Part shown: positions 1-64,000 of the stretch, in pieces | Layout: every line of letters starts with the position of its first letter | Position numbering within the stretch: position 1 is the first letter of the stretch | Assembly: GCA_001574975.1 (NCBI GenBank) | Contig: KQ965816.1 | Span: 1 to 64,000, forward strand | Direction of reading: 5' to 3' | Source: Gonapodya prolifera JEL478 | Taxonomy: Eukaryota > Monoblepharomycota > Monoblepharidomycetes > Monoblepharidales > Gonapodyaceae | DNA length: 64,000 bases | Program-made: the position numbers and the translations under genes | The notes under the pieces: generated by a model | The model's database searches: none | What the model saw: only the letters and a program-made list of their open reading frames with translations | Told to the model about the DNA's origin: nothing

Positions 1-1268
1 TTGTAGCATTAAGTGTGAAACATCAATCATCCATTTGGGCATATAGTGAACCCAAACCAGCCAATCCTTAACAGGACTTAAGTGGGCTGCAAATGTGTGG
101 TTTGACATGCTAAGGAACACCTTGGTGAATGCAATGGTTCAGCTTGAATCAGACAATGTGGTGTTTATGAAGCAGATGGACGGGAAAAGCAACCATCATT
201 GTTGGAGGACATGTGGACAATCTCTTAGCAGCTGCACTATCAAAATTGTTGGACACTTTTGAGGAGGAACTTGCTTCTCACTTGAAGACAAAGTCAGGAA
301 GTCTGTCCACCTTCTTGGGAGTACAGATGCAGCAAAACAGCAGCTATGGAACAATCTGCATTCACCAGAAGAGGAAAGTTGCAGAACTGTAGGAGGAAAC
401 TGGAATGGCATACTGCAGACATGTTGGAACACCATTGCAGCCTAATGTTGAACTGTCTTGTGCTGATTGTCTGAAATCAGATGCAGAACATGAAGGGATT
501 GATCACAGAGCTTACAGAAGCACAGTTGGCAGCCTCATCCACATCATGGCAATGACAAGGCCTAACATTTGTGCAGGTGTGAAGATGACTGAAGCCATGG
601 ACAATCCCAGTCACAAGCATGTTAATGCTTTGAATTGGTTGCTGAGATACCTTGCTGGAACTCAAGGATTTTGAATTCAATACTTTCGTGCTAAAGATCC
701 ACAAGGCCAGCATGGGAACACTTTTCTCCATGGATATTATGAATTAGATTTTGCAAGGGACATTTATAATAGGAAATCACAGAGTGGGTATGTCTTCTTG
801 ATGGGAGGAGGAGCAGTGAGTTGGTGGAGTGGAAAACAGGAGCTTGTTGCAACATCAACAACACATGCAGAATATGTTGGACAGGATCACGCAACACATG
901 AGCTACTTTGGATCATTCAGTTTCTGGGAGAGCTTGGTTTTGCTTCAGGGGGAGCTACAGAAGTTTATGGACAAATGGACAGACCCCCAAAGCTCCTAGG
1001 AGACAATCAAGGAGGACAAGCACTTGCAAGAAAACCTGTTCATCACAAGTTATCAAAACATTTTGACATTAAGCATCACTTCATCAGGGAGCTTGAAAAG
1101 GGACTCTTGTCTTTGGTTTACTGCCCAACTCAGAAGAACATTGCAGACATCATGACCAAACCAGTTGCCAAACAACCTTTTGAGAAGCACAGGGAATCAA
1201 TGGGAATGATGCAAGTTGTTTGATGCATGTTGGAAGATTCACACTGGAGTGTTCATCTTCAGGGGGAG
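1..1268 (+). mobile_element. Ty1/copia retrotransposon, 3' part of pol (fossil)
   Basis: This is the end of a copia-type pol: the reverse transcriptase thumb/connection (about 1-670) and RNase H (about 798-1223). Hallmarks are a YRSTVGSLI...TRPNI stretch near 520-570, the RNase H motif VATSTTHAEY near 845-875, and a C-terminal KNIADIMTKP that is typical of copia pol ends. A purine-rich tract at 1255-1268 sits just before the LTR, as expected. Gag, protease, integrase and most of the RT lie outside the window or are lost. The reading frame is interrupted in several places, so the copy is broken. The well-conserved RNase H suggests moderate rather than great age. Seen: the motifs. Inferred: family and age. 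Confidence 0.9.
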
Positions 1269-1392
1269 TGTTGAGATGAGTCATTGGTGACTCATAATGG
1301 AGGACTCATAGATGACTCATATGGTGACTCATGTGGGACTCATAGATGACTCACACATATGACACATAGTATGACTCAGGTATTAGTCATAA
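1269..1392 (+). repeat. Candidate 3' LTR of the copia element, rich in TGACTCA
   Basis: An LTR should begin directly after the polypurine tract, and a TG dinucleotide starts at 1269. The next 110 bases hold six exact TGACTCA/TGAGTCA heptamers, starting at 1277, 1288, 1313, 1325, 1347 and 1372, plus related GGACTCA words. TGACTCA is the core site of AP-1/Gcn4-type bZIP factors. The right end is not certain: the sequence runs into the opposite-strand copia piece near 1383-1395, so this LTR may be truncated by it. No 5' LTR is available for comparison. Confidence 0.6.
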
Positions 1393-1779
1393 CTCAGCAT
1401 TGCTTTGTCCACCTTTTGGAGGACATTGTCAGAAACTGCAATTGCCAAAGCTGCCATCAACTGTCCATCCAACACCATCCAAGCATCATAATTGTCCTTA
1501 TCACTCTCTTTTGGGCATCCTCTCTTCCCATCAAGCAGTTCCAGTGCCCCTCCAACCATCCTCAAATTCAGCCTCACTCTCTTTGCCCATGTCCAGTACT
1601 CTTCATCCAGCACCCTCACTGCCATTGCAAACTCTGATGGCTTCAGTTTTTCACTCATCTCTGGCCTGATGGCTGATAAGGTCCCCGAAATTCCAACCAC
1701 TGTTCCACCTTACACTTCTGGATGCCATCCTGGGTGATTCTTTAGGCAGATGGTCTCAGAATGACGGGCTCATAACCTG
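1383..1779 (-). mobile_element. Second Ty1/copia fragment: gag start and primer-binding site (fossil)
   Basis: On the minus strand an open frame (1700 down to 1383) reads like the N-terminus of a copia Gag: LDEEYWTWAKRVR, then DNYDAWMVLDGQLMAAL, matching the usual 'W..W...M...L' start of the UBN2/Gag fold. Upstream of it, at 1763-1779 on the plus strand, is an anticodon arm like that of initiator tRNA-Met (GGGCTCATAACC). In the minus-strand element this is complementary to the tRNA, so it fits a half-tRNA primer-binding site. The piece is truncated, broken, and lies tail to tail with the plus-strand copia. Confidence 0.7.
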
Positions 1780-2060
1780 TTAAGCAGGCGAGCTGGATTT
1801 GTGGGACCAATTGGATTGTGTTCAGATATCACTTGAGATACAGCAGAAAAAACACAATTAAAGTGGCACGGTGCACGGTCCCCCGGCTAGCCTCCAAACA
1901 TCAAAGTCCCCACACCACTTTGTACAGAACCACAACCAGAACAGATAGAGACATGCGACAACTTGCTAATCTGTAGCACTTTTCAAGTTGTGTCCACTAA
2001 TGACAACCACAATACTTCAGGTTAAACACCTAATCCACAATTGAGCAATCAATGACACTT
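1780..2060 (-). repeat. Probable 5' LTR of the minus-strand copia fragment (limits uncertain)
   Basis: If the primer-binding site above is right, the LTR of the minus-strand element lies at higher coordinates and ends (minus strand) in ...CTTAACA near 1779. The stretch to about 2060 has no coding potential on either strand. The outer boundary cannot be placed without a second LTR copy. Confidence 0.35.
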
Positions 2061-2110
2061 AACAGAGATTGATTGAGCACATTGGGAGGAAACTTGAAAC
2101 TGAAGTTTTA

Positions 2111-2500
2111 GTTTCCGGGGGAGTGTCAAGTCTTATTGTGATATGGGAATTGGTCTTTGGTGAAGCATTAATACAATACTACCATCAAATGCAGCTTGAA
2201 GAGTACTACAAGTTTGTTGTTGGAAGTTTTGTTCTAGCTTTTCTGGTTGTTGAGATAATTAGGTTTTACTGTGAAATCAGGACCTGTGTTTTGTGTGGCA
2301 TTTGCAGTGCAAGGGTTATTGATGTCAGATTAGTTGTAGGTTTTTTTGTACATGAACATAAAGACTCAGTACACAATCCCAGTGCTCTTTTCAGGTTAAC
2401 CTCAATGTTGAAGTGTGGTTGCTTGAAATGCACCCAGAACTCAATGAATTTGCACTTTACTTGATGGAGGCTGTAACAAAACCTCCTGAGTCTTGACATT
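2111..2500 (+). repeat. Third copia-type PPT/LTR edge (solo or truncated LTR)
   Basis: At 2111-2123 the sequence reads TTTCCGGGGGAG followed by TGTCAAGTC. This closely mirrors the PPT-LTR junction at 1255-1275 (CAGGGGGAG then TGTTGAG). The bases following it differ from the first LTR, so it would be another copia family or lineage. Its right limit is unknown. No matching internal region lies directly upstream, apart from a few codons that resemble a copia pol tail. Call rests on the junction pattern alone. Confidence 0.4.
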
Positions 2501-2940
2501 ATGTTTGACTTAAGCCTGTTAGTCCAGTTTTCTGCAAAACTGGAGTACATCAGCACAACTGTGGCTGCAGACCCAAACAATCTGTTTGCGGCATGCAATG
2601 GTGTTATGGTTGCTTGCGGCATCCACACTATTGAGAACAATGGATGTATTTTGTCCTTACTTAATAATTGGAGTACATCTGATGTTTACATTCCTGTGAG
2701 TTCTTGTATTGCAACATTTTCAACACTTAATCCAAAAGAAATGTAAATTGTTGGGCTTAATATTGAAAGCAGTCTGTCCATTTTGGAAACCAGTGTTTTG
2801 TTTGATAAGAACAGTAATGAGCTACCACAGCAAACAAACGTGTTGTTGGCTGATGGTCCAACTCCACTGCCACCTGATATACCAGAGCTTGATCTTTCCC
2901 ATTGTGTGCTCACATAGGAAGAAATTGTCAAACTTTCAGA
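2501..2940. other. Unassigned sequence between retroelement pieces
   Basis: A short plus-strand frame (2501-2746) and a minus-strand frame (2686-2931) exist, but neither shows a recognisable motif. The stretch may be the worn gag/protease part of the gypsy element that follows, or separate LTR material. Confidence 0.4.
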
Positions 2941-5750
2941 TTTCTAATGTAAAAATGCAGACGTCCTTAGTGTGGGTGACATGACTGCCTTAGTGCCTGG
3001 GTTACTCACAAGATCAAGCTTGTTGGAAACCCACAACTGATCAAATTGCGTCCTCATTGAATGGGTCCTGAAGAATGTGAGCAGGCTAAGAAATTGTTGA
3101 TCGACAATACTATTGGCCCTTCCAATAGTGATTGGGCATTGTCAGTTGTGTTGGTGCCAAAGGAAGACAGGAAAAGCTGTTTTATATTGATTATCAGAAG
3201 CTCAATGCAATCACAAAAAAGTATGTCTATCCATTACCACATGTAGACAAACTACTAGATGCTACACAGTGTGCTACGTTTAACACCGCTCTCATCATTA
3301 CATGGGGTTATTGGAATATTGTGATGGAGCCTTTGCAGAATCATTTAATGGTGTTTATCACACACAAAGGGCTTTACAAGTTCAAGCACATGATGTTTGG
3401 TATGACCAATGCCCTGGCAACATTCCAGTGTATGATGAACAGTGTCCTACATGGAATTAATTGGGTTTACACTTTGGTTTATCTCAATGATGTCCTTGTG
3501 TTTTCAAATACGTTTAAAGACCATTTGAAGCATATGGATGAAGTGTTTAAATGTCTTTGCGTGGCCAATCTTAAATTGCGTGTGGCCAAATGTTCATTTT
3601 GCCAAGCTGAAACAAGCTATCTTGGGCACATTATTACAAACAATGGGTTTATTAAAATGGATCCAAAGAAGATTGCAGCAAAACAAGACTTTCCTTGCCC
3701 TCATTCAATTTTGGAAATGCAAAGCTTTGTGGGCTTGACCAGTTATTATTGTCATTTTATCCCTTGGTTTGCAAACATTGCAGTGCCATACTCATCCATG
3801 GTCAATTGTTTGGAGGAACTTGATTGGTCCAATCCTAATGCATTGCTGGCACTCAAACAGTTGAAACAATTAATGTGTTTGGCACCAGTTTTGCGTCATG
3901 TTGATTATGCACATGCCATTTATTTTGCAAATGGATATGTCAAAGGTTGCTTTGACTGCTATTCTTAATCAGCGTGATGAGAATGGTTGTAAATATCTTG
4001 TTGGTGCAGCTAGTAAAAACTTAACAAAAGCTAAACAACATTGGGATGCCAGAACCCTGGAAGCCTTTGCAATTATTTGGGTTGCAAATATTTTTGGTAT
4101 TACCTTATTGGCATGCTGTTTAAATTGTATACCAATCATGAGGTGCTACATTTGATTTTATCCCCTGCCGCCATGGGAAAGATTGTACAATGGGCATTTT
4201 GCATGTCTGCATTCAACTACACGCCCCATTATAAGCTGGGGAAACATAACACAAATGTCAATCCTATTTTGCATGTCACGCCAGACAATTCACAAGAGCC
4301 AATGTGGCACACTGACATCCACTAACATGGAGTATATAGTGTAGTATGAGTGTTGGGTATTAGCTGCTGTGCCACTACTGTGGCCGCGGGTTTAGATGTG
4401 CACCTGCAGGACGTGCCCTAAGTTTGGCATTACGTTCCTGCAGGTGAATTCTATGCACATTACGTCTTGCTATGTACATCTGATCATAGATACACATTCC
4501 TACAGACTACAGGCTTGTGCAGCTCACCAAGGTTGTGTAGCACAATGGATCTTGATGTGGATGTTCCTATGTATGGTGACACTTTTCAACCAGATTTGCC
4601 ACCCAAAGCAGTTGGGACACAAGAAGAATTTTTGTTACCAGAGTTGTCTATCTTGCATGATGAAAAGGCTTGTCAGGCCACCCTTGAATTATTGGCAATG
4701 CACTTTGATGCAAACAAGGCTTTTACTGCCTGCGCATTTGAAAGCGCTAAGTATTGCAACTCTTGGATTAAAGATCAACTTAATGATTGCAACCTCTGTG
4801 GTATTATTGATGTGCTGACAGACTCCCTTCCACCTGATGCTGTGATTCATGTTGTTATATTGAAGCTCATATAAAGTCACGTGGCTATGCTATACACAAG
4901 AGTGCGTTGCATCTTGCCATTCTGCGTCATAAACAACCTGTTGGGATGCTCCCTAAGGGATCTCTTGGCAAATTTGAAGTTGTTGGTCACGGACCCATTG
5001 CTGTTCCTCATTGTCATAGGGAGGAAATATTGTGGTCACATCACAATTCAAAGATGGTGTCACACCATGGAATGAACCAATGCTTTGTTTGATGAAAGAC
5101 AAGTTTCATAGGCCAAAATGGGTTCAAGATGTTTGAACAACAGATTGGTCCATTTTGGATGATAGAACAAATTGGTCCAGTCACTTATCAAGTGATACAT
5201 ATTTACATGGGACATGAAGTGAAAGCTCATGTTCAACGATTGTGTAAAATTTTACCTTATACTGATATGTTTTCAGCATTGCTAGCTATTCCTGATGTTA
5301 TGAGATTGCCTGTAGATATTGATCTGTTGGTCAAACCAGGCGTCACAACTGAGGATGTTGTACCTACTCCAGCTGTGTTGAATGCCAATGGTGCACCAGC
5401 ATACAATATTGAAAAATTTTGAATTGTCATTTAAGTGGTGATTTAATGGAGTCCTACATTAAAATTTGTTGGTTATGCAATTCCAGAGTGGACAGAAGAG
5501 GAAAATGTTTTTGTGGATGATCTGGTACTTGTGTTCAAGAGAGGACATCTGTCTGGTCCTTGTGGATTTTGTTTATTAAAAAAGGCAGTTACTCAGTGCA
5601 AAGAAGGCTTGCTTGGAACACCATTATGAAGTGTACTTTGCTAATGAACAGGGCAAATGTATGCTGTTGATAAAAGCATTGTTGAAAAAGGCTGCAAATA
5701 AGCAAAATTGTGTGGCTTGTCATTTGCTTCCTCAAGGGGGGGGGAGAAGA
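2941..5750 (+). mobile_element. Ty3/gypsy retrotransposon, pol region (fossil)
   Basis: Order of parts: reverse transcriptase (about 3060-3840), RNase H (about 3890-4160), and integrase with its C-terminal GPF/chromatin-side region (about 4390-5420). RT marks are FYIDYQKLNAITKK, the FGMTNA block and a YLND box in the position of YxDD. The connection shows LGHIITNNGF and FVGLTSYYCHFIP. The C-terminal GPFWMIEQIGPVTYQV stretch is typical of gypsy integrase ends. Many interruptions are present, so the copy is well worn and broken. It probably predates the copia insertions to its left, judged by the greater decay. Confidence 0.88.
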
Positions 5751-5988
5751 TGAATAAGGTGGAAGTCATTCACTTTTGGGTACTATTGTGATTGGTCAAT
5801 GTTTTGACTATGAATGCGACCAATGAGGACATTGCTTTGTTAGGAAGGGGGGCTGTGGTGTACCAGTACCTTGGTGGTAGTGTGGCGCAGACGTTATAGT
5901 TAGTGTGCATGTTCGAATACAGTTTTACATCTTGCTCTCTCTCTATCCACATCTCTTGCCCTATCCATCCCAGTCCAGGTACTCTACA
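5733..5988 (+). repeat. Candidate gypsy PPT and short 3' LTR
   Basis: Two purine tracts could prime plus-strand synthesis: a long G run at 5735-5750 and GGAAGGGGGG at 5843-5852. Directly after the second, a segment starts TGTGGTGTACC (5854) and ends CTCTACA (5988), giving a 135-bp TG...CA candidate LTR. If the first tract is the real one, the LTR begins near 5751. The CT-rich stretch at 5930-5970 would suit an R/U5 region. No second copy is in the window to settle it. Confidence 0.4.
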
Positions 5989-6798
5989 ACTGTTTCAAAA
6001 TGAAGGGAACTTTGTGTACCCATTGCTTCTGGCAGGAGCAAACTTTTTGAAATTACTTCTTGGTCTTTGCAAAACATGTGCAAATGCTCCGATTGGGGTA
6101 GCCAAAGACCCGTTGCCGCCTCTGCACAGTCTGCCTGGCTCCAACACATCTGGCATCACGTTCTTTGACGTTACTTGCCAGTCTACGTTTATTCTGCACC
6201 AGCTTTCTGCCTGTAGCCATGTGAGATTGAATAGTCCCTTCCTGCAGTCTCTTCAATTCCTTCTGACTCCAATTAGCCATGCAGAACCATTCTTCCAAGA
6301 AAGCTTCCTTCCCATTCCTCAACCGTCTCTGCGTTTTGTCTTATTTATTATCTGTAATGTGCACATCATCTATTCCCATTGTAGCACGTATCCATCAAAG
6401 TAGTTGAATGATATGTATTATGAAATACCACCCTCCTCAAATATTGCCATCTTGTCTTGCAAGGTATTGACAGCGTTTCGAAGAGACATTGCCCTGGTCC
6501 CGTGTGTGGGCTGGCCCCCGCAAGGACGACTATTTCAAGGCAAGAGATATTCCTTCTGCTTGTTTTGAAAGGGAGTGCAAAGTTGATCTGCAGGCCAAGC
6601 CCTCCTGCTGCTCATCTTAATAAAATTGCCTTTGTATATATATGGTCACATAATTCAAGCCATACATCACAAGACATAATACCAACGTGTTTTGGGTGAA
6701 AAGAAATGTAGTGCTTAAATACATTATCCTTCAACAAAGGAAATCATTTCAGATCAATGTGAGAAAGAATGACATACAAAACTTTAATTTCACGAGTG
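5989..6798. other. Intergenic; no gene supported
   Basis: A minus-strand frame of 89 codons (6322-6053) and a 166-codon plus frame overlap each other and show no known motif. The stretch flanks the gypsy 3' end and the 3' end of the syntaxin gene. I see no RNA gene or repeat here. Confidence 0.5.
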
Positions 6799-7961
6799 CT
6801 ACAATGTCAGTGTCTGAAGAAGAATGCAGTTACAATAGGCCCACCGCAACACACTACGATGTCTCACCAGTATTATGACGGCTGCAGTGATTGCAACTAT
6901 CAGTAGCAACCAGCACATTTTGTTCCTTGCAAGCTTTTGGTAGCGACTCGCAGTGCGGAGCTCCACGTTTGCGGTTTCCACATTAGACGCAACGCTCACG
7001 ACATTCGACTCTATATTGTCTTAATATAGCATGTTGGATTAGCGCTGGATAATCTTATCGCGCATATAGTCTATACTCTCACCTAGCATATACTGCTGCT
7101 CATGTACAATGGTGCCCAAATCTCGGAAGATTTCATTTACTTCCAAAATGGATGTCTCAATCTGCTTCAAGTCCTCTTCCCTCTCCGCAATTATAGCGTC
7201 GTTGTACTCAATCTCATTGTCAAGTAACTGAATCTGAGCTGATCTGGAAGTGGGTGAGCACCCCTTTTGGTGGGACTTCGGCGTTGCCGCCACAACATAT
7301 GTGTGAAACTTACTTGCCAGATGACCTTGCCATTAGCGGAGCGTTGACATCGTCGTCATCGTCGTCTCTTAGAAAATGTGGAGAAGAGTTCAACAGAGCT
7401 GATCGCCGTTCCTGTGACCAATACAACGTCTCACTGTGCTTTGACTTGTTCAAGGAGCGACCGCTCATTTTCCGCCACAACTTTTGAGACCGCTTGAAAG
7501 CGCTTGAGAACATCTTCCATGTCCCTCCCCAGTTTCGATTGTGCGTTCAGACGTTGCTTCTACAGAAAGTTTGGTCAGTCAAGAGAGGTCTTCACCAGAG
7601 GCTTGTCGCAGATTCTACCCACGTTTTGAATCGTTGAGGGAGAGGACAGCTTTTTGATATCGAAAACCGTCTGCCGAATCATCATACGAGTGTCCTCGGT
7701 GAGGGAGTGTCTGGAGAGAACCACAACACCGTCACGAGACGGCAGCTTCTCCAACAGCCATCAAACAACAAACAACTTCGCACGGAGTGCAGCGTTGTCC
7801 CGGTTTGTTCCCAACGTGGCCGATAAGCGTTGAATCTGGGCAGTGTTGGAAGCCATGGAAAATATCGATCGCGAAATCGCGTCCGTCGATAATCGAAAGG
7901 CTCGGTCATCGTCCAGCTGGTCTCGTCCACTTTCTAGGTCCGTTGCGTCGCCGAAAGACAT
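6799..7961 (-). CDS. Qa-SNARE, syntaxin of the Pep12/Vam3/syntaxin-7/12 type
   Basis: Membrane-fusion Qa-SNARE, likely for endosome/vacuole traffic. Exon 1 starts at 7961 (MSFGDATDLESGRDQLDD) and carries the N-terminal helical Habc part. The SNARE motif follows: QLLDNEIEYNDAIIAEREED, then VNEIFRDLGTIVHEQQYML with the central layer Gln in HEQQ, then NVETANVELRTASRYQKL. A C-terminal membrane anchor, CWLLLIVAITAAVIIL, ends the protein. I can place GT-AG introns at 7244-7313 and 7020-7082; splicing the latter gives QYMLDNIESNVVSVASN, exactly the family pattern. Other introns lie near 7362-7430, 7590-7650, 7710-7790 and probably 6815-6870. An acidic DDDDDD run lies between Habc and the SNARE motif. 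The next gene upstream, USE1, is another SNARE on the same strand. Confidence 0.9.
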
Positions 7962-8449
7962 TGGTGGGGGGATCTGAACTTGCTGAATAGTTCAGCCGAA
8001 CTTGGAATCGACAAAGCTACCGCAATGTCTCTGGGGCAGTTTCTCTCGGAGCTTGCACGGATGTACATCAAAGAGCCAGTAAGTGTTTTGAGTAACGATA
8101 CCATCACGTCAAACTCATCTTTTGGTCCCCAAGCTCGTTCGTTCGTCACATTTTCGACGAATCGTCAGCAACACACATGAGAAAATAGACCAAGTAAAAT
8201 GTATTTCTTCAGGCTATTCTCAGCTTTTTCGCGTCCTCTTGACTCTTCTGTGAAAAGACAATATCTCCGATAACGTTCCAGTTCCGTCCGAGAACCCACT
8301 CTTCCGATTCTGGTCTTCCTTCTGGAGACATCTGAATAAAGAGAGTCGAAAAAGGGGATGGTGACATGATTCTGCTGAGGTTCATTTGTAGAACAATGTG
8401 GAAAAGATCCTGAATATAATTATATGCATTCTTACAACGGGCACAGTTT
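7962..8449. other. Gap between two SNARE genes; short unresolved frames
   Basis: A plus frame (7980-8180) and minus frames (8149-7934; about 8372-8209 with WVLGRNWNVIGDIVF) look protein-like in composition but match nothing I know. A small extra gene on the minus strand is possible. The rest would be the 3' end of USE1 and the syntaxin promoter. Confidence 0.3.
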
Positions 8450-9565
8450 TTATCCAGGGACGACACGCAACACAACGAAAGTGAAAGCAAAGAGCAAGAT
8501 CGTTATCCAGACCATTGCCCACATCATAACTGCGGTACTCCAAAAGCTCTCAGCGTGTTGACGCAAGCGGTCGCGCTCCTTCTTGAGCTGTGTGAAGTTT
8601 GTGTCAGTTTCCGTTGAGAGGCTATCCATCACCTGATGTTGCAATTTGGAAGTTGATTAGGTAACGTTATATGTCGATTCAAACGCTCTTACTTTCTGAT
8701 CTTGTTTTATCAAAGCTCCGAAAGAAGTCGCATTTGATTTCAGTGCACCAGTCATTCGAATAAGATCCTCGGCCAAATCTGCCTGCTCTTCATTTCTTCT
8801 GCGTCTGCGAATCGACTGGGTTCCAGCATCCGCCTCATTGACATCGTCTGGAGATCGGGACCTTCAAATAACCAAAACGTTTGTCACCGTAAAGGCACCG
8901 AGTCGGAGAAAATCAATCGAAACCTTTGGATAACTTTTGGTTCAACGGTGTGACCTGGTTCTGGTAGAGGCGGTGCCCGTGGACTTCGAATCTGTTTCAA
9001 ACGCGTTATCTTTCGTATTTTTTTCATCTCGCGAAACCACTTGACCAGTCACCTGCTCGAAAGAGCCCTCACTTGCCTCCGTTTTCTGTTCTTCTTCGTG
9101 CAAGTTCGGATCCCAAAAGGTAGGAAGTTCTCTTGACTCAAAGCAAGCGGAACGTGAATTCCCCGTTAAGTAAGATGCCCAGCCCCATTGCTCACCAACA
9201 ACTGTTCTGAGAGTCGTGCTACCTGCGCTCATTCAAATTGTGAACTCAAGATGTTGGGCCAATGAGCAAAGGCAGTACCCTTTCTCGAAAGTCTGCCACT
9301 GTATCGTCGCTTGTCTCGCGGAGCCTGAAATCGACAGGTTCTTAGTTTCCCTGCTGCCGGTTGTTCGAAAGAGGGTCACGAACCAGAGCTGATCCACCAA
9401 CAACTCGTCGAATAACTGTGTCGCAGTGATGAAATTTCGCCTTCGAGCGAAGAACTGTAGTTCCCCCAAAAGGGACGATGTATCTTCTTGCTCAGCCTCG
9501 ATCCGCGCAAGCAGCCTCGTCAATGTGATTTCAGTCTCGCGGTGCTTGGGAAGAGGTGTGGGCAT
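8450..9565 (-). CDS. USE1: USE1-like SNARE of the ER (Golgi-to-ER retrograde fusion)
   Basis: Tail-anchored SNARE that works with Sec20, Ufe1/syntaxin-18 and Sec22 on the ER. The N-terminal helix ITLTRLLARIEAEQ (start at MPTPLPKH, 9565; an earlier Met lies at 9631) matches USE1 proteins. A charged, low-complexity middle exon follows (9232-8942). The SNARE part reads QADLAEDLIRMTGALKS, then FGALIKQDQK, and the next exon DSLSTETDTNFTQLKKERDR. The gene ends with the anchor FWSTAVMMWAMVWITILLF and a short RVVPG tail. The layout matches human USE1 closely (LARSLKTN...IKKDNQTL...WLLWAMLII). At least three introns. It is divergent from MED22, whose start is only 70 bp away (or 4 bp if the upstream Met is used). 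Confidence 0.85.
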
Positions 9566-9635
9566 TGTAAGCAATGACCACAGCACCACTCTTCTCCAGC
9601 GACATCCGGCGCTGTTTCCTACACACTCCATTTGA

Positions 9636-10056
9636 ATGGCATACGAAGATCAGGAGAGGAAGCTAGACGCAGCGCTGCGCGAGCTCACAGATGCTCTCAG
9701 CGGCATCATATCTTCAGCGCAAATAGAAAGAGGCAAAGGAATGACATCTTTGGCGCAAAATCGAATGGCGCTAGCAACAGAAGCATCAAATATAGTAGGT
9801 GAATCCCCACAGCGTTCACCCTTACAGGATTTTTGAGACTTCCGTTGGGAAGGTGCGATCCGGAGAATCGATTCTTTCAATCACCGACGGTTTGCGCCAA
9901 TCGCTTCTGCTCCATGATTATCGTGATATTGCAGCCCAGATGACTCGGAGGCGTGCGACAATTTTAGAAGCATCGCAAGATGATGAACACATGAATACGA
10001 CAATAGAAAAGCTACAGCGTGTACTAAAACGAATAGAGGAAGGAAATAATGGTTGA
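9636..10056 (+). CDS. MED22: Mediator complex subunit 22 (MED22/Surf5)
   Basis: Head-module subunit of Mediator, the RNA polymerase II coactivator. Exon 1 (9636-9794) encodes YEDQERKLDAALRELTDAL, the first helix. An intron at 9795-9852 (GTAGGTGA...GGAAG, 58 bp) joins ATEASNI to VRSGESILSITDGLRQSLLL, the signature MED22 block (human: NIVRAGESLMKLVSDLKQFL). The protein is about 120 residues, the normal family size, and ends RIEEGNNG. The stop lies about 40 bp before the first recognisable condensin exon on the same strand. Confidence 0.88.
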
Positions 10057-10089
10057 AAAATTAGCTAGGCGGGTTGTTTAGAAATTGTA

Positions 10090-13000
10090 GAGCACCAAAT
10101 TTTTGGCAAAACGTCCGTGCACTGCGACTGATTCTCTCCACTCGGCATCCATCGTGAACGCCGTTGAAATCGAAAAGGCCGAGCGACGCAAAAGCGCGAT
10201 CGATGACCTAAAGCGACGCAGGTGAAGTCGAGGCTTTAGATTCGAAGCTGCGTGAGGCTCGCGACGTCCAATGGGACAGTTCCAGCAACTGTTTCCTCCG
10301 ATTGACAGGAGTTCGGTCTTTTTTGGACGTGTTTCTGGCGGTGTGCCATCAGCAACGAAGAACTTGAGGTGAACAAGAAGTTTGAGGAATGGATGCGTAT
10401 TGCCGCTGACAATGTGAGCGCCAGAACGAATTTCGATTTGTCTTCGATTGATTTTGATGCAGAAAACTCCTTTACGAAGAAAATCACCTCCACGAATTCG
10501 TGGACTGTCGCGTTGATCGACTTCTTTGCGGATTTGGATATTTTGCGGAAAGGTCGTGGGTCGGTTCACTGCTATTCTCCCCGTCTTTGGTCTGTTTTTG
10601 ACTTGCACATCTCTCAGTGAAATTAACTTCCAAAAGGTGGATCAATGAACACTTTGTCCCCCAACGTCTTCTTCCTCTCTCAACACTTTCCCAACACTTT
10701 GTGTGCAGGCATCGTGTACGCTTTCTTTGAGTCTCTTTTCGTGAGTGCCGAGCTCCGATTCGAGGTCATCAATCTTGGTGCGGCAATTGCATATTGAGTC
10801 GGAAGCCCTACCAGATGTTCAGTCGCTTGCAACCTTTCGCTTTCGAGTGACCAACGCTTCTGAAGGAACTCTCTTTTCACTTCCCCTTCGCCCCGACTAG
10901 CTACCTCCCGCCGACCGTCCAGCCCCCAGTACCCAAACATTGGCCTGAAGCATCTTTGACCGCACCTCGACTGTCACCGCACAAACACCCCTCATCAACA
11001 TTCCTATCCTCAAGGTATACACAACACGTGTTGACTCTGTTGCTACGGAAACCGGGAAACTTCTTCTGGCCTCGCGGAAAGTAAATCTGGTATGAAATTG
11101 CCTGTCTTCCTCGGAATGGGTCGCATCATCGAAAGAAAACACATTATTTTAAAGAACTCATCCCGTAAAAATGAAGGTGATCTCGGTGAGCGCAGTGCAG
11201 CGCGCGTGAAGGTGCAGTTGAGCAGATCAGCATAACATCGGCTACATCACAACATAAAATCTGAAATTTCAGGGACATCGAGCAACGAACACACTGGAAA
11301 AGGAAGCCAACCTGGATGTGAAGAAGTGCGATTTGGAGTTTACAGTCGATCCGCTCTTCAAAAAAACATGCGCCCGATTTCGACGCGGTTCAGTTAATAA
11401 ATTTTATGCCAAAATTGATATCTACCAATGATTTCTGAAAAGGGTGGAGCGAGAGGTCTATTGTTGAATCACCTTTCACTCTTTGGTCAGGGGATGATGG
11501 TTTTTGACTCGAGCGACGCGGCAGCAACAAACTCTCGGGATGACAGTGAAATGGATGTCGGGTGTGAGGGGCGCTGGCGGGAAGCGCCCCTCAGAGTAGG
11601 ATTTGTATGTGCGGGAGAGACGGGACTGGGTAGCGCACGAGTGGTCGAGTGTTTTGTGTTGGGTCTCCCTTGTACAATGTGCCACGTGACCGAGATAAAA
11701 TGCTACGGCTAAAGTACTAATACGCAACTTAGCAACTGTCAGTGAGCAAGGGGGCCGCCCGAAGCCCCTGACATCGGGCCGATGCCAATCACTGACGTAT
11801 CCAAGTTTGCAGGTAACGTTAACCACTGGCGTGACCTGGAGCGTTAAGCAACGAACCCTTACTCTCCACAGAGATATTCAATATCGCGGTCACACAAGAA
11901 TTTGTTGATGCAAACTTGTGTCCCAGTGTTGCGGCATTGCGATCCCAAACAACGAGGTAACCCCCACCTTCCATATGGACCGGATGTCTGAGAATGTAGA
12001 TGCGGACGATGATGATGACGTCGGACCACTGCCGGACTTGCAACACGACATGGACGAAGTACCGTACGATTTACCAGAAGAACGAAGCGACGACAGCTTT
12101 GGGGTAGAGGACGGGGCTCATCCAACTACCGCAAATTTTGTCGCTACCTCTCAAAATGACGGCGCTCTGTTCGAGTATTTTGATTCAATGATGTTGCGCA
12201 ACTGGGCGGGTCCTGAACGGTGGAAAGCGGAAAAGGACGTGAAAGGTACAAAGGTACAAAATTTGTATTTCGAACTTCACATGGCTTTCGCTAATCATTA
12301 GTTCATCAGCAATTCGTCGTGACAAGTCGAAGGTCGAAGCTGTTACGCCCTTTTCTAATATTGTTCATTCCGGGCAGGCTGCATTGCGAGGAGTCCATTT
12401 CGGTAGTAGCCTCTGTCAATTACATTCCTAGGTTGTCTCCGAAGCAGGTGCATCTTCATCAGGGACTTTGAGCAAAAACCAAATGGCGTTGAAGTGACAG
12501 ATTCGGACGCAAATACACTTGAAACTGGTGAGTGACTTATTTAATTTGTATATCTATCATAAAACATACTCAAAATTACCAAACGCAATCTAGATCAGAC
12601 CCAATATTTCTTGGACGCAGATGAAGACGACGAAGGCTTTGAACAAACAGGGCTTGATTCTATTGGACTTTTACAAGATTCTATCCTGGGATCCAACGCA
12701 CTATCAGTTCTCTCAGGATCAGAAACTCACAGGGACTCGGACTATGCGAGCCAACCTGTCACCGCTCCGAAGAAAACGGCGAAACTCACAATAAAAGTAC
12801 GACCGCACAGCCAAAAAAGTCGATGTAAAGAAGCTCAAGGATAATATCTGGAAGTCTCTCGATGTGAGTAGTTTGCTGGGTATGAAGTGACCTGTCGATC
12901 GACCTGGTAGTGTATATCACCCAGGAACATCTCAATGAGAAGGAAGAAAAGCAGCAATTCAGCTCTATTGTGCGAGACCTCCAAACATTTTATCCACAGC

Positions 13001-13198
13001 AAAAGTTGAAGGACATTTCTGCTCCCTTCGTTTTTATTTGCCTTTTGCATTTGGTATGGATATTTGGACGTTTGAGCGATTGTTGTTCTTTCTTTGACCA
13101 AACGCCATCGTTCTACGGCATAGGCAAACGAGAAGACTCTCGCAATTGATCAAAGTTCCCTGACGGAGCTAACTGTCTACAATCCTTTTGTGTTCTAA
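10090..13198 (+). CDS. BRN1: Condensin complex subunit 2 (barren/CAP-H kleisin)
   Basis: Kleisin that links the SMC2 and SMC4 heads in condensin. The N-terminal block starts with AVEIEKAERRKSAIDDLKR, followed by SNEELEVNKKFEEWMRIAAD, then SWTVALIDFFADLDILRKG and INFQKASCTL. The conserved VYTTRVDSVATETGKLLL is at about 11017-11078, and LDVKKCDLEFTVDPLFKKTC at 11318-11370. ARGLLLNHLSLFGQG, NWAGPERWK, VDVKKLKDNIWKSLD and a C-terminal winged-helix part (YPQQKLKDISAPFVFICLLHL) complete the family order. Stop TAA at 13196-13198. About ten introns, most of 50-80 bp; the one near 11551-11876 is about 320 bp. The start codon is not resolved: no clear ATG lies between the MED22 stop and the first exon, except one overlapping the MED22 stop at 10050. 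Confidence 0.9.
11565..11593. repeat. Perfect hairpin in a condensin intron
   Basis: TGAGGGGCGCT (11565-11575) and AGCGCCCCTCA (11583-11593) are exact inverted repeats of 11 bp around a 7-base loop. It lies in the longest intron of the condensin gene, which is GC-rich unlike the other introns. It could be a remnant of a small inserted element. Confidence 0.7.
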
Positions 13199-13640
13199 AA
13201 TGCTACTTTTAGATGTATGGGATCGAAGTTCTGTCCTTTTCAGAAAAAGGTTCAAGGGTTGAAATCATAGAACAAAAAGTGTAAAGAGGTATCTCTTATC
13301 GTCTATGAGACCCAATATTTGAGAAAGGACAGAACTTCTGTCCCTCTCACCTGAAACGGCACTGGAAGTGATAACAAGTTGTCCCATTTTGTCAAAAAGG
13401 AATCCCACGGCAAAATGGGCACTTATCGCATTCACTCCTCAAAATTGATTAGGTAGCTTTCTCGGGCAAGGGATGGACGGAATTAAGGGGATGCAATAAT
13501 TTTGAAATTGGAAAACATAGGGGAACATACATTCGATCCGTCTGTCTGTCGAATTAATTCCCTTTCGGCCCCACTTGACCAAAGCGTGCACAGCTTTGAT
13601 TGGTTGCCAGCGGGATCTGTGAGACTGAAGCGCTAAAGCT
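13199..13640. repeat. Non-coding stretch with two inverted repeats after condensin
   Basis: An exact 14-bp inverted repeat (AAGTTCTGTCCTTT at 13226-13239, complement at 13324-13337) begins 28 bp after the condensin stop. A second, 9-bp pair lies at 13383-13391 and 13411-13419 (CCCATTTTG / CAAAATGGG). The first could be a small foldback element or a 3'-end structure. No gene is supported here. Confidence 0.55.
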
Positions 13641-14470
13641 CCTAAAGGAAGTCCATGTACCAATCATCAATGATGCGGACATCAATTTGGCGCGGGGGTT
13701 ACCCGATAACCACTGGCGGATTTGCAATCATTCATAAAGCAACGTGGCACCGTCCGATCCGCTACGGGAGGTTTGTACCTACTTTCATATCGGTAATGTT
13801 TACATTCCAAGTGTCAAGACACTTCACTGCCGTAAGTATTTAGATTACAAGTGCAAAGATTCACGAGCTAAAGGGGTGCGATGTTGATTTCCAAGTTCAC
13901 TTTACGTGATAACCTCAGAGGCGGATGTGCTTCAACCCAGTCGTGAAAGAAGTTAACATTGTTGCAATTTAGTAAATAAGTAACATATATCTCAACAACT
14001 ACAGAGGCTCACACCCAGTGTTGAGGGGTAAGCCATGCTGGCCTAAGGCTCAAAGGAAAGTCGAATTGCAAGATCTGTGCGAAACGATGGTTTTCAAGTA
14101 TGCGCTGCAGGGAGGTTGGAGTTGAATCACGTGACTGATGTGACTAGCATTGCAAAGTCTTTGGAAGGCGTTGTACCAGAAATACAGCATGGTGTACCCT
14201 GCTCAAAAAATATATGGGTGATGGCGGGCAAAGTGGCACATGGATGGTCAATGAAGAAGGTAGGGTTTTGTCTGGGAACGTAGCGGAACTTGTTGCACGG
14301 AGGTACCTCTGCGGATGGTCTGAGAACAGGCAAGACAAACTGTGGGATCGCATTGGAATCGCTGCAAGCATCAAGGTTGAGATGACGGCATGGTTCAAAA
14401 AGCGTGAAGCGATCATACGAAAAATGATTAGTTTAATTAACGAGAGGACTGGTGTGGGGAAATAGTCTGC
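13640..14470 (+). pseudogene. Protein-kinase-like remnant (TKL type?), degenerate
   Basis: About 13640-13770 encodes LKLLKEVHVPIINDADINLA and then, in a neighbouring frame, PITTGGFAIIHKATWHRP, which resembles the linker and glycine-rich loop of fungal TKL kinases (GGFG.V.KA.W). The two halves are one base out of frame at a G run near 13690-13700. No HRD or DFG motif follows. Two further open stretches (14077-14283; 14214-14465, with NVAELVARRYLCGW) are unassigned and may belong to the same locus. A broken or partial kinase is the best reading, but the evidence is one motif. Confidence 0.35.
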
Positions 14471-14753
14471 ACCAGCAGAAACTTTATTTTTTCCACGTCA
14501 CGGCATGGAGATGTGTCCGGACGCGTTGATTTTCATGGGCGGGCGGGTCCAACACTTTATGTCATCGAGGTTAAGTTTTAAAAGCATAACTTGGTGGTAG
14601 GAATTGGTGCCATTGTGAAATGGGAGGAAACAATACCGTTTTGTTTGAATACAACAAACAATATTAGAAAAAAAAACATAGTACTACAAGGTCACTTCTT
14701 GGTGAAGCTGCAAAGAAAATCACACAAAATATTTGGCGAACACTCTGAGACTT

Positions 14754-16328
14754 CTATCGTATGGACACCAACTTAACAGCAACAGCCACGGCAGGGACAA
14801 CGATATCGCTAGTGCTCTCTGCCTCATCATTAGTGCCTGGCAACTCTTTGGCATTTTCAGTGGTCGTCGTCCATTTTGGCTTCGCGTTACCCGGTCGGCG
14901 TGACATTTTTCGCGCACGCCGATCCAAATGCGCTTCAACGTCCGTTAGTGACACACCCATACTAGCACATCGCACCAACGCAAAGTATATCAGGTCCGCC
15001 GCTTCCCACGCAACGTCGTTTGGTGTCTGAGCCTGGCAGAGTTCTTCCGCCTCCTCCATAATTTTGGATTCCAACAATTTCGAATCATTGAAAAGCCGCT
15101 GGGTATAGGACCCTGGAGGAGAGTTCTTTTTCCTACTCTGAAGGAGAGCGTCCAACGCGGTTATACCGCTGTCACCACCATAGCAAGTTCGGGTGTTCAG
15201 ATGACAGAAGCCTTCCGAATATAACATCGAAAGGAAGTCGAAACTCCGTCGCCTTATCTAAGCTGGTACAAGAACTCACCTGGCCCGTCTTGGTGCACCA
15301 TGAACCGCAAACAGTCCTTGTCAACATCCATTCGGAGTAACTTCTGAACGGCCCCCGATGTTAGTCCTTTAATCCAAAGCCCACGCGAACGGGAGTGGTA
15401 AACACCATTCCCACTTCGTATCGCTTCACTGATGCTCTTAACCGACGAATAAGCGACGCCAAGAGCAACACGTTGCTCATCCACAACTACAGTGGTGTAG
15501 AGTCCGTCCGAGCGATCCGTGACCAAGCATGAGCAGAAGGCATCGCCCACGTCAAGTTTTCCTAGCATAATAAAATAATACATCAACAAAATCCTGCTCC
15601 GAATTTAAGGAGAAATCCCCGCTCGACGCACCTTCTTCTGGAGACCCTATTGTAAGCATTGATGAGTCAACTAAGACATCTACTCCACTTTTATCGAGGG
15701 TCCCGACAAGCTGTGCTGTCGCAGGCAATTCGCCCAAACTGATTGCACAACTTCGGGCGAACCCATCCTGAGTTTTCGGCAAAAGTCCTTTCAAAATGCC
15801 TAAGACGTCCCGTGGAGACTCCAGCATAACGCTATGGCTACCTTTGCTTAGGTCTGCTTCTGGAGGAGACAAGCTGGTTGAAGCTAGTAAACCCAAAATG
15901 TATCCAGAGCAATGAGGGTTGCAAATGTCTATCCACTGCGCTGCAAATTGAGGCCCTCCGATCTCAAACGAAACAACAACTCTCTCTGATGGAAATCCAC
16001 GCAACAAGTCCAAAAACCCTTGAATATTCTCTGAAGAGGGAGATCGCGGAAAGGGAAAGACGAACTTCGATGCACCGGAGTCCAATGCCGTTAGAGCAAC
16101 GTCTCCAAGGGAGCCGCTACCTGCCGTTTCGTCATGTGCATCTGATTCGGTCCGTACCCAAATCGTGGCGTGTGGGATTGTCAAAAGTTCTTTGACAGTG
16201 GTGGTGAGCTGTGCCTTCGATGTCACCAACAGCACATCTCCAACAGTCTTGAGCTTTTCTAATAGAGAGCCGGTTCCATCGGTCTCATGCTCAAGCGAAT
16301 TGCGGATGTCGAGCTGTGGAATCAGCAT
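14754..16328 (-). CDS. his7: Histidine biosynthesis bifunctional enzyme: PRA-cyclohydrolase / PRA-PP pyrophosphohydrolase
   Basis: Second and third steps of histidine synthesis. The N-terminal exon (16328 down to about 15652) is the extra domain seen in fungal HIS4/his7 proteins. The cyclohydrolase domain follows with DRSDGLYTTVVVDEQRVALG, GVYHSRSRGLWIKG and, across an intron, GFCHLNTRTCYG, where the Cys/His metal ligands lie. The pyrophosphohydrolase domain ends the protein (LLESKIMEEAEELCQAQ, AADLIYFALVRCASMG). Introns: about 15573-15640 (GTGCGTCG...TGCTAG, joining SPEEG to KLDVGDAF) and about 15210-15281 (GTGAGTTC...CGGAAG). There is no histidinol dehydrogenase domain, so it is like S. pombe his7 and unlike trifunctional S. 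cerevisiae HIS4. Chibby lies just upstream on the same strand. Confidence 0.9.
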
Positions 16329-16406
16329 TGCAAGACAAGTTTTGGTTTTCTTTGCACATATACATTTGTTACTATATAAAAATTCTTCTAATGTTTGGAA
16401 GCCTTT

Positions 16407-16965
16407 TCAATCCTTTGATGCTTGCAGTCGCAGTGTGTCGAGCTTCGTTGTAGCTAACTGATGGATCAATGTGAGTTTTTGTAACGAAAAATGAGACCGC
16501 AGGACATCATCAGGAAGAGATCGTTCAAATTTAACACACCAAATCAAGAAGCATCGACAGTTTGAACTTCAGTAAGTGATTCTCACTCTCCAGCACCCGG
16601 ATTTTTCCTCAGCCGATACCAAACGATCAGCGAGGTCTTGCGATTCCTCTGGCGTGACAAGCGAATCCTATTGTCTCAGCACAGCTCGGTGACCCGTTCG
16701 AGATGTTCCTATCTCTTACCTGTAAGCCAAGCTGTGCCATCGTGCAAGGCAGTCAGTCCCCCAACGTTCATCTCGATTGGGTCATTCGAATCATTGAACT
16801 GAAACTGACGGACTTCACTTGTCGGCGACCTAACGAAAGAACGCGTTTTGGTAGGAGGACTCTCGTGCGAGTGTGGAAGCAAAAATTTTACCGTTTGATG
16901 GACTCACTAAACCGCCGTAGCTGGCGCTTGACGTCCACCGGCGTGCGAGAGTTGCTGTGCCTCAT
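16407..16965 (-). CDS. CBY1: Chibby homologue (basal-body / ciliary coiled-coil protein)
   Basis: Small protein of the centriole distal end and ciliary base. Exon 1 (16965-16892) reads MRHSNSRTPVDVKRQLRRFS. Exon 2 (16829-16720) gives EVRQFQFNDSNDPIEMNVGG and then LTALHDGTAWLT, matching the Chibby 'L..F..G.W' block. Exon 3 is a coiled coil with RVLESENHLLKFKLSMLLDL, the equivalent of human LEEENNLLRLKVDILLDML. The last exon ends TLRLQASKD (stop 16409-16407). Intron splice sites are clear. In exon 3 the frame changes by one base at a run of five A (near 16602); a sixth A would restore the coiled coil, so this is either an assembly error or a real lesion. If real, it matters because the coiled coil carries dimerisation. 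Confidence 0.75.
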
Positions 16966-17211
16966 CTGCCCCTCAAGAATACCAACCCGTCAGCCGTAAT
17001 ATTCGTTTTAAGCGAAATGAATATGAGGGTTCCGAGATCAGAATCGTTGACGAAATATTCGGTCGTCTGTAACTGGGCCCTCATGTTGATATACTTTCCT
17101 CTGCACAGTGCGAAAAAGCGCCGATGCTCCTTCTTAATCCACTATATATTCGCAATTTACATGAAAACTAGGCTAGTGCATGTCCACGAAGCTGTCAAGA
17201 GCCCTCCGGTG

Positions 17212-19759
<2,548 letters not shown>

Positions 19760-19916
19760 GGCAAGCAGTATTAGAACTTTATTTCAACTCCATTTCACCG
19801 TTTGCCCTCCCCGCTTCCGATTCTGCCATAATTTACAAATACGTACATGCAAAGCCTAGACAAAGACGCCATTTCAAGTCCAAAGTCATCAAATCAAAAC
19901 TCATGACATCCCATTG

Positions 19917-22541
19917 TCAAGCACAAGGGGGGACGTATCCGTGGGCAAACATGTCACCCACAATTGCAGGGTTAGCTACCAGGCAGATAAGTCGTTCGAA
20001 ACTCCTGGTATCACCCCATGCGGCTGCTATTTCGAACCACCGTGCTGCTTCCTCTGTGTCTCTTTCACAACCCAGTCCACGTTCAAAAGCTACTCCAACA
20101 TGATACATTGCCTGAACGCTTCCGCCTTCAGCCGCTCGCAAGTACCACGAGAAGGCTTCTTCTAGGTCCTTGGTGCACCCACGACCTTGCTCCAGATGTG
20201 CAGCGAGCTTCGCTTGCGCTCGCGCATGCCCTTGTTCTACTTATACGTTGGTCAAGCAAACGCGACGCATTCGACACGTTCAGCATGACACTTACCGGCC
20301 GCTAGTCGAAACAATCGAACCGCCTCACGATAATTCGTTCGAACTCCAGCCCCTTCAGTGTACAAGACAGCGAGGTTCGTTTGAGCCCACATATTGCCCT
20401 GTCTCGCGCTTTTACGATACCAAAACAGGGCCTTCTTCGGGTTTCGGTCACAACCAAGCCCTAAGTAGCAAACGATCGGACATGCAGTTCACCAACGCGA
20501 AGCGCTCAAACGAGACTCACCCTCTTCATAGAGATGCCCAAGAGTATTTTGGGCGAGGTCGTTTCCTCCAACTGCAGCGAGTCGAACTATCAGAGCAATG
20601 TTAGATCTAGATGACCTCAGAGGACGTCGTCTAACCGCGTAATCACGTACTCCAGTAAAACGCCTTCCTCTCGTCCACATCCACACCAACTCCGTTTCGA
20701 TAACAACATCCAAGGCTAAGCTGCGCCGGTGCGTGGCCCGTCGCAGCACTCTCCCTGAACAGTTTAACTGCCATGGCCTCGTCCACTTCACAGCCAATCC
20801 CATGTTGGAATGCATATCCGAGCGAGTGCAATGCAAACGAGTTGCCCTGTGCAGCAGACTTTTTGTACCACTCTATGGCAACTTGTTCGTTCTTCTCAAG
20901 ACCAATTCCATATTGAAAAGCGTGGCCTGTCGATTGAAGTCCCAGATTTTCATAGTCTTTTTGAAGAAGTCTAAAGTACACAAATGCCTTTGACCCACCG
21001 AGATTGTGCTGTGCCCGAGAGTGTCCCTGAATCGCGGCTAGTTCGTACCAGTGTGCCCCTTCTGATACATCTTTGGGGCCACCAATTCCGTTTTGGAGGC
21101 AAAAACCCAGATTACACATTGCCCTTTGTCATGGCCAATCAGGTTACAACGGGGCCTTCCGATAATATTTGTGAGAAAAACATACCAGGGATACCCTTGT
21201 TCGGCTACAACCCCAACGACCAGAGATTGTTAGCATGCCTCCACCTATTGCAGGAAGCCCAATCCTACTGACCTGACATCCGATACCACTGGACAGCTTT
21301 TATTTCGTCCCGCTCGACTCCCAACCCTTCTTCGCGCATATAACCGAGGGAGTTCTGTGCATAGCAGTTCCCCAGGACAGCGGATCGTTCATACCACGAG
21401 ACTGCAAGCTCGAGATCCTTCTCCACTCCAAGGCCTTCTTCATAGCAATGCGCCACATTGTACATGGATACGGACTCGCCCTTTTCTGCTGCGCGCATGT
21501 AGTAGCTAAAGGCACGTTCCAAGTCCTGGTGGCAAATGGCAACGACAGCAACTAAGAGCCAGCGCAAGGTCGTTCCTGATCATAAAAAGCATACCTTTTC
21601 AACTCCGAATCCCTCTCCATAACAAAATCCTAGAATTCCCTCTCCCCTTGGCTGACCCGCATCTGCAGAGCGGCGGTAATAATGCACACTTTGCGTTGGG
21701 TCTTTGGCTACGCCTACTCCGTCGTGATAGCAGACTCCGAGAGCGTAATTGGCTAGATACAAAGGAAGTAGTTGAGCCGAGCTGTCTCGAGTGTTGGATT
21801 CTTATAAACAGCGCACTGACCTGCGGGATGATTTCCCTCGTCCGCGGCTAGAATCAACCACTTGACAGCATCCTTCCCAACCACTCTCACTTTCTTTATC
21901 CACTCCTCAGCTTCAACGCGGTCTATTTTGACACCAGGGCGTCCATATTTCCTCAGAAAAGCCAACCTGGCCTGAGCTAAACCGTCTCCCGAAGCTGCAG
22001 CTGAAACGTAGAGGGCTTCTGCCGCCTTGAAGTCCTCCGCATCCAGGCCGAGTCCAAACTCGTTGCAGAATCCGAGAATCGCCTAGAAACCGGGACTCTC
22101 CGTAACGTGACTGAAAAAGGGGTGAAGACCTCGACCCTCGCAACTCACCTCCGCCCTGGGATGACTCCGAACCGCGGCCCTCCTGAGCATCTTGACTGCC
22201 AATCTCTCGTCCTTTGTCGCTCCGCCAATCCCGAGAAGGATCCGCTCCGCCTCGCACACAGATTCTTCAAGGTCACGTTCGAGGTTTTGTTCACTCGTAC
22301 TGCCACTCTGGGGTCCCGGAGAGCTCCGCCTGCGCAGAATAAACCGCCCGAAAAAGGATGACACCGAGGCGGATCCTGATGGGCTGCCCAAAGGTGTCGA
22401 CTGGGTGGAAGGGCCAGCTGCTCCGGACGGGATCTGGGATCTGGAAAGATCCAGCGAGGGATTGCGGCGATTGGAGGAGGGGGGAGGGGACGAGACGACA
22501 TCGCCAGACGGATCGGTGGGCGGTTTCACGTGGCCGTTCAT
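19917..22541 (-). CDS. Sel1-like repeat protein (many tandem SLR units)
   Basis: Begins at MNGHVKPPTDPSGDV (22541) with a Pro/Ser-rich, probably disordered N-terminus of about 110 residues. The rest, spread over about eight exons, is built from 36-40-residue Sel1 repeats, for example ALGVCYHDGVGVAKDPTQSV, NSLGYMREEGLGVERD and HSLGYAFQHGIGCEVDEAM. The solenoid is an adaptor scaffold. In fungi such proteins include Skt5/Chs4 chitin-synthase activators and Hrd3-type ER proteins. I see no signal peptide or membrane segment, so a Chs4-like or generic adaptor is more likely than Hrd3. No CAAX box at the end (HGYVPPCA), though a Cys lies second from last. Confidence 0.8.
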
Positions 22542-23060
22542 AGTGTGGTTGGTGTGGCGAGCAGGCTTGAGGAGATGCCTCACATTTCCTCCGATCTCGA
22601 GAAAAAGGAGAAACACAACCTGGGAATCGGACCGGGGCAACTTTGTCAATTCTGCATCACACCGACTGTCTTCTTGCAAAGAATACGTTCCTCTTGTGTC
22701 GACCTTGCTGTGTAGTTTTCATTTGCACTTTATGAGCCGGACTGATCTCGGACAAGAAATCGGCCGCTCTCAACGTAGAACGTGGTCTGGACGAGTCTGT
22801 CCTCGAAGGAAGGCAAAATTTGGCGGGTTGCCCCACCTTCCCTGGAAACGCCCACACCGTGAGGACCACGGCTGCTCGCACTTACGATTCTTGAAGAGAC
22901 CGCAAACAATATATCCCTGTACCACGGCACATACACATCAACTCCCCATAACGCGACCCCACACAACGAATAGGGCGTCCCCTCCCTCTTCCCTCCTTCG
23001 GCAACTACTGAATTTTCCCACCAATTTCACTCGCCTCACCGGTCTAGCCCCGCAGGGGCC
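22542..23060. other. Intergenic, nothing recognised
   Basis: Upstream region of the Sel1 gene. Long plus frames here (to 290 codons) are antisense shadows of its Pro/Ser-rich start and of GC-rich sequence. Confidence 0.5.
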
Positions 23061-23290
23061 TTAAGCTCAATCCCCTTGTCCTGGTTCTTTTCCCGCTCCT
23101 GCTTGTTCGCCCCCCAGCCTGTCAACGCCGCCGACAGGAGATCATCATCGTCAAACAGGGCGTCCAACACTGCTGGGACCGGGTTGTACTCCTGCTCCTG
23201 GTCATTCTCGTATTACCCGAAGCAAGGCGAAGAACAGATCCGAAGTGCCGAGATATGTTTCAGCAGGACAGTTGTCGGGACAAGAGGGAC
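23061..23290 (-). pseudogene. Duplicated fragment of the Scm3-like gene's 3' part
   Basis: Collinear similarity, roughly three in four bases, to 25130-25375 in the same orientation. Shared words include TCGTCAAACAGGGCGTCCA, AATCCCCTTCTCCTGG-like text and CCGAGATATGTTTCAGC. The parent region encodes the C-terminal quarter of the acidic Scm3-like protein on the minus strand. The copy keeps no long frame of its own, so it is a partial, decayed duplicate about 2 kb away. Confidence 0.7.
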
Positions 23291-23817
23291 GGATATAAAA
23301 GGGTTAAAAAGGGATGTCAACCAACATGGATTTTCCGCCACCACAAGCTATGTATTCCGTCATTTCATGGCGTATTTGGTTCTTGATTTGTAAATTTCCC
23401 GTACATCGTGATGAAAACATGCTTTTCCCTTCCCATAATCAACTCAGAACCTCCCCATCAACCCCATGATCATGTTGAGTTCCTCGTCCTCCGTGGCCTG
23501 GGGCGCGCCCACACGATTTTAGACGAGACAGAGCCTGGCAGAGCATAGGGCAGATTGAGGGCGCGACTCTCAGTCGAATGTGGTGTGGGATCCCTGCGGA
23601 ATTACGACTGAGAAGACTGCCTCTATAAACCAACTGCGCCTTTCACAAAGTTCATTCACGTTGATCCTCTCACAAGGTGCCAACATTGCAGTGGTAAAGG
23701 TTCGCCGTGATCTCACATGCGGCACCAAACCTCACCCCCACCGCAGGATTCAAACGTCGGTAGAATCACGTTATGTGTCGGGACCCTGTGCTTCAGATGT
23801 GCCGTTGCTAAAGTGTG

Positions 23818-24286
23818 TCAGATAGCGGTCATTGAAAGGGACATGGCGGACGAGCCAATGGCAAGGAGAGGATCGTTTGTTAAAGGAGTGTCGTCCAGTT
23901 TGTTAGCTGCACCCACGATCCGGTACAGGGCCAGCTCGAAGCCACCAAACAGGCGCAAAGCGTTCAATTGGGGGAACCGCACAGCCTGCTCCATGTGCTC
24001 GATGTCCACGAAGCATGCTCTGCATGGCGTCGGATATAATGGTTGTGCCGGCGAGCCTCTCGATCTCAGCAATGGAGCCTTCAAGCCCCGGGTAGTGGCT
24101 TGCGACTGTGCGCGTTCTCAAAGCTGTCGATAGAGCGTCGATGTCGCTCGCCAAAGGGACAGTTTTCATGGCGTCGCCGTCCCTCGCAGCTGTTTCGTAG
24201 TCGGCTTTGGCACGGTGCAACACGTTGTAGAGCCTCATAATGTCTTGGTCTGTTGTCACGGCGCAGCTTTGCTGAGGATCGGCCAT
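23818..24286 (-). CDS. Hypothetical small helical protein
   Basis: Starts MADPQQSCAVTTDQDIMRLY (24286) and runs through a helical stretch to IAEIERLAGTTIISDAM. A second frame continues HMEQAVRFPQLNALRLFGG and FELALYRIVGAANKLDD to a stop at 23818. The two frames meet near 24030-24045 without a convincing intron, so either a very short intron, a sequence error or a break lies there. Overall look is of a small adaptor or complex subunit of about 150 residues. I do not recognise the family. Confidence 0.45.
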
Positions 24287-25048
24287 GAAGATTCGAATTC
24301 TTCTGTTGCGGCAAAAGAGACAAGATGATGTCACCAGTTGCCTTGTCCAAACGACAAACGGTTGGCCTGACCTGGTTGTATGCTCTCTACACCGCTTCGG
24401 TTTCGCTCTGTATTGTCCCCTTCCCCGTGTCGTGCTTGTTGTCCCCGAGCTTGGTGACACTCGTTCGCACAGGGAAAGAAGATGAAGGTGCCGAGCGTGA
24501 GGGGGCTGGTACCGCGGAGCGATGAAGAAATGGTCTTCCGGTGACCAGTCGAAAGAAAGGGCATGTGCAAAATCACGATTCTGGTGGGGAAGCAAAAGGA
24601 CGACCTTCGCTTTGTTTCCACCAAAAATCTATTTCTTGTCCAAGCCAAACAAACAACAGCGAACTAGTTTACACCTCAGAATTGATATACTGATACTTAC
24701 TGTAGTGATAGAACCACGCTCGCCTACCAAAACCGTTTCGGCACGCAAGCTGCTAACTTTGCCATGAATCCTAGTGACTGTGTTGAATGGGACCCAAAAC
24801 CAAAACCTACTCCCCAAGGCCCGAAGGAACGAGTACAATTCGAGGGAGCCTAGGAGGAGGGTACAATGTAAACGGGGTGAACATGGTGTCATCCTCAGAC
24901 TGCCAGCGGTGGGGTGGCAACACACAATAAATTCTTCCCATCTAAACTTGCACAAAAAAAATACGCACATCGTCCCTACTCCTTAACTTCCCCAACCGCC
25001 CACAACTGGAGTCCTAGATGTCCCCACCTGGGTTGTACATGTCCACGC
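24287..25048. other. Intergenic, nothing recognised
   Basis: No frame with family-like motifs on either strand. It would hold the hypothetical gene's promoter and the 3' end of the acidic Scm3-like gene. Confidence 0.5.
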
Positions 25049-26776
25049 TCACCCCACCAACGGATCATCCCCTCCGGCAACCTCCCCGCCATACAAGTCT
25101 TTCAACCACTTCCACTCCCTTCGTCTCGGTCCTGTCCCTGCCCCTGTTGTCGCCAGAGCCTTGCGCACAATCCCCTTCTCCTGGCTCTTCTCCCGCTCCA
25201 GCTTGTGCGCTCGCGACCCATCAGCGCCCGCACCCACGAGCTCGTCCTCGTTGTCGTCAAACAGGGCGTCCAGAGCTGCTTGGGCAGGGTCGTGCCCCTG
25301 CTCGCTTTCGTGCGCTGGCGGCGACGACCAGATCCGCAGCGCCGAGATATGTTTCAGCGATGGTGGTGTCGGATATGCGCCGACTCTCCGGCGTGTGGAC
25401 GACCGCTTGGTGACGCGGTCGTCTTCAGCAGCCGGTGGCATTTCCAGCCGCCTTCCCTCCCCTTCCCCGCCTCCCACCTCGCCGTCCTCCCCTGCTTGCA
25501 GACCCCTCCGTCTGAGCCTCATACTCTCCTTCCACCTCGCGCGTCCACCCTTCTCCGTTTCAATTTCCGCGTCTACCCCGAGGGCAGGAGCAGGAGCAGC
25601 AATGCGTTTCATGTGGTGCCGGCCCGACCCCGTGAGCGAGGACGCGGACACGGCATAAAGGGGAGGCGTGGGTGCGCGGTCGTCGAATCGAATTTTGCGT
25701 TTGAGTGGGGATGAGGGGGCGGGTGTGTGGTGGGATGAGAGCGTGTGGGTGTGGGAGGTCGTGGTGGGAGAGGACGACGGGGAGGATGAGGTCGATAAAG
25801 AAGCGAGGAGGGAGGACGTAGGTGGAGGTGTGGAAGACGTGGGAAGCACGGGTGCGGGTGATCGAGAATGGGAGAAGTTGTCGAGGGGTTCTTGTTTGAT
25901 TGGTAGGTCGTCGGCTGGTTCGTCCTTGATTCTGTCGGTGTCTGTGGCAAGAAGGTGAAGAGGTGCGGGGGGATGGTCCACTGTTTCTGGTTTGATTCGA
26001 ACAGAGTCGCCTGTGGCGTCTGTTGCTGTTGGCTCTTGTTTTATCACGACGTTCAGATCGTCTGAGGCGGTCTCGGGCTTTACTTCCGGCTCGTGAATCA
26101 TACCTCCACGCAATGTGTCGCGATGTACTTCGACAGGTCGGACTCCGCGAGGGTCTCGGAGCACTGGAGTGGGAGTCGCAGGAATATCCGGAAGGGACGA
26201 CGTGAGGGGATCCACGTCGTCGTCATCATTATCTGCAGGGGCAAGGTGCTTCGCGATCGTGGGGAGGGACTTGGTCAAGTCGTATCTCCGCGGTCGTGCG
26301 TCGGCGAGGGAGGGCGAGGCGAGCAAGGAGTCGAAGTCGTCTGAGGACCAAGGCTGAAGTGTAGCGTCGTGCTCCGATTCACAAGCTGATCCTCGAGCAG
26401 CGGAAAGCGCCTTACGACGAAGCGAGGTGGTCTTACCGCCCAGATTATCGCTCTGCTCCTGTTCCTGCGTCTCGTCCTCCTCCCCAATGACGTCCGACAA
26501 CGCGCTGCCAAACACTCGCACTGGCCCATTGCGCACGTTCCCCCTGTCGACGATGATGGTCTCCGACTCGAGGTCAATGACGTCGTCGTCGTCGTTGTCG
26601 CCCATGGCCTCGTACTTTGCCCATATGGCCTCCCAGGATGCCTTGAGTCTAAGCACTGATGTGTCACGTGCGTTGTCGATGTCCTGCTGTGTGGGGTGTT
26701 TTGGCAGCCGCGGGCGTGCGGGGGGCGGATTCATGGTGGAGGGAGGTGCGGAGGACGACGATGCCGCAGTTGACAT
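25049..26776 (-). CDS. Acidic, disordered nuclear protein; Scm3-like N-terminal motif
   Basis: A single open frame of 575 codons. Near residues 45-85 it has LKASWEAIWAKYEAMGDNDD, VIDLESETIIVDRGNVRN. This resembles the 'W..IF.KY...DEIDL.TGEIVVD.GHL' motif that I associate with fungal Scm3/HJURP-type centromeric histone chaperones. The rest is low-complexity: DDDDD runs, several IKQEP/IKPE-like SUMO-consensus sites, Pro/Ser-rich stretches and basic clusters (RLRRRG, KRKIRFDD). The C-terminus, ALDALFDDNEDELVGAG, is also the part duplicated at 23061-23290. Codon use is GC-rich. The function is tentative, since it rests on one motif. It is divergent from SDHAF3, with a 231-bp shared promoter region. 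Confidence 0.55.
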   Translation of the reverse strand: MSTAASSSSAPPSTMNPPPARPRLPKHPTQQDIDNARDTSVLRLKASWEAIWAKYEAMGDNDDDDVIDLESETIIVDRGNVRNGPVRVFGSALSDVIGEEDETQEQEQSDNLGGKTTSLRRKALSAARGSACESEHDATLQPWSSDDFDSLLASPSLADARPRRYDLTKSLPTIAKHLAPADNDDDDVDPLTSSLPDIPATPTPVLRDPRGVRPVEVHRDTLRGGMIHEPEVKPETASDDLNVVIKQEPTATDATGDSVRIKPETVDHPPAPLHLLATDTDRIKDEPADDLPIKQEPLDNFSHSRSPAPVLPTSSTPPPTSSLLASLSTSSSPSSSPTTTSHTHTLSSHHTPAPSSPLKRKIRFDDRAPTPPLYAVSASSLTGSGRHHMKRIAAPAPALGVDAEIETEKGGRARWKESMRLRRRGLQAGEDGEVGGGEGEGRRLEMPPAAEDDRVTKRSSTRRRVGAYPTPPSLKHISALRIWSSPPAHESEQGHDPAQAALDALFDDNEDELVGAGADGSRAHKLEREKSQEKGIVRKALATTGAGTGPRRREWKWLKDLYGGEVAGGDDPLVG

Positions 26777-27007
26777 TGTTGAGAGGAGAGACAGAGGGAT
26801 GATTCTTGCGATTCGGCGTGCGAATCCGCGAGCGGTCGGGTGTTTCTCGCAGAAAAAGAGCGAGCAGAAAGATTCGTTGCCGAGTCGAGTGCAGATGAGA
26901 GAATGCGAGCACGTGCTGTGTTTGGAAGTCGTTGTGAGACTTGAGGTGAGGCAACCAAAGCAGCACCCACGAACTCACCTCCACTCCCCATTTTCTCTTC
27001 CCTGTCA

Positions 27008-27519
27008 ATGTCGGTACAACCGCTGCGCCTCTACCGTTCGATTTTCAAACTCCACAGGCAGATGCCCCCTGCTCTCAGATACATCGGAGACTCGTACGTG
27101 AGGGACGAGTTCAAAAGACACAAGGAGGCGGACGATTTCTTCGTCGAGCAGTTCATGAACCAGGCAAGTCTTCTCTTTGGTTATCCCCCTGTCTGGACTC
27201 TCAGAACTAGCCATCACTCTCGCCGTCTGTTGCTCCAACCGACCTGATTGGACCTCGGATCGGACCATCGCCAACCCATCGCACCTTCTCTCCCACTCCT
27301 CAGTGGAGCTCATACCTCCACGACATGGCCGACCAGCTGCAGGCGAGCCGGGCGATCGCACAGTCTGTCCCCGGAGCCTCTGACTTTGTTCCTGAAGTCG
27401 GCCGCAATCTTCCCTCGGACGCGCTCGATAAGATGACGGACCAGCAGATCGGCCAGCTCTGGGCGCTCAAGGAGGAGGCAAAGAAGATTCCCGAGAACGC
27501 CGGAGAGGGTGGGCGGTAG
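27008..27519 (+). CDS. SDHAF3: Succinate dehydrogenase assembly factor 3 (Acn9/Sdh7, LYR protein)
   Basis: Mitochondrial LYR-motif chaperone for maturation of the Sdh2 iron-sulfur subunit. Exon 1 has the LYR motif in RLYRSIFKLHRQMPPALRYI, then GDSYVRDEFKRHKEADDFF, both diagnostic. The intron (27164-27303) begins GCAAGT, not GT, after an exon-terminal CAG, and ends CTCCTCAG, so it is a GC-AG intron. Exon 2 reads WSSYLHDMADQLQASRA and then LDKMTDQQIGQLWALKEEA, the usual C-terminal helix, and stops at 27517-27519. Spliced length is about 124 residues, normal for the family. Confidence 0.93.
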
Positions 27520-27835
27520 CCGGTCGTCGTTTGGGAATGTTTGTCTCGGAGTGCAGACAGCCGAAAGGTCCTGGCGCAATGGGCCCTAAAACACGACGTC
27601 GTGGGGCATGATGATTTGTGCTCGTAATGTGATATTGATGGCCACGGGACAGTGCGAAGCTTTTCGGACTCGATAATTGCCTCTTCTCTGTGGGAGTATC
27701 TCTGTGCATAATCAATTAGACATATCCCACTCCAGAATTCAGTTGTGGGCAGGTGTAATACGACTGCCTCATGGGAATCATGAAATGCCTGTATGCAGAG
27801 ATTTCAACATCCGAGACATCACTTCGAACAACCCA

Positions 27836-29027
27836 ATGGAAAGCTCTTCCACCACGCTTCACCCCTCGAGTCAAAACGACCCACACCTGAAACGTCTCAA
27901 AACAGCCCTCGTGACCTGGATCAACGAAATCATGCGCGCTGAGGCGGAGGAAATTCGCGATCCCGTCGAGGACCTGGCGGACGGAAGCATCCTGCGCGCC
28001 TTCATGGGCAAGCTCACGGGCGTGCCCATGGAGGACTCGGGAATCGTCGGGTTGAGTCTTGTCGGTGAGTTGGTGCGCTCTGCGGGACTCGCCGTCGTTG
28101 TAGTACAACTTGAAGACCCAACCACCATCCAGCCAGACAATCCAAAGTCTCTTCGGCCCTCACGCACGCACGAACACACTTCGGTGTCGCTGGGGTATGG
28201 ACGCCAGAGGGAATTGTGTCCAAGGACCACGTTTCTGTCCTTTCGTTCCTCGTCGAGCTCGTCAGAGCAGTCAAGGCCCCCGTGGAGCTTCCGAGCAACG
28301 TCTCAATTGCGCTCATCAAACGGGAGGTGCGTTTTCACCTTCCGCTCCGTGCGGTCCAAGAAATATTACTTGGCTAACTCCATAACGTAGGACCTCGGCA
28401 ACGGCGACTTCCGCAACCGCACCGTGATCCAAAAACTTACCGGCAATGAAAAGCCCCCACCCGCGGTGGGAGAGTTCCTCGTGTCGACGCGGGACGCCTT
28501 TGACGAGCTGCTACTGGACGGGGCGCAGGGAAAAGCGGCGAAGATCACCGAGCTCATGATCCGGTTCGTCAATACCCAGTACGAGCAGACGGGGATGATC
28601 GTGGAGGGACTGCATGAGTTTTCGGATGGGGTGCGTGATGCAGTGCGGCTGTTGTGCAGCTGGGGTGTGTTGCAGGAACCGCACCGACACTGGCTCTTCA
28701 ACGTCATTATCCCCTACTTTCAGCGCTTCATCATCTTCCTTCTCGGCCACGTATGCGGGTTCTTTGTGCCCCTGTCTCACTTTCACGCTCGGCCAGCGAC
28801 TCGGCAAGAAAAACTTGAGAACGTCGCCGCCGCCATCGCAATCATGCGCGACTGGAACGCCGAAACAGCGCGACTACAGCCGTCTGAGATTGTTGCGGGG
28901 GAGGAGGTTGCGAGTGAGTGTGGCTTCTGGGGTGGGACTTGGTGTCGTGCTAACATCGGGGACCTCGTCGGTAGTTCTTCGGTGCCTCTATGCGATATCG
29001 ACGCTCGCGAGGAAGAACAAGAAATGA
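27836..29027 (+). CDS. Parvin homologue (two calponin-homology domains, ILK-PINCH-parvin complex)
   Basis: In animals parvins bind ILK, paxillin and F-actin at integrin adhesions. CH1 starts LKRLKTALVTWINEIMRAEA, then EDLADGSILRAFMGKLTGVP, and after introns SKDHVSVLSFLVELVRAVKA and LPSNVSIALIKRE, as in parvin CH1. The linker has RNRTVIQKLTG. CH2 reads AAKITELMIRFVNTQYEQTG and GLHEFSDG, then, after an intron, FFVPLSHFHARPATRQEKL (animal: YFVPLHHFYLTP), VAAAIAIMRDW, and the final exon ILRCLYAISTLARKNKK (animal: TLRVLYNLFTKYK). Start at 27836, stop at 29025-29027; about 5 exons. Exon joins at 28070-28200 are not fully resolved. It is convergent with the MyTH4-FERM myosin gene, whose stop lies 223 bp away. 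Confidence 0.85.
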
Positions 29028-29249
29028 AAACGTTTGGTGGGACGTCTGGCTTGGCATCAATGAAGTCGCACGGATGGGGCACACGAAATGAAACAACGAA
29101 ACCTTTGCGAACACCCGTCACTATCATTTGCATACTCTTACTACTCTGTTTACTTTACAATTCGACAATGGAATGAGCTTCATTCATTATCCGCTTTTGC
29201 TGCATGCAACACCTCTCCAACCTACCCCACCTGAACCAACCTAACTTTA

Positions 29250-32200
29250 TCATGCCGTCCGATTGATCTCCTGGTTCGAGCCAGCCCCCGCAGCCACGCC
29301 GCCCTGCTGTTTGAGATGATACTGCACGTACGAGTGGATCAAATCGGCTATCACGAAGCCTTGGTTCGTTTGACACCGGATCACGCGTTTTTGCATCATG
29401 TCGCCGATGCGCATTACGAATTCATTTTCGCTGAAGAATACGAGGGAAGTAATTATGAGCTCATCTCGTGCTGAAAGCTTTCGGCCGAGATTGGGTGGGG
29501 ATACTCACTCGTAACGGAAGTTGATGATCTCCTCGTACCCATAACTCGCCAGCACCGCCCGCGTTTCCGTATGCAGCACCTTAACCCCCGCAGCATCCAC
29601 GCAAATCATTCCTCCATTCGAGAAGCGCGGATCGTTGGATGCCCGAACTGTGAAAATGGAGGTCCCGAATAGCTCCCACAGTTTTAGCAAACTGATGAAC
29701 TGGTGTTTGGCCTCGACCTCCGTAAGCGACTGCACACTAGAAAAAGCCCGTATAAGGCGCAAGTCGATTTCGTGCGGGGGAGATGTTTGCGACCATGCTT
29801 TGTACAGGATGGTGGGGATGAAGCGACGTAAGACCCTAGCGAACATGTGTGACCGTCAACGCTTTAGGGCTGTTCATCATAAAGTACTCACTGCTCTTTT
29901 GCACCGTCGGTCGAAATCTCCGAGACTGAAACGTGGATTCGAATCATCAATGCCAGCACTTCCATGACGGTCTCCATTCGGTCATACTGCAGCTCTCTTG
30001 TGCTGAAGAGGACGCCGCTCAACACGTCTCGCTTCACTTGGAAGTAAACAAGATTCGTTAATGCTTCCGAAGCGTCTGGTGCCTGTATGGGAGACGTTCG
30101 GAGAAAGTTGTTACGGGCTGCTGTATGTCAAGATGACCCCTGCATGATGGCGACGTACCTGCGTCAACCACAGCTTCCTGCAGAATTCAATCTGATACGA
30201 AGCCTTCATTGACTGTTGAGCTCCAGATGAACCGCTCTGCCCTGTCTTCGAAGACAAATCGGACGGTGGATTTTCTATGCCCACCAAGAGGTCCGATAAG
30301 TACACGATATCCATCATTTTGTCCGTCGGCAGAATTGGTAAAGCTACTTGGTCCTTGACGCGGACGTACAGTCCGAATTCATTGTCCGCGTCTGAACCAA
30401 TGTCAAACTTGTCCTCGACTTTCCGAAGAATGTCCTTGCAGACCGTGTGCGAATCGTACAGGAACGTTTTTGAGGTCTCTTCGGGGAAGGTGACTTTGAT
30501 GTGCATGGGTTTTCTGCTCTCGATAGAGAGAATTTCGTCTGGCTGCGGCGGTAAATTTCGAGGACTGGATTTGGTCCTCGCGAGTCTCGTTTCACACTCT
30601 TGAGCAGTTGCACCGAATTCCTTGCTCTTCTCTGCAAGTAAGAAGTGTCGCAGATATGGCTCCATTGTGTTTGAAGAGCAGAAGAATGTGCTGCAAATTA
30701 GCATGAGATCCCTACGAGTGTAATTCTCTGACTCAGCAAGAATCACAAAGTGCTGGTGACAATATTTCACCTACCAGGTCTTTTTACAGCTGTCACTATT
30801 TGTGTACAGAAGTTATTAAATGAGGTGCAGACAGCAAAAAACATTCTGTTGCGAGGATCTTACCCTTTCGCACTCTTGCAGTTGGTGACTTGCTTCACCA
30901 GCTGAGAATAAACCTCGTCCCGGAGCATATCATTTTGAAGCGATGTATGCACCACAAACAAAGCAGCTTGTGCGCGTGGTTTCTTTGTTGGGAGGTCTCC
31001 AGAGTACATCCTTGTGAGAAAACGAGGCTCAGCGAACATGAAGGTCCTGCTGAGAACGATAACCTTACATGATGTGCTGAAACAGTTCTAAAGCCATACG
31101 GATATCAGCTGGATTGCCAAGCTTGGTAAGGGGTGTTTTGAGAGGTCCCTAAATTTTCATGGGACTTTTTGTTATCATTCCTGAACACTGAGGCGACCCA
31201 ATAAAGCCTCTACTCACCGATTGGAACTGAATTCTATTCAGCAATTCTTTCGCGTCCCATACTGGCACGTCTTCGTTCTCGGTCTTGTCACCTTTGGCCA
31301 TGGCTGTGAACTTCATTCGGAGCGTTCCGGTCAAGGTCGCTTTGATAGCTTGGACTGTGCTCTTTTCAACTTCGAAATACCGGCGAGCGTAGTTGACAAA
31401 CGAAAATCGTTCGTCTAGCGGTTCGTTTGGTTGTGATTCAATCGTGCTTTCCTCAGGGGCGCCAGGTGCAGGTGGAGGCGATTCTCGGATGACCTTCTCG
31501 AGGTCTTGAGCCTTTGCAGCAGCAGCAGGCCTCAGTGGCACTTTTCCGTTTTCATCTGGTTCCACAGGGTCTAACAACAACTCCGCATATTCGATGGGGC
31601 TGGGTGGTTGGAAAGGAGTTACAGAGTTCCCCTGAGGAAAGAATCGAAACGGGGTACTTACAACCACCCGTCCTTCCCTCGAACAACGCCGCGACACCAT
31701 CCATTTTCAGGGTCACGTTCAAGGATCTCCAAAAAGTCTCCTTTTCGCAAACTGAGCTGGTACCCTGCAGTAGCATTGAAATCGTGAAGGGCAACTGCCG
31801 TGTTTGACATCTCTTGCAGTGGTATGATGTAAGAGTTAATCGCATCTGCGACTGCGAGTCCCTAATTTGTGCAAGCTGTAAGAATAAATAAAATGAGGGT
31901 GTGTCGAGTCTGCATGCAGTCACCTTAACCGAGAATACGTGTTCTTGCTCATTCATATCAACCACCAATGTATTTTTGGTCGCTTGTTTGACGACAAGGT
32001 CATCATACTTGCACGACGCGGCGAGCGTCGGAGAAGACGCGTCCGTCCCGTGAAGAACATGGCAGCCACGATGATCCACGCAAAGGAGCAAGTTTTCCAA
32101 AAAGAAATTCGGTGAAGTTGCACGCCATTGTTGAGAGAAATAGAATACCGGGGAATCTAAAGCAACTTCAAGGACGCGCAGTTTATCACCAGTTGCCGCT

Positions 32201-35200
32201 GTTTCTTTGATCGTTTCGGTATCTTCAGGTGACCAGAAGCTGCAATTAAGGTCGTCCATAATCTGTGTGAAAGTGAGATTGACGTCGAGCTCATCATCGA
32301 ATCGCTGGCTTGGAAGAATGAATCCTTTTCGAATCTCCAACTTCCATGGATGACTTCCGACGTCTGTTGCGGATGTCCCCTGTAATTCGATTTTCGCAAG
32401 AACGTCAAGGAGGTAATCGTAACCTTCGAGTCTGTGAACTGTCAAAATGGTGACTATTGACACCCATCAGTGAAAGCAATACGCAAATATACCTTCGGGT
32501 CCACTTTTCACAACAAGAACATATCCAAACTCTTCGTTTGAGAGACCCTTCTCCAAAACGAGACTCCTTACAACTTCTTCCGCAATGGTAGTGTTCTCCG
32601 CTTCGAATACATGCTGGGACCCATCAACAAAGCCCGCTGCAAGTAAGATTGGCCGACCCTGCTCTTCTGCAGTGAGCTCCACCGATGAAATACCGTTTTT
32701 TCGACATCCAAACATGTGAATTCTCGTGAGCTGACGTTGCAACCAAGGACGGTAGTCTTCCGGAGCAACGGAAGAAATGTGGTCAGGAAGGAATTTCATC
32801 AATGGGCCAGAAGGTGCGACGCAAGAGAGTAATAATCCAAGTAATCTCCATGCGCGTGGAGCCGCTGGACCAATCGCTTGTTTGCAAACTTGGCACAGCA
32901 CTTCGTCCTGCAACATCTGACTATCAGCCACCTTTCTGACAATGTAATTGACGTAATGAAAGGCGTCCGACGTTGATAATGCCTTTGTTCGCACAAATTG
33001 GGTGACAACCTTGTAAAGCTCAACTGAAAGTGCAGAAAGATCAGGGGAAAACTTATGCAGGGAGGTCTTCAATGGTCCTTTCGTAAACTGTAATGAGTGT
33101 CCGTCTCGGAAATAAGCTCTGGCGTACCGAGAGAGGCCAGTGCTTGAGCCTACGTTTTCCGAAGACTTGTTGGGGTCGCCTCGTATGGTTCCCCGACGCG
33201 ACTGCGGAGCTGAGCCAGCCCCAGGTAGTTCAGGAAGATCCACTTCACCGGCGGAAAGTTGTGGATCCTCTAGCTGGCTGAGTTGTAGGAATTCTTCGCT
33301 CTCAAGAGGACTGAGCATTGGATTCGTCCAGTCTTGAATCATCTTCTCAAGCTCGTCAGGAAGAGCACAGCCATTGAACGATGCCCGCGTTCGTTTTAAT
33401 CGTATAGTTGCCTTCTCACTTCGCTTGTCTTGGGAAGCTTCTAGATATTCCAAAAGCTGTTTGCGGCGTAACTTTTCTTCTTCAGGGAGTCCTTCCATAT
33501 CATCCAATTCTTCGGGCTCTCCCGAAATTGTTTTGGTATGACGGGTTCTGGTAGGGAAGTCTTGTCTAGGATCACCACTGGATTCGCCATTTTGGTCCGC
33601 CACCTTTGCCGTTGAAGCTTCTTCCGCGAGTTGAGCTGCCTCTTCCTCCATCCGTTTTATTTCCTCTTCTAGCTTAATTGCTTCATCCTCCTCTTCTTGG
33701 CGCTGTCGCTCTTCTTCTTCCTGCGCCAGACGAATGGCCTCTGCTTCAGCCTCGCGAAGAGCGGCTCGATGAGCAGAAAGTTGCTCTTGGTAATCTTTGC
33801 GCACTCGAAACCCGCGCCATCCTATGACACCAAAACATTTGGTTGGCGCATATGTGGACCTCATGAGTGAATTCAGTGGACGTTCACTTACTTGCTTGAC
33901 ATTGGATGATGCCCTTTCTGAACGTGTCTCGCCGACTCCGCGTGATAACCTTTCGAGCGACTGCGGAAAAGATGAGCATTTTGGTGTCAGTTTATCATCA
34001 CACAACCTCCAGCATGTACTCACATCGTTGAATGACTCCCGTAGAATGAATTGTCCTCTCATATCTTCTCTGACACACAACCATACGGGCAAATGCTTGA
34101 AGCTTTATGACATACGCAACAAGTGCAGTGGCGCGCAGACTTTCAAGTTTCGTCTCTACGTTGCTCTTCATAAACGCCTGAGAGCAGAAGAAGTCAGGAA
34201 GAGCCACGAAATTCAAGCATTTCTTCGAGATTACCACCTTACTGTTCCCGATGCACCAATTACTCTGTAACTCTGGTCCTCCGAGCTCCAAAATTCTCTT
34301 GCAAGCATCACGAACAGGTAGTTCTGCAACTTCGCGAGAAAGAACACGATACCTAGGGAGAACCAATTATGATAATGAGTCCTCTCAGAAGACCAAGGCA
34401 CTAGTTGTACACACCGGGACACAAGATCCTCGAACTTTAGGAGCAAAAGTCCAAGGCCATCAAAACGTTGTCAATCAAGTAACAGCGCATCCTACGAACC
34501 TTGATTCGAATTGAATATCCGGCTCGTCGCACTTTGATAGTTTCGAGCATTCCGGAGTACCTAGGTGAGGTCAACGTCATATCATGCGAAACAGGTCAAA
34601 CAAAAGGTACGATTTGTGAAGCACCTGAGCTGGTCCAAAACCATTTGTGACTCAATTAAAGCAGCGCTTTTGGCCTTATTCGGCTTGACGCAACGAATAA
34701 AGTACGGGTTACAGCCACTGAGCGTTGTAACGAGCTCTCCCAATGACTGGTTGAACTGAGCTCCCAAAGTGGGCGTCTTCTTTACTCGCACAGTCCCTGA
34801 ACTTGATGGCATTTTGCGCGATACAGTTCCACTACTAGGTGCGCCTTCTGCGTCCGATGTTGCACCACGGAATAAATCCGCTACAAAAGAAACATCACTG
34901 GAAGCCAAGAGATCAAGAAGGTCTTGCCGAAGAGTGTCTCGATTTTTGTCAAGAAATCCATCAATGACATATGACACTGTTCCCGCAAAGTGCCTTTGAG
35001 CAACAGACGTAAAATTACTGGTTTTACAACACCATAATCGCAATAAAATAGTCACCTTATACCAAATGTTGACCCAGACGTCTTCGCTTTGACAAAGTAG
35101 CTATCTTTGGCGTGGTTGTTGTTGAATTTGGCGAGGAGAGCTGTTGGTGACGGGGCAGCTCTGTTAGGAACCCCACAGGAACAGAAATATTTTAAAAACG

Positions 35201-37568
35201 AGTAACTCAACAGTTATCAGTTCCCTTGGGAAAGTTGCTCTCTTCGTCAAGAAGTGACAATAAACCGATCGGTTTTTTACATACTGTGAGTTTACAAAAT
35301 GCCAGTTACGACAAGTCAAACCTGCAAAGAGGCACCACTTACGAAGATCGATACACGGTTGGTTGTCCACAAAGTCTATGGACTGCCAAGCTGGGGATAA
35401 TTGATAGGACGTCATTCCGTTGGAGAACGCCACTGTGAAAATCCATTGATGAGCAACTCACGTATACTCTCCCGTTGGTACTCCTCCTGCTCCAGTTTAA
35501 ATATCTGAAGGTTGAAAAACGACTGAAGCTTCTCATTCGCTAAACTGACAGGCGCAGTAAGTATCATTGGAGTCCGTCACCCTGGGGTTCAAAACAAAAC
35601 GGTCTTACTTGATGCAAAGTTGCTCAAAACTATTTGTCTCAAAGTCCTCAAATCCAAAAATATCCAAAACGCCAACGGAAAGAGAGCTATCTTTACTTGT
35701 CGTGGTATCGTTGATGTAGGACACAATCCAACTGAACATCCGAGAATACAGAGCTTTACAGATATGAAATGGATTCTTATACTGCCGATGCTTGTGAGAT
35801 AAAGACGAAACATACTTTTCGCAAGAGCGTCTCTTGTATCAATTGCCTGAGCTGTCGTCAGAGGCGTCACAAACAACTCTCCTCTCGTAACTTGCGAGCG
35901 GGACGTCAAGAGGGTTTTCAGCTTTTCCTTGTCGACTCCGATCCAGGGGGCAATGCAGTCGACCACTTCATTTGATTATCCTTTCATGTCAATGCATGTT
36001 TCAAGAACAACTGGTCGAGGGTTCTTCACCTTCAGAATTGACAATCTCGGCTTGTTCATCCTTTTCAGGTGCATTTTGGACCTGGACATTTCCCAGATGC
36101 AGTATACTTGCCAAGACACGGAAGATGTACTTCTCTTGGTCGCCGAATTTGAGTGTATGCATCGCATCTTTTATTTGACGGTAATCTGCACACTCGTCCA
36201 CACCCGGAATGCTGACACAGGTACTTCGAGAAAGATAGTGGTAGCTGGATGGCGGACCCAACTTGTAAAGTTCTGGAGTCGGTCACGGTGAGCTGAACAA
36301 CGTGAAATGTGCCAGTGCAGAGACAAAACTCGAACCTTTCTCATCTGCACTTGCGCCTGCAAGAAAGCTGTAGAACACGTGATAAGATCGTTCGCCATTA
36401 GAAGTGCTCGTGATTCGTGACTGGAATCGTGAAGTTAAATTGAAGGGATCGATTGGTAAAATAGCAGAATGATTGCCCACCTTCTCCAAAAGATATTCCA
36501 ACGTCCTCGCTCCACAAATCGATCCATCCCCACTAAATTGAACCTGGATAAACTTCCCGAATCTAGATGAGTTGTCATTACGGACTGTTTTCGCATTGCC
36601 TGGCATAGATTAATGTCAGGACAATGCCCTCGCACCACCCAATATTCATTCAAATGAGAAGCTCACCAAACGCTTCTAGAATGGGGCTGGCGTCAAGAAT
36701 TTGCTCCTGGACAAGTGATTGTTTGGTGGACATTGCCGCGAGATACTGAAGAATAAGTTTTGTGGATTCTGTCTTCCCCGAGCCTGACTCCCCACTGTCC
36801 ATACGAGAGTCGAAAGAATTAAACCGGCGTCAGGAACTCTGGTCTTTCCGAGAATGTGCGCACCTAATGACACAACACTGATTCCTCCTCGTCTTCAGCA
36901 AATTGTCGTACGCCTCATTTGCGAGTGCGAAAATGTGAGGGGGGAGTTCGCCAAGAGATTGTCCCTTGTATCTTCGGACGCATTCCATGTCGTAAATCGG
37001 AAGTGCCCTAGGGAACACAACGTAACTTGACACGACGAGGATGCCGCGGAACAACACCAGAACTCACCGATACGGGTTCAGGGCAACAAGAATGTTCCCT
37101 GTGTATGTGTATATATCCCCCCTCTTGTACCGTAAAGACAAATTATGGAATAACGAGCTTTCATTCAAATCGGACAAGGTGACCATGTCGTCCACTCCTG
37201 GAAGACGAATCACACGAATCACCCAGAGTATGAGCTATGGACGAGCGATAGACGAGTAGAGAGACTCATAAAAGCGCACCATTTACTGAAGTGGAATGCA
37301 TGGAACGTGTCCCTGCCTCTGGAGCAGACAATCGCTCCCCGAAAAGGGTCTCTCCAACAACATTGCTCGCGTCCTTAGATACGACCTGGCGAGGGGCACA
37401 ATACGTGAGCGGTAGCGTCACGCTTTTCAGCCGTGCGGATGACTCGCAGTTGCTCCAACTTCGAAATCGCCTTGGGCGAACCATCGCCAGTCTCCACCCG
37501 TGATATCGGCCAGGGCCATGTCGTGACGAGCCAACTGACGGTCGAAGGACTCTGCCTGAGAGGTTCAC
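29250..37568 (-). CDS. Class VII-type unconventional myosin (motor-IQ-helix-MyTH4-FERM-SH3-MyTH4-FERM)
   Basis: Actin motor of the filopodial/adhesion type. The motor begins near 37270 with [20 protein letters not shown] and [14 protein letters not shown]; the P-loop [10 protein letters not shown] lies near 36790; switch-adjacent [15 protein letters not shown] is near 36570. Motor exons run to about 34260. IQ motifs follow ([32 protein letters not shown]), then a charged helix (about 33790-33600). Tail: MyTH4-1 (about 33150-32640, [22 protein letters not shown]), FERM-1 (to about 31810), SH3 (about 31810-31650, [19 protein letters not shown]), MyTH4-2 (about 31450-30870, [25 protein letters not shown]), FERM-2 (about 30600-29250, ending [16 protein letters not shown]). 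Stop at 29252-29250. About 25 introns. The first exon (37568-37270) is open but not family-like at its start, so the start codon is uncertain. Divergent from PI4K-III-alpha. Confidence 0.9.
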
Positions 37569-38038
37569 GCGAAGAGGAATGGTTTGACTGGGAATTTTGA
37601 TGTTACGAAGATGCTTGGTTACTACACTTTCACATCCCCATGTAAAATCATTTTCGACTTATCAAATTCACCATAATGTAATGTTATTCTGTAGCGACGA
37701 ACAATAATTATAGTTGCCCTGCGTGATCCCTCCACCAGCATTAGGATGAAACAACCACACCCACATTCAGTTGCCGAAATGGTGCAATTCCAAAACACTA
37801 ACTAGTGAAGAATAAACGTGTCTATCGTTGCATCTCTCGTAATGAAATCACCCGGTGAACTCACCTCGCTCAACTGATTCGGCTTAATTTTCGGCTCAAT
37901 TTTGTAGTGGCGTCTGGAATCAACCGGACTCGACAATCCGCGCCAACAGGGAGACAATGGAGGTCTGGGAAGAATCGAGGAATCGCGAGCCAAGGTGAAA
38001 TTCGCTGAAGTCTCCTTCAAACTCTGCTTGACTCAGCT

Positions 38039-41000
38039 GTGGATTGCAGTTTCCTCATTCAAGCTGCACGGCTACTGGCAAACCAAACCGGCGGGCCCTC
38101 GCTTCACGAAATCGATCGCACGATTTTGAAATGGCTGCCTGCACTACCGCTGGAGGTTTCTTCGGATGCTGTGCTGCTGGTAATGGAGATGCCTTTCACC
38201 CATTCAACGGGCCTGGCATTGATGTACCGGAACGTTTCCAATAGTCCAAGACACAGCAAGAGGCCCTTATTGCTGTTGTTGCGCTCCTCAACGAGTCGGA
38301 TGGGCGCCACGAGGATATTTTCCTGCCCAAGCTGCTGGCTTGGATTGATGTTCTTCCAAGAATGCAATGCGATACGAAGATTTGGATGGGTGAGACAAAT
38401 TTGTTTCGGCTCGGAGCCAAAGTTTTTGTTTCACCATCCTTTGTGCGTCGACAGAATATTCACCCATTGAAAGATTCGTCACCGAGTTCACAACGTGGAT
38501 CCTGCAGCTCGCAGTCACGTTGCCGTCTGCCGCGGACCAGCTCACGGAAGCTATTCTGAACTCATTTGTATCCGCTGCAGCGCAGCTTGAGGGTGGGAGT
38601 GGGCGTGAGTATTGGGGGCGTGGGTTAAGACGGAACAAACGAGGCGAAGCCGAGTGAATTGGAGTCGAGCCCCGCGACCGACGGAGGCCTGCAAAGACCG
38701 GAGGGGGAGAGCCCGAGGCCTAAGCTCGCTAGCGCTGACCGAGGCGTCCGCCGGAGGTGAATGTTCCGCGCGTGAAGCCCGAATGAGAGTGCGGAGGGCA
38801 TGATTACAAATTCAGATTACACCAGTTGTAGACCGTTTCTTATAACGGATTCGTTTTTTCAGACCGGTTTCCAATTGTCAAGGGAATACTGTCTGCCATT
38901 TTCTTCACTCCGTTCCCATGGAATCACGAGTCCTTGGACTTTTTCGTCAAGGCTTTCACATGCCTCAGCTCCGAACAAACCCTTGCTGTTGCAGGGACTG
39001 TATTTTCTGTTGCGGGTGATCGTGCGGCTTGGACAGATTTTGTGCTTGGTGGTTCTTCTTTACCCACCATTGAAGCCTTTCTGAATTCCCTGTTTGGGAC
39101 TGCCAGGCAGTTCCTGCGGAACCTCCTGACGTCTGAAAGCGTCACTGTTCCAGAGTCTTGGTGCCCCATCGACTGGGACGTTTGGGACCTGGAGGAAATA
39201 ATCAGCGATGGGCGATACGCCGCAGACGCCGCTGCCTTCCTTCCAGAGACCTCGAAAGTCGACGTCAATTCAGTTTTGGAGAACGCCACAAAGTGGATCA
39301 TAAGCCTCAGAGCAGCAATAGCACGACTTGCAGACGCCAACGAAGCTGCTGGAGAGCCGACGAATTGGAGCTTGAGCTCCGCACTTGTGAGTAGAGGCAC
39401 GGTTACGTCTTTGCGTGCAGTGGAAGTGGTGCAAATGAACACTCTTCACCATGAAGCACGTGGGACTTCTTAGTGTACTCATCTTGGGAGATGCAACGAA
39501 AGCCGAATCGTTTTTTGGTCTTGTCTCGGGTGTCCTATTCGACGACAAGCTTGGCACCAGGCAGAATCATGACATCGGATGCCACACTGTCTGCCTCGAC
39601 GTGCTCGGTGTTCTTGGTACCGCGTAAGAGGCGCGCACGCAGCATTATCTCGCTTCAAGCTCTCACGTTGTTGTTTCACAGTTTTGAGGGGCTTCGTAAG
39701 CCTGCAGGGGAAAGTCTCAAACGATTTCTGTCTCAGCCACTCGCGCTTCTTGCAAACGTGGACGCGAATGAGCTGGAAGTACTGCGAAATTGCGCTTCAC
39801 AGTCCATGTTGCGATTACTACACGTGAGCGACTTTTGCGGGTTGGCTAACGATAAACGGTTCTATCCCGGCCCTTCGTTTTCACAGTTGACTGGCGACAG
39901 AGAGCTGATTCGAGGAGTTACCTACTTTTTCATAAACACGCTTTATATATCGGAGGCGAATCGAAGCACCAAGGACGAAGCGATGGTGTTCGGAAACGTT
40001 CTTGTGATCCTGCAAACTTTGACATCGCTGCGTTCGCTTGACGAACGTTATTCTGAGGTGAAACGAAACGAATATTGAAGTCACTTCGATTCATTGACTG
40101 TTCTTTGTCAGGTGTCAGACGCCATGTCTTCCGCCTTCCTCGCACGGCAGTTTGACAAGCCCGACACAATCCAAATTGAAGTTTTGACTAATTTCGCGCT
40201 TGCGAACCCACTTAATGATGCTGTTCTTCAGCTGTTTGGACGAATTTACAAGCAAGAGTCGAAGCTGAGACATATCGTGAGTGAAAACGAGTGCTTTGGA
40301 CGACAATATATTCCAAATGACAATCGAATGTTTTTGGGATCAGATTTTGCGGAGTTTCAGGCTTCTGGGTGCGGGCTGGACGAGTGCAGAGCGGCTCATT
40401 GCTCTTCTCGATTTACTCATTGACATGCTTGTGGATTTAAACGGTGCCAGAATTGTGGGAACGTCGACGCCCTCCTCTGTGAGATCCACTGCCCTCGTGT
40501 TGTGCTTGTGATTTTTAATCTGGTTTTCTTCCAAAGTCTGGAGAATTAGCTACCATTGTCGCTTGCATTCGCAATGTCCTCATGAATCCATCTCTGGATA
40601 CACTTCTTGATCAGAGTGATGGCAACATTCTGCGGTTTCGAAGACTCTGGATATGTCTGGCACATCATTGGCTTGATGCGACTGGATTCTGGGCTGTCAG
40701 CGCCGACACCAAGGTGCTTCGAGATATTGGTAAATACTGGCCCAAAAAAGTTTATGTTCCTCTTTTTGGTGTCATCTCGTGAAACATGTTTTGATTTCGA
40801 ACCAGCCTCTAGGTCTCCAGTATTAGTTGCCCTCAACTCCAAAGTATCAATAACAACTCAAGTTCAATCGTCCTCGTTGCGAACATTGTTCTCCGACTCG
40901 GTGAGTTAAATCTTGTGATTGCACACGTTTGTTCTTTAAGAGCCTCGTTTTCAGTTCGTTGCTCGCTCTCAAAACGTAACTTCGGGCCGCTACGCATCAC

Positions 41001-44000
41001 GCCAGAGTGGCGAACTGTTTTTCGCATTCATGGCTGTTGTGTGGGCACTAGAACGTCTTCGTGCAACTACAGGAGATGCCGCAGCAGCGTTATTATACCT
41101 TGGGGCGGTGGGCCCATTCGAGAAGGAGTATGAAGAGATTACAGAAGCACTGTTAGCCGAGGTAAGGGATTTTTTTGTCGAGTGTGGACGCTATATACTA
41201 CCGCCCCCATAGTCCGTCGAAATCTTTGCACAGGGGGAGCGTACCAAAAAGATACCGTCAGAAAAGGCAGAAGCCCAAGTGCTTCGTTTCATGCTTGCAT
41301 CAGGAACTCGTCTCTCACGTGTCCGGAGGGGAGCCACACAATCTACCCAAAAGGTCATCAGCATTATGCCCCAAATTTTGCAGAGCACTGTTCTTTTGCA
41401 GACAGCTGTTAGACTACCTTTCGCGATTGCTTCTGAAGACACGTCTGCCCTGAAACGTATATCCGCAAATGCCTTCAGTATAAAGCAAGTGAATCAACTT
41501 TTGGAGTACTTTGCACTACTCGATCGTCATGATCACAAAGGTGAGGGACGAAGAAATGTGTACTAACATCAGAATGCTCACATATTGCGAATTCGTGCAG
41601 AATCCGCTTTGACGAGCGTTACGCTCTTCTGCAGGAACTTTTTGCAGCAGTCGCTCAGAAGCTATCCAAGCGGCGTTACGCTTGGTATTGTGCAGGATAT
41701 GATGTTTCAGCTCCAATTTGCACCTGAAACGGAAACCGACTTGTATTCGAGTGGTGACAAATTGGGACAGTTCCAGAAACAAGTGGGCACGGAGATATAC
41801 TCAGCGATTGTTTCACGACCGTTCCACTCTTTGCAATCTCGCTTCATCGGGGAGGCGGCAGCGAACCTTCACGGGTCCACGGGTTTGTAAATGAGCTTTC
41901 GATTGTAGTGTGTTACTGACTTGATCCATCAGCAAAAGCAGTGGACAACCAAATTCAAACGTTGAAAAACGATTTCAACGCCATCGCACAATCTATTTCG
42001 CGAGGCACGACTGCAGAACTGTCCATGAGGTCCAGATTTGAAAGATTGCTTCACTGCACGGCTGCATTTTTGGTATCCACGAAGAAGGTAAGATGGCGAT
42101 AGAAGTTCACAGTTTCAGGTTCCATCTCACCAATTCTGGCAGCTGGATGTGGAACTCGTCAGTCTTTTTGTTCGGATGCCAGTAACTTTTCAGTCCACGC
42201 CGATCCTGCGCGCTGCCGTGAACTCGTGGACGTGGTTGCTGAACGCGTTTCCTGAATCCGAAGGACTTGTCATGCATGAGATATTCACTGCTCTGGAGGA
42301 ATCGATCGAGAAAGGGTTGGGATTATTTGGAAGCAAACCCCCGTAAGCGGAAGAATGGAGATCATAACTTTCAAAAACTGACACAAACAATTAGATTGGC
42401 GAGCCCCTTCACTACGAAAATGACCATGACTGCACCAGCCGAAAAGATTCACAAGGTGCCGCCTGGTGTCGAAGAGGGTCACTTGTTGTTGCTGCAAGTG
42501 CTCACTCCACGGATATCGTCGAGTGACGTGCGGTCAATGGCCCAGGCACTTGTTAAGAAGATAACAGATAATCCTAGAAAAGTAACGTAAGTGGTAGGAT
42601 CCAAGTTGTTACCTCACCGGAAAGGTTGACATCAAATATTCTATTTTCAGTCGCTCGAACCGGAAAGCGTATTTCCAACTACTTCGCTATTGTTTTGGAG
42701 TGGCGAAGGAGGCATCTGGTGGCGGAAGTCCTCTTTCTTACGATTTGATTCGTTACGGTGCCCTTCGGTTGGGGCTCTCATGGTTTGCTGACGCTCCAAG
42801 GTGCTTTCCGATTTTCGATTCGCTTTTGCACACTTAAAGCTGACCACATCTTGGTCGCCGTTCAGCTGGGCGGATTCCTCTCAACCGTCCACTATTACTG
42901 AAGAGTTGGAGATCATTCGAAGGGTCATTTCAGCAGTTCAAAGCCTCCCTCCCCAGACTCGCCCTGACAGTTTTACTGGACCAATATATGGGAGCTTCGA
43001 GACTTTCAACACCACTACGACAAATCTCACAGAACTTCTCAGCATTTTGATCGAGAATGAGAGGCAGCGACTACTCGTTTGGATGAATCCACAGGGAGAA
43101 GCCGCGCATCCATACGCTAATCCTGGCTTAGAACAAGTGCGTTTCGATAAGATAATTCGCTCCGCTCACAATTTCTCAATTTATGCTTGTTTTAGGTGCG
43201 CTGGCAAGCGCTGATTAGTGCAGCAGCCACTGTAGACCCTTCTGCTATCGTCCACATACCAGTGCGATTCAGCTCAAAGCCTGCGCCGAAACAAGAAGTC
43301 GCTGCATTTGTAGAGTCTCGGCCTTGGGATTTCGTACACCTCGGAGACACTCTGAGATTCATATTGGACTCCAAGTTAAGATCGGGCCGTGGTCAACTTG
43401 GACTCGATGCTCGTGTGCGTAAACACGGAAATCAGTTGCTTTTGAAAAAAGGTCCCAGGTACACTTACGAACACTCAAACAACAGGCGCTTCTTGTATTT
43501 GCACCTGTTTCGCCTGTGAAAGCTATACATATGCTCGTTGGTGGCAAAAGTAGTGCCCCACACCCCTGGATTACACAATATTTGATTCGAGTGCTCGAAT
43601 TCTACCCGTCAGATGTCGTGTTCTTTTACATTCCACAGGTGACGCCTCCATTTATTTTATTTGCTTTGCACAACTGAATTACTGACCCTTCGCTCTCATT
43701 CATCAGGTCGTTCAGGCTCTGCGATATGATTCCAAAGGTTACTTGGAACACTTTATTTTGGAGACTGCTTATAGTAGCCAGCTCTTTGCCCATCAAGTGA
43801 GCACGCACTAACTCGGCCATCATTGCGGCCTCCGACAAGTTGATGATAAATTCTTCTCAAGATCGTTTGGAACATGAAAGCAAACATGTACCGGGACTTC
43901 GCAGGCGGCGAAGGCAAAACGGAAGATGTCTTGAAACCTCGCTTCGAGCAGATCATTGAAAAGATTGTGAAGAGGTAAGGATCATCTGCCGTAGTGTATG

Positions 44001-45967
44001 ACGCGAGAGAACAGCACCTGAGCTCTGCTTCGCCAGTTTCTCCGTCAAAGACCAAGATTTCTATGAACGCGAGTTCCGTTTCTTCAGCGAAGTCACCGGA
44101 ATCGTGGGTATTTCTCTCACACCTGTCTGCTTACACCAACTATAAGCGATTTGATCTTTTCCTCAGTCTGGCAAGCTGAAAGACTTTATTAAGAAACCGA
44201 AAGAGGAGAAGAAGGCAAGTCCTCACCGTCGCTATTAATTCGTTCCGCGACACTACACCCTTGACTCGTAATCCTCAGAAAAAAATTGACGAGGAACTGC
44301 GAAAAATCAAAGTAGAACCAGGCGTAAGCGAATCCCGTTCCTCACTTGAGATGAAAAAGGTCACGGAACGATATTTTTACCACGAAAGGTATACTTACCT
44401 TCCAATCCTGACGCAGTCGTTGTGGATATCAACTATGACTCTGGAAGACCCCTACAGTCACATGCCAAGGCGAGTTTTAATCTCCTGAACGGACACTTGG
44501 TCGTGCCATTCTGACAACATCCTTTAGGCACCGTACATGGCGACTTTCAAAGTCAAGCACCGCAATATTGCTTCCAAGGCTCGATCTCCGACAGAAGTGC
44601 ACCTTGATGATTCGGAAGTGGAGAACCGAGCGGCGATATTCAAAGTCGGAGACGAGTATGTCCTACTATTAATATGTTCTCTCTCCTATCCTCATGAACG
44701 ACACGCCTAACAGTTGCCGACAAGACGTCCTGGCCCTCCAACTTATCGCAATATTCAAGGAAATCTACGCGAGCGTCGGTCTGGAGCAGCTCTACGTGTT
44801 TCCTTACCGAACCGTTGCGACGGCTCCTGGAGTAAGCTTTCCACTGCGCTAATTGTTGACGCCTCAAGTCTCTGACGCCTCAAGTCTCACAATTTGCGTA
44901 CAAGTGCGGTGTCATCGAAGTTATTCCGAATGCGTCGTCGCGGGACCAGATTGGACGAGAGCAAGTGAACTCGCTCTACGAGTAAGGTTCAGGTCCTTGA
45001 GCACGCGATGTGATGAACGAGGGTTGATGTGTCCCTCCTCTCGTACCCCACCGCAAGCTACTTCATCGCGCAGTATGGTGTGCCGGATACCCTGGAATTC
45101 CAACGTGCGCGAAGTGCGTTTGCACGCAGTCTTGCGGCGTACTCGATCATCATGTATATTCTGCAGATCAAAGACCGGTAAGTCACAGAGTTATGCATTT
45201 TGTAAAGCATTATATGAAAAGTTTTGAACTTGGATTTGGTGGAACCGGTCCATACTCTAGGCACAACGGCAATCTGATGTTTGACAAGGCGGGCCACATT
45301 CTGCATATTGACTTTGGTTTTCTCTTCGACATTGCTCCGGGCGGTCTTGTAAGTGACCCTTGCAGTTCTTCCCTCTCCCAGGGTTACGTAACGTTTCGGA
45401 TTCCACACAGCCCCCGCCCGGATTCGAAAGCAGCCCGTTCAAGCTTACGACCGAGTTCATTCAGGTTCTGGGCGGGTCACCGCAGGCCGAGACGTACAAG
45501 TGGTTTGTGGACATGAGCATCCGAGGGTACCTCGCCGCGAGACCCTATGTGGATGAGATTGTCCAGATTGTAGAGCTCATGATCGAGTCGGGGTTGCCGT
45601 GTTTCAAAGGTACGGTCGGGTCTAGGCAATTCTGAATGGGACAATCAATCCCCCGAATTTCTTGATACTCATTGGGTCCTGATCCCCTTCCTCCTCCCCG
45701 CTCCCAACCCTCACCAACACCCACCCTTCCCCACGCCAGACGCGACCCTCCCCCGCCTCCGCTCGCGCTTCCAACCCGACATGACCGAACGCGACGCCGC
45801 CCAGTTCATGATCGAGCGAGTCAAGGAGTCGCACCAGAACACGCGGACGGTGCTGTACGATGAGTTCCAGTTTAGGCAGAATGGGATCCGTGAGTGGAGT
45901 GTGATGTTCTTTGTGTTGGGGGAGGATGATGGGCTGATTTGAACGTTTTTTAGCGTACCACCGGTGA
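38039..45967 (+). CDS. STT4: Phosphatidylinositol 4-kinase III alpha (Stt4/PI4KA)
   Basis: Makes PI4P at the plasma membrane. The long helical N-terminal region is spread over many exons (for example [20 protein letters not shown] near 38940; [11 protein letters not shown]-like helices near 39930). The catalytic domain starts near 44520 ([19 protein letters not shown]), then [15 protein letters not shown] near 44713, [17 protein letters not shown], the catalytic loop DRHNGN (split by an intron at 45179-45259) and the metal-binding [11 protein letters not shown] near 45297. The C-terminus reads [15 protein letters not shown] and [15 protein letters not shown], and the last intron leads to PYHR and a stop at 45965-45967. 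Size is about 2,000 residues, right for the family. The start at 38039 is the first good Met; a further upstream exon cannot be excluded. The intron at 38605-38862 holds a dispersed repeat. Confidence 0.9.
38640..38800 (-). repeat. GC-rich dispersed repeat, copy A, in a PI4K intron
   Basis: Core at 38712-38780. Read on the minus strand it contains CACCTCCGGCGGACG and CCTCGGTCAGCGCTA then GCTTAGGCCTCGG, which recur almost exactly in copy B at 63757-63843. It nearly fills a 258-bp intron (GTGAGTAT...TTTTTTCAG), far more GC-rich than the flanking exons. A GGCTCGACTCC word near 38655-38665 (minus) resembles a tRNA B box, but no A box is clear. Confidence 0.65.
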
Positions 45968-46117
45968 TGGGTGAGAGAGGTTGAGAGAGACAAGATTATA
46001 CGGCTTCGGCTCGATGAACTTTACACAAAGTTCGACCATAGGAAATACAAATGGAAAACCAATTCGTGAAGCAATTGAAGGGTGGTGCGGCAGACCAACC
46101 CAATTTCGCCAACTCCC

Positions 46118-47025
46118 ATGAGCTACTTCGTCGTGGTCGGCACGCGCGACAACCCGCTATACGAGGCCGAGTTCGGGTTGGCTCGGAGTGACCTGAAGGT
46201 GTGCCATCGTGTGTGGAGGCGGCATCGTATTTGCTGTCTTGCTGTCTTCACGTTCGACTTCGACTTTGACCTGATTGCTGCATCCGCCCCCCGCCCCCAT
46301 TAATTTCGACATCGTCGCGCGATCGGAACGGCGGACCTGGTTGTGCCTTCGCGGCGTCTTCTCTTCCCGTTGTTATGGCTGTTTCCGGTCGAAACCTGCC
46401 CACCCACCTCCCGACCCATTATACACCCTGGCGCCGGTCGTAGCGAGAGGAGCACAAGCACCTGAACCAGTTCATTGTCCATGCCGCGCTGGATATGGTC
46501 GACGAGGCCATGTGGGGGACGAAGGAGATGTGAGCTTCTCGCTTGGGGTTAACTTGTGGCAGAGTCTGCTGAAGTGTTTTTGGTCAATTGGATTGGATGA
46601 CCGACGACTGGGTGCTTTTTCAAAAGGTACTTGAAGACGGTGGATAAGTTCAATGACTTTTTCGTGTCGGCGTACGTCACTGCGAGTGGTATGTGTGGCA
46701 ATTGGCAAATTCGCATAAAGTTTTGCAATACGGTTTCAATGAACGACGCACACACCAGGAATCCGGTTCATGCTCCTCCACGACTCACCCAACTCTGACG
46801 GGATCCGAAACTTCTTCACTGAGACGCACGAGCTGTTCATCAAGGTGTGTTCGGTTTCGCTTTCCTTGACGCGACGGTCGCTCGTTGGTTCATGCCGGCG
46901 ATATGAAACCATCATCTTTCTTGACGCAGACGCTGCTGAACCCGTTCTACGAGCTGAATGCACCCATTACGTCGCCGACGTTCGATACCAAAGTGAAGGC
47001 GCTGGGAAAGAAGTACCTTGGCTAG
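46118..47025 (+). CDS. TRS20: TRAPP complex subunit 2 (sedlin/Trs20)
   Basis: Core subunit of the TRAPP tethering/Rab-exchange complexes in ER-Golgi traffic and autophagy. Five exons: [19 protein letters not shown] (from 46118); [58 protein letters not shown]; and [19 protein letters not shown] ending KKYLG with stop at 47023-47025. The order and the length of about 140 residues are exactly those of sedlin. The splice joins keep phase, for example GAGAT|G-TAC giving EMY. The first intron (46199-about 46457) is long and GC-rich. It follows PI4K on the same strand by 150 bp. Confidence 0.94.
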
Positions 47026-47210
47026 GAAATATATTTCTCTGATACTGCTTCATTCTTGTTTGATATGTTTACGTTTGATACCCCATTATATTGCACTCTC
47101 CACTGAGTTTTGTCTCGTGAGGAATCCGAGCACGGAGATGGTGCGTGCACCCTCGACCGCAGCAAAAGAAAAATCTTTACACCCACTTGTCCCGCACCCG
47201 CAGCGACAGG

Positions 47211-48981
47211 ATGGGCAAGGACGCGGACTCTGCAGTCTCAGCAGCGATGGACGAACTCGCAGTGGGTCTCATTACTTGCATCGTCTCTTCCATCGCCCAC
47301 CCAATCGTTTCCCTCCAGACCCGCATCTCGCACCACGTGGCCGCATTCGACTCTCTGGTATCGCTCATTCCGCCTGCATTTTACATTCCGAAGAAAGAGA
47401 CGGCGGACGACGACGCGGGCGGACGGTTCGCGCACAACAAGAAGCGGAAGGCGCCCAAGCAGGACGTCAAGGAGGCGACGAAGAAGGCGAAGAGGGCACG
47501 TGTGAGTGGTGGCAGTAGGAGAATGACGAGAAAGACGAGAAGAAAGCTGACATGGCACGACTTGGGTGGCGGCCGTTTCAGTTGGATCCAGATAATGCCA
47601 AGACGGTGCTGGATTTCCAGAAGGAGGAGCTCCAGAATCGCAAAGCCGCACCAGAGGACGATGACGGTAGCGATGCGAGCGAGGACTACGAGTCGGCAGA
47701 CGACATGTCCGATTCAGACACGGAGGAACACACCGAACCGCCCACGTCCCATAAAACCGACCCCACCCGCCCTTCGGGCCTTCCCCCCGCCGCGACGCCC
47801 TCCGACCTCCGCGCCCGGTTGCAAGCCCGCATCGCACAACTCCGGGCCAAACGCAACGCATCTCCCGTCACCGAAGCGCGGCACGGATCCCCCAACTCGC
47901 GCGAGTCCTCGCCACGATCCAAGGACGACCTTATCCAAGCGCGCAGGGTCAAGAAAAAGCAGGAGAAGAAGGCCAAGAAGGTTGAGGCGAAGGAGAGGAA
48001 GAAGGAGGGCAAAGGTGGTGCTGGTGCTGGTGCTGGTGCGGGGGTCATGGGTGTCAAGGTCGAAGGACCGGTCGCGAAGAATGGGAACGCATCTTCGTCA
48101 TCCTCGTCATCGTCACGCCCGGCTCCCATCGCAGACGACCTCTCATTTGGCGCCCTGGCTATTCCCACCACCGCCACTGGCACCCCATCCTTCAAATCCA
48201 CCAAACACAAAACCACACCCACATCATCCACATCCGCGTCTCAACAACTTGTCAAACTCGCCGCGCAACGCGCCAAACTCGACGAAATGCGCGACCGCGG
48301 CGAGTCGGACAAGGCCGACGCCATCGAGGAAAAGGCGAAGTGGACAAAACTGCAGGCTCTCGCGGAGGGGGAAAAGGTCAAGGATGACGCCAAGTTGTTG
48401 CATAAGACGGTTAGGAGGGAACAGAAGGCGAAGCAGAAGAGTCGCAAAGAGTGGTGCGTATTCGTGTTGATTGGGGATTGTGGGGGTTGCGGAGTGTGGG
48501 TGTCGGGGTTTTGTGCTCGGTTTGGGTAGGTGGAAAATTTATGGTGACGGGATCAAATGATCGCAGGGAGATCGAAGCATTGATACCTTTCCCGACCGCG
48601 ACTCATATTTTCATCGCTCCCAAACAACACACTTCATCTCACTTTCTCACTTTTCCTTTTTCCCCCCCCCCCCATCTGTCCACCAGGTCCGCCCGCCACA
48701 CCACCGAAACCCACGACCAAAAAGAGCGGCAAGCCAAACGCCGCGAGAACATCGAGCTGTACCGCAAGAAGGGCGGCGCCGCGGGAAAGGCCCTCAAGGC
48801 CGCCAACAAAGCAAAGGCCAAGGCGCAGGGGAAGGTGGGTCTACGTGCTTTTTGTGGTGCTGAATTGTAGGCGGTGGAGCTGATCAATGCGCTGCGGCTT
48901 GGTGTCGGTTAGAAACCCTCCCGGCCTGGGTTCGAAGGAAGCTTCTTGCAGAAACGCGGCAAGGGAGCTGGGTCAAAGTGA
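47211..48981 (+). CDS. RRP14: SURF6/Rrp14 family nucleolar protein
   Basis: Ribosome-biogenesis factor of the nucleolus. Exon 1 (47211-47501) has the Rrp14 N-terminal domain: HHVAAFDSLVSLIPPAFYIP and a basic tail. After an intron (47502-47581, GTGAGTGG...TTTCAG) comes LDPDNAKTVLDFQKEEL, the joint seen in Rrp14. The middle is acidic then Lys/Arg-rich, with a short GAGAGAG run and a serine run. The SURF6 domain proper is ALAEGEKVKDDAKLLHKTVR, SRKEW, then after an intron (48453-48686, holding a 12-C run) HDQKERQAKRRENIELYRKK. The final exon reads KPSRPGFEGSFLQKRGKG, with the diagnostic RPGFEG, and stops at 48979-48981. Confidence 0.9.
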
Positions 48982-49229
48982 TGCGGTGGTGCGTGACGGC
49001 GGGCGCGGCCCGTGTGGGAGCATTTTGAGGCAACGTCAGCGGCGGTGTCGACGGGAACGTTATGCAAAGGTTTTCTATTCGGGTGTGGGACTTGTTTGGT
49101 TTTGTACATACATCAATCACATATTGCTTATACCACCAATGGCGCAATACAATACTGCATGGGTACCCCCGGGGTTGCTTCTTGAGGGAATCGAATGTTC
49201 ATTGAACCGTGCCACGGGGAGATCGGTCT

Positions 49230-51830
49230 CTACTCGTCATCATCTTCTTTCCCCGGCGCGTAATCGTCATCCTTCTCCTCCTCGCTCTTCTTCTCCGTCG
49301 GCTTCCGCGCAACTTGCTCGTGGGACTTGTTCTGGAACACGTATGACACAACGTCATGCGAGGACTTGTTCAGTACGATATCCGCCACCTGCACCGGTGG
49401 GACAAAAAAGCAAAAAGCAAAGTCAGACACCTTACAACCCCAAACCTCCACCCATCGCTGTTCCGTGCAGTATCTCACCCGACTCAACTCCATCTGACTG
49501 ATATGATTCCACTGACTCGTATCCGCCGCCGACGCGCCCGCATTGATCTGGCCCTCGGGCGGCGCACCAGCTGGTGGCCCTTGAAGCACCGCTTGCACTT
49601 GAACTGGTCGTGCGTGTCGCAGAGCGTGATCGCCCGTGTACTGGAACAGCTGGCGCAGGTTCTCGAGCGAGAAGTGCCGCGCGACGTTTTCTTCTTCGTC
49701 CACCACGCATGAGGAGAGGCATTGTTTGTGGGCTTGCCTGGAGGACGTTGGGATAGGCGAATGTGGTGGGTGGGTCCTAACTTTGGACAGTGGAATCATG
49801 GAGCACCAACCGTTGGAAAATCTTCTCTTCAAGGGTCCCAGTCGCAATGAAGCGGTAGATGTAGCACGTTTCGGTTGACCCTCCCTCCATACTCGAGCGA
49901 GCGCCTGCGCGTCGTTGGCGGGGTTCCAGTCATGTCGGCAGGGCAACAACTGTGAGCGATCAAACATCTTCAATAATATCACGAAACCGACAATTCACCT
50001 GCATCAAACAGCACCCACCTGTTGGCGCCAATCAGATTCAGCCCACAGCCACCTGCTTTGCTACTCAGCAGGAAGATGAAATCCTGTTTGTTCTCATTAT
50101 CGTTCAGTTTCTCCACGAGTTTTCCGCGCTTGCTCACTCTCATGCTGCCGTCCAGGCGAAGGCAGCCCCACCGACGTTCACGACAGAGCCGCTCAAACAG
50201 GTCCAGAGTCTGTGTGTAGTTGGAGATCAACACAATCTTGTCGTCGGTGGTTTTGCGAATCATTGTCAGCATTCGGTCAAGAAGAAGCTTGGGATGGAAG
50301 TCGTGAGTCGGAGCTTCAGGCTATCTGAGAGCACAACACCAATAGTATTGAGCTCACCATCTTTCCCGAAAGCACCGTTTGTATCGCCTTCGGGTCGAAT
50401 CCCGGGCGAAGAGCCTCAGCTAAATCCTGCAGGTCTTTCTCTTCCAAGAGTGCTGGGTGGTTACAAATCTTCTTCAGTACCGTGATAGCCTTCAACGGTT
50501 GAGTTCCCGCAGAGCCATCAAGAAGCCGCTTCATAACCTCGGACGTGGAGTAGTGTTGGTAGAGCTGGTGCTGTGCTGGTGTGAGACGGCAGAAGACGAC
50601 GTGTTCGTACTTGATGGGGACTGTTGGTGATGTGAGGACCAAAATCGGAAGTGGAGGGAGCAGACCAACTTACGGTACTTGGTAAGAAGCTCTGCCGTTC
50701 TCCTGATGATGAACTTATTCGCCACGTCCAAGAGCTCCCGTAATTTCCCCTCGCTTGCTTCCCTGTCCTTATCCGAGGCCAGGGCATCACGACCACGCAA
50801 AATGGGCAGTTCGAAGTTCTTCCGAAACTCTTGCGCGGTTCCAAGAAGACCGGGGTTGGTGAATTCAGGAGGGAAAAATACTCTTTGAAGAGAAAGAATC
50901 ACGTGTCGGGATTGTTAGTCCCCAACGGCATTTCAAACTATTGTTAAGGGGGCGAATTACCAGTCAAGTCGTTCTGAATTGGCGTCCCGCTGAGAATGAC
51001 CCGTCGCTGCGCTTTCAATCCGTTCAGGGCCTGGTACGTTTGCGATTCCATATTCTTGAGTCGGTGACCTTCGTCACAGAGCATAAGTCCAATTTCTGCT
51101 TTTTGCAGAACCGGAGTACAGGTACGAAGCGACTGTAGGAAATAATGACTAAAGACCATTCCACTTCCGGTTATGGTCCATAGCTCGAAACAAAACACAA
51201 GCAGGCAACATACTTGGTGCGGCTACAGTACGGCCTTTGGCGACACACCACTGCTGGAGGTGTTTTGTCAACTCCGCTTTCGACTCCTTGACGTCACATA
51301 CCTGCAAACCCAAGGCGATAAATGCATTCAGTACCGAGGGGTACTAAACCGATTCGCATGACGTACCAGACATGCAGCATGTCCGCTCAGCCATTTTCAG
51401 ATTTCTTTCGCCTAGTTCTTCACCAAACTACTTGGACATGCCACGACAACCTTATCGACCGTCTGTTTTCCAGGGTTGGGCGATTGGCGAAGCAGAGTCC
51501 ATAACAGAGTGATACATGGAGCGTTTTACCCAGACCCTGAAATCATGCGCCGCGATAACAGGTTCTTTGATGTCGGCTTAATAGGGGACCAAAACGGAAC
51601 CCACCATCTCATCCGCCATACTGCATCCGTAGGAGCCTTCCTTTTTGCGACCGGTGGTACACTCGTAAGATGCGTATGGTTACGGCATACCGAAAAGCTT
51701 TTTGCTCACGAAGAAATGCTGTAAACTGTGCCCTCCAAATTATTTTCGAGGTCCTTCTTGTCAGGCCACGGGAACTGTTCTGAAAAAGGGCACACTGGCT
51801 GTCCCCAAGAAAACTACGTCCAACGAACAC
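49230..51830 (-). pseudogene. RAD54: RAD54 homologue (SNF2 DNA translocase), apparently broken
   Basis: RAD54 remodels DNA in homologous recombination. Recognisable in order: YECTTGRKKEGSYGCSMADEM and GLGKTL (about 51660-51520), [13 protein letters not shown], the DEGH box in [12 protein letters not shown] (near 51070), [109 protein letters not shown]. Breaks: two in-frame stops near 51395-51412 (after SSLVKN and AKEI), one-base losses near 51529 and near 49873-49878, and an apparent pair near 49570-49640. The part N-terminal to motif I is worn, and its remaining length would have to overlap the plus-strand SH3 gene. Either a pseudogene or an error-rich stretch; the C-terminal half of the motor is well kept. 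Confidence 0.7.
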
Positions 51831-53029
51831 CCCCGCTCCCCCCAGGTGGCTTCCTTTCCCGAGGCATCCGACGAGAGCTTCGATTCAGTCGGAAGTAGTC
51901 AATTATCGACCTCCTCCGGAACCACATCGACCAGTAATTGGCCCCACCCAAGCAGTCATCATCGGTTTACGGACGGAAATTATTTTGACAAAGCGCTACA
52001 GGAAAGTGACTGGCAATGTGGCAGAACCCCAGTGTATCGGCTCCCTTGCCTGCTTCATTTTCGACACCCACGTATCCCCACCGCGTGACATCTGAGCGTC
52101 AACCACTAGCACCTCCCACCGCCGAAAGCTCGAGCTCTTCTTCGTCATCGCAGGTAGCTCAACTGTCCGCAAGGGCGACAGCAGCCGAGAACCGTGCTGC
52201 CCATGCCGAAACCCGAGCAGGGATGGCCGAGTCCAAGGTCAAGAAACTTGAGCGCCGAATCCAGGAGTTGGAGTCTCAACTCTCCGCGCTCCAGGCGGAG
52301 AATGCTGCACTGCAGTCAGCAGGGGGCGCCGCGCAGGCCCGACCTCCGGAATCCGTGCAGCAGCTTTTGTACGCTGTTGGGGACTACGAGCCACAGGATT
52401 CAGATGAGATGAGGCTCACAGTGGGGGATGGCGTGTTTGTCAACCTCGCGTTCGGTGATGGGTGGGGCTCGGTGAGCAGGAAATGTTCCACCCCTCGAGT
52501 GCATTAAAGCTGATCTTTTCAAACCACCCACCCGCCTCTTCTCTTTCCCTATTAAACCCCAACCGCGGAAACCAACCCATGCACCACCTTGCATCGGTCC
52601 TCGACTCCTCCATACTTCAAACATTAGGGACTTAACACGACATCAAACATTTCGGGCATCTTCCCCCTCTCTCACGTCTCCTCCACACCACCTACTTCCG
52701 GTTCACTCTCAAAATTGGGGACACCTTCGCTCCCCATCACCCCTTCCGCCCGCGTCGAATCCCGTTCCCTATTTTCCGCTTCCGGACAGCTCAAACCACC
52801 CCAGCAGTCCCAACGACGTCCTGCGCCAACGCTCTCCACAGCATCCCTGGCGACGCCACTCCGGGACGTCAAGGGCCCTGCGGGGGCGCAGGCACGCTCG
52901 GCGTCTCCATCACCCCGAATCGACAGTGGTGGAATTATGGGTGGAGCTGTGGGCGCGTCCTACAGCGGCAATGCACAGTGGACAGCAGGGCAGGGAAATG
53001 ACACACGAGCATTGAATTGGAACGACTGA
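51750..53029 (+). CDS. SH3-domain protein with Ser-rich start and coiled coil
   Basis: Exon 1 (open from 51702; true start uncertain) is Ser/Thr-rich: ASFPEASDESFDSVGSSQLS. The next exon has a Ala-rich coiled coil (RAAHAETRAGMAESKVKKLE, RRIQELESQLSALQAENAAL) and an SH3 domain: LLYAVGDYEPQDSDEMRLTV, GDGVFVNLAFGDGWG. After an intron (about 52470-52620) the SH3 ends NISGIFPLSHV, the typical fungal 'GxFPLSHV' finish. The tail is Pro/Ser-rich, ends NWND and stops at 53027-53029. Likely an adaptor of cortical actin or signalling; no family name can be given. Its 5' end abuts the worn start of RAD54 on the other strand. Confidence 0.65.
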
Positions 53030-53787
53030 TTAGCTGCGACCCATGAATGCTCGGGGCAAGGGAACTTTGAGGAGTGCGCGTGGTTGGTTAGGATGTCTCC
53101 GGCCGAGGGGGACGTGACAGCAGCGCCATTGACGAATCTCGGTGGCACTGGTTTTGACTGAGTTCGTACACGAGTGTATTTCTTTCATGTACGAACCGTA
53201 CCGTCGCGATTATTGAATCGATTCACATTAGCACGACGATGACATGCCATAGATCAAATGGCGAGTGCGGGGCGATGTCGAACCCTGAACGAATTGGATG
53301 AGCTTGCAGTTCCAATCGCATGGCATTTCTCCACGTGAGCCATCCCGTGTGTCTAGTCCAGATCGGCTATCGGACTCGCTTGAAACGATGTCGAAGTCTT
53401 GAGGTTTCTTTTACGCTCTTCCTCCAATGCAATGAGATCAGCGACCTGACCGTTGGCCCTTAGGAGGTGGTCAATTTGAGTGGAACATACTTGGGAGATT
53501 AACCCTTCANAAACTTTTGTCTTCAACCCATCGCATCTGCACTGAATTACAGTCGTCCAATTGGTGGCTGGAGCAATAGGTGTGGTACCTGTTCAGGCAA
53601 GTGCCGCCGTCCGAAATGGTTTCGGCCCAACAAACCCGTCGCATATATTTATACACTACAATCTCACGTTCTCTGTATGAAATTACTTGTGTCTCGTCCA
53701 CTATCCATTGCGTCTGACCCCAAACAAGGCGCGTCCTCGCAGAAGTCAGCTCTTTCCTAGTTGGTACTACTTGTCGCATAAGCAGTA
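53030..53787. other. Intergenic with an ambiguous base
   Basis: No coding frame with recognisable motifs. Position 53509 is N, the only ambiguous base I noticed in the window, and may mark a weak point of the assembly. Confidence 0.5.
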
Positions 53788-54381
53788 ATGTCCACCTGTT
53801 TCAATCCGACCAACACCCATCAAGCAACTGGCACTTCTCCACACAGGTTGCGTGACGCCATCATGCCATTACTCAACATCGACCCTTGGGTCTGCGCCTC
53901 TCCATCATCGGGATCACACATCAACGCCAACTCCCTCGGGTCGTTCGTCTTCCTCACCCTGTACGGCGTTCTCCTCGGCCTCGACCTCGTATCACTCGTC
54001 CAATCCACGCTCAGCATCCAAACTTGAAAAGCGCTCATCCACGCAGCGCACTTCTTTGGCGGAATCGTATGGACACTCGCAGTGGTGACTTGCGGCGCGC
54101 CTTGGACGTTCCCCCTCATCGTAGCGCAAACATACCTGTACGGCTCGGGCCTTATGACAACGTGCTCTCACCGCGATTCTGGGCCGTGATTAAGTCGTCA
54201 GGAAAACCCATCGATCGGTACTGGGCGATATCGTCGATCGCGATGCACACGTGGTTCATTGGAGGAGCGGCGGCAGTTTTCACAGGCGTGGCGCCTAGGC
54301 GAAGCTATATCTGGTTCGCCATCGCAGGGTTCCAGTCGAGTCACTTATCAGAGTTGTTTGATATGGTCACAGCGAACGTAT
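53788..54381 (+). pseudogene. Multi-pass membrane protein, interrupted
   Basis: Hydrophobic stretches in order: LGSFVFLTLYGVLLGLDLV, GGIVWTLAVVTCGAPWTFPL, and, in the next frame, AISSIAMHTWFIGGAAAVF and SYIWFAIAGF, ending DMVTANV. An in-frame TGA at 54025-54027 lies between segments 1 and 2, and the frame changes near 54160-54170. No convincing introns bridge them. It looks like a four-span membrane protein of basidiomycete/chytrid type with no known function, broken in this copy or in this assembly. Confidence 0.5.
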
Positions 54382-54446
54382 AATACAGATCTGCGCAAAG
54401 TATTTACAATTTTATCGTTATTTCCCCGCTATTTGTTTTTAGAAGT

Positions 54447-55970
54447 TCAAGTGATGATGTTGGTGATGATTGTGTTGATGATGGTGATTGTGATGAAATT
54501 TTGAAAGAAAACAACGCCAGCGCTGCCCCAACTGGACTCCAGGCTTGTCGCCAGCCCAACAGTACCTTCCATCGCCTTTTTCGTTTCCAGCAGCAGGTCG
54601 AGCGCGGCGGTGATATCTGGATGGATCGACCCAAACGCGCATTGCGGGTCGGTGAGGTTTGCCGAGTTTACTGCCATCTCAATGATAGGCGATGCGAGAT
54701 CGACGTTGGCGAGGCCCTCGATGGCGGGTTCGATCGTGTATCGAGTGACTGATGTGGTTGGTAGAGAAGCGAAGCGTGACGACCAGGCGTTGGCCAGGTT
54801 GGCAGCCTCGTAATATCTCGCAAAGAATCCTTTCTCGGGCTTCTGGAGACTTGTGATTCGAGGTGTCAGTGGTCGCAGTGGAAAGTACAGGAACCTGCGT
54901 TGGTCAACTCACTGTGTACCCCTCGCTCCATGCCGCGTCACCAACCCATACATCGTTCCGGCTATCCTCAACTTGAAGGTTGACCTGGTCGTCGTGACGA
55001 CGTACGAGCTCAGGAGTTCCTGTCCGGCCTTCGAAGCGAAATCACGAACAGGCGATGTCAAAGGTCACATCCCCGCAACATAGGAGTAACCCAGCAGAGC
55101 GCACTCGCGATCTCTCCAGATTGATCACACCCAGCCCAATCCCACACGATGTCGTCGTCGACCTGCAAAGACGGACCATCCACGTCGCCGGCAGGGGGAA
55201 CTTGTGGCTCAGACATGGTGACCCATGGGCCGCCGTAGGGGTCGAGCCCGGTCTAACCATGCCGAGGAAAAGGGAATAGGGGTTGCGGAATCCCAGGCGC
55301 GGTCGACACACCGCCGTGGGAGTGACCAAAGAGGGGAACTCACCAGGGTAGACCAGTCGGGGCCGTTCCACACGGGACGCCCTTGTGTGTCGCAGGTGGG
55401 GACGGAGGGTGGAGAGCGGAAGTGGGAGCTGGCGGGTTGGGCGTTGAGGACGGTTGATGGGATGGTGGTCGGCAAGGATGCCATTCCGACCGCACGAAGA
55501 GCAGCCAACGCAATGTCACGATAACTCCCGTCAACGGCTGCAGCTTGGGTGTCGACGCACCACCCGTTGTCCGTTCCATTTCCGCGCGCGCAGTGCCCCT
55601 CGCCCCCGAGATAGGGTGCTGTTGATGGAGGCTCCAGATCGTCCACGCTCGCCTCCACATTCTCCAATCCGTCCCCATCTCCCTCGATCTCCAGCAACTC
55701 GCCAGGTTCATACTGCCCCTCCTCAATTTCGTCCTCCATCCGGAGGGCCTCCTCCCTACTTCGCGGCATCTCAAGCGTCGCAGGGTGGTAGTTGTACACC
55801 CGGCGTTTCAGACCTCGGGGGATAATCTTGGTTCCATCGACATCGCGGACGCGATTACAGAGGTGCTCGCGGAGGTGGACGAGGGGGGTGAGGGAGGACG
55901 ATGAGTCGTCAGGGAGGCTGCGATGGAGTTGTTCCGTTTCGAAACGTCCACGGCGCCGGCGAGATTTCAA
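54447..55970 (-). CDS. Hypothetical protein(s), Cys/Asn-containing, possibly extracellular
   Basis: A long open exon (55970-about 55357) reads RGLKRRVYNYHPATLEMPRS, an acidic stretch, then YLGGEGHCARGNGTDNGWCV and DGSYRDIALAALRAVGMAS, joined by an intron near 55240-55356 to LDPYGGPWVTMSEPQVPP, IVWDWAGCDQSGEIASALCW. Further exons at 54990-55035 (NDVWVGDAAWSEGYT) and 54850-54500 (GFFARYYEAANLANAWSSRF, IEGLANVDLASPIIEMAVN) may be the same gene or a second one. Cysteines, NGT/NLT sites and Trp-rich text suggest a secreted or lumenal protein. I do not recognise the family, and the exon chain is not certain. Confidence 0.4.
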
Positions 55971-58064
55971 AGCATTATTGGTCGAGTATTCCCGAGCGAG
56001 AAAAAGTCATTTGTTGATGGCGCGATTGGCAGCGCTGAGAAGATCTGCGGGCAGAGCGGAGGCCGGACTCTTCGACGTGAACGGGGACGCATGGTTGCTG
56101 GGAAGACTCCGGGGAGGAAAATGGAAACCATGACGAGCACGACGACGGAGAGGCCTGCGCGGGGGGAGCGAGTAGTCTATGGGAAAGTGACGAAGAGACA
56201 TACCGTGGATTTGTTCCGATGATCCACATAATTCCGGGATAAGACAAGCAAAAGAAACCGCACAGAACAAGCAGACATAGAAAAGGATGTCACGGACAGC
56301 CCGGCAGTCATCAGCAACACTGTATCGCCCACCGTGCCCAGCAACAGAGTCATCATCAAATCGTATGTGATCGACGTCTCGTTGAAGCGTGGACGGGGCG
56401 AGAAGTGAGCTTCCTGTGGAGTGACCGAGGTGATCCTCGGAAACGATCCAGTTTGCGGAGATTGGAGGGGAGAAGAGAGGCGATGGATTGCGGGGTCTGG
56501 AGTATGGGTGGAATCGGGTTGATGATGGCGGAAGAGAGGGCGAAGAGGACCTGTGATCCATCGGTCGGGCGTATTGATGATGTAATGGGTATTGATGGAG
56601 TGGATGGTGGAGAGTCGTAGTGTGGGTGATCGGAATAGGTGCGGGTAATCGGAAAAATGAGCGGTATCTTTTGGTGGATTTTGAAGGCCACACTGACCAA
56701 AGCGGGTACCTGCAATTTATTGAACTGTGGCGCAGTCAAATGAATATTCGCATTCCAAAATAATTCATTTGTCTTTGAATTCAACCTTCATAAGTGCAAA
56801 GAGACATAAGAATTAAATACACCACTTGAATTGGACGTCATGCGTTCCAAACCGTGGTTCCAAAAGCGTTTTTACACTTTGACTCTGCACTATGCGTGGT
56901 CTCTTTGGGGCTCAGTCGCGGGTTGTCGTCGGAAATTCAAGTGAAATTCTGGGTCGGTGACTTGGATTTTGTGCCGCTGGCGGGCACTTCACTTAGCCTC
57001 CACAAAATTCCACCAGTCCCACATGAGAATTCAGCACGCGTTCTTCCCCACTCACATCCTCTCTTTCCCTCGTATTTTCTCCTTCAGGCTTTCGGTGCTG
57101 CGCCCCCAGCGGTCCCACTCACTCAGACTGTCGATTGGTGGCATCACACATGAATCTTCCCCCTCCTGTCCATCACGTCCTCACATCCATCATGGAGCCC
57201 CAGCACCATACTCATAACATGTTTTGCGCAGGAGTAGAGTTGTTGCGGGGTAGCACCTCTCCGGCTTGTGGGCTCTTTGCGATTGTCTCGCCTTTGTTGG
57301 TCCTGCTGGCTTCGATGGACTCATATCACGCTTTCTTGGAAAACGCCATTGATCCGACAACGTGTTTCGTTCCCTGTGACATTTCCACGCAAATTCTTTC
57401 GCAGTTTGGTATGCAACTCACGCAACTTCGACGAAATCACATCGTGCGTTTTGGGAAATGCGCTCAGCCACACGACACGTTTCGTTTCTTGAGACGTTTC
57501 CAGATCCAGCAACAAGTTTTGAGAGTTGTCTGACTCTGATGGACTCACATCGTGTGTTTGGAAATTGTCCTCAATCAGATGCACGACACGAACCAACTGG
57601 TCCAATCTCTTTAGAATTAATGGTTTCTTATTGTCACCCGCTGAATGACTTTGTTTCATGTTTGTTCATGCCTGCTGCTCTTGCCTGTCCCGCCGCAATA
57701 ACTGCGGTTTTTCAAGTGCGTTCGCTGGTAACCCCGACGAACTTACCGTCATCATGGGGGCAGAATGCCGGCGCAACAACACGTCGAAGCCTCCTATGAT
57801 CCACGCGATCGACATTTTGAAAGATGCCTGGCCGAGTCTATTGCCATGAAAAAGGTTTGTAGGCAAAGGTCTCTGATCTGCAATTATCTTTATATTAGAT
57901 GTCACTCACCATGATGTGCGAAAGGCCTTGAAATGTTGGGTTGCGTTTGGGAATATCGGACAGTTTCAGAAGCTGGATGCCAGGCCCAGTTTACGGAGGT
58001 GAATATGATACGTCTGCATAAGATTTCGACCGTATTTCAGCTTACATCTTGGAGTGTATCTGGG
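55971..58064. other. Sparse region, no gene firmly supported
   Basis: Several overlapping frames on both strands (for example 57135-57533 plus, 56693-56007 minus) show no known motif. The minus strand at 56359-56177 encodes a hydrophobic stretch that could be an upstream exon of the hypothetical gene. Low-complexity GATGAT repeats occur at 54452-54500 and TGATGG-like text at 56510-56610. Confidence 0.4.
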
Positions 58065-58397
58065 TCAGAGATATGCCACACTTATAATGCGTCTGAACGG
58101 CCCGCGCCCTACACCAACATACCTCACAATAGACCCGTGCTTTTCGTGGGCGGAAATGATCCTGTCTCTCAGCTTTCCTGTCACTTGCTTGAAGGTGGTG
58201 TAGTTTGGAATGGCGAGCTCCAAAGGGGACCAGGGGATTCCTCTGAGGTTGCTCGCGACGAAGGTGTCAAACAGGTACACGAAGTACCAGGTGGCGAAGA
58301 GGATCGCGGCTGCAGTGGCGAAGAACGCCGGTGAAACCAGCGCAGCGAGTTCCCGCACTTTCGACACGTGGCGCAGTGTGTCGAGAGTTTCTGCCAT
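58065..58397 (-). pseudogene. Cytochrome P450, N-terminal fragment
   Basis: Starts MAETLDTLRHVSKVRELAAL, has a membrane anchor (LVSPAFFATAAAILFATWYF) and the soluble start NLRGIPWSPLELAIPNY, then RDRIISAHEKHGSIVR, which is the usual 'HEKYGPVVR' of fungal microsomal P450s. No I-helix, ExxR or heme-Cys motif can be found in the following 1.2 kb on the minus strand. It is therefore a 5' fragment of a P450 gene, or the 3' part was lost. Confidence 0.55.
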
Positions 58398-59725
58398 GCT
58401 TTGTTGTGCAGATAACGAAGCGTGGATTATTTATTTGCAAGTGTGAATAATATAATAATATAACCGTTTTGTGGGGCTGTCTGGATGTTCTGTTTATCCA
58501 ATGGTGTCCTTTGTGGGAATACGACACGAGAAAGGTCTCGGCCCCTACAAATAAAACAGAGATTAAGATTAAGAGAGTCCATGTTCTGCAGTCCTTGTTT
58601 CGTCAACCCATGAGTCCGTTGCTTCGTGCTGTTGTGATGGAACGATGTGTGCGATATATTATAAGTGTTGTAGTCTTTTCTATGGGAACCCACGGCTGGG
58701 AAGATCCCGACAAGAATTTACCAGATCCTTACCTTGGACTCATCCCACGGTACACGTTCCGCTACACTGTCTTGTTTTGCCAAGCGCCAGACTGCCCCCA
58801 CTATCCCTCTAATACTCCTTTAACAATGAAGGTCAACGATTGCTGACAAAGACGAGCGTAATACTGGTAAAGGGGTTTAATGTGAGTGATGCTCTCAAAT
58901 CAAAGCAGCTGATGCTTTTGCGCTCACACAATCTCACTTAGTCACCACGTCAGACTTGATGCACTGTTGAAGAGTTGCGCTTGCACCATCCTTGCCAGCT
59001 CCGACTTGACGGACGCAGATTGTTGTGCCTGCCTATGAAGTATCGATTTTGGTTGCATTATCCTTTGAGATGAGGAATTGTGATCTCTGGTGAAGCCAGA
59101 GGTACTCAAGCTACCACCGGCTTCACAAGAGATCAGTGTTCTCAATAATTTGAAATTGCTCCCATTCTTCCTCGGTCCTCCAAGCAATCATACTCTGGGA
59201 AAATGGACAAGTATGACCTACGCAGGTTCTCCTGAATGGTCCATTCGGGACGAGGCCTGGGTAATAGACCAATTCAAGTGTTGCTGACAAAACAAAGGCA
59301 TTCACACCACCATAACAGACAGTTTTGTGAGTGGCTTGGACCTTCCAGCAACCCTTTGATAGGTTTTGGCATTTAGCATGGAATCCCCTCTCCCGCGAAA
59401 GTTTTGGGGGATGTTTGGATGTGGATGCGATGGATCGGACATGAGGCACGACGGTGTTCCTAGACTCACGTACAGCGTGGGTGAGCATCACCTCCTGTGT
59501 TCAACGCGATCCCCCAAAAGGGTGATGCTTGTCGCTGGGTGGGGTGGGACCCTTGGGGAGCATGTGTCGTCTTAGTCGTTCCAAGAATCACCACCGAACA
59601 ATCACACAAAAACCCCGCCAACTGGAATGACTGAACTTCGATTTGCCTTACGCTCGACTCCCCTCACCAATCTCCCGTTTCTCCCCCTCTCCCAGCACCC
59701 TCCATCTCTCACCCACCAGCCTCGA
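58398..59725. other. No gene recognised
   Basis: Frames up to 125 codons on both strands lack motifs. Upstream exons of the transporter fragment that follows could be hidden here, but none show membrane segments in a consistent frame. Confidence 0.4.
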
Positions 59726-59730
59726 CGTTC

Positions 59731-59898
59731 CCCTCCGACTTACGCACATCCGCCCTAGGCATCTGCCAAACCTGCTCCAAACTAGGCACCACCCTCGCCC
59801 CGCTCTTCATTCACGCCACAGGTGGGCAGGTCGTGCCCATGGCATATTTTGCAGCGGCGGGCGTGCTTGTTACGTGGTCGGCCGGGGAGGGCGAGTAA
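59731..59898 (+). pseudogene. MFS transporter, last exon only
   Basis: The stretch encodes STFPSDLRTSALGICQTCSK, then LGTTLAPLFIHATGGQVVP and MAYFAAAGVLVTWSAGEGE before a stop. FPSDLRTSALG...LGTTLAPLF matches the TM9-TM11 region of SV2/organic-ion MFS carriers (FPT.VR..A.G.C....R.G..LAP). A CACCAG acceptor precedes it. The other membrane segments are not visible upstream, so it is a 3' remnant or a gene whose other exons I cannot see. Confidence 0.5.
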
Positions 59899-60055
59899 GG
59901 GGTGGCGGGGTGGTTTAGAGTAGAAAAAAGACTTGCTTTGCCGTCACCTCTAGATTTATTGAGCACATGATCACCAATTGCATCACTAAGTACTCTCCAC
60001 AAAAGCAAACTTCCACCAGTGCATAAACACGCTGGGGTCGACTCAATCTACGCCA

Positions 60056-61204
60056 CTAGCACCCGGAATTTTGGCCACATTTGGGGCACATATCCTCCTT
60101 ATAGCATGTCACGCAAAGTAGATCGCAGGAGCACTGAGTGTCAGTGTGTCGTCTACACAAGTAGGCAACACCGCCGCACACAGCGCATGCGCCATCTATG
60201 CACATTGGGCATTGTTCGATTTTGCAGGCGGCCACGGAGCACGGTGTCCACCCTGTTGAGCCACGGCAGGACACACACGATTGGCTGCGCTCGTAGCAAT
60301 ATTCCTGACACAGGACGTTGCCCAATACGTTCTCGGCTTGATCTGTTCCGCACTGGACGCAGGTTCGGTGTGCTTCGGCGCACAAAAAGCACAAACCAGG
60401 GCTGCACCATGAGTAAGAGGGCTCGCGGTAGCATTGGCTACAGAGCTGCGGGTAGTACGTAATCTGGTACACGATGAAGAGGAGCTGAAAAGATGTGAGA
60501 CCCAGGTCCATAAATTGTTGCACGTTCTTGGGCGAGTTGCCCCACGCCAAAAGTGGCGGTGGATTGTTTCTTCCCAGTGGTCCCGCACTCCGCTTTCTGA
60601 CCATATTTTCTCCATCCGAAAAGTCCAAGAGCTTTAAATTCCCTCTCGCCATCCATCGGGCCATCGGCCGTTGTGTGTTCGCTGCAGACGAGACCACAGT
60701 CTCAACCAAGCTCAGTCCAGAGGAAAGGCATCCGATAAAACGCGCTTCTTTGAGTGCAGTGAATGTGTCCATGATGCGAAAAATGAGTGCGATGTCGATG
60801 GGAAGGTGATCTGCCCCCGCATCGAGCGTGATTGCTGTCACGCTGTTGACGAAGACGGTGGCATAGCCAGAATAAATTCTCAGTCGAGGCGCGGTGACGG
60901 CCCGTTTTATGGCAGTTTCGAACTCTGTCGACGAACGGTACACGTTCAGCTCGACCTGCAAGTGGTGTCGAGACCACGTTTTGAGCTGCCGAACGATGCT
61001 GCAGCCACTATGGCACGTGAAGCTAAGGTTTATGAGGGAATCCGTTGCGAGGAATGCGAAAATGGCGTGGAGGACCTCATTGGGGAGGTCGAGAAGGCGG
61101 TAGCTGCCGTTTTGATCTGTGCTCGCCGCAAGAGGGAGCGTGGGTCGCGGCGAAACCAAAGCATCAATGACGGGGAGATGTGCGAATTGATGGGCGTCCG
61201 ACAT
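60056..61204 (-). CDS. F-box protein with cysteine-rich C-terminus
   Basis: An uninterrupted frame of 382 codons. The F-box is at residues 33-60: YRLLDLPNEVLHAIFAFLAT, SLINLSFTCH, which docks Skp1 in SCF ubiquitin ligases. The middle is an ordinary alpha/beta stretch without visible LRR spacing (ALKEARFIGCLSSGLSLVET). The last 120 residues hold about 25 cysteines in CxxC-type pairs (LCSQCYREPSYSWC, CVQCGTDQ, CVSCRGS, CPMCIDGACAVCGG, CPKCGQ), likely several zinc sites used to recognise a substrate or as a structural treble. Such F-box/Cys-rich proteins are common in agaricomycete and chytrid expansions. It is one of few intact genes in the 49-64 kb part. Confidence 0.75.
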   Translation of the reverse strand: MSDAHQFAHLPVIDALVSPRPTLPLAASTDQNGSYRLLDLPNEVLHAIFAFLATDSLINLSFTCHSGCSIVRQLKTWSRHHLQVELNVYRSSTEFETAIKRAVTAPRLRIYSGYATVFVNSVTAITLDAGADHLPIDIALIFRIMDTFTALKEARFIGCLSSGLSLVETVVSSAANTQRPMARWMARGNLKLLDFSDGENMVRKRSAGPLGRNNPPPLLAWGNSPKNVQQFMDLGLTSFQLLFIVYQITYYPQLCSQCYREPSYSWCSPGLCFLCAEAHRTCVQCGTDQAENVLGNVLCQEYCYERSQSCVSCRGSTGWTPCSVAACKIEQCPMCIDGACAVCGGVAYLCRRHTDTQCSCDLLCVTCYKEDMCPKCGQNSGC

Positions 61205-62374
61205 GATGCGGTTGTGATATGGCGGTGGGGGGTGTTACAATTAATGAATGGGTTGATCTTCAACCCCACCCCAATACCGTGGCAGGAAAGCTCGCAACAA
61301 AAGAGAGCACATCGTTTCAAGCAACAAATTCAATTATATTAATTAATTTACAATTTGATACAACGATTGGGTCGGCGGAAGGAAACGGCACCACACGGCG
61401 CGAGTCACTTGCCCCTCCTCATCGACTGGCAAAGCGTCGAATCTCTCCTCAGTGCGGGCAAGCCCGACGTAGCGCCGTGTTTTCCATCGCCCAACGCTTC
61501 CGTCTGTGGACTATCCCCTCTGCTCGCCGACGAACGGATGGGTCTCGGACCTTGAACTTCTCGGTATGTGAGTGCGTCTGCCCGGATGTGGCACTGTCGC
61601 GAACGTGTCGGCTCACGCCGTTGGACTTCTCGACTGTTTGTGAGGTGAGTGTCCCGTGCTTGGGATGCTTTTGCGAGCGGCGTCCTCGTCGCGCACCCTG
61701 GAAACGCTGCTGTCTTGAGACGGTGGCGGCTGACAGCTCGCAACTAGTAGATGGCAGATTCAGTCGGTGGTTGTATCACGCATAGTTTGAATAAACGAAT
61801 CTTCCTGAACTTCTTGACGAGTCCCCTGTCCATTTTCTGATGCATTTTCATTCCCGAGTGACATTCGACCGATATTCGACCTTGGGGTCTTGCCTCTTGT
61901 CGCTATGGAGTGATCAACACCAACGTCACGCCTCGACCACAGAGGGGTGAGATACCCAGTGGCGCGTTGGAAACGACTATTAGAACATAAAAAATGTATT
62001 TACTCGCTCCAAAAGAGCGGGAACGTGATCCCCGCTTGCCGAGCGCATGCTATCCATCGCAATCGCTTTTCCAAGTCTGCACGTCACCCATGGACGACAC
62101 AGCCTCCTCGACCTCTTACAATCATCCATATATATTACATATTTTGAATTCTGACGTGCACGAAGGCGGGGAACTCCTCTTGGACAAATCCTCTCACACC
62201 GAAGACAGTTTGTGTTACATCTGTCCTTTCCACCCACCCCGAAGCTGCACGACCTCCCGGAAGGCACGAGAACTACACGGAGAACAATATTCAGATTTCG
62301 ATGTGATCCACCACGTCACGAATTCCTGAACAGCAATAAATTTAGCAGTCATAACAAAATACACGACCACTGCA
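61205..62374. other. Intergenic, nothing recognised
   Basis: Frames up to 188 codons on the plus strand, Arg/Pro-rich, with no motif. No RNA gene seen. Confidence 0.45.
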
Positions 62375-64000
62375 CTACGCCCTGTCCAAAATCTTCCTCA
62401 TCACACCCTCGAGCACCTTATCCGCAGCCTCCACCTTCTTCGCCGACCGCCACCCAACATACCCGTCGGGCCTCGCCAGAACACACCCACTCTCCTCAAC
62501 CTCCCTCGACCTCGCCCAATCGTCATACACGTCCAAGTACTCCCTCCCGGCCCCAATCACGGCAACTTTCACATCGACGCCCAGCAGCTCCAACACCTTC
62601 TTCGCCGCGGGGACCCACGTCTTGGAACCCGAGATCCCAGTCAGCAGCGCGAAGCTGAGGGCAGATCCAGCGCGCTGATCTTCTTCCCGGTCTCCGTGTC
62701 CAAAAGCGACACGTGCGGCAACCTCGCACCGGGCCAGGTCGTCGGGTGGTCGTACAGTTCCGGGTCCTTGGTGTACTTTGGCTCGGGCGTCCCGTCCGGC
62801 ACGACGGCCCCGCTCGTGTACCGCTGACCCATCTCGACGCCGTGCGCGTTGAACTCGTAGTCCTTTCCCTCGAGTGCCTTGCGCAGGGCCTCACGTTTGC
62901 GGAACCCTTCCTCGGTATCGTCGCACGGGCTAGTGATTCTCTTCTGGATGAGGTCCTGGTCGTTGGTGTTCGCAACACCCAGGGCCTCGAAGATGGGTCC
63001 AAACTCCTCAATGGACTTGCTAGCCCTGTGGATGATCTGCATCCCCACGGGCGTACGTTCGGCGTCGTAGCTTTCGAGCAACTTGGGGCCGGCGAGTCCT
63101 TTCAGGACGAGGGCGAGCTTCCACCCAAGGTTGTACGAGTCCTGCACGGACGTGTTGGAGTCCAGGCCGTTCGAGGGCGACTGACGGCGCACGGCGTCCC
63201 CCGCGCAGAACACGCGGCCTTCCTTGGATGTGTACTTGAAGGCGTGCCATTTGCTGTTTCCCGAGAGCGAGGTGGGCCGGATCTTGACCTTGATCTTGTC
63301 GTCGCCGAGAAGGCGGTGTACGATCTTGGTGGCTTCTTCGTCCGAGACGTGAGTCGGCGGGTTCTTGATGTCGTCTGGAGGGTGGGTTTTTTTTTGGGGG
63401 GGGAGATATGGTTTATTGTCAGAACGGGGAAGTAAAGGCGAAAGCAACGACCAACTTACAACCCCACACAACAAGCCACTGATCCCACATCCTGACCATC
63501 CTCACCAGCCCCAACCGATCCCCCCGACATTCGACCCCGTCTGCAGCACCCAGTACAAAACCGAGGGGCGGTGCGCGACGAGGTGCGTCAGGTCGGCGAC
63601 GAAGACGAATGTTCATGCTGCCCGCAATGTCCGTTTGGCCAGCTGACGGGAGGGCGATGTCTTGCGCGATCTGGGTGGTGTCGTGGCGCAGGTTCGTTGG
63701 TTGTCAAGTTTCGGGTCAGCAAAAGAAAAGGAACAACAAGCTCCACGAGAGTAAACCCTTCCGCGGGGTTATTCACCTCCGGCGGACGTCTCGCTTCCCT
63801 CAACAGCCTCGGTCAGCGCTATCGCGCTTAGGCCTCGGAGTCCTCCCTCGCGTCGCTCGCTCCTGTCGGACAGCTCGGGCTGGACGCGATGTGGTCGCCC
63901 TCACTTTCGGGTCTGGTGAGCCAGATCTTGACGCGGCCTCCCCCGTGAGCGAGGTTCAGAACACGGTGTCCCCCATGAGGTGGTGCGGCGTGCCTTGGAG
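62375..64000 (-). pseudogene. FAD-dependent phenol/chlorophenol monooxygenase (TfdB type), broken, runs off the edge
   Basis: Aromatic hydroxylase of the PheA/TfdB group. From the right edge (minus): LQGTPHHLMGDTVF, TSLTGE, RVKIWLTRPESEGDHIASS; then after the inserted repeat TQIAQDIALPSAGQTDIAGS, DLTHLVAHRPSVLYWVLQ, LVRMVRMWDQWLVVWG; an intron near 63375-63470; then VHRLLGDDKIKVKIRPTSLS, the FAD-binding GRVFCAGDAVRRQSPSNGLD (family: GDAVHRHPPTNGLGSNTS), QDSYNLGWKLALVLKGLAGP; and the thioredoxin-like end FALLTGISGSKTWVPAAKKV, ending RKILDRA. Lesions: one base lost near 62653, another near 63507, a frame change near 63610-63620, a stop near 63957, and about 75 residues (including the GADG block) absent where the repeat sits. 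A dead gene is most likely. The 5' end is outside the window. Confidence 0.75.
63717..63890 (+). repeat. GC-rich dispersed repeat, copy B, inside the monooxygenase
   Basis: Core at 63757-63843 matches copy A in the PI4K intron, in inverted orientation relative to it. Shared blocks: ATTCACCTCCGGCGGACG, CCTCGGTCAGCGCTA, GCTTAGGCCTCGG. Copy B carries about 17 extra bases (TCTCGCTTCCCTCAACA) between the first two blocks. It occupies the place where the monooxygenase should encode its second FAD-contact region. Confidence 0.65.

Follow-up and report, generated by a model that had tools for sequence, protein, structure and literature searches.

A MyTH4-FERM myosin gene with an SH3 domain between its tail units on a contig of the fungus Gonapodya prolifera

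The occurrence of a myosin gene with a MyTH4-FERM (MF) tail in a fungus raises the questions whether the gene is intact, whether it is native to its contig and to which myosin class its motor belongs. The window, i.e. the whole 64-kb stretch of DNA that was analysed, is eukaryotic and intron-rich, and an initial annotation had placed a complete myosin VII-type motor with a MyTH4-FERM-SH3-MyTH4-FERM tail at 29250-37568. Taken as a whole, the evidence presented below makes it quite probable that an intact gene at this locus, belonging to a fungus that diverged early and is probably zoosporic, encodes an MF myosin with the ancestral amorphean motor-IQ-MF1-SH3-MF2 layout and a putative role in protrusion and adhesion.

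Exons were joined by eye, guided by splice signals and homology. This yielded one intact gene on the minus strand (37519..29250) of 31 exons and 2107 codons, with no internal stops. All 30 introns measure 54-82 nt; 29 are of the GT-AG type and one, which attaches exon 1 (37447-37386), is a tentative GC-AG intron. The phmmer alignment with VIIa begins at residue 16 of the myosin, within the region ahead of the motor. The annotated locus was thus confirmed as a gene, except for its upper end, as the coding start lies about 50 bases inside 37568. An ab initio gene finder based on splice-site and codon statistics predicted 27 exons, close to the 31-exon model, with a score of 84-92, compared with about 7 or less for all other predictions in the window; having been trained on the myosin gene itself, it provides a consistency check that is not fully independent. 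A pseudogene was rejected on the integrity of the open reading frame. The features of the gene are as follows:

29250..37519, minus strand, whole MyTH4-FERM myosin gene (stop-free spliced model; the gene finder gives 29250-37186)
37284..37519, minus strand, short N-terminal region ahead of the motor, residues 1-58 (spliced model)
34166..37195, minus strand, myosin motor domain, residues 61-729 (Pfam and motif positions)
33784..34114, minus strand, lever with three IQ motifs starting at residues 751, 774 and 795 (motif scan)
33604..33801, minus strand, Glu-rich charged helix, residues 807-872, about 65 residues (composition and charge pairs)
32710..33078, minus strand, MyTH4 domain 1 (Pfam MyTH4, 8.7e-16 on ORF 32467-34104)
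31814..32682, minus strand, FERM1 with an F1 lobe, a much shortened F2 lobe and an F3 lobe (phmmer to VIIa/VIIb MF1)
31572..31804, minus strand, SH3 domain, interrupted by the intron 31661-31600 (Pfam SH3_1 and SH3_2)
30531..31148, minus strand, MyTH4 domain 2 (Pfam MyTH4)
29304..30512, minus strand, FERM2 with F1 (RA_2), F2 (FERM_M) and F3 (PTB-like) lobes (Pfam; VIIa MF2 5mv9, 133 bits)

In the spliced protein Pfam Myosin_head was complete (E 2.7e-238), and the strength of the Pfam domain matches excludes chance. Because the P-loop (GESGSGKT, 152), switch I (201), switch II (DIFGFE, 423) and a glutamate at the TEDS site (Glu 372) have all been retained, the motor should be an active ATPase which, according to the TEDS rule, is predicted not to need phosphorylation of the head. 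The three IQ motifs of the lever were obtained by motif scan; Pfam reported a single IQ match that stayed below the cut-off (E 0.0036). The segment that follows is composed of 30% Glu and 17% Lys plus Arg, and contains 12 opposite-charge pairs at i,i+4 spacing versus 7 in shuffled sequences, 12 being attained in 12 of 1000 shuffles. It is possibly a single alpha-helix.

Behind the motor, the IQ motifs and the charged helix, the tail is arranged as MyTH4, FERM1, SH3, MyTH4 and FERM2. Pfam identified two MyTH4 domains (7e-40), two RA_2 domains corresponding to the F1 lobe of FERM (5e-19), SH3_1 at 1437-1482 (1.7e-11) together with SH3_2 (1.5e-8), FERM_M at 1881-2000 and a PTB/IRS-type F3 lobe at 2013-2086. 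This order agrees with the full motor and tail of the initial annotation, with the qualification that FERM1 is reduced. FERM1 is atypical in that its middle (F2) lobe is mostly absent: no FERM_M was found in it by Pfam on the spliced protein, and the spacing between matched landmarks of F1 and F3 amounts to 94 residues, compared with 175 in FERM2, which makes the F2 lobe about 80 residues shorter. A missed intron as the cause was rejected, the region lying inside one uninterrupted exon (exon 22). The two MF units show detectable relatedness, and they align colinearly with MF1 and MF2 of myosin VII. For MF1 the scores were 81/73 bits with VIIa/VIIb MF1, 41 with Dictyostelium Myo7 and 28 with class X; for MF2 they were 133/126 bits with VIIa/VIIb MF2, 54 with Dictyostelium Myo7 and 32 with class X. 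The combination of a retained SH3 domain and a reduced FERM1 in a fungal MF myosin may be new. In FERM2, the columns aligned to R2176 and K2179 of human MYO7A, which we take to be the R-x-x-K autoinhibition residues, are occupied by Q and V with a K-R pair between them, so that an R-x-x-K motif is not present at this position. Conservation of the lock between FERM2 and the motor is uncertain because of these substitutions.

The surroundings of the gene bear on its origin. The neighbouring genes are:

14754-16328, minus strand, HIS4-like protein, a PRA-CH and PRA-PH fusion in which a region of about 265 N-terminal residues precedes the domains
18312-19783, minus strand, poly(A) polymerase, closer to the yeast than to the animal enzymes (bit scores)
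25052-26974, minus strand, open frame of 641 codons with an Scm3 centromere-protein domain (E 2.3e-12)
27838-28910, plus strand, parvin homologue, tail-to-tail below the myosin gene (alpha-parvin the sole PDB match)
47121-48467, plus strand, Rrp14/SURF6-type ribosome biogenesis protein (PF15459, E 1.7e-18)

The poly(A) polymerase fragment scored 273-276 bits with the S. pombe and budding yeast enzymes versus 227-231 bits with those of animals. The N-terminal region of the PRA-CH/PRA-PH protein presumably resembles fungal HIS4; none of the minus-strand frames over the 3 kb downstream yielded a histidinol dehydrogenase domain. Because the poly(A) polymerase, the HIS4-type fusion, Scm3 and Rrp14 are fungal in character, a fungal origin is indicated, and the contig fits an early-diverging zoosporic fungus. 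Elsewhere in the window a reverse transcriptase (3132-3965, plus strand; RVT_1, E 2e-20) probably belongs to a retroelement, and a predicted protein at 49230-50534 on the minus strand was interpreted by eye as the C-terminus of a RAD54-like SNF2 helicase, with no Pfam match on ORF 49233-49994. The tRNA and Rfam scans of the 64-kb window gave no match. The parvin homologue, in a rough gene model, matched alpha-parvin with 48 bits (E 1e-11; PDB). Parvin and other IPP proteins occur in basal fungi that do not have integrins (PMC5042518).

That the contig is a contaminant had been considered in the initial annotation, and it could be extended to a recent transfer of the gene from an animal or an amoeba, as MF myosins are, according to the literature, typical of Holozoa and Amoebozoa. 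However, fungal-type genes flank the myosin on both sides, the composition shows no break, the identity of the motor to animal VIIa is just 50% and 30 short introns are spread across the gene. Relatives of the motor were not found among viral and prokaryote genome contigs. Given the fungal character of the neighbours contamination is unlikely, and contamination and recent transfer taken together are very improbable. The gene is thus regarded as that of the fungus, and it remains to place its motor. Class X was rejected, as Pfam found no PH domains on the spliced protein and two MF units are present versus the single one of class X. Among solved structures (PDB) the motor ranked VIIa first with 681 bits, followed by X (657), XV (636), V (559) and II (554), and its identity was 50.4% to VIIa, 48.4% to X and 47.7% to XV. 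A tree was calculated from six motors, with one sequence per class taken from the PDB alignments; class XXII and the holomycotan class XV motors lie outside the comparison. In this tree the motor grouped with VIIa, X and XV against V and II at a node with a support of 98.4/97. The motor therefore firmly belongs to the MF clade. In the best trees of these six motors it was placed beside VIIa plus X, or with XV, and was not paired with VIIa. For these six motors, motor-domain phylogeny, which the initial annotation had proposed as a check, bears out the MF clade; its best trees do not contain the pairing with VII, although this pairing was not rejected.

If the gene were a genuine fungal orthologue of class VII, the separation of VII, X and XV would be older than the parting of fungi and animals and would not date to the holozoan ancestor, with later loss in most fungi. 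VIIa indeed gives the top PDB scores for the motor, MF1 and MF2 and the highest motor identity, the SH3 domain sits in the position that it has in class VII, and the stretch ahead of the motor resembles VIIa (MHPTSVHGVEDM). The tail order MyTH4-FERM-SH3-MyTH4-FERM of class VII was found as well, but it is common to other MF classes and not diagnostic; in the literature an SH3 domain between the MF units is part of the ancestral amorphean architecture and not a class VII marker. Against class VII, trees in which the motor was paired with VIIa were 2.9-7.8 log units below the best tree (AU p 0.05-0.40, four models), which with six motors and XXII outside the comparison is at most a weak rejection, and Sebe-Pedros et al. 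limit class VII to Holozoa and reclassify similar amoebozoan proteins (Sebe-Pedros et al. 2014, PMC3942036). A class VII orthologue is on balance unlikely, and the label 'myosin VII-type' was not sustained. A class XV-type myosin, as published for Gonapodya, an aphelid and nucleariids, is a tentative possibility. The tree uniting the motor with XV next to VII plus X was among the two best under all four models (AU 0.61-0.82, six motors), and the class XV set of one recognized FERM, an SH3 and two MyTH4 domains (PMC3942036) fits the degenerate FERM1. However, the pairwise score and identity are below those of VII and X, and, with a single XV sequence in the tree, the two divergent motors might have been drawn together by long-branch effects. 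The tail traits of class XXII, i.e. two MyTH4 domains, two FERM domains and an RA-like F1 lobe after the first MyTH4 (RA_2), were all encountered. For the Gonapodya motor, class VII is less likely than class XXII or class XV as these are published, because XXII and XV have already been recorded in chytrids and their relatives.

Class XXII was described in the chytrid Spizellomyces punctatus in the same study that restricted VII to Holozoa and in which an ancestral amorphean MF myosin, in some cases with an SH3 domain, was inferred (Sebe-Pedros et al. 2014, PMC3942036). Class 22 was reported from several fungal lineages (Kollmar 2017). Torruella et al. (2018, PMC6299283) record both XXII and XV from the aphelid Paraphelidium and XV also from nucleariids and the chytrid Gonapodya, with loss among the remaining, non-chytrid fungi. 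The literature also agrees with the absence of MF myosins from Dikarya as stated in the initial annotation. Its proposal that the gene pushes class VII back before the fungal split is not supported, since the best six-motor trees contain no pairing with VIIa. As regards MF myosins in general, most of the evolutionary novelty has already been published.

How such a myosin could act is suggested by its Dictyostelium counterpart. In Dictyostelium Myo7, charged residues of FERM2 keep the tail on the motor, parallel actin built by VASP frees the motor, and pairing mediated by the tail then starts filopodia (PMC8352590). By analogy, the Gonapodya protein would be an actin-based motor that its FERM2 tail keeps folded; upon meeting bundles of parallel actin in the cortex of the cell, it might open and then pair. 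Its MyTH4-FERM and SH3 domains could carry or hold membrane and adhesion partners, which would promote adhesion and filopodium-like protrusions of zoospores as they crawl. Zoospore motility of aphelids is reported to involve filopodia and to be chytrid-like (PMC6299283). Filopodia or an amoeboid stage, suggested by the presence of the myosin, are plausible. A complete, intron-rich MF myosin gene with an SH3 domain backs the published view that an animal-like machinery for protrusion and adhesion was kept in early fungi and lost in Dikarya. The myosin and the adjoining parvin gene provide two concrete targets for work on the crawling and adhesion of zoosporic fungi.

Of the known systems, class XXII of Spizellomyces punctatus and other fungi likewise has an MF-clade motor in an early fungus. 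Compared by description alone, it carries an RA domain between the first MyTH4 and FERM1 and its SH3 is unmentioned, whereas in the Gonapodya myosin FERM1 is reduced and an SH3 separates the two MF units. Animal myosin VIIa/VIIb is identical in domain order and ranks first among PDB structures for the motor as well as for MF1 and MF2; it differs in that the best trees leave the two unpaired, in the F2 lobe that is largely missing from the Gonapodya FERM1 and in the R-x-x-K columns. Class XV shares two MyTH4 domains, an SH3, a well formed second FERM and a weak first one. Animal class XV carries a long N-terminal extension, which the Gonapodya myosin does not have, and the identity is the lowest among the MF classes compared. 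Dictyostelium Myo7 (MyoI; class XXV or class-22), the tail of which is similar to that of the Gonapodya myosin at 40-54 bits, much weaker than animal VII, is a filopodial myosin with an MF-SH3-MF tail.
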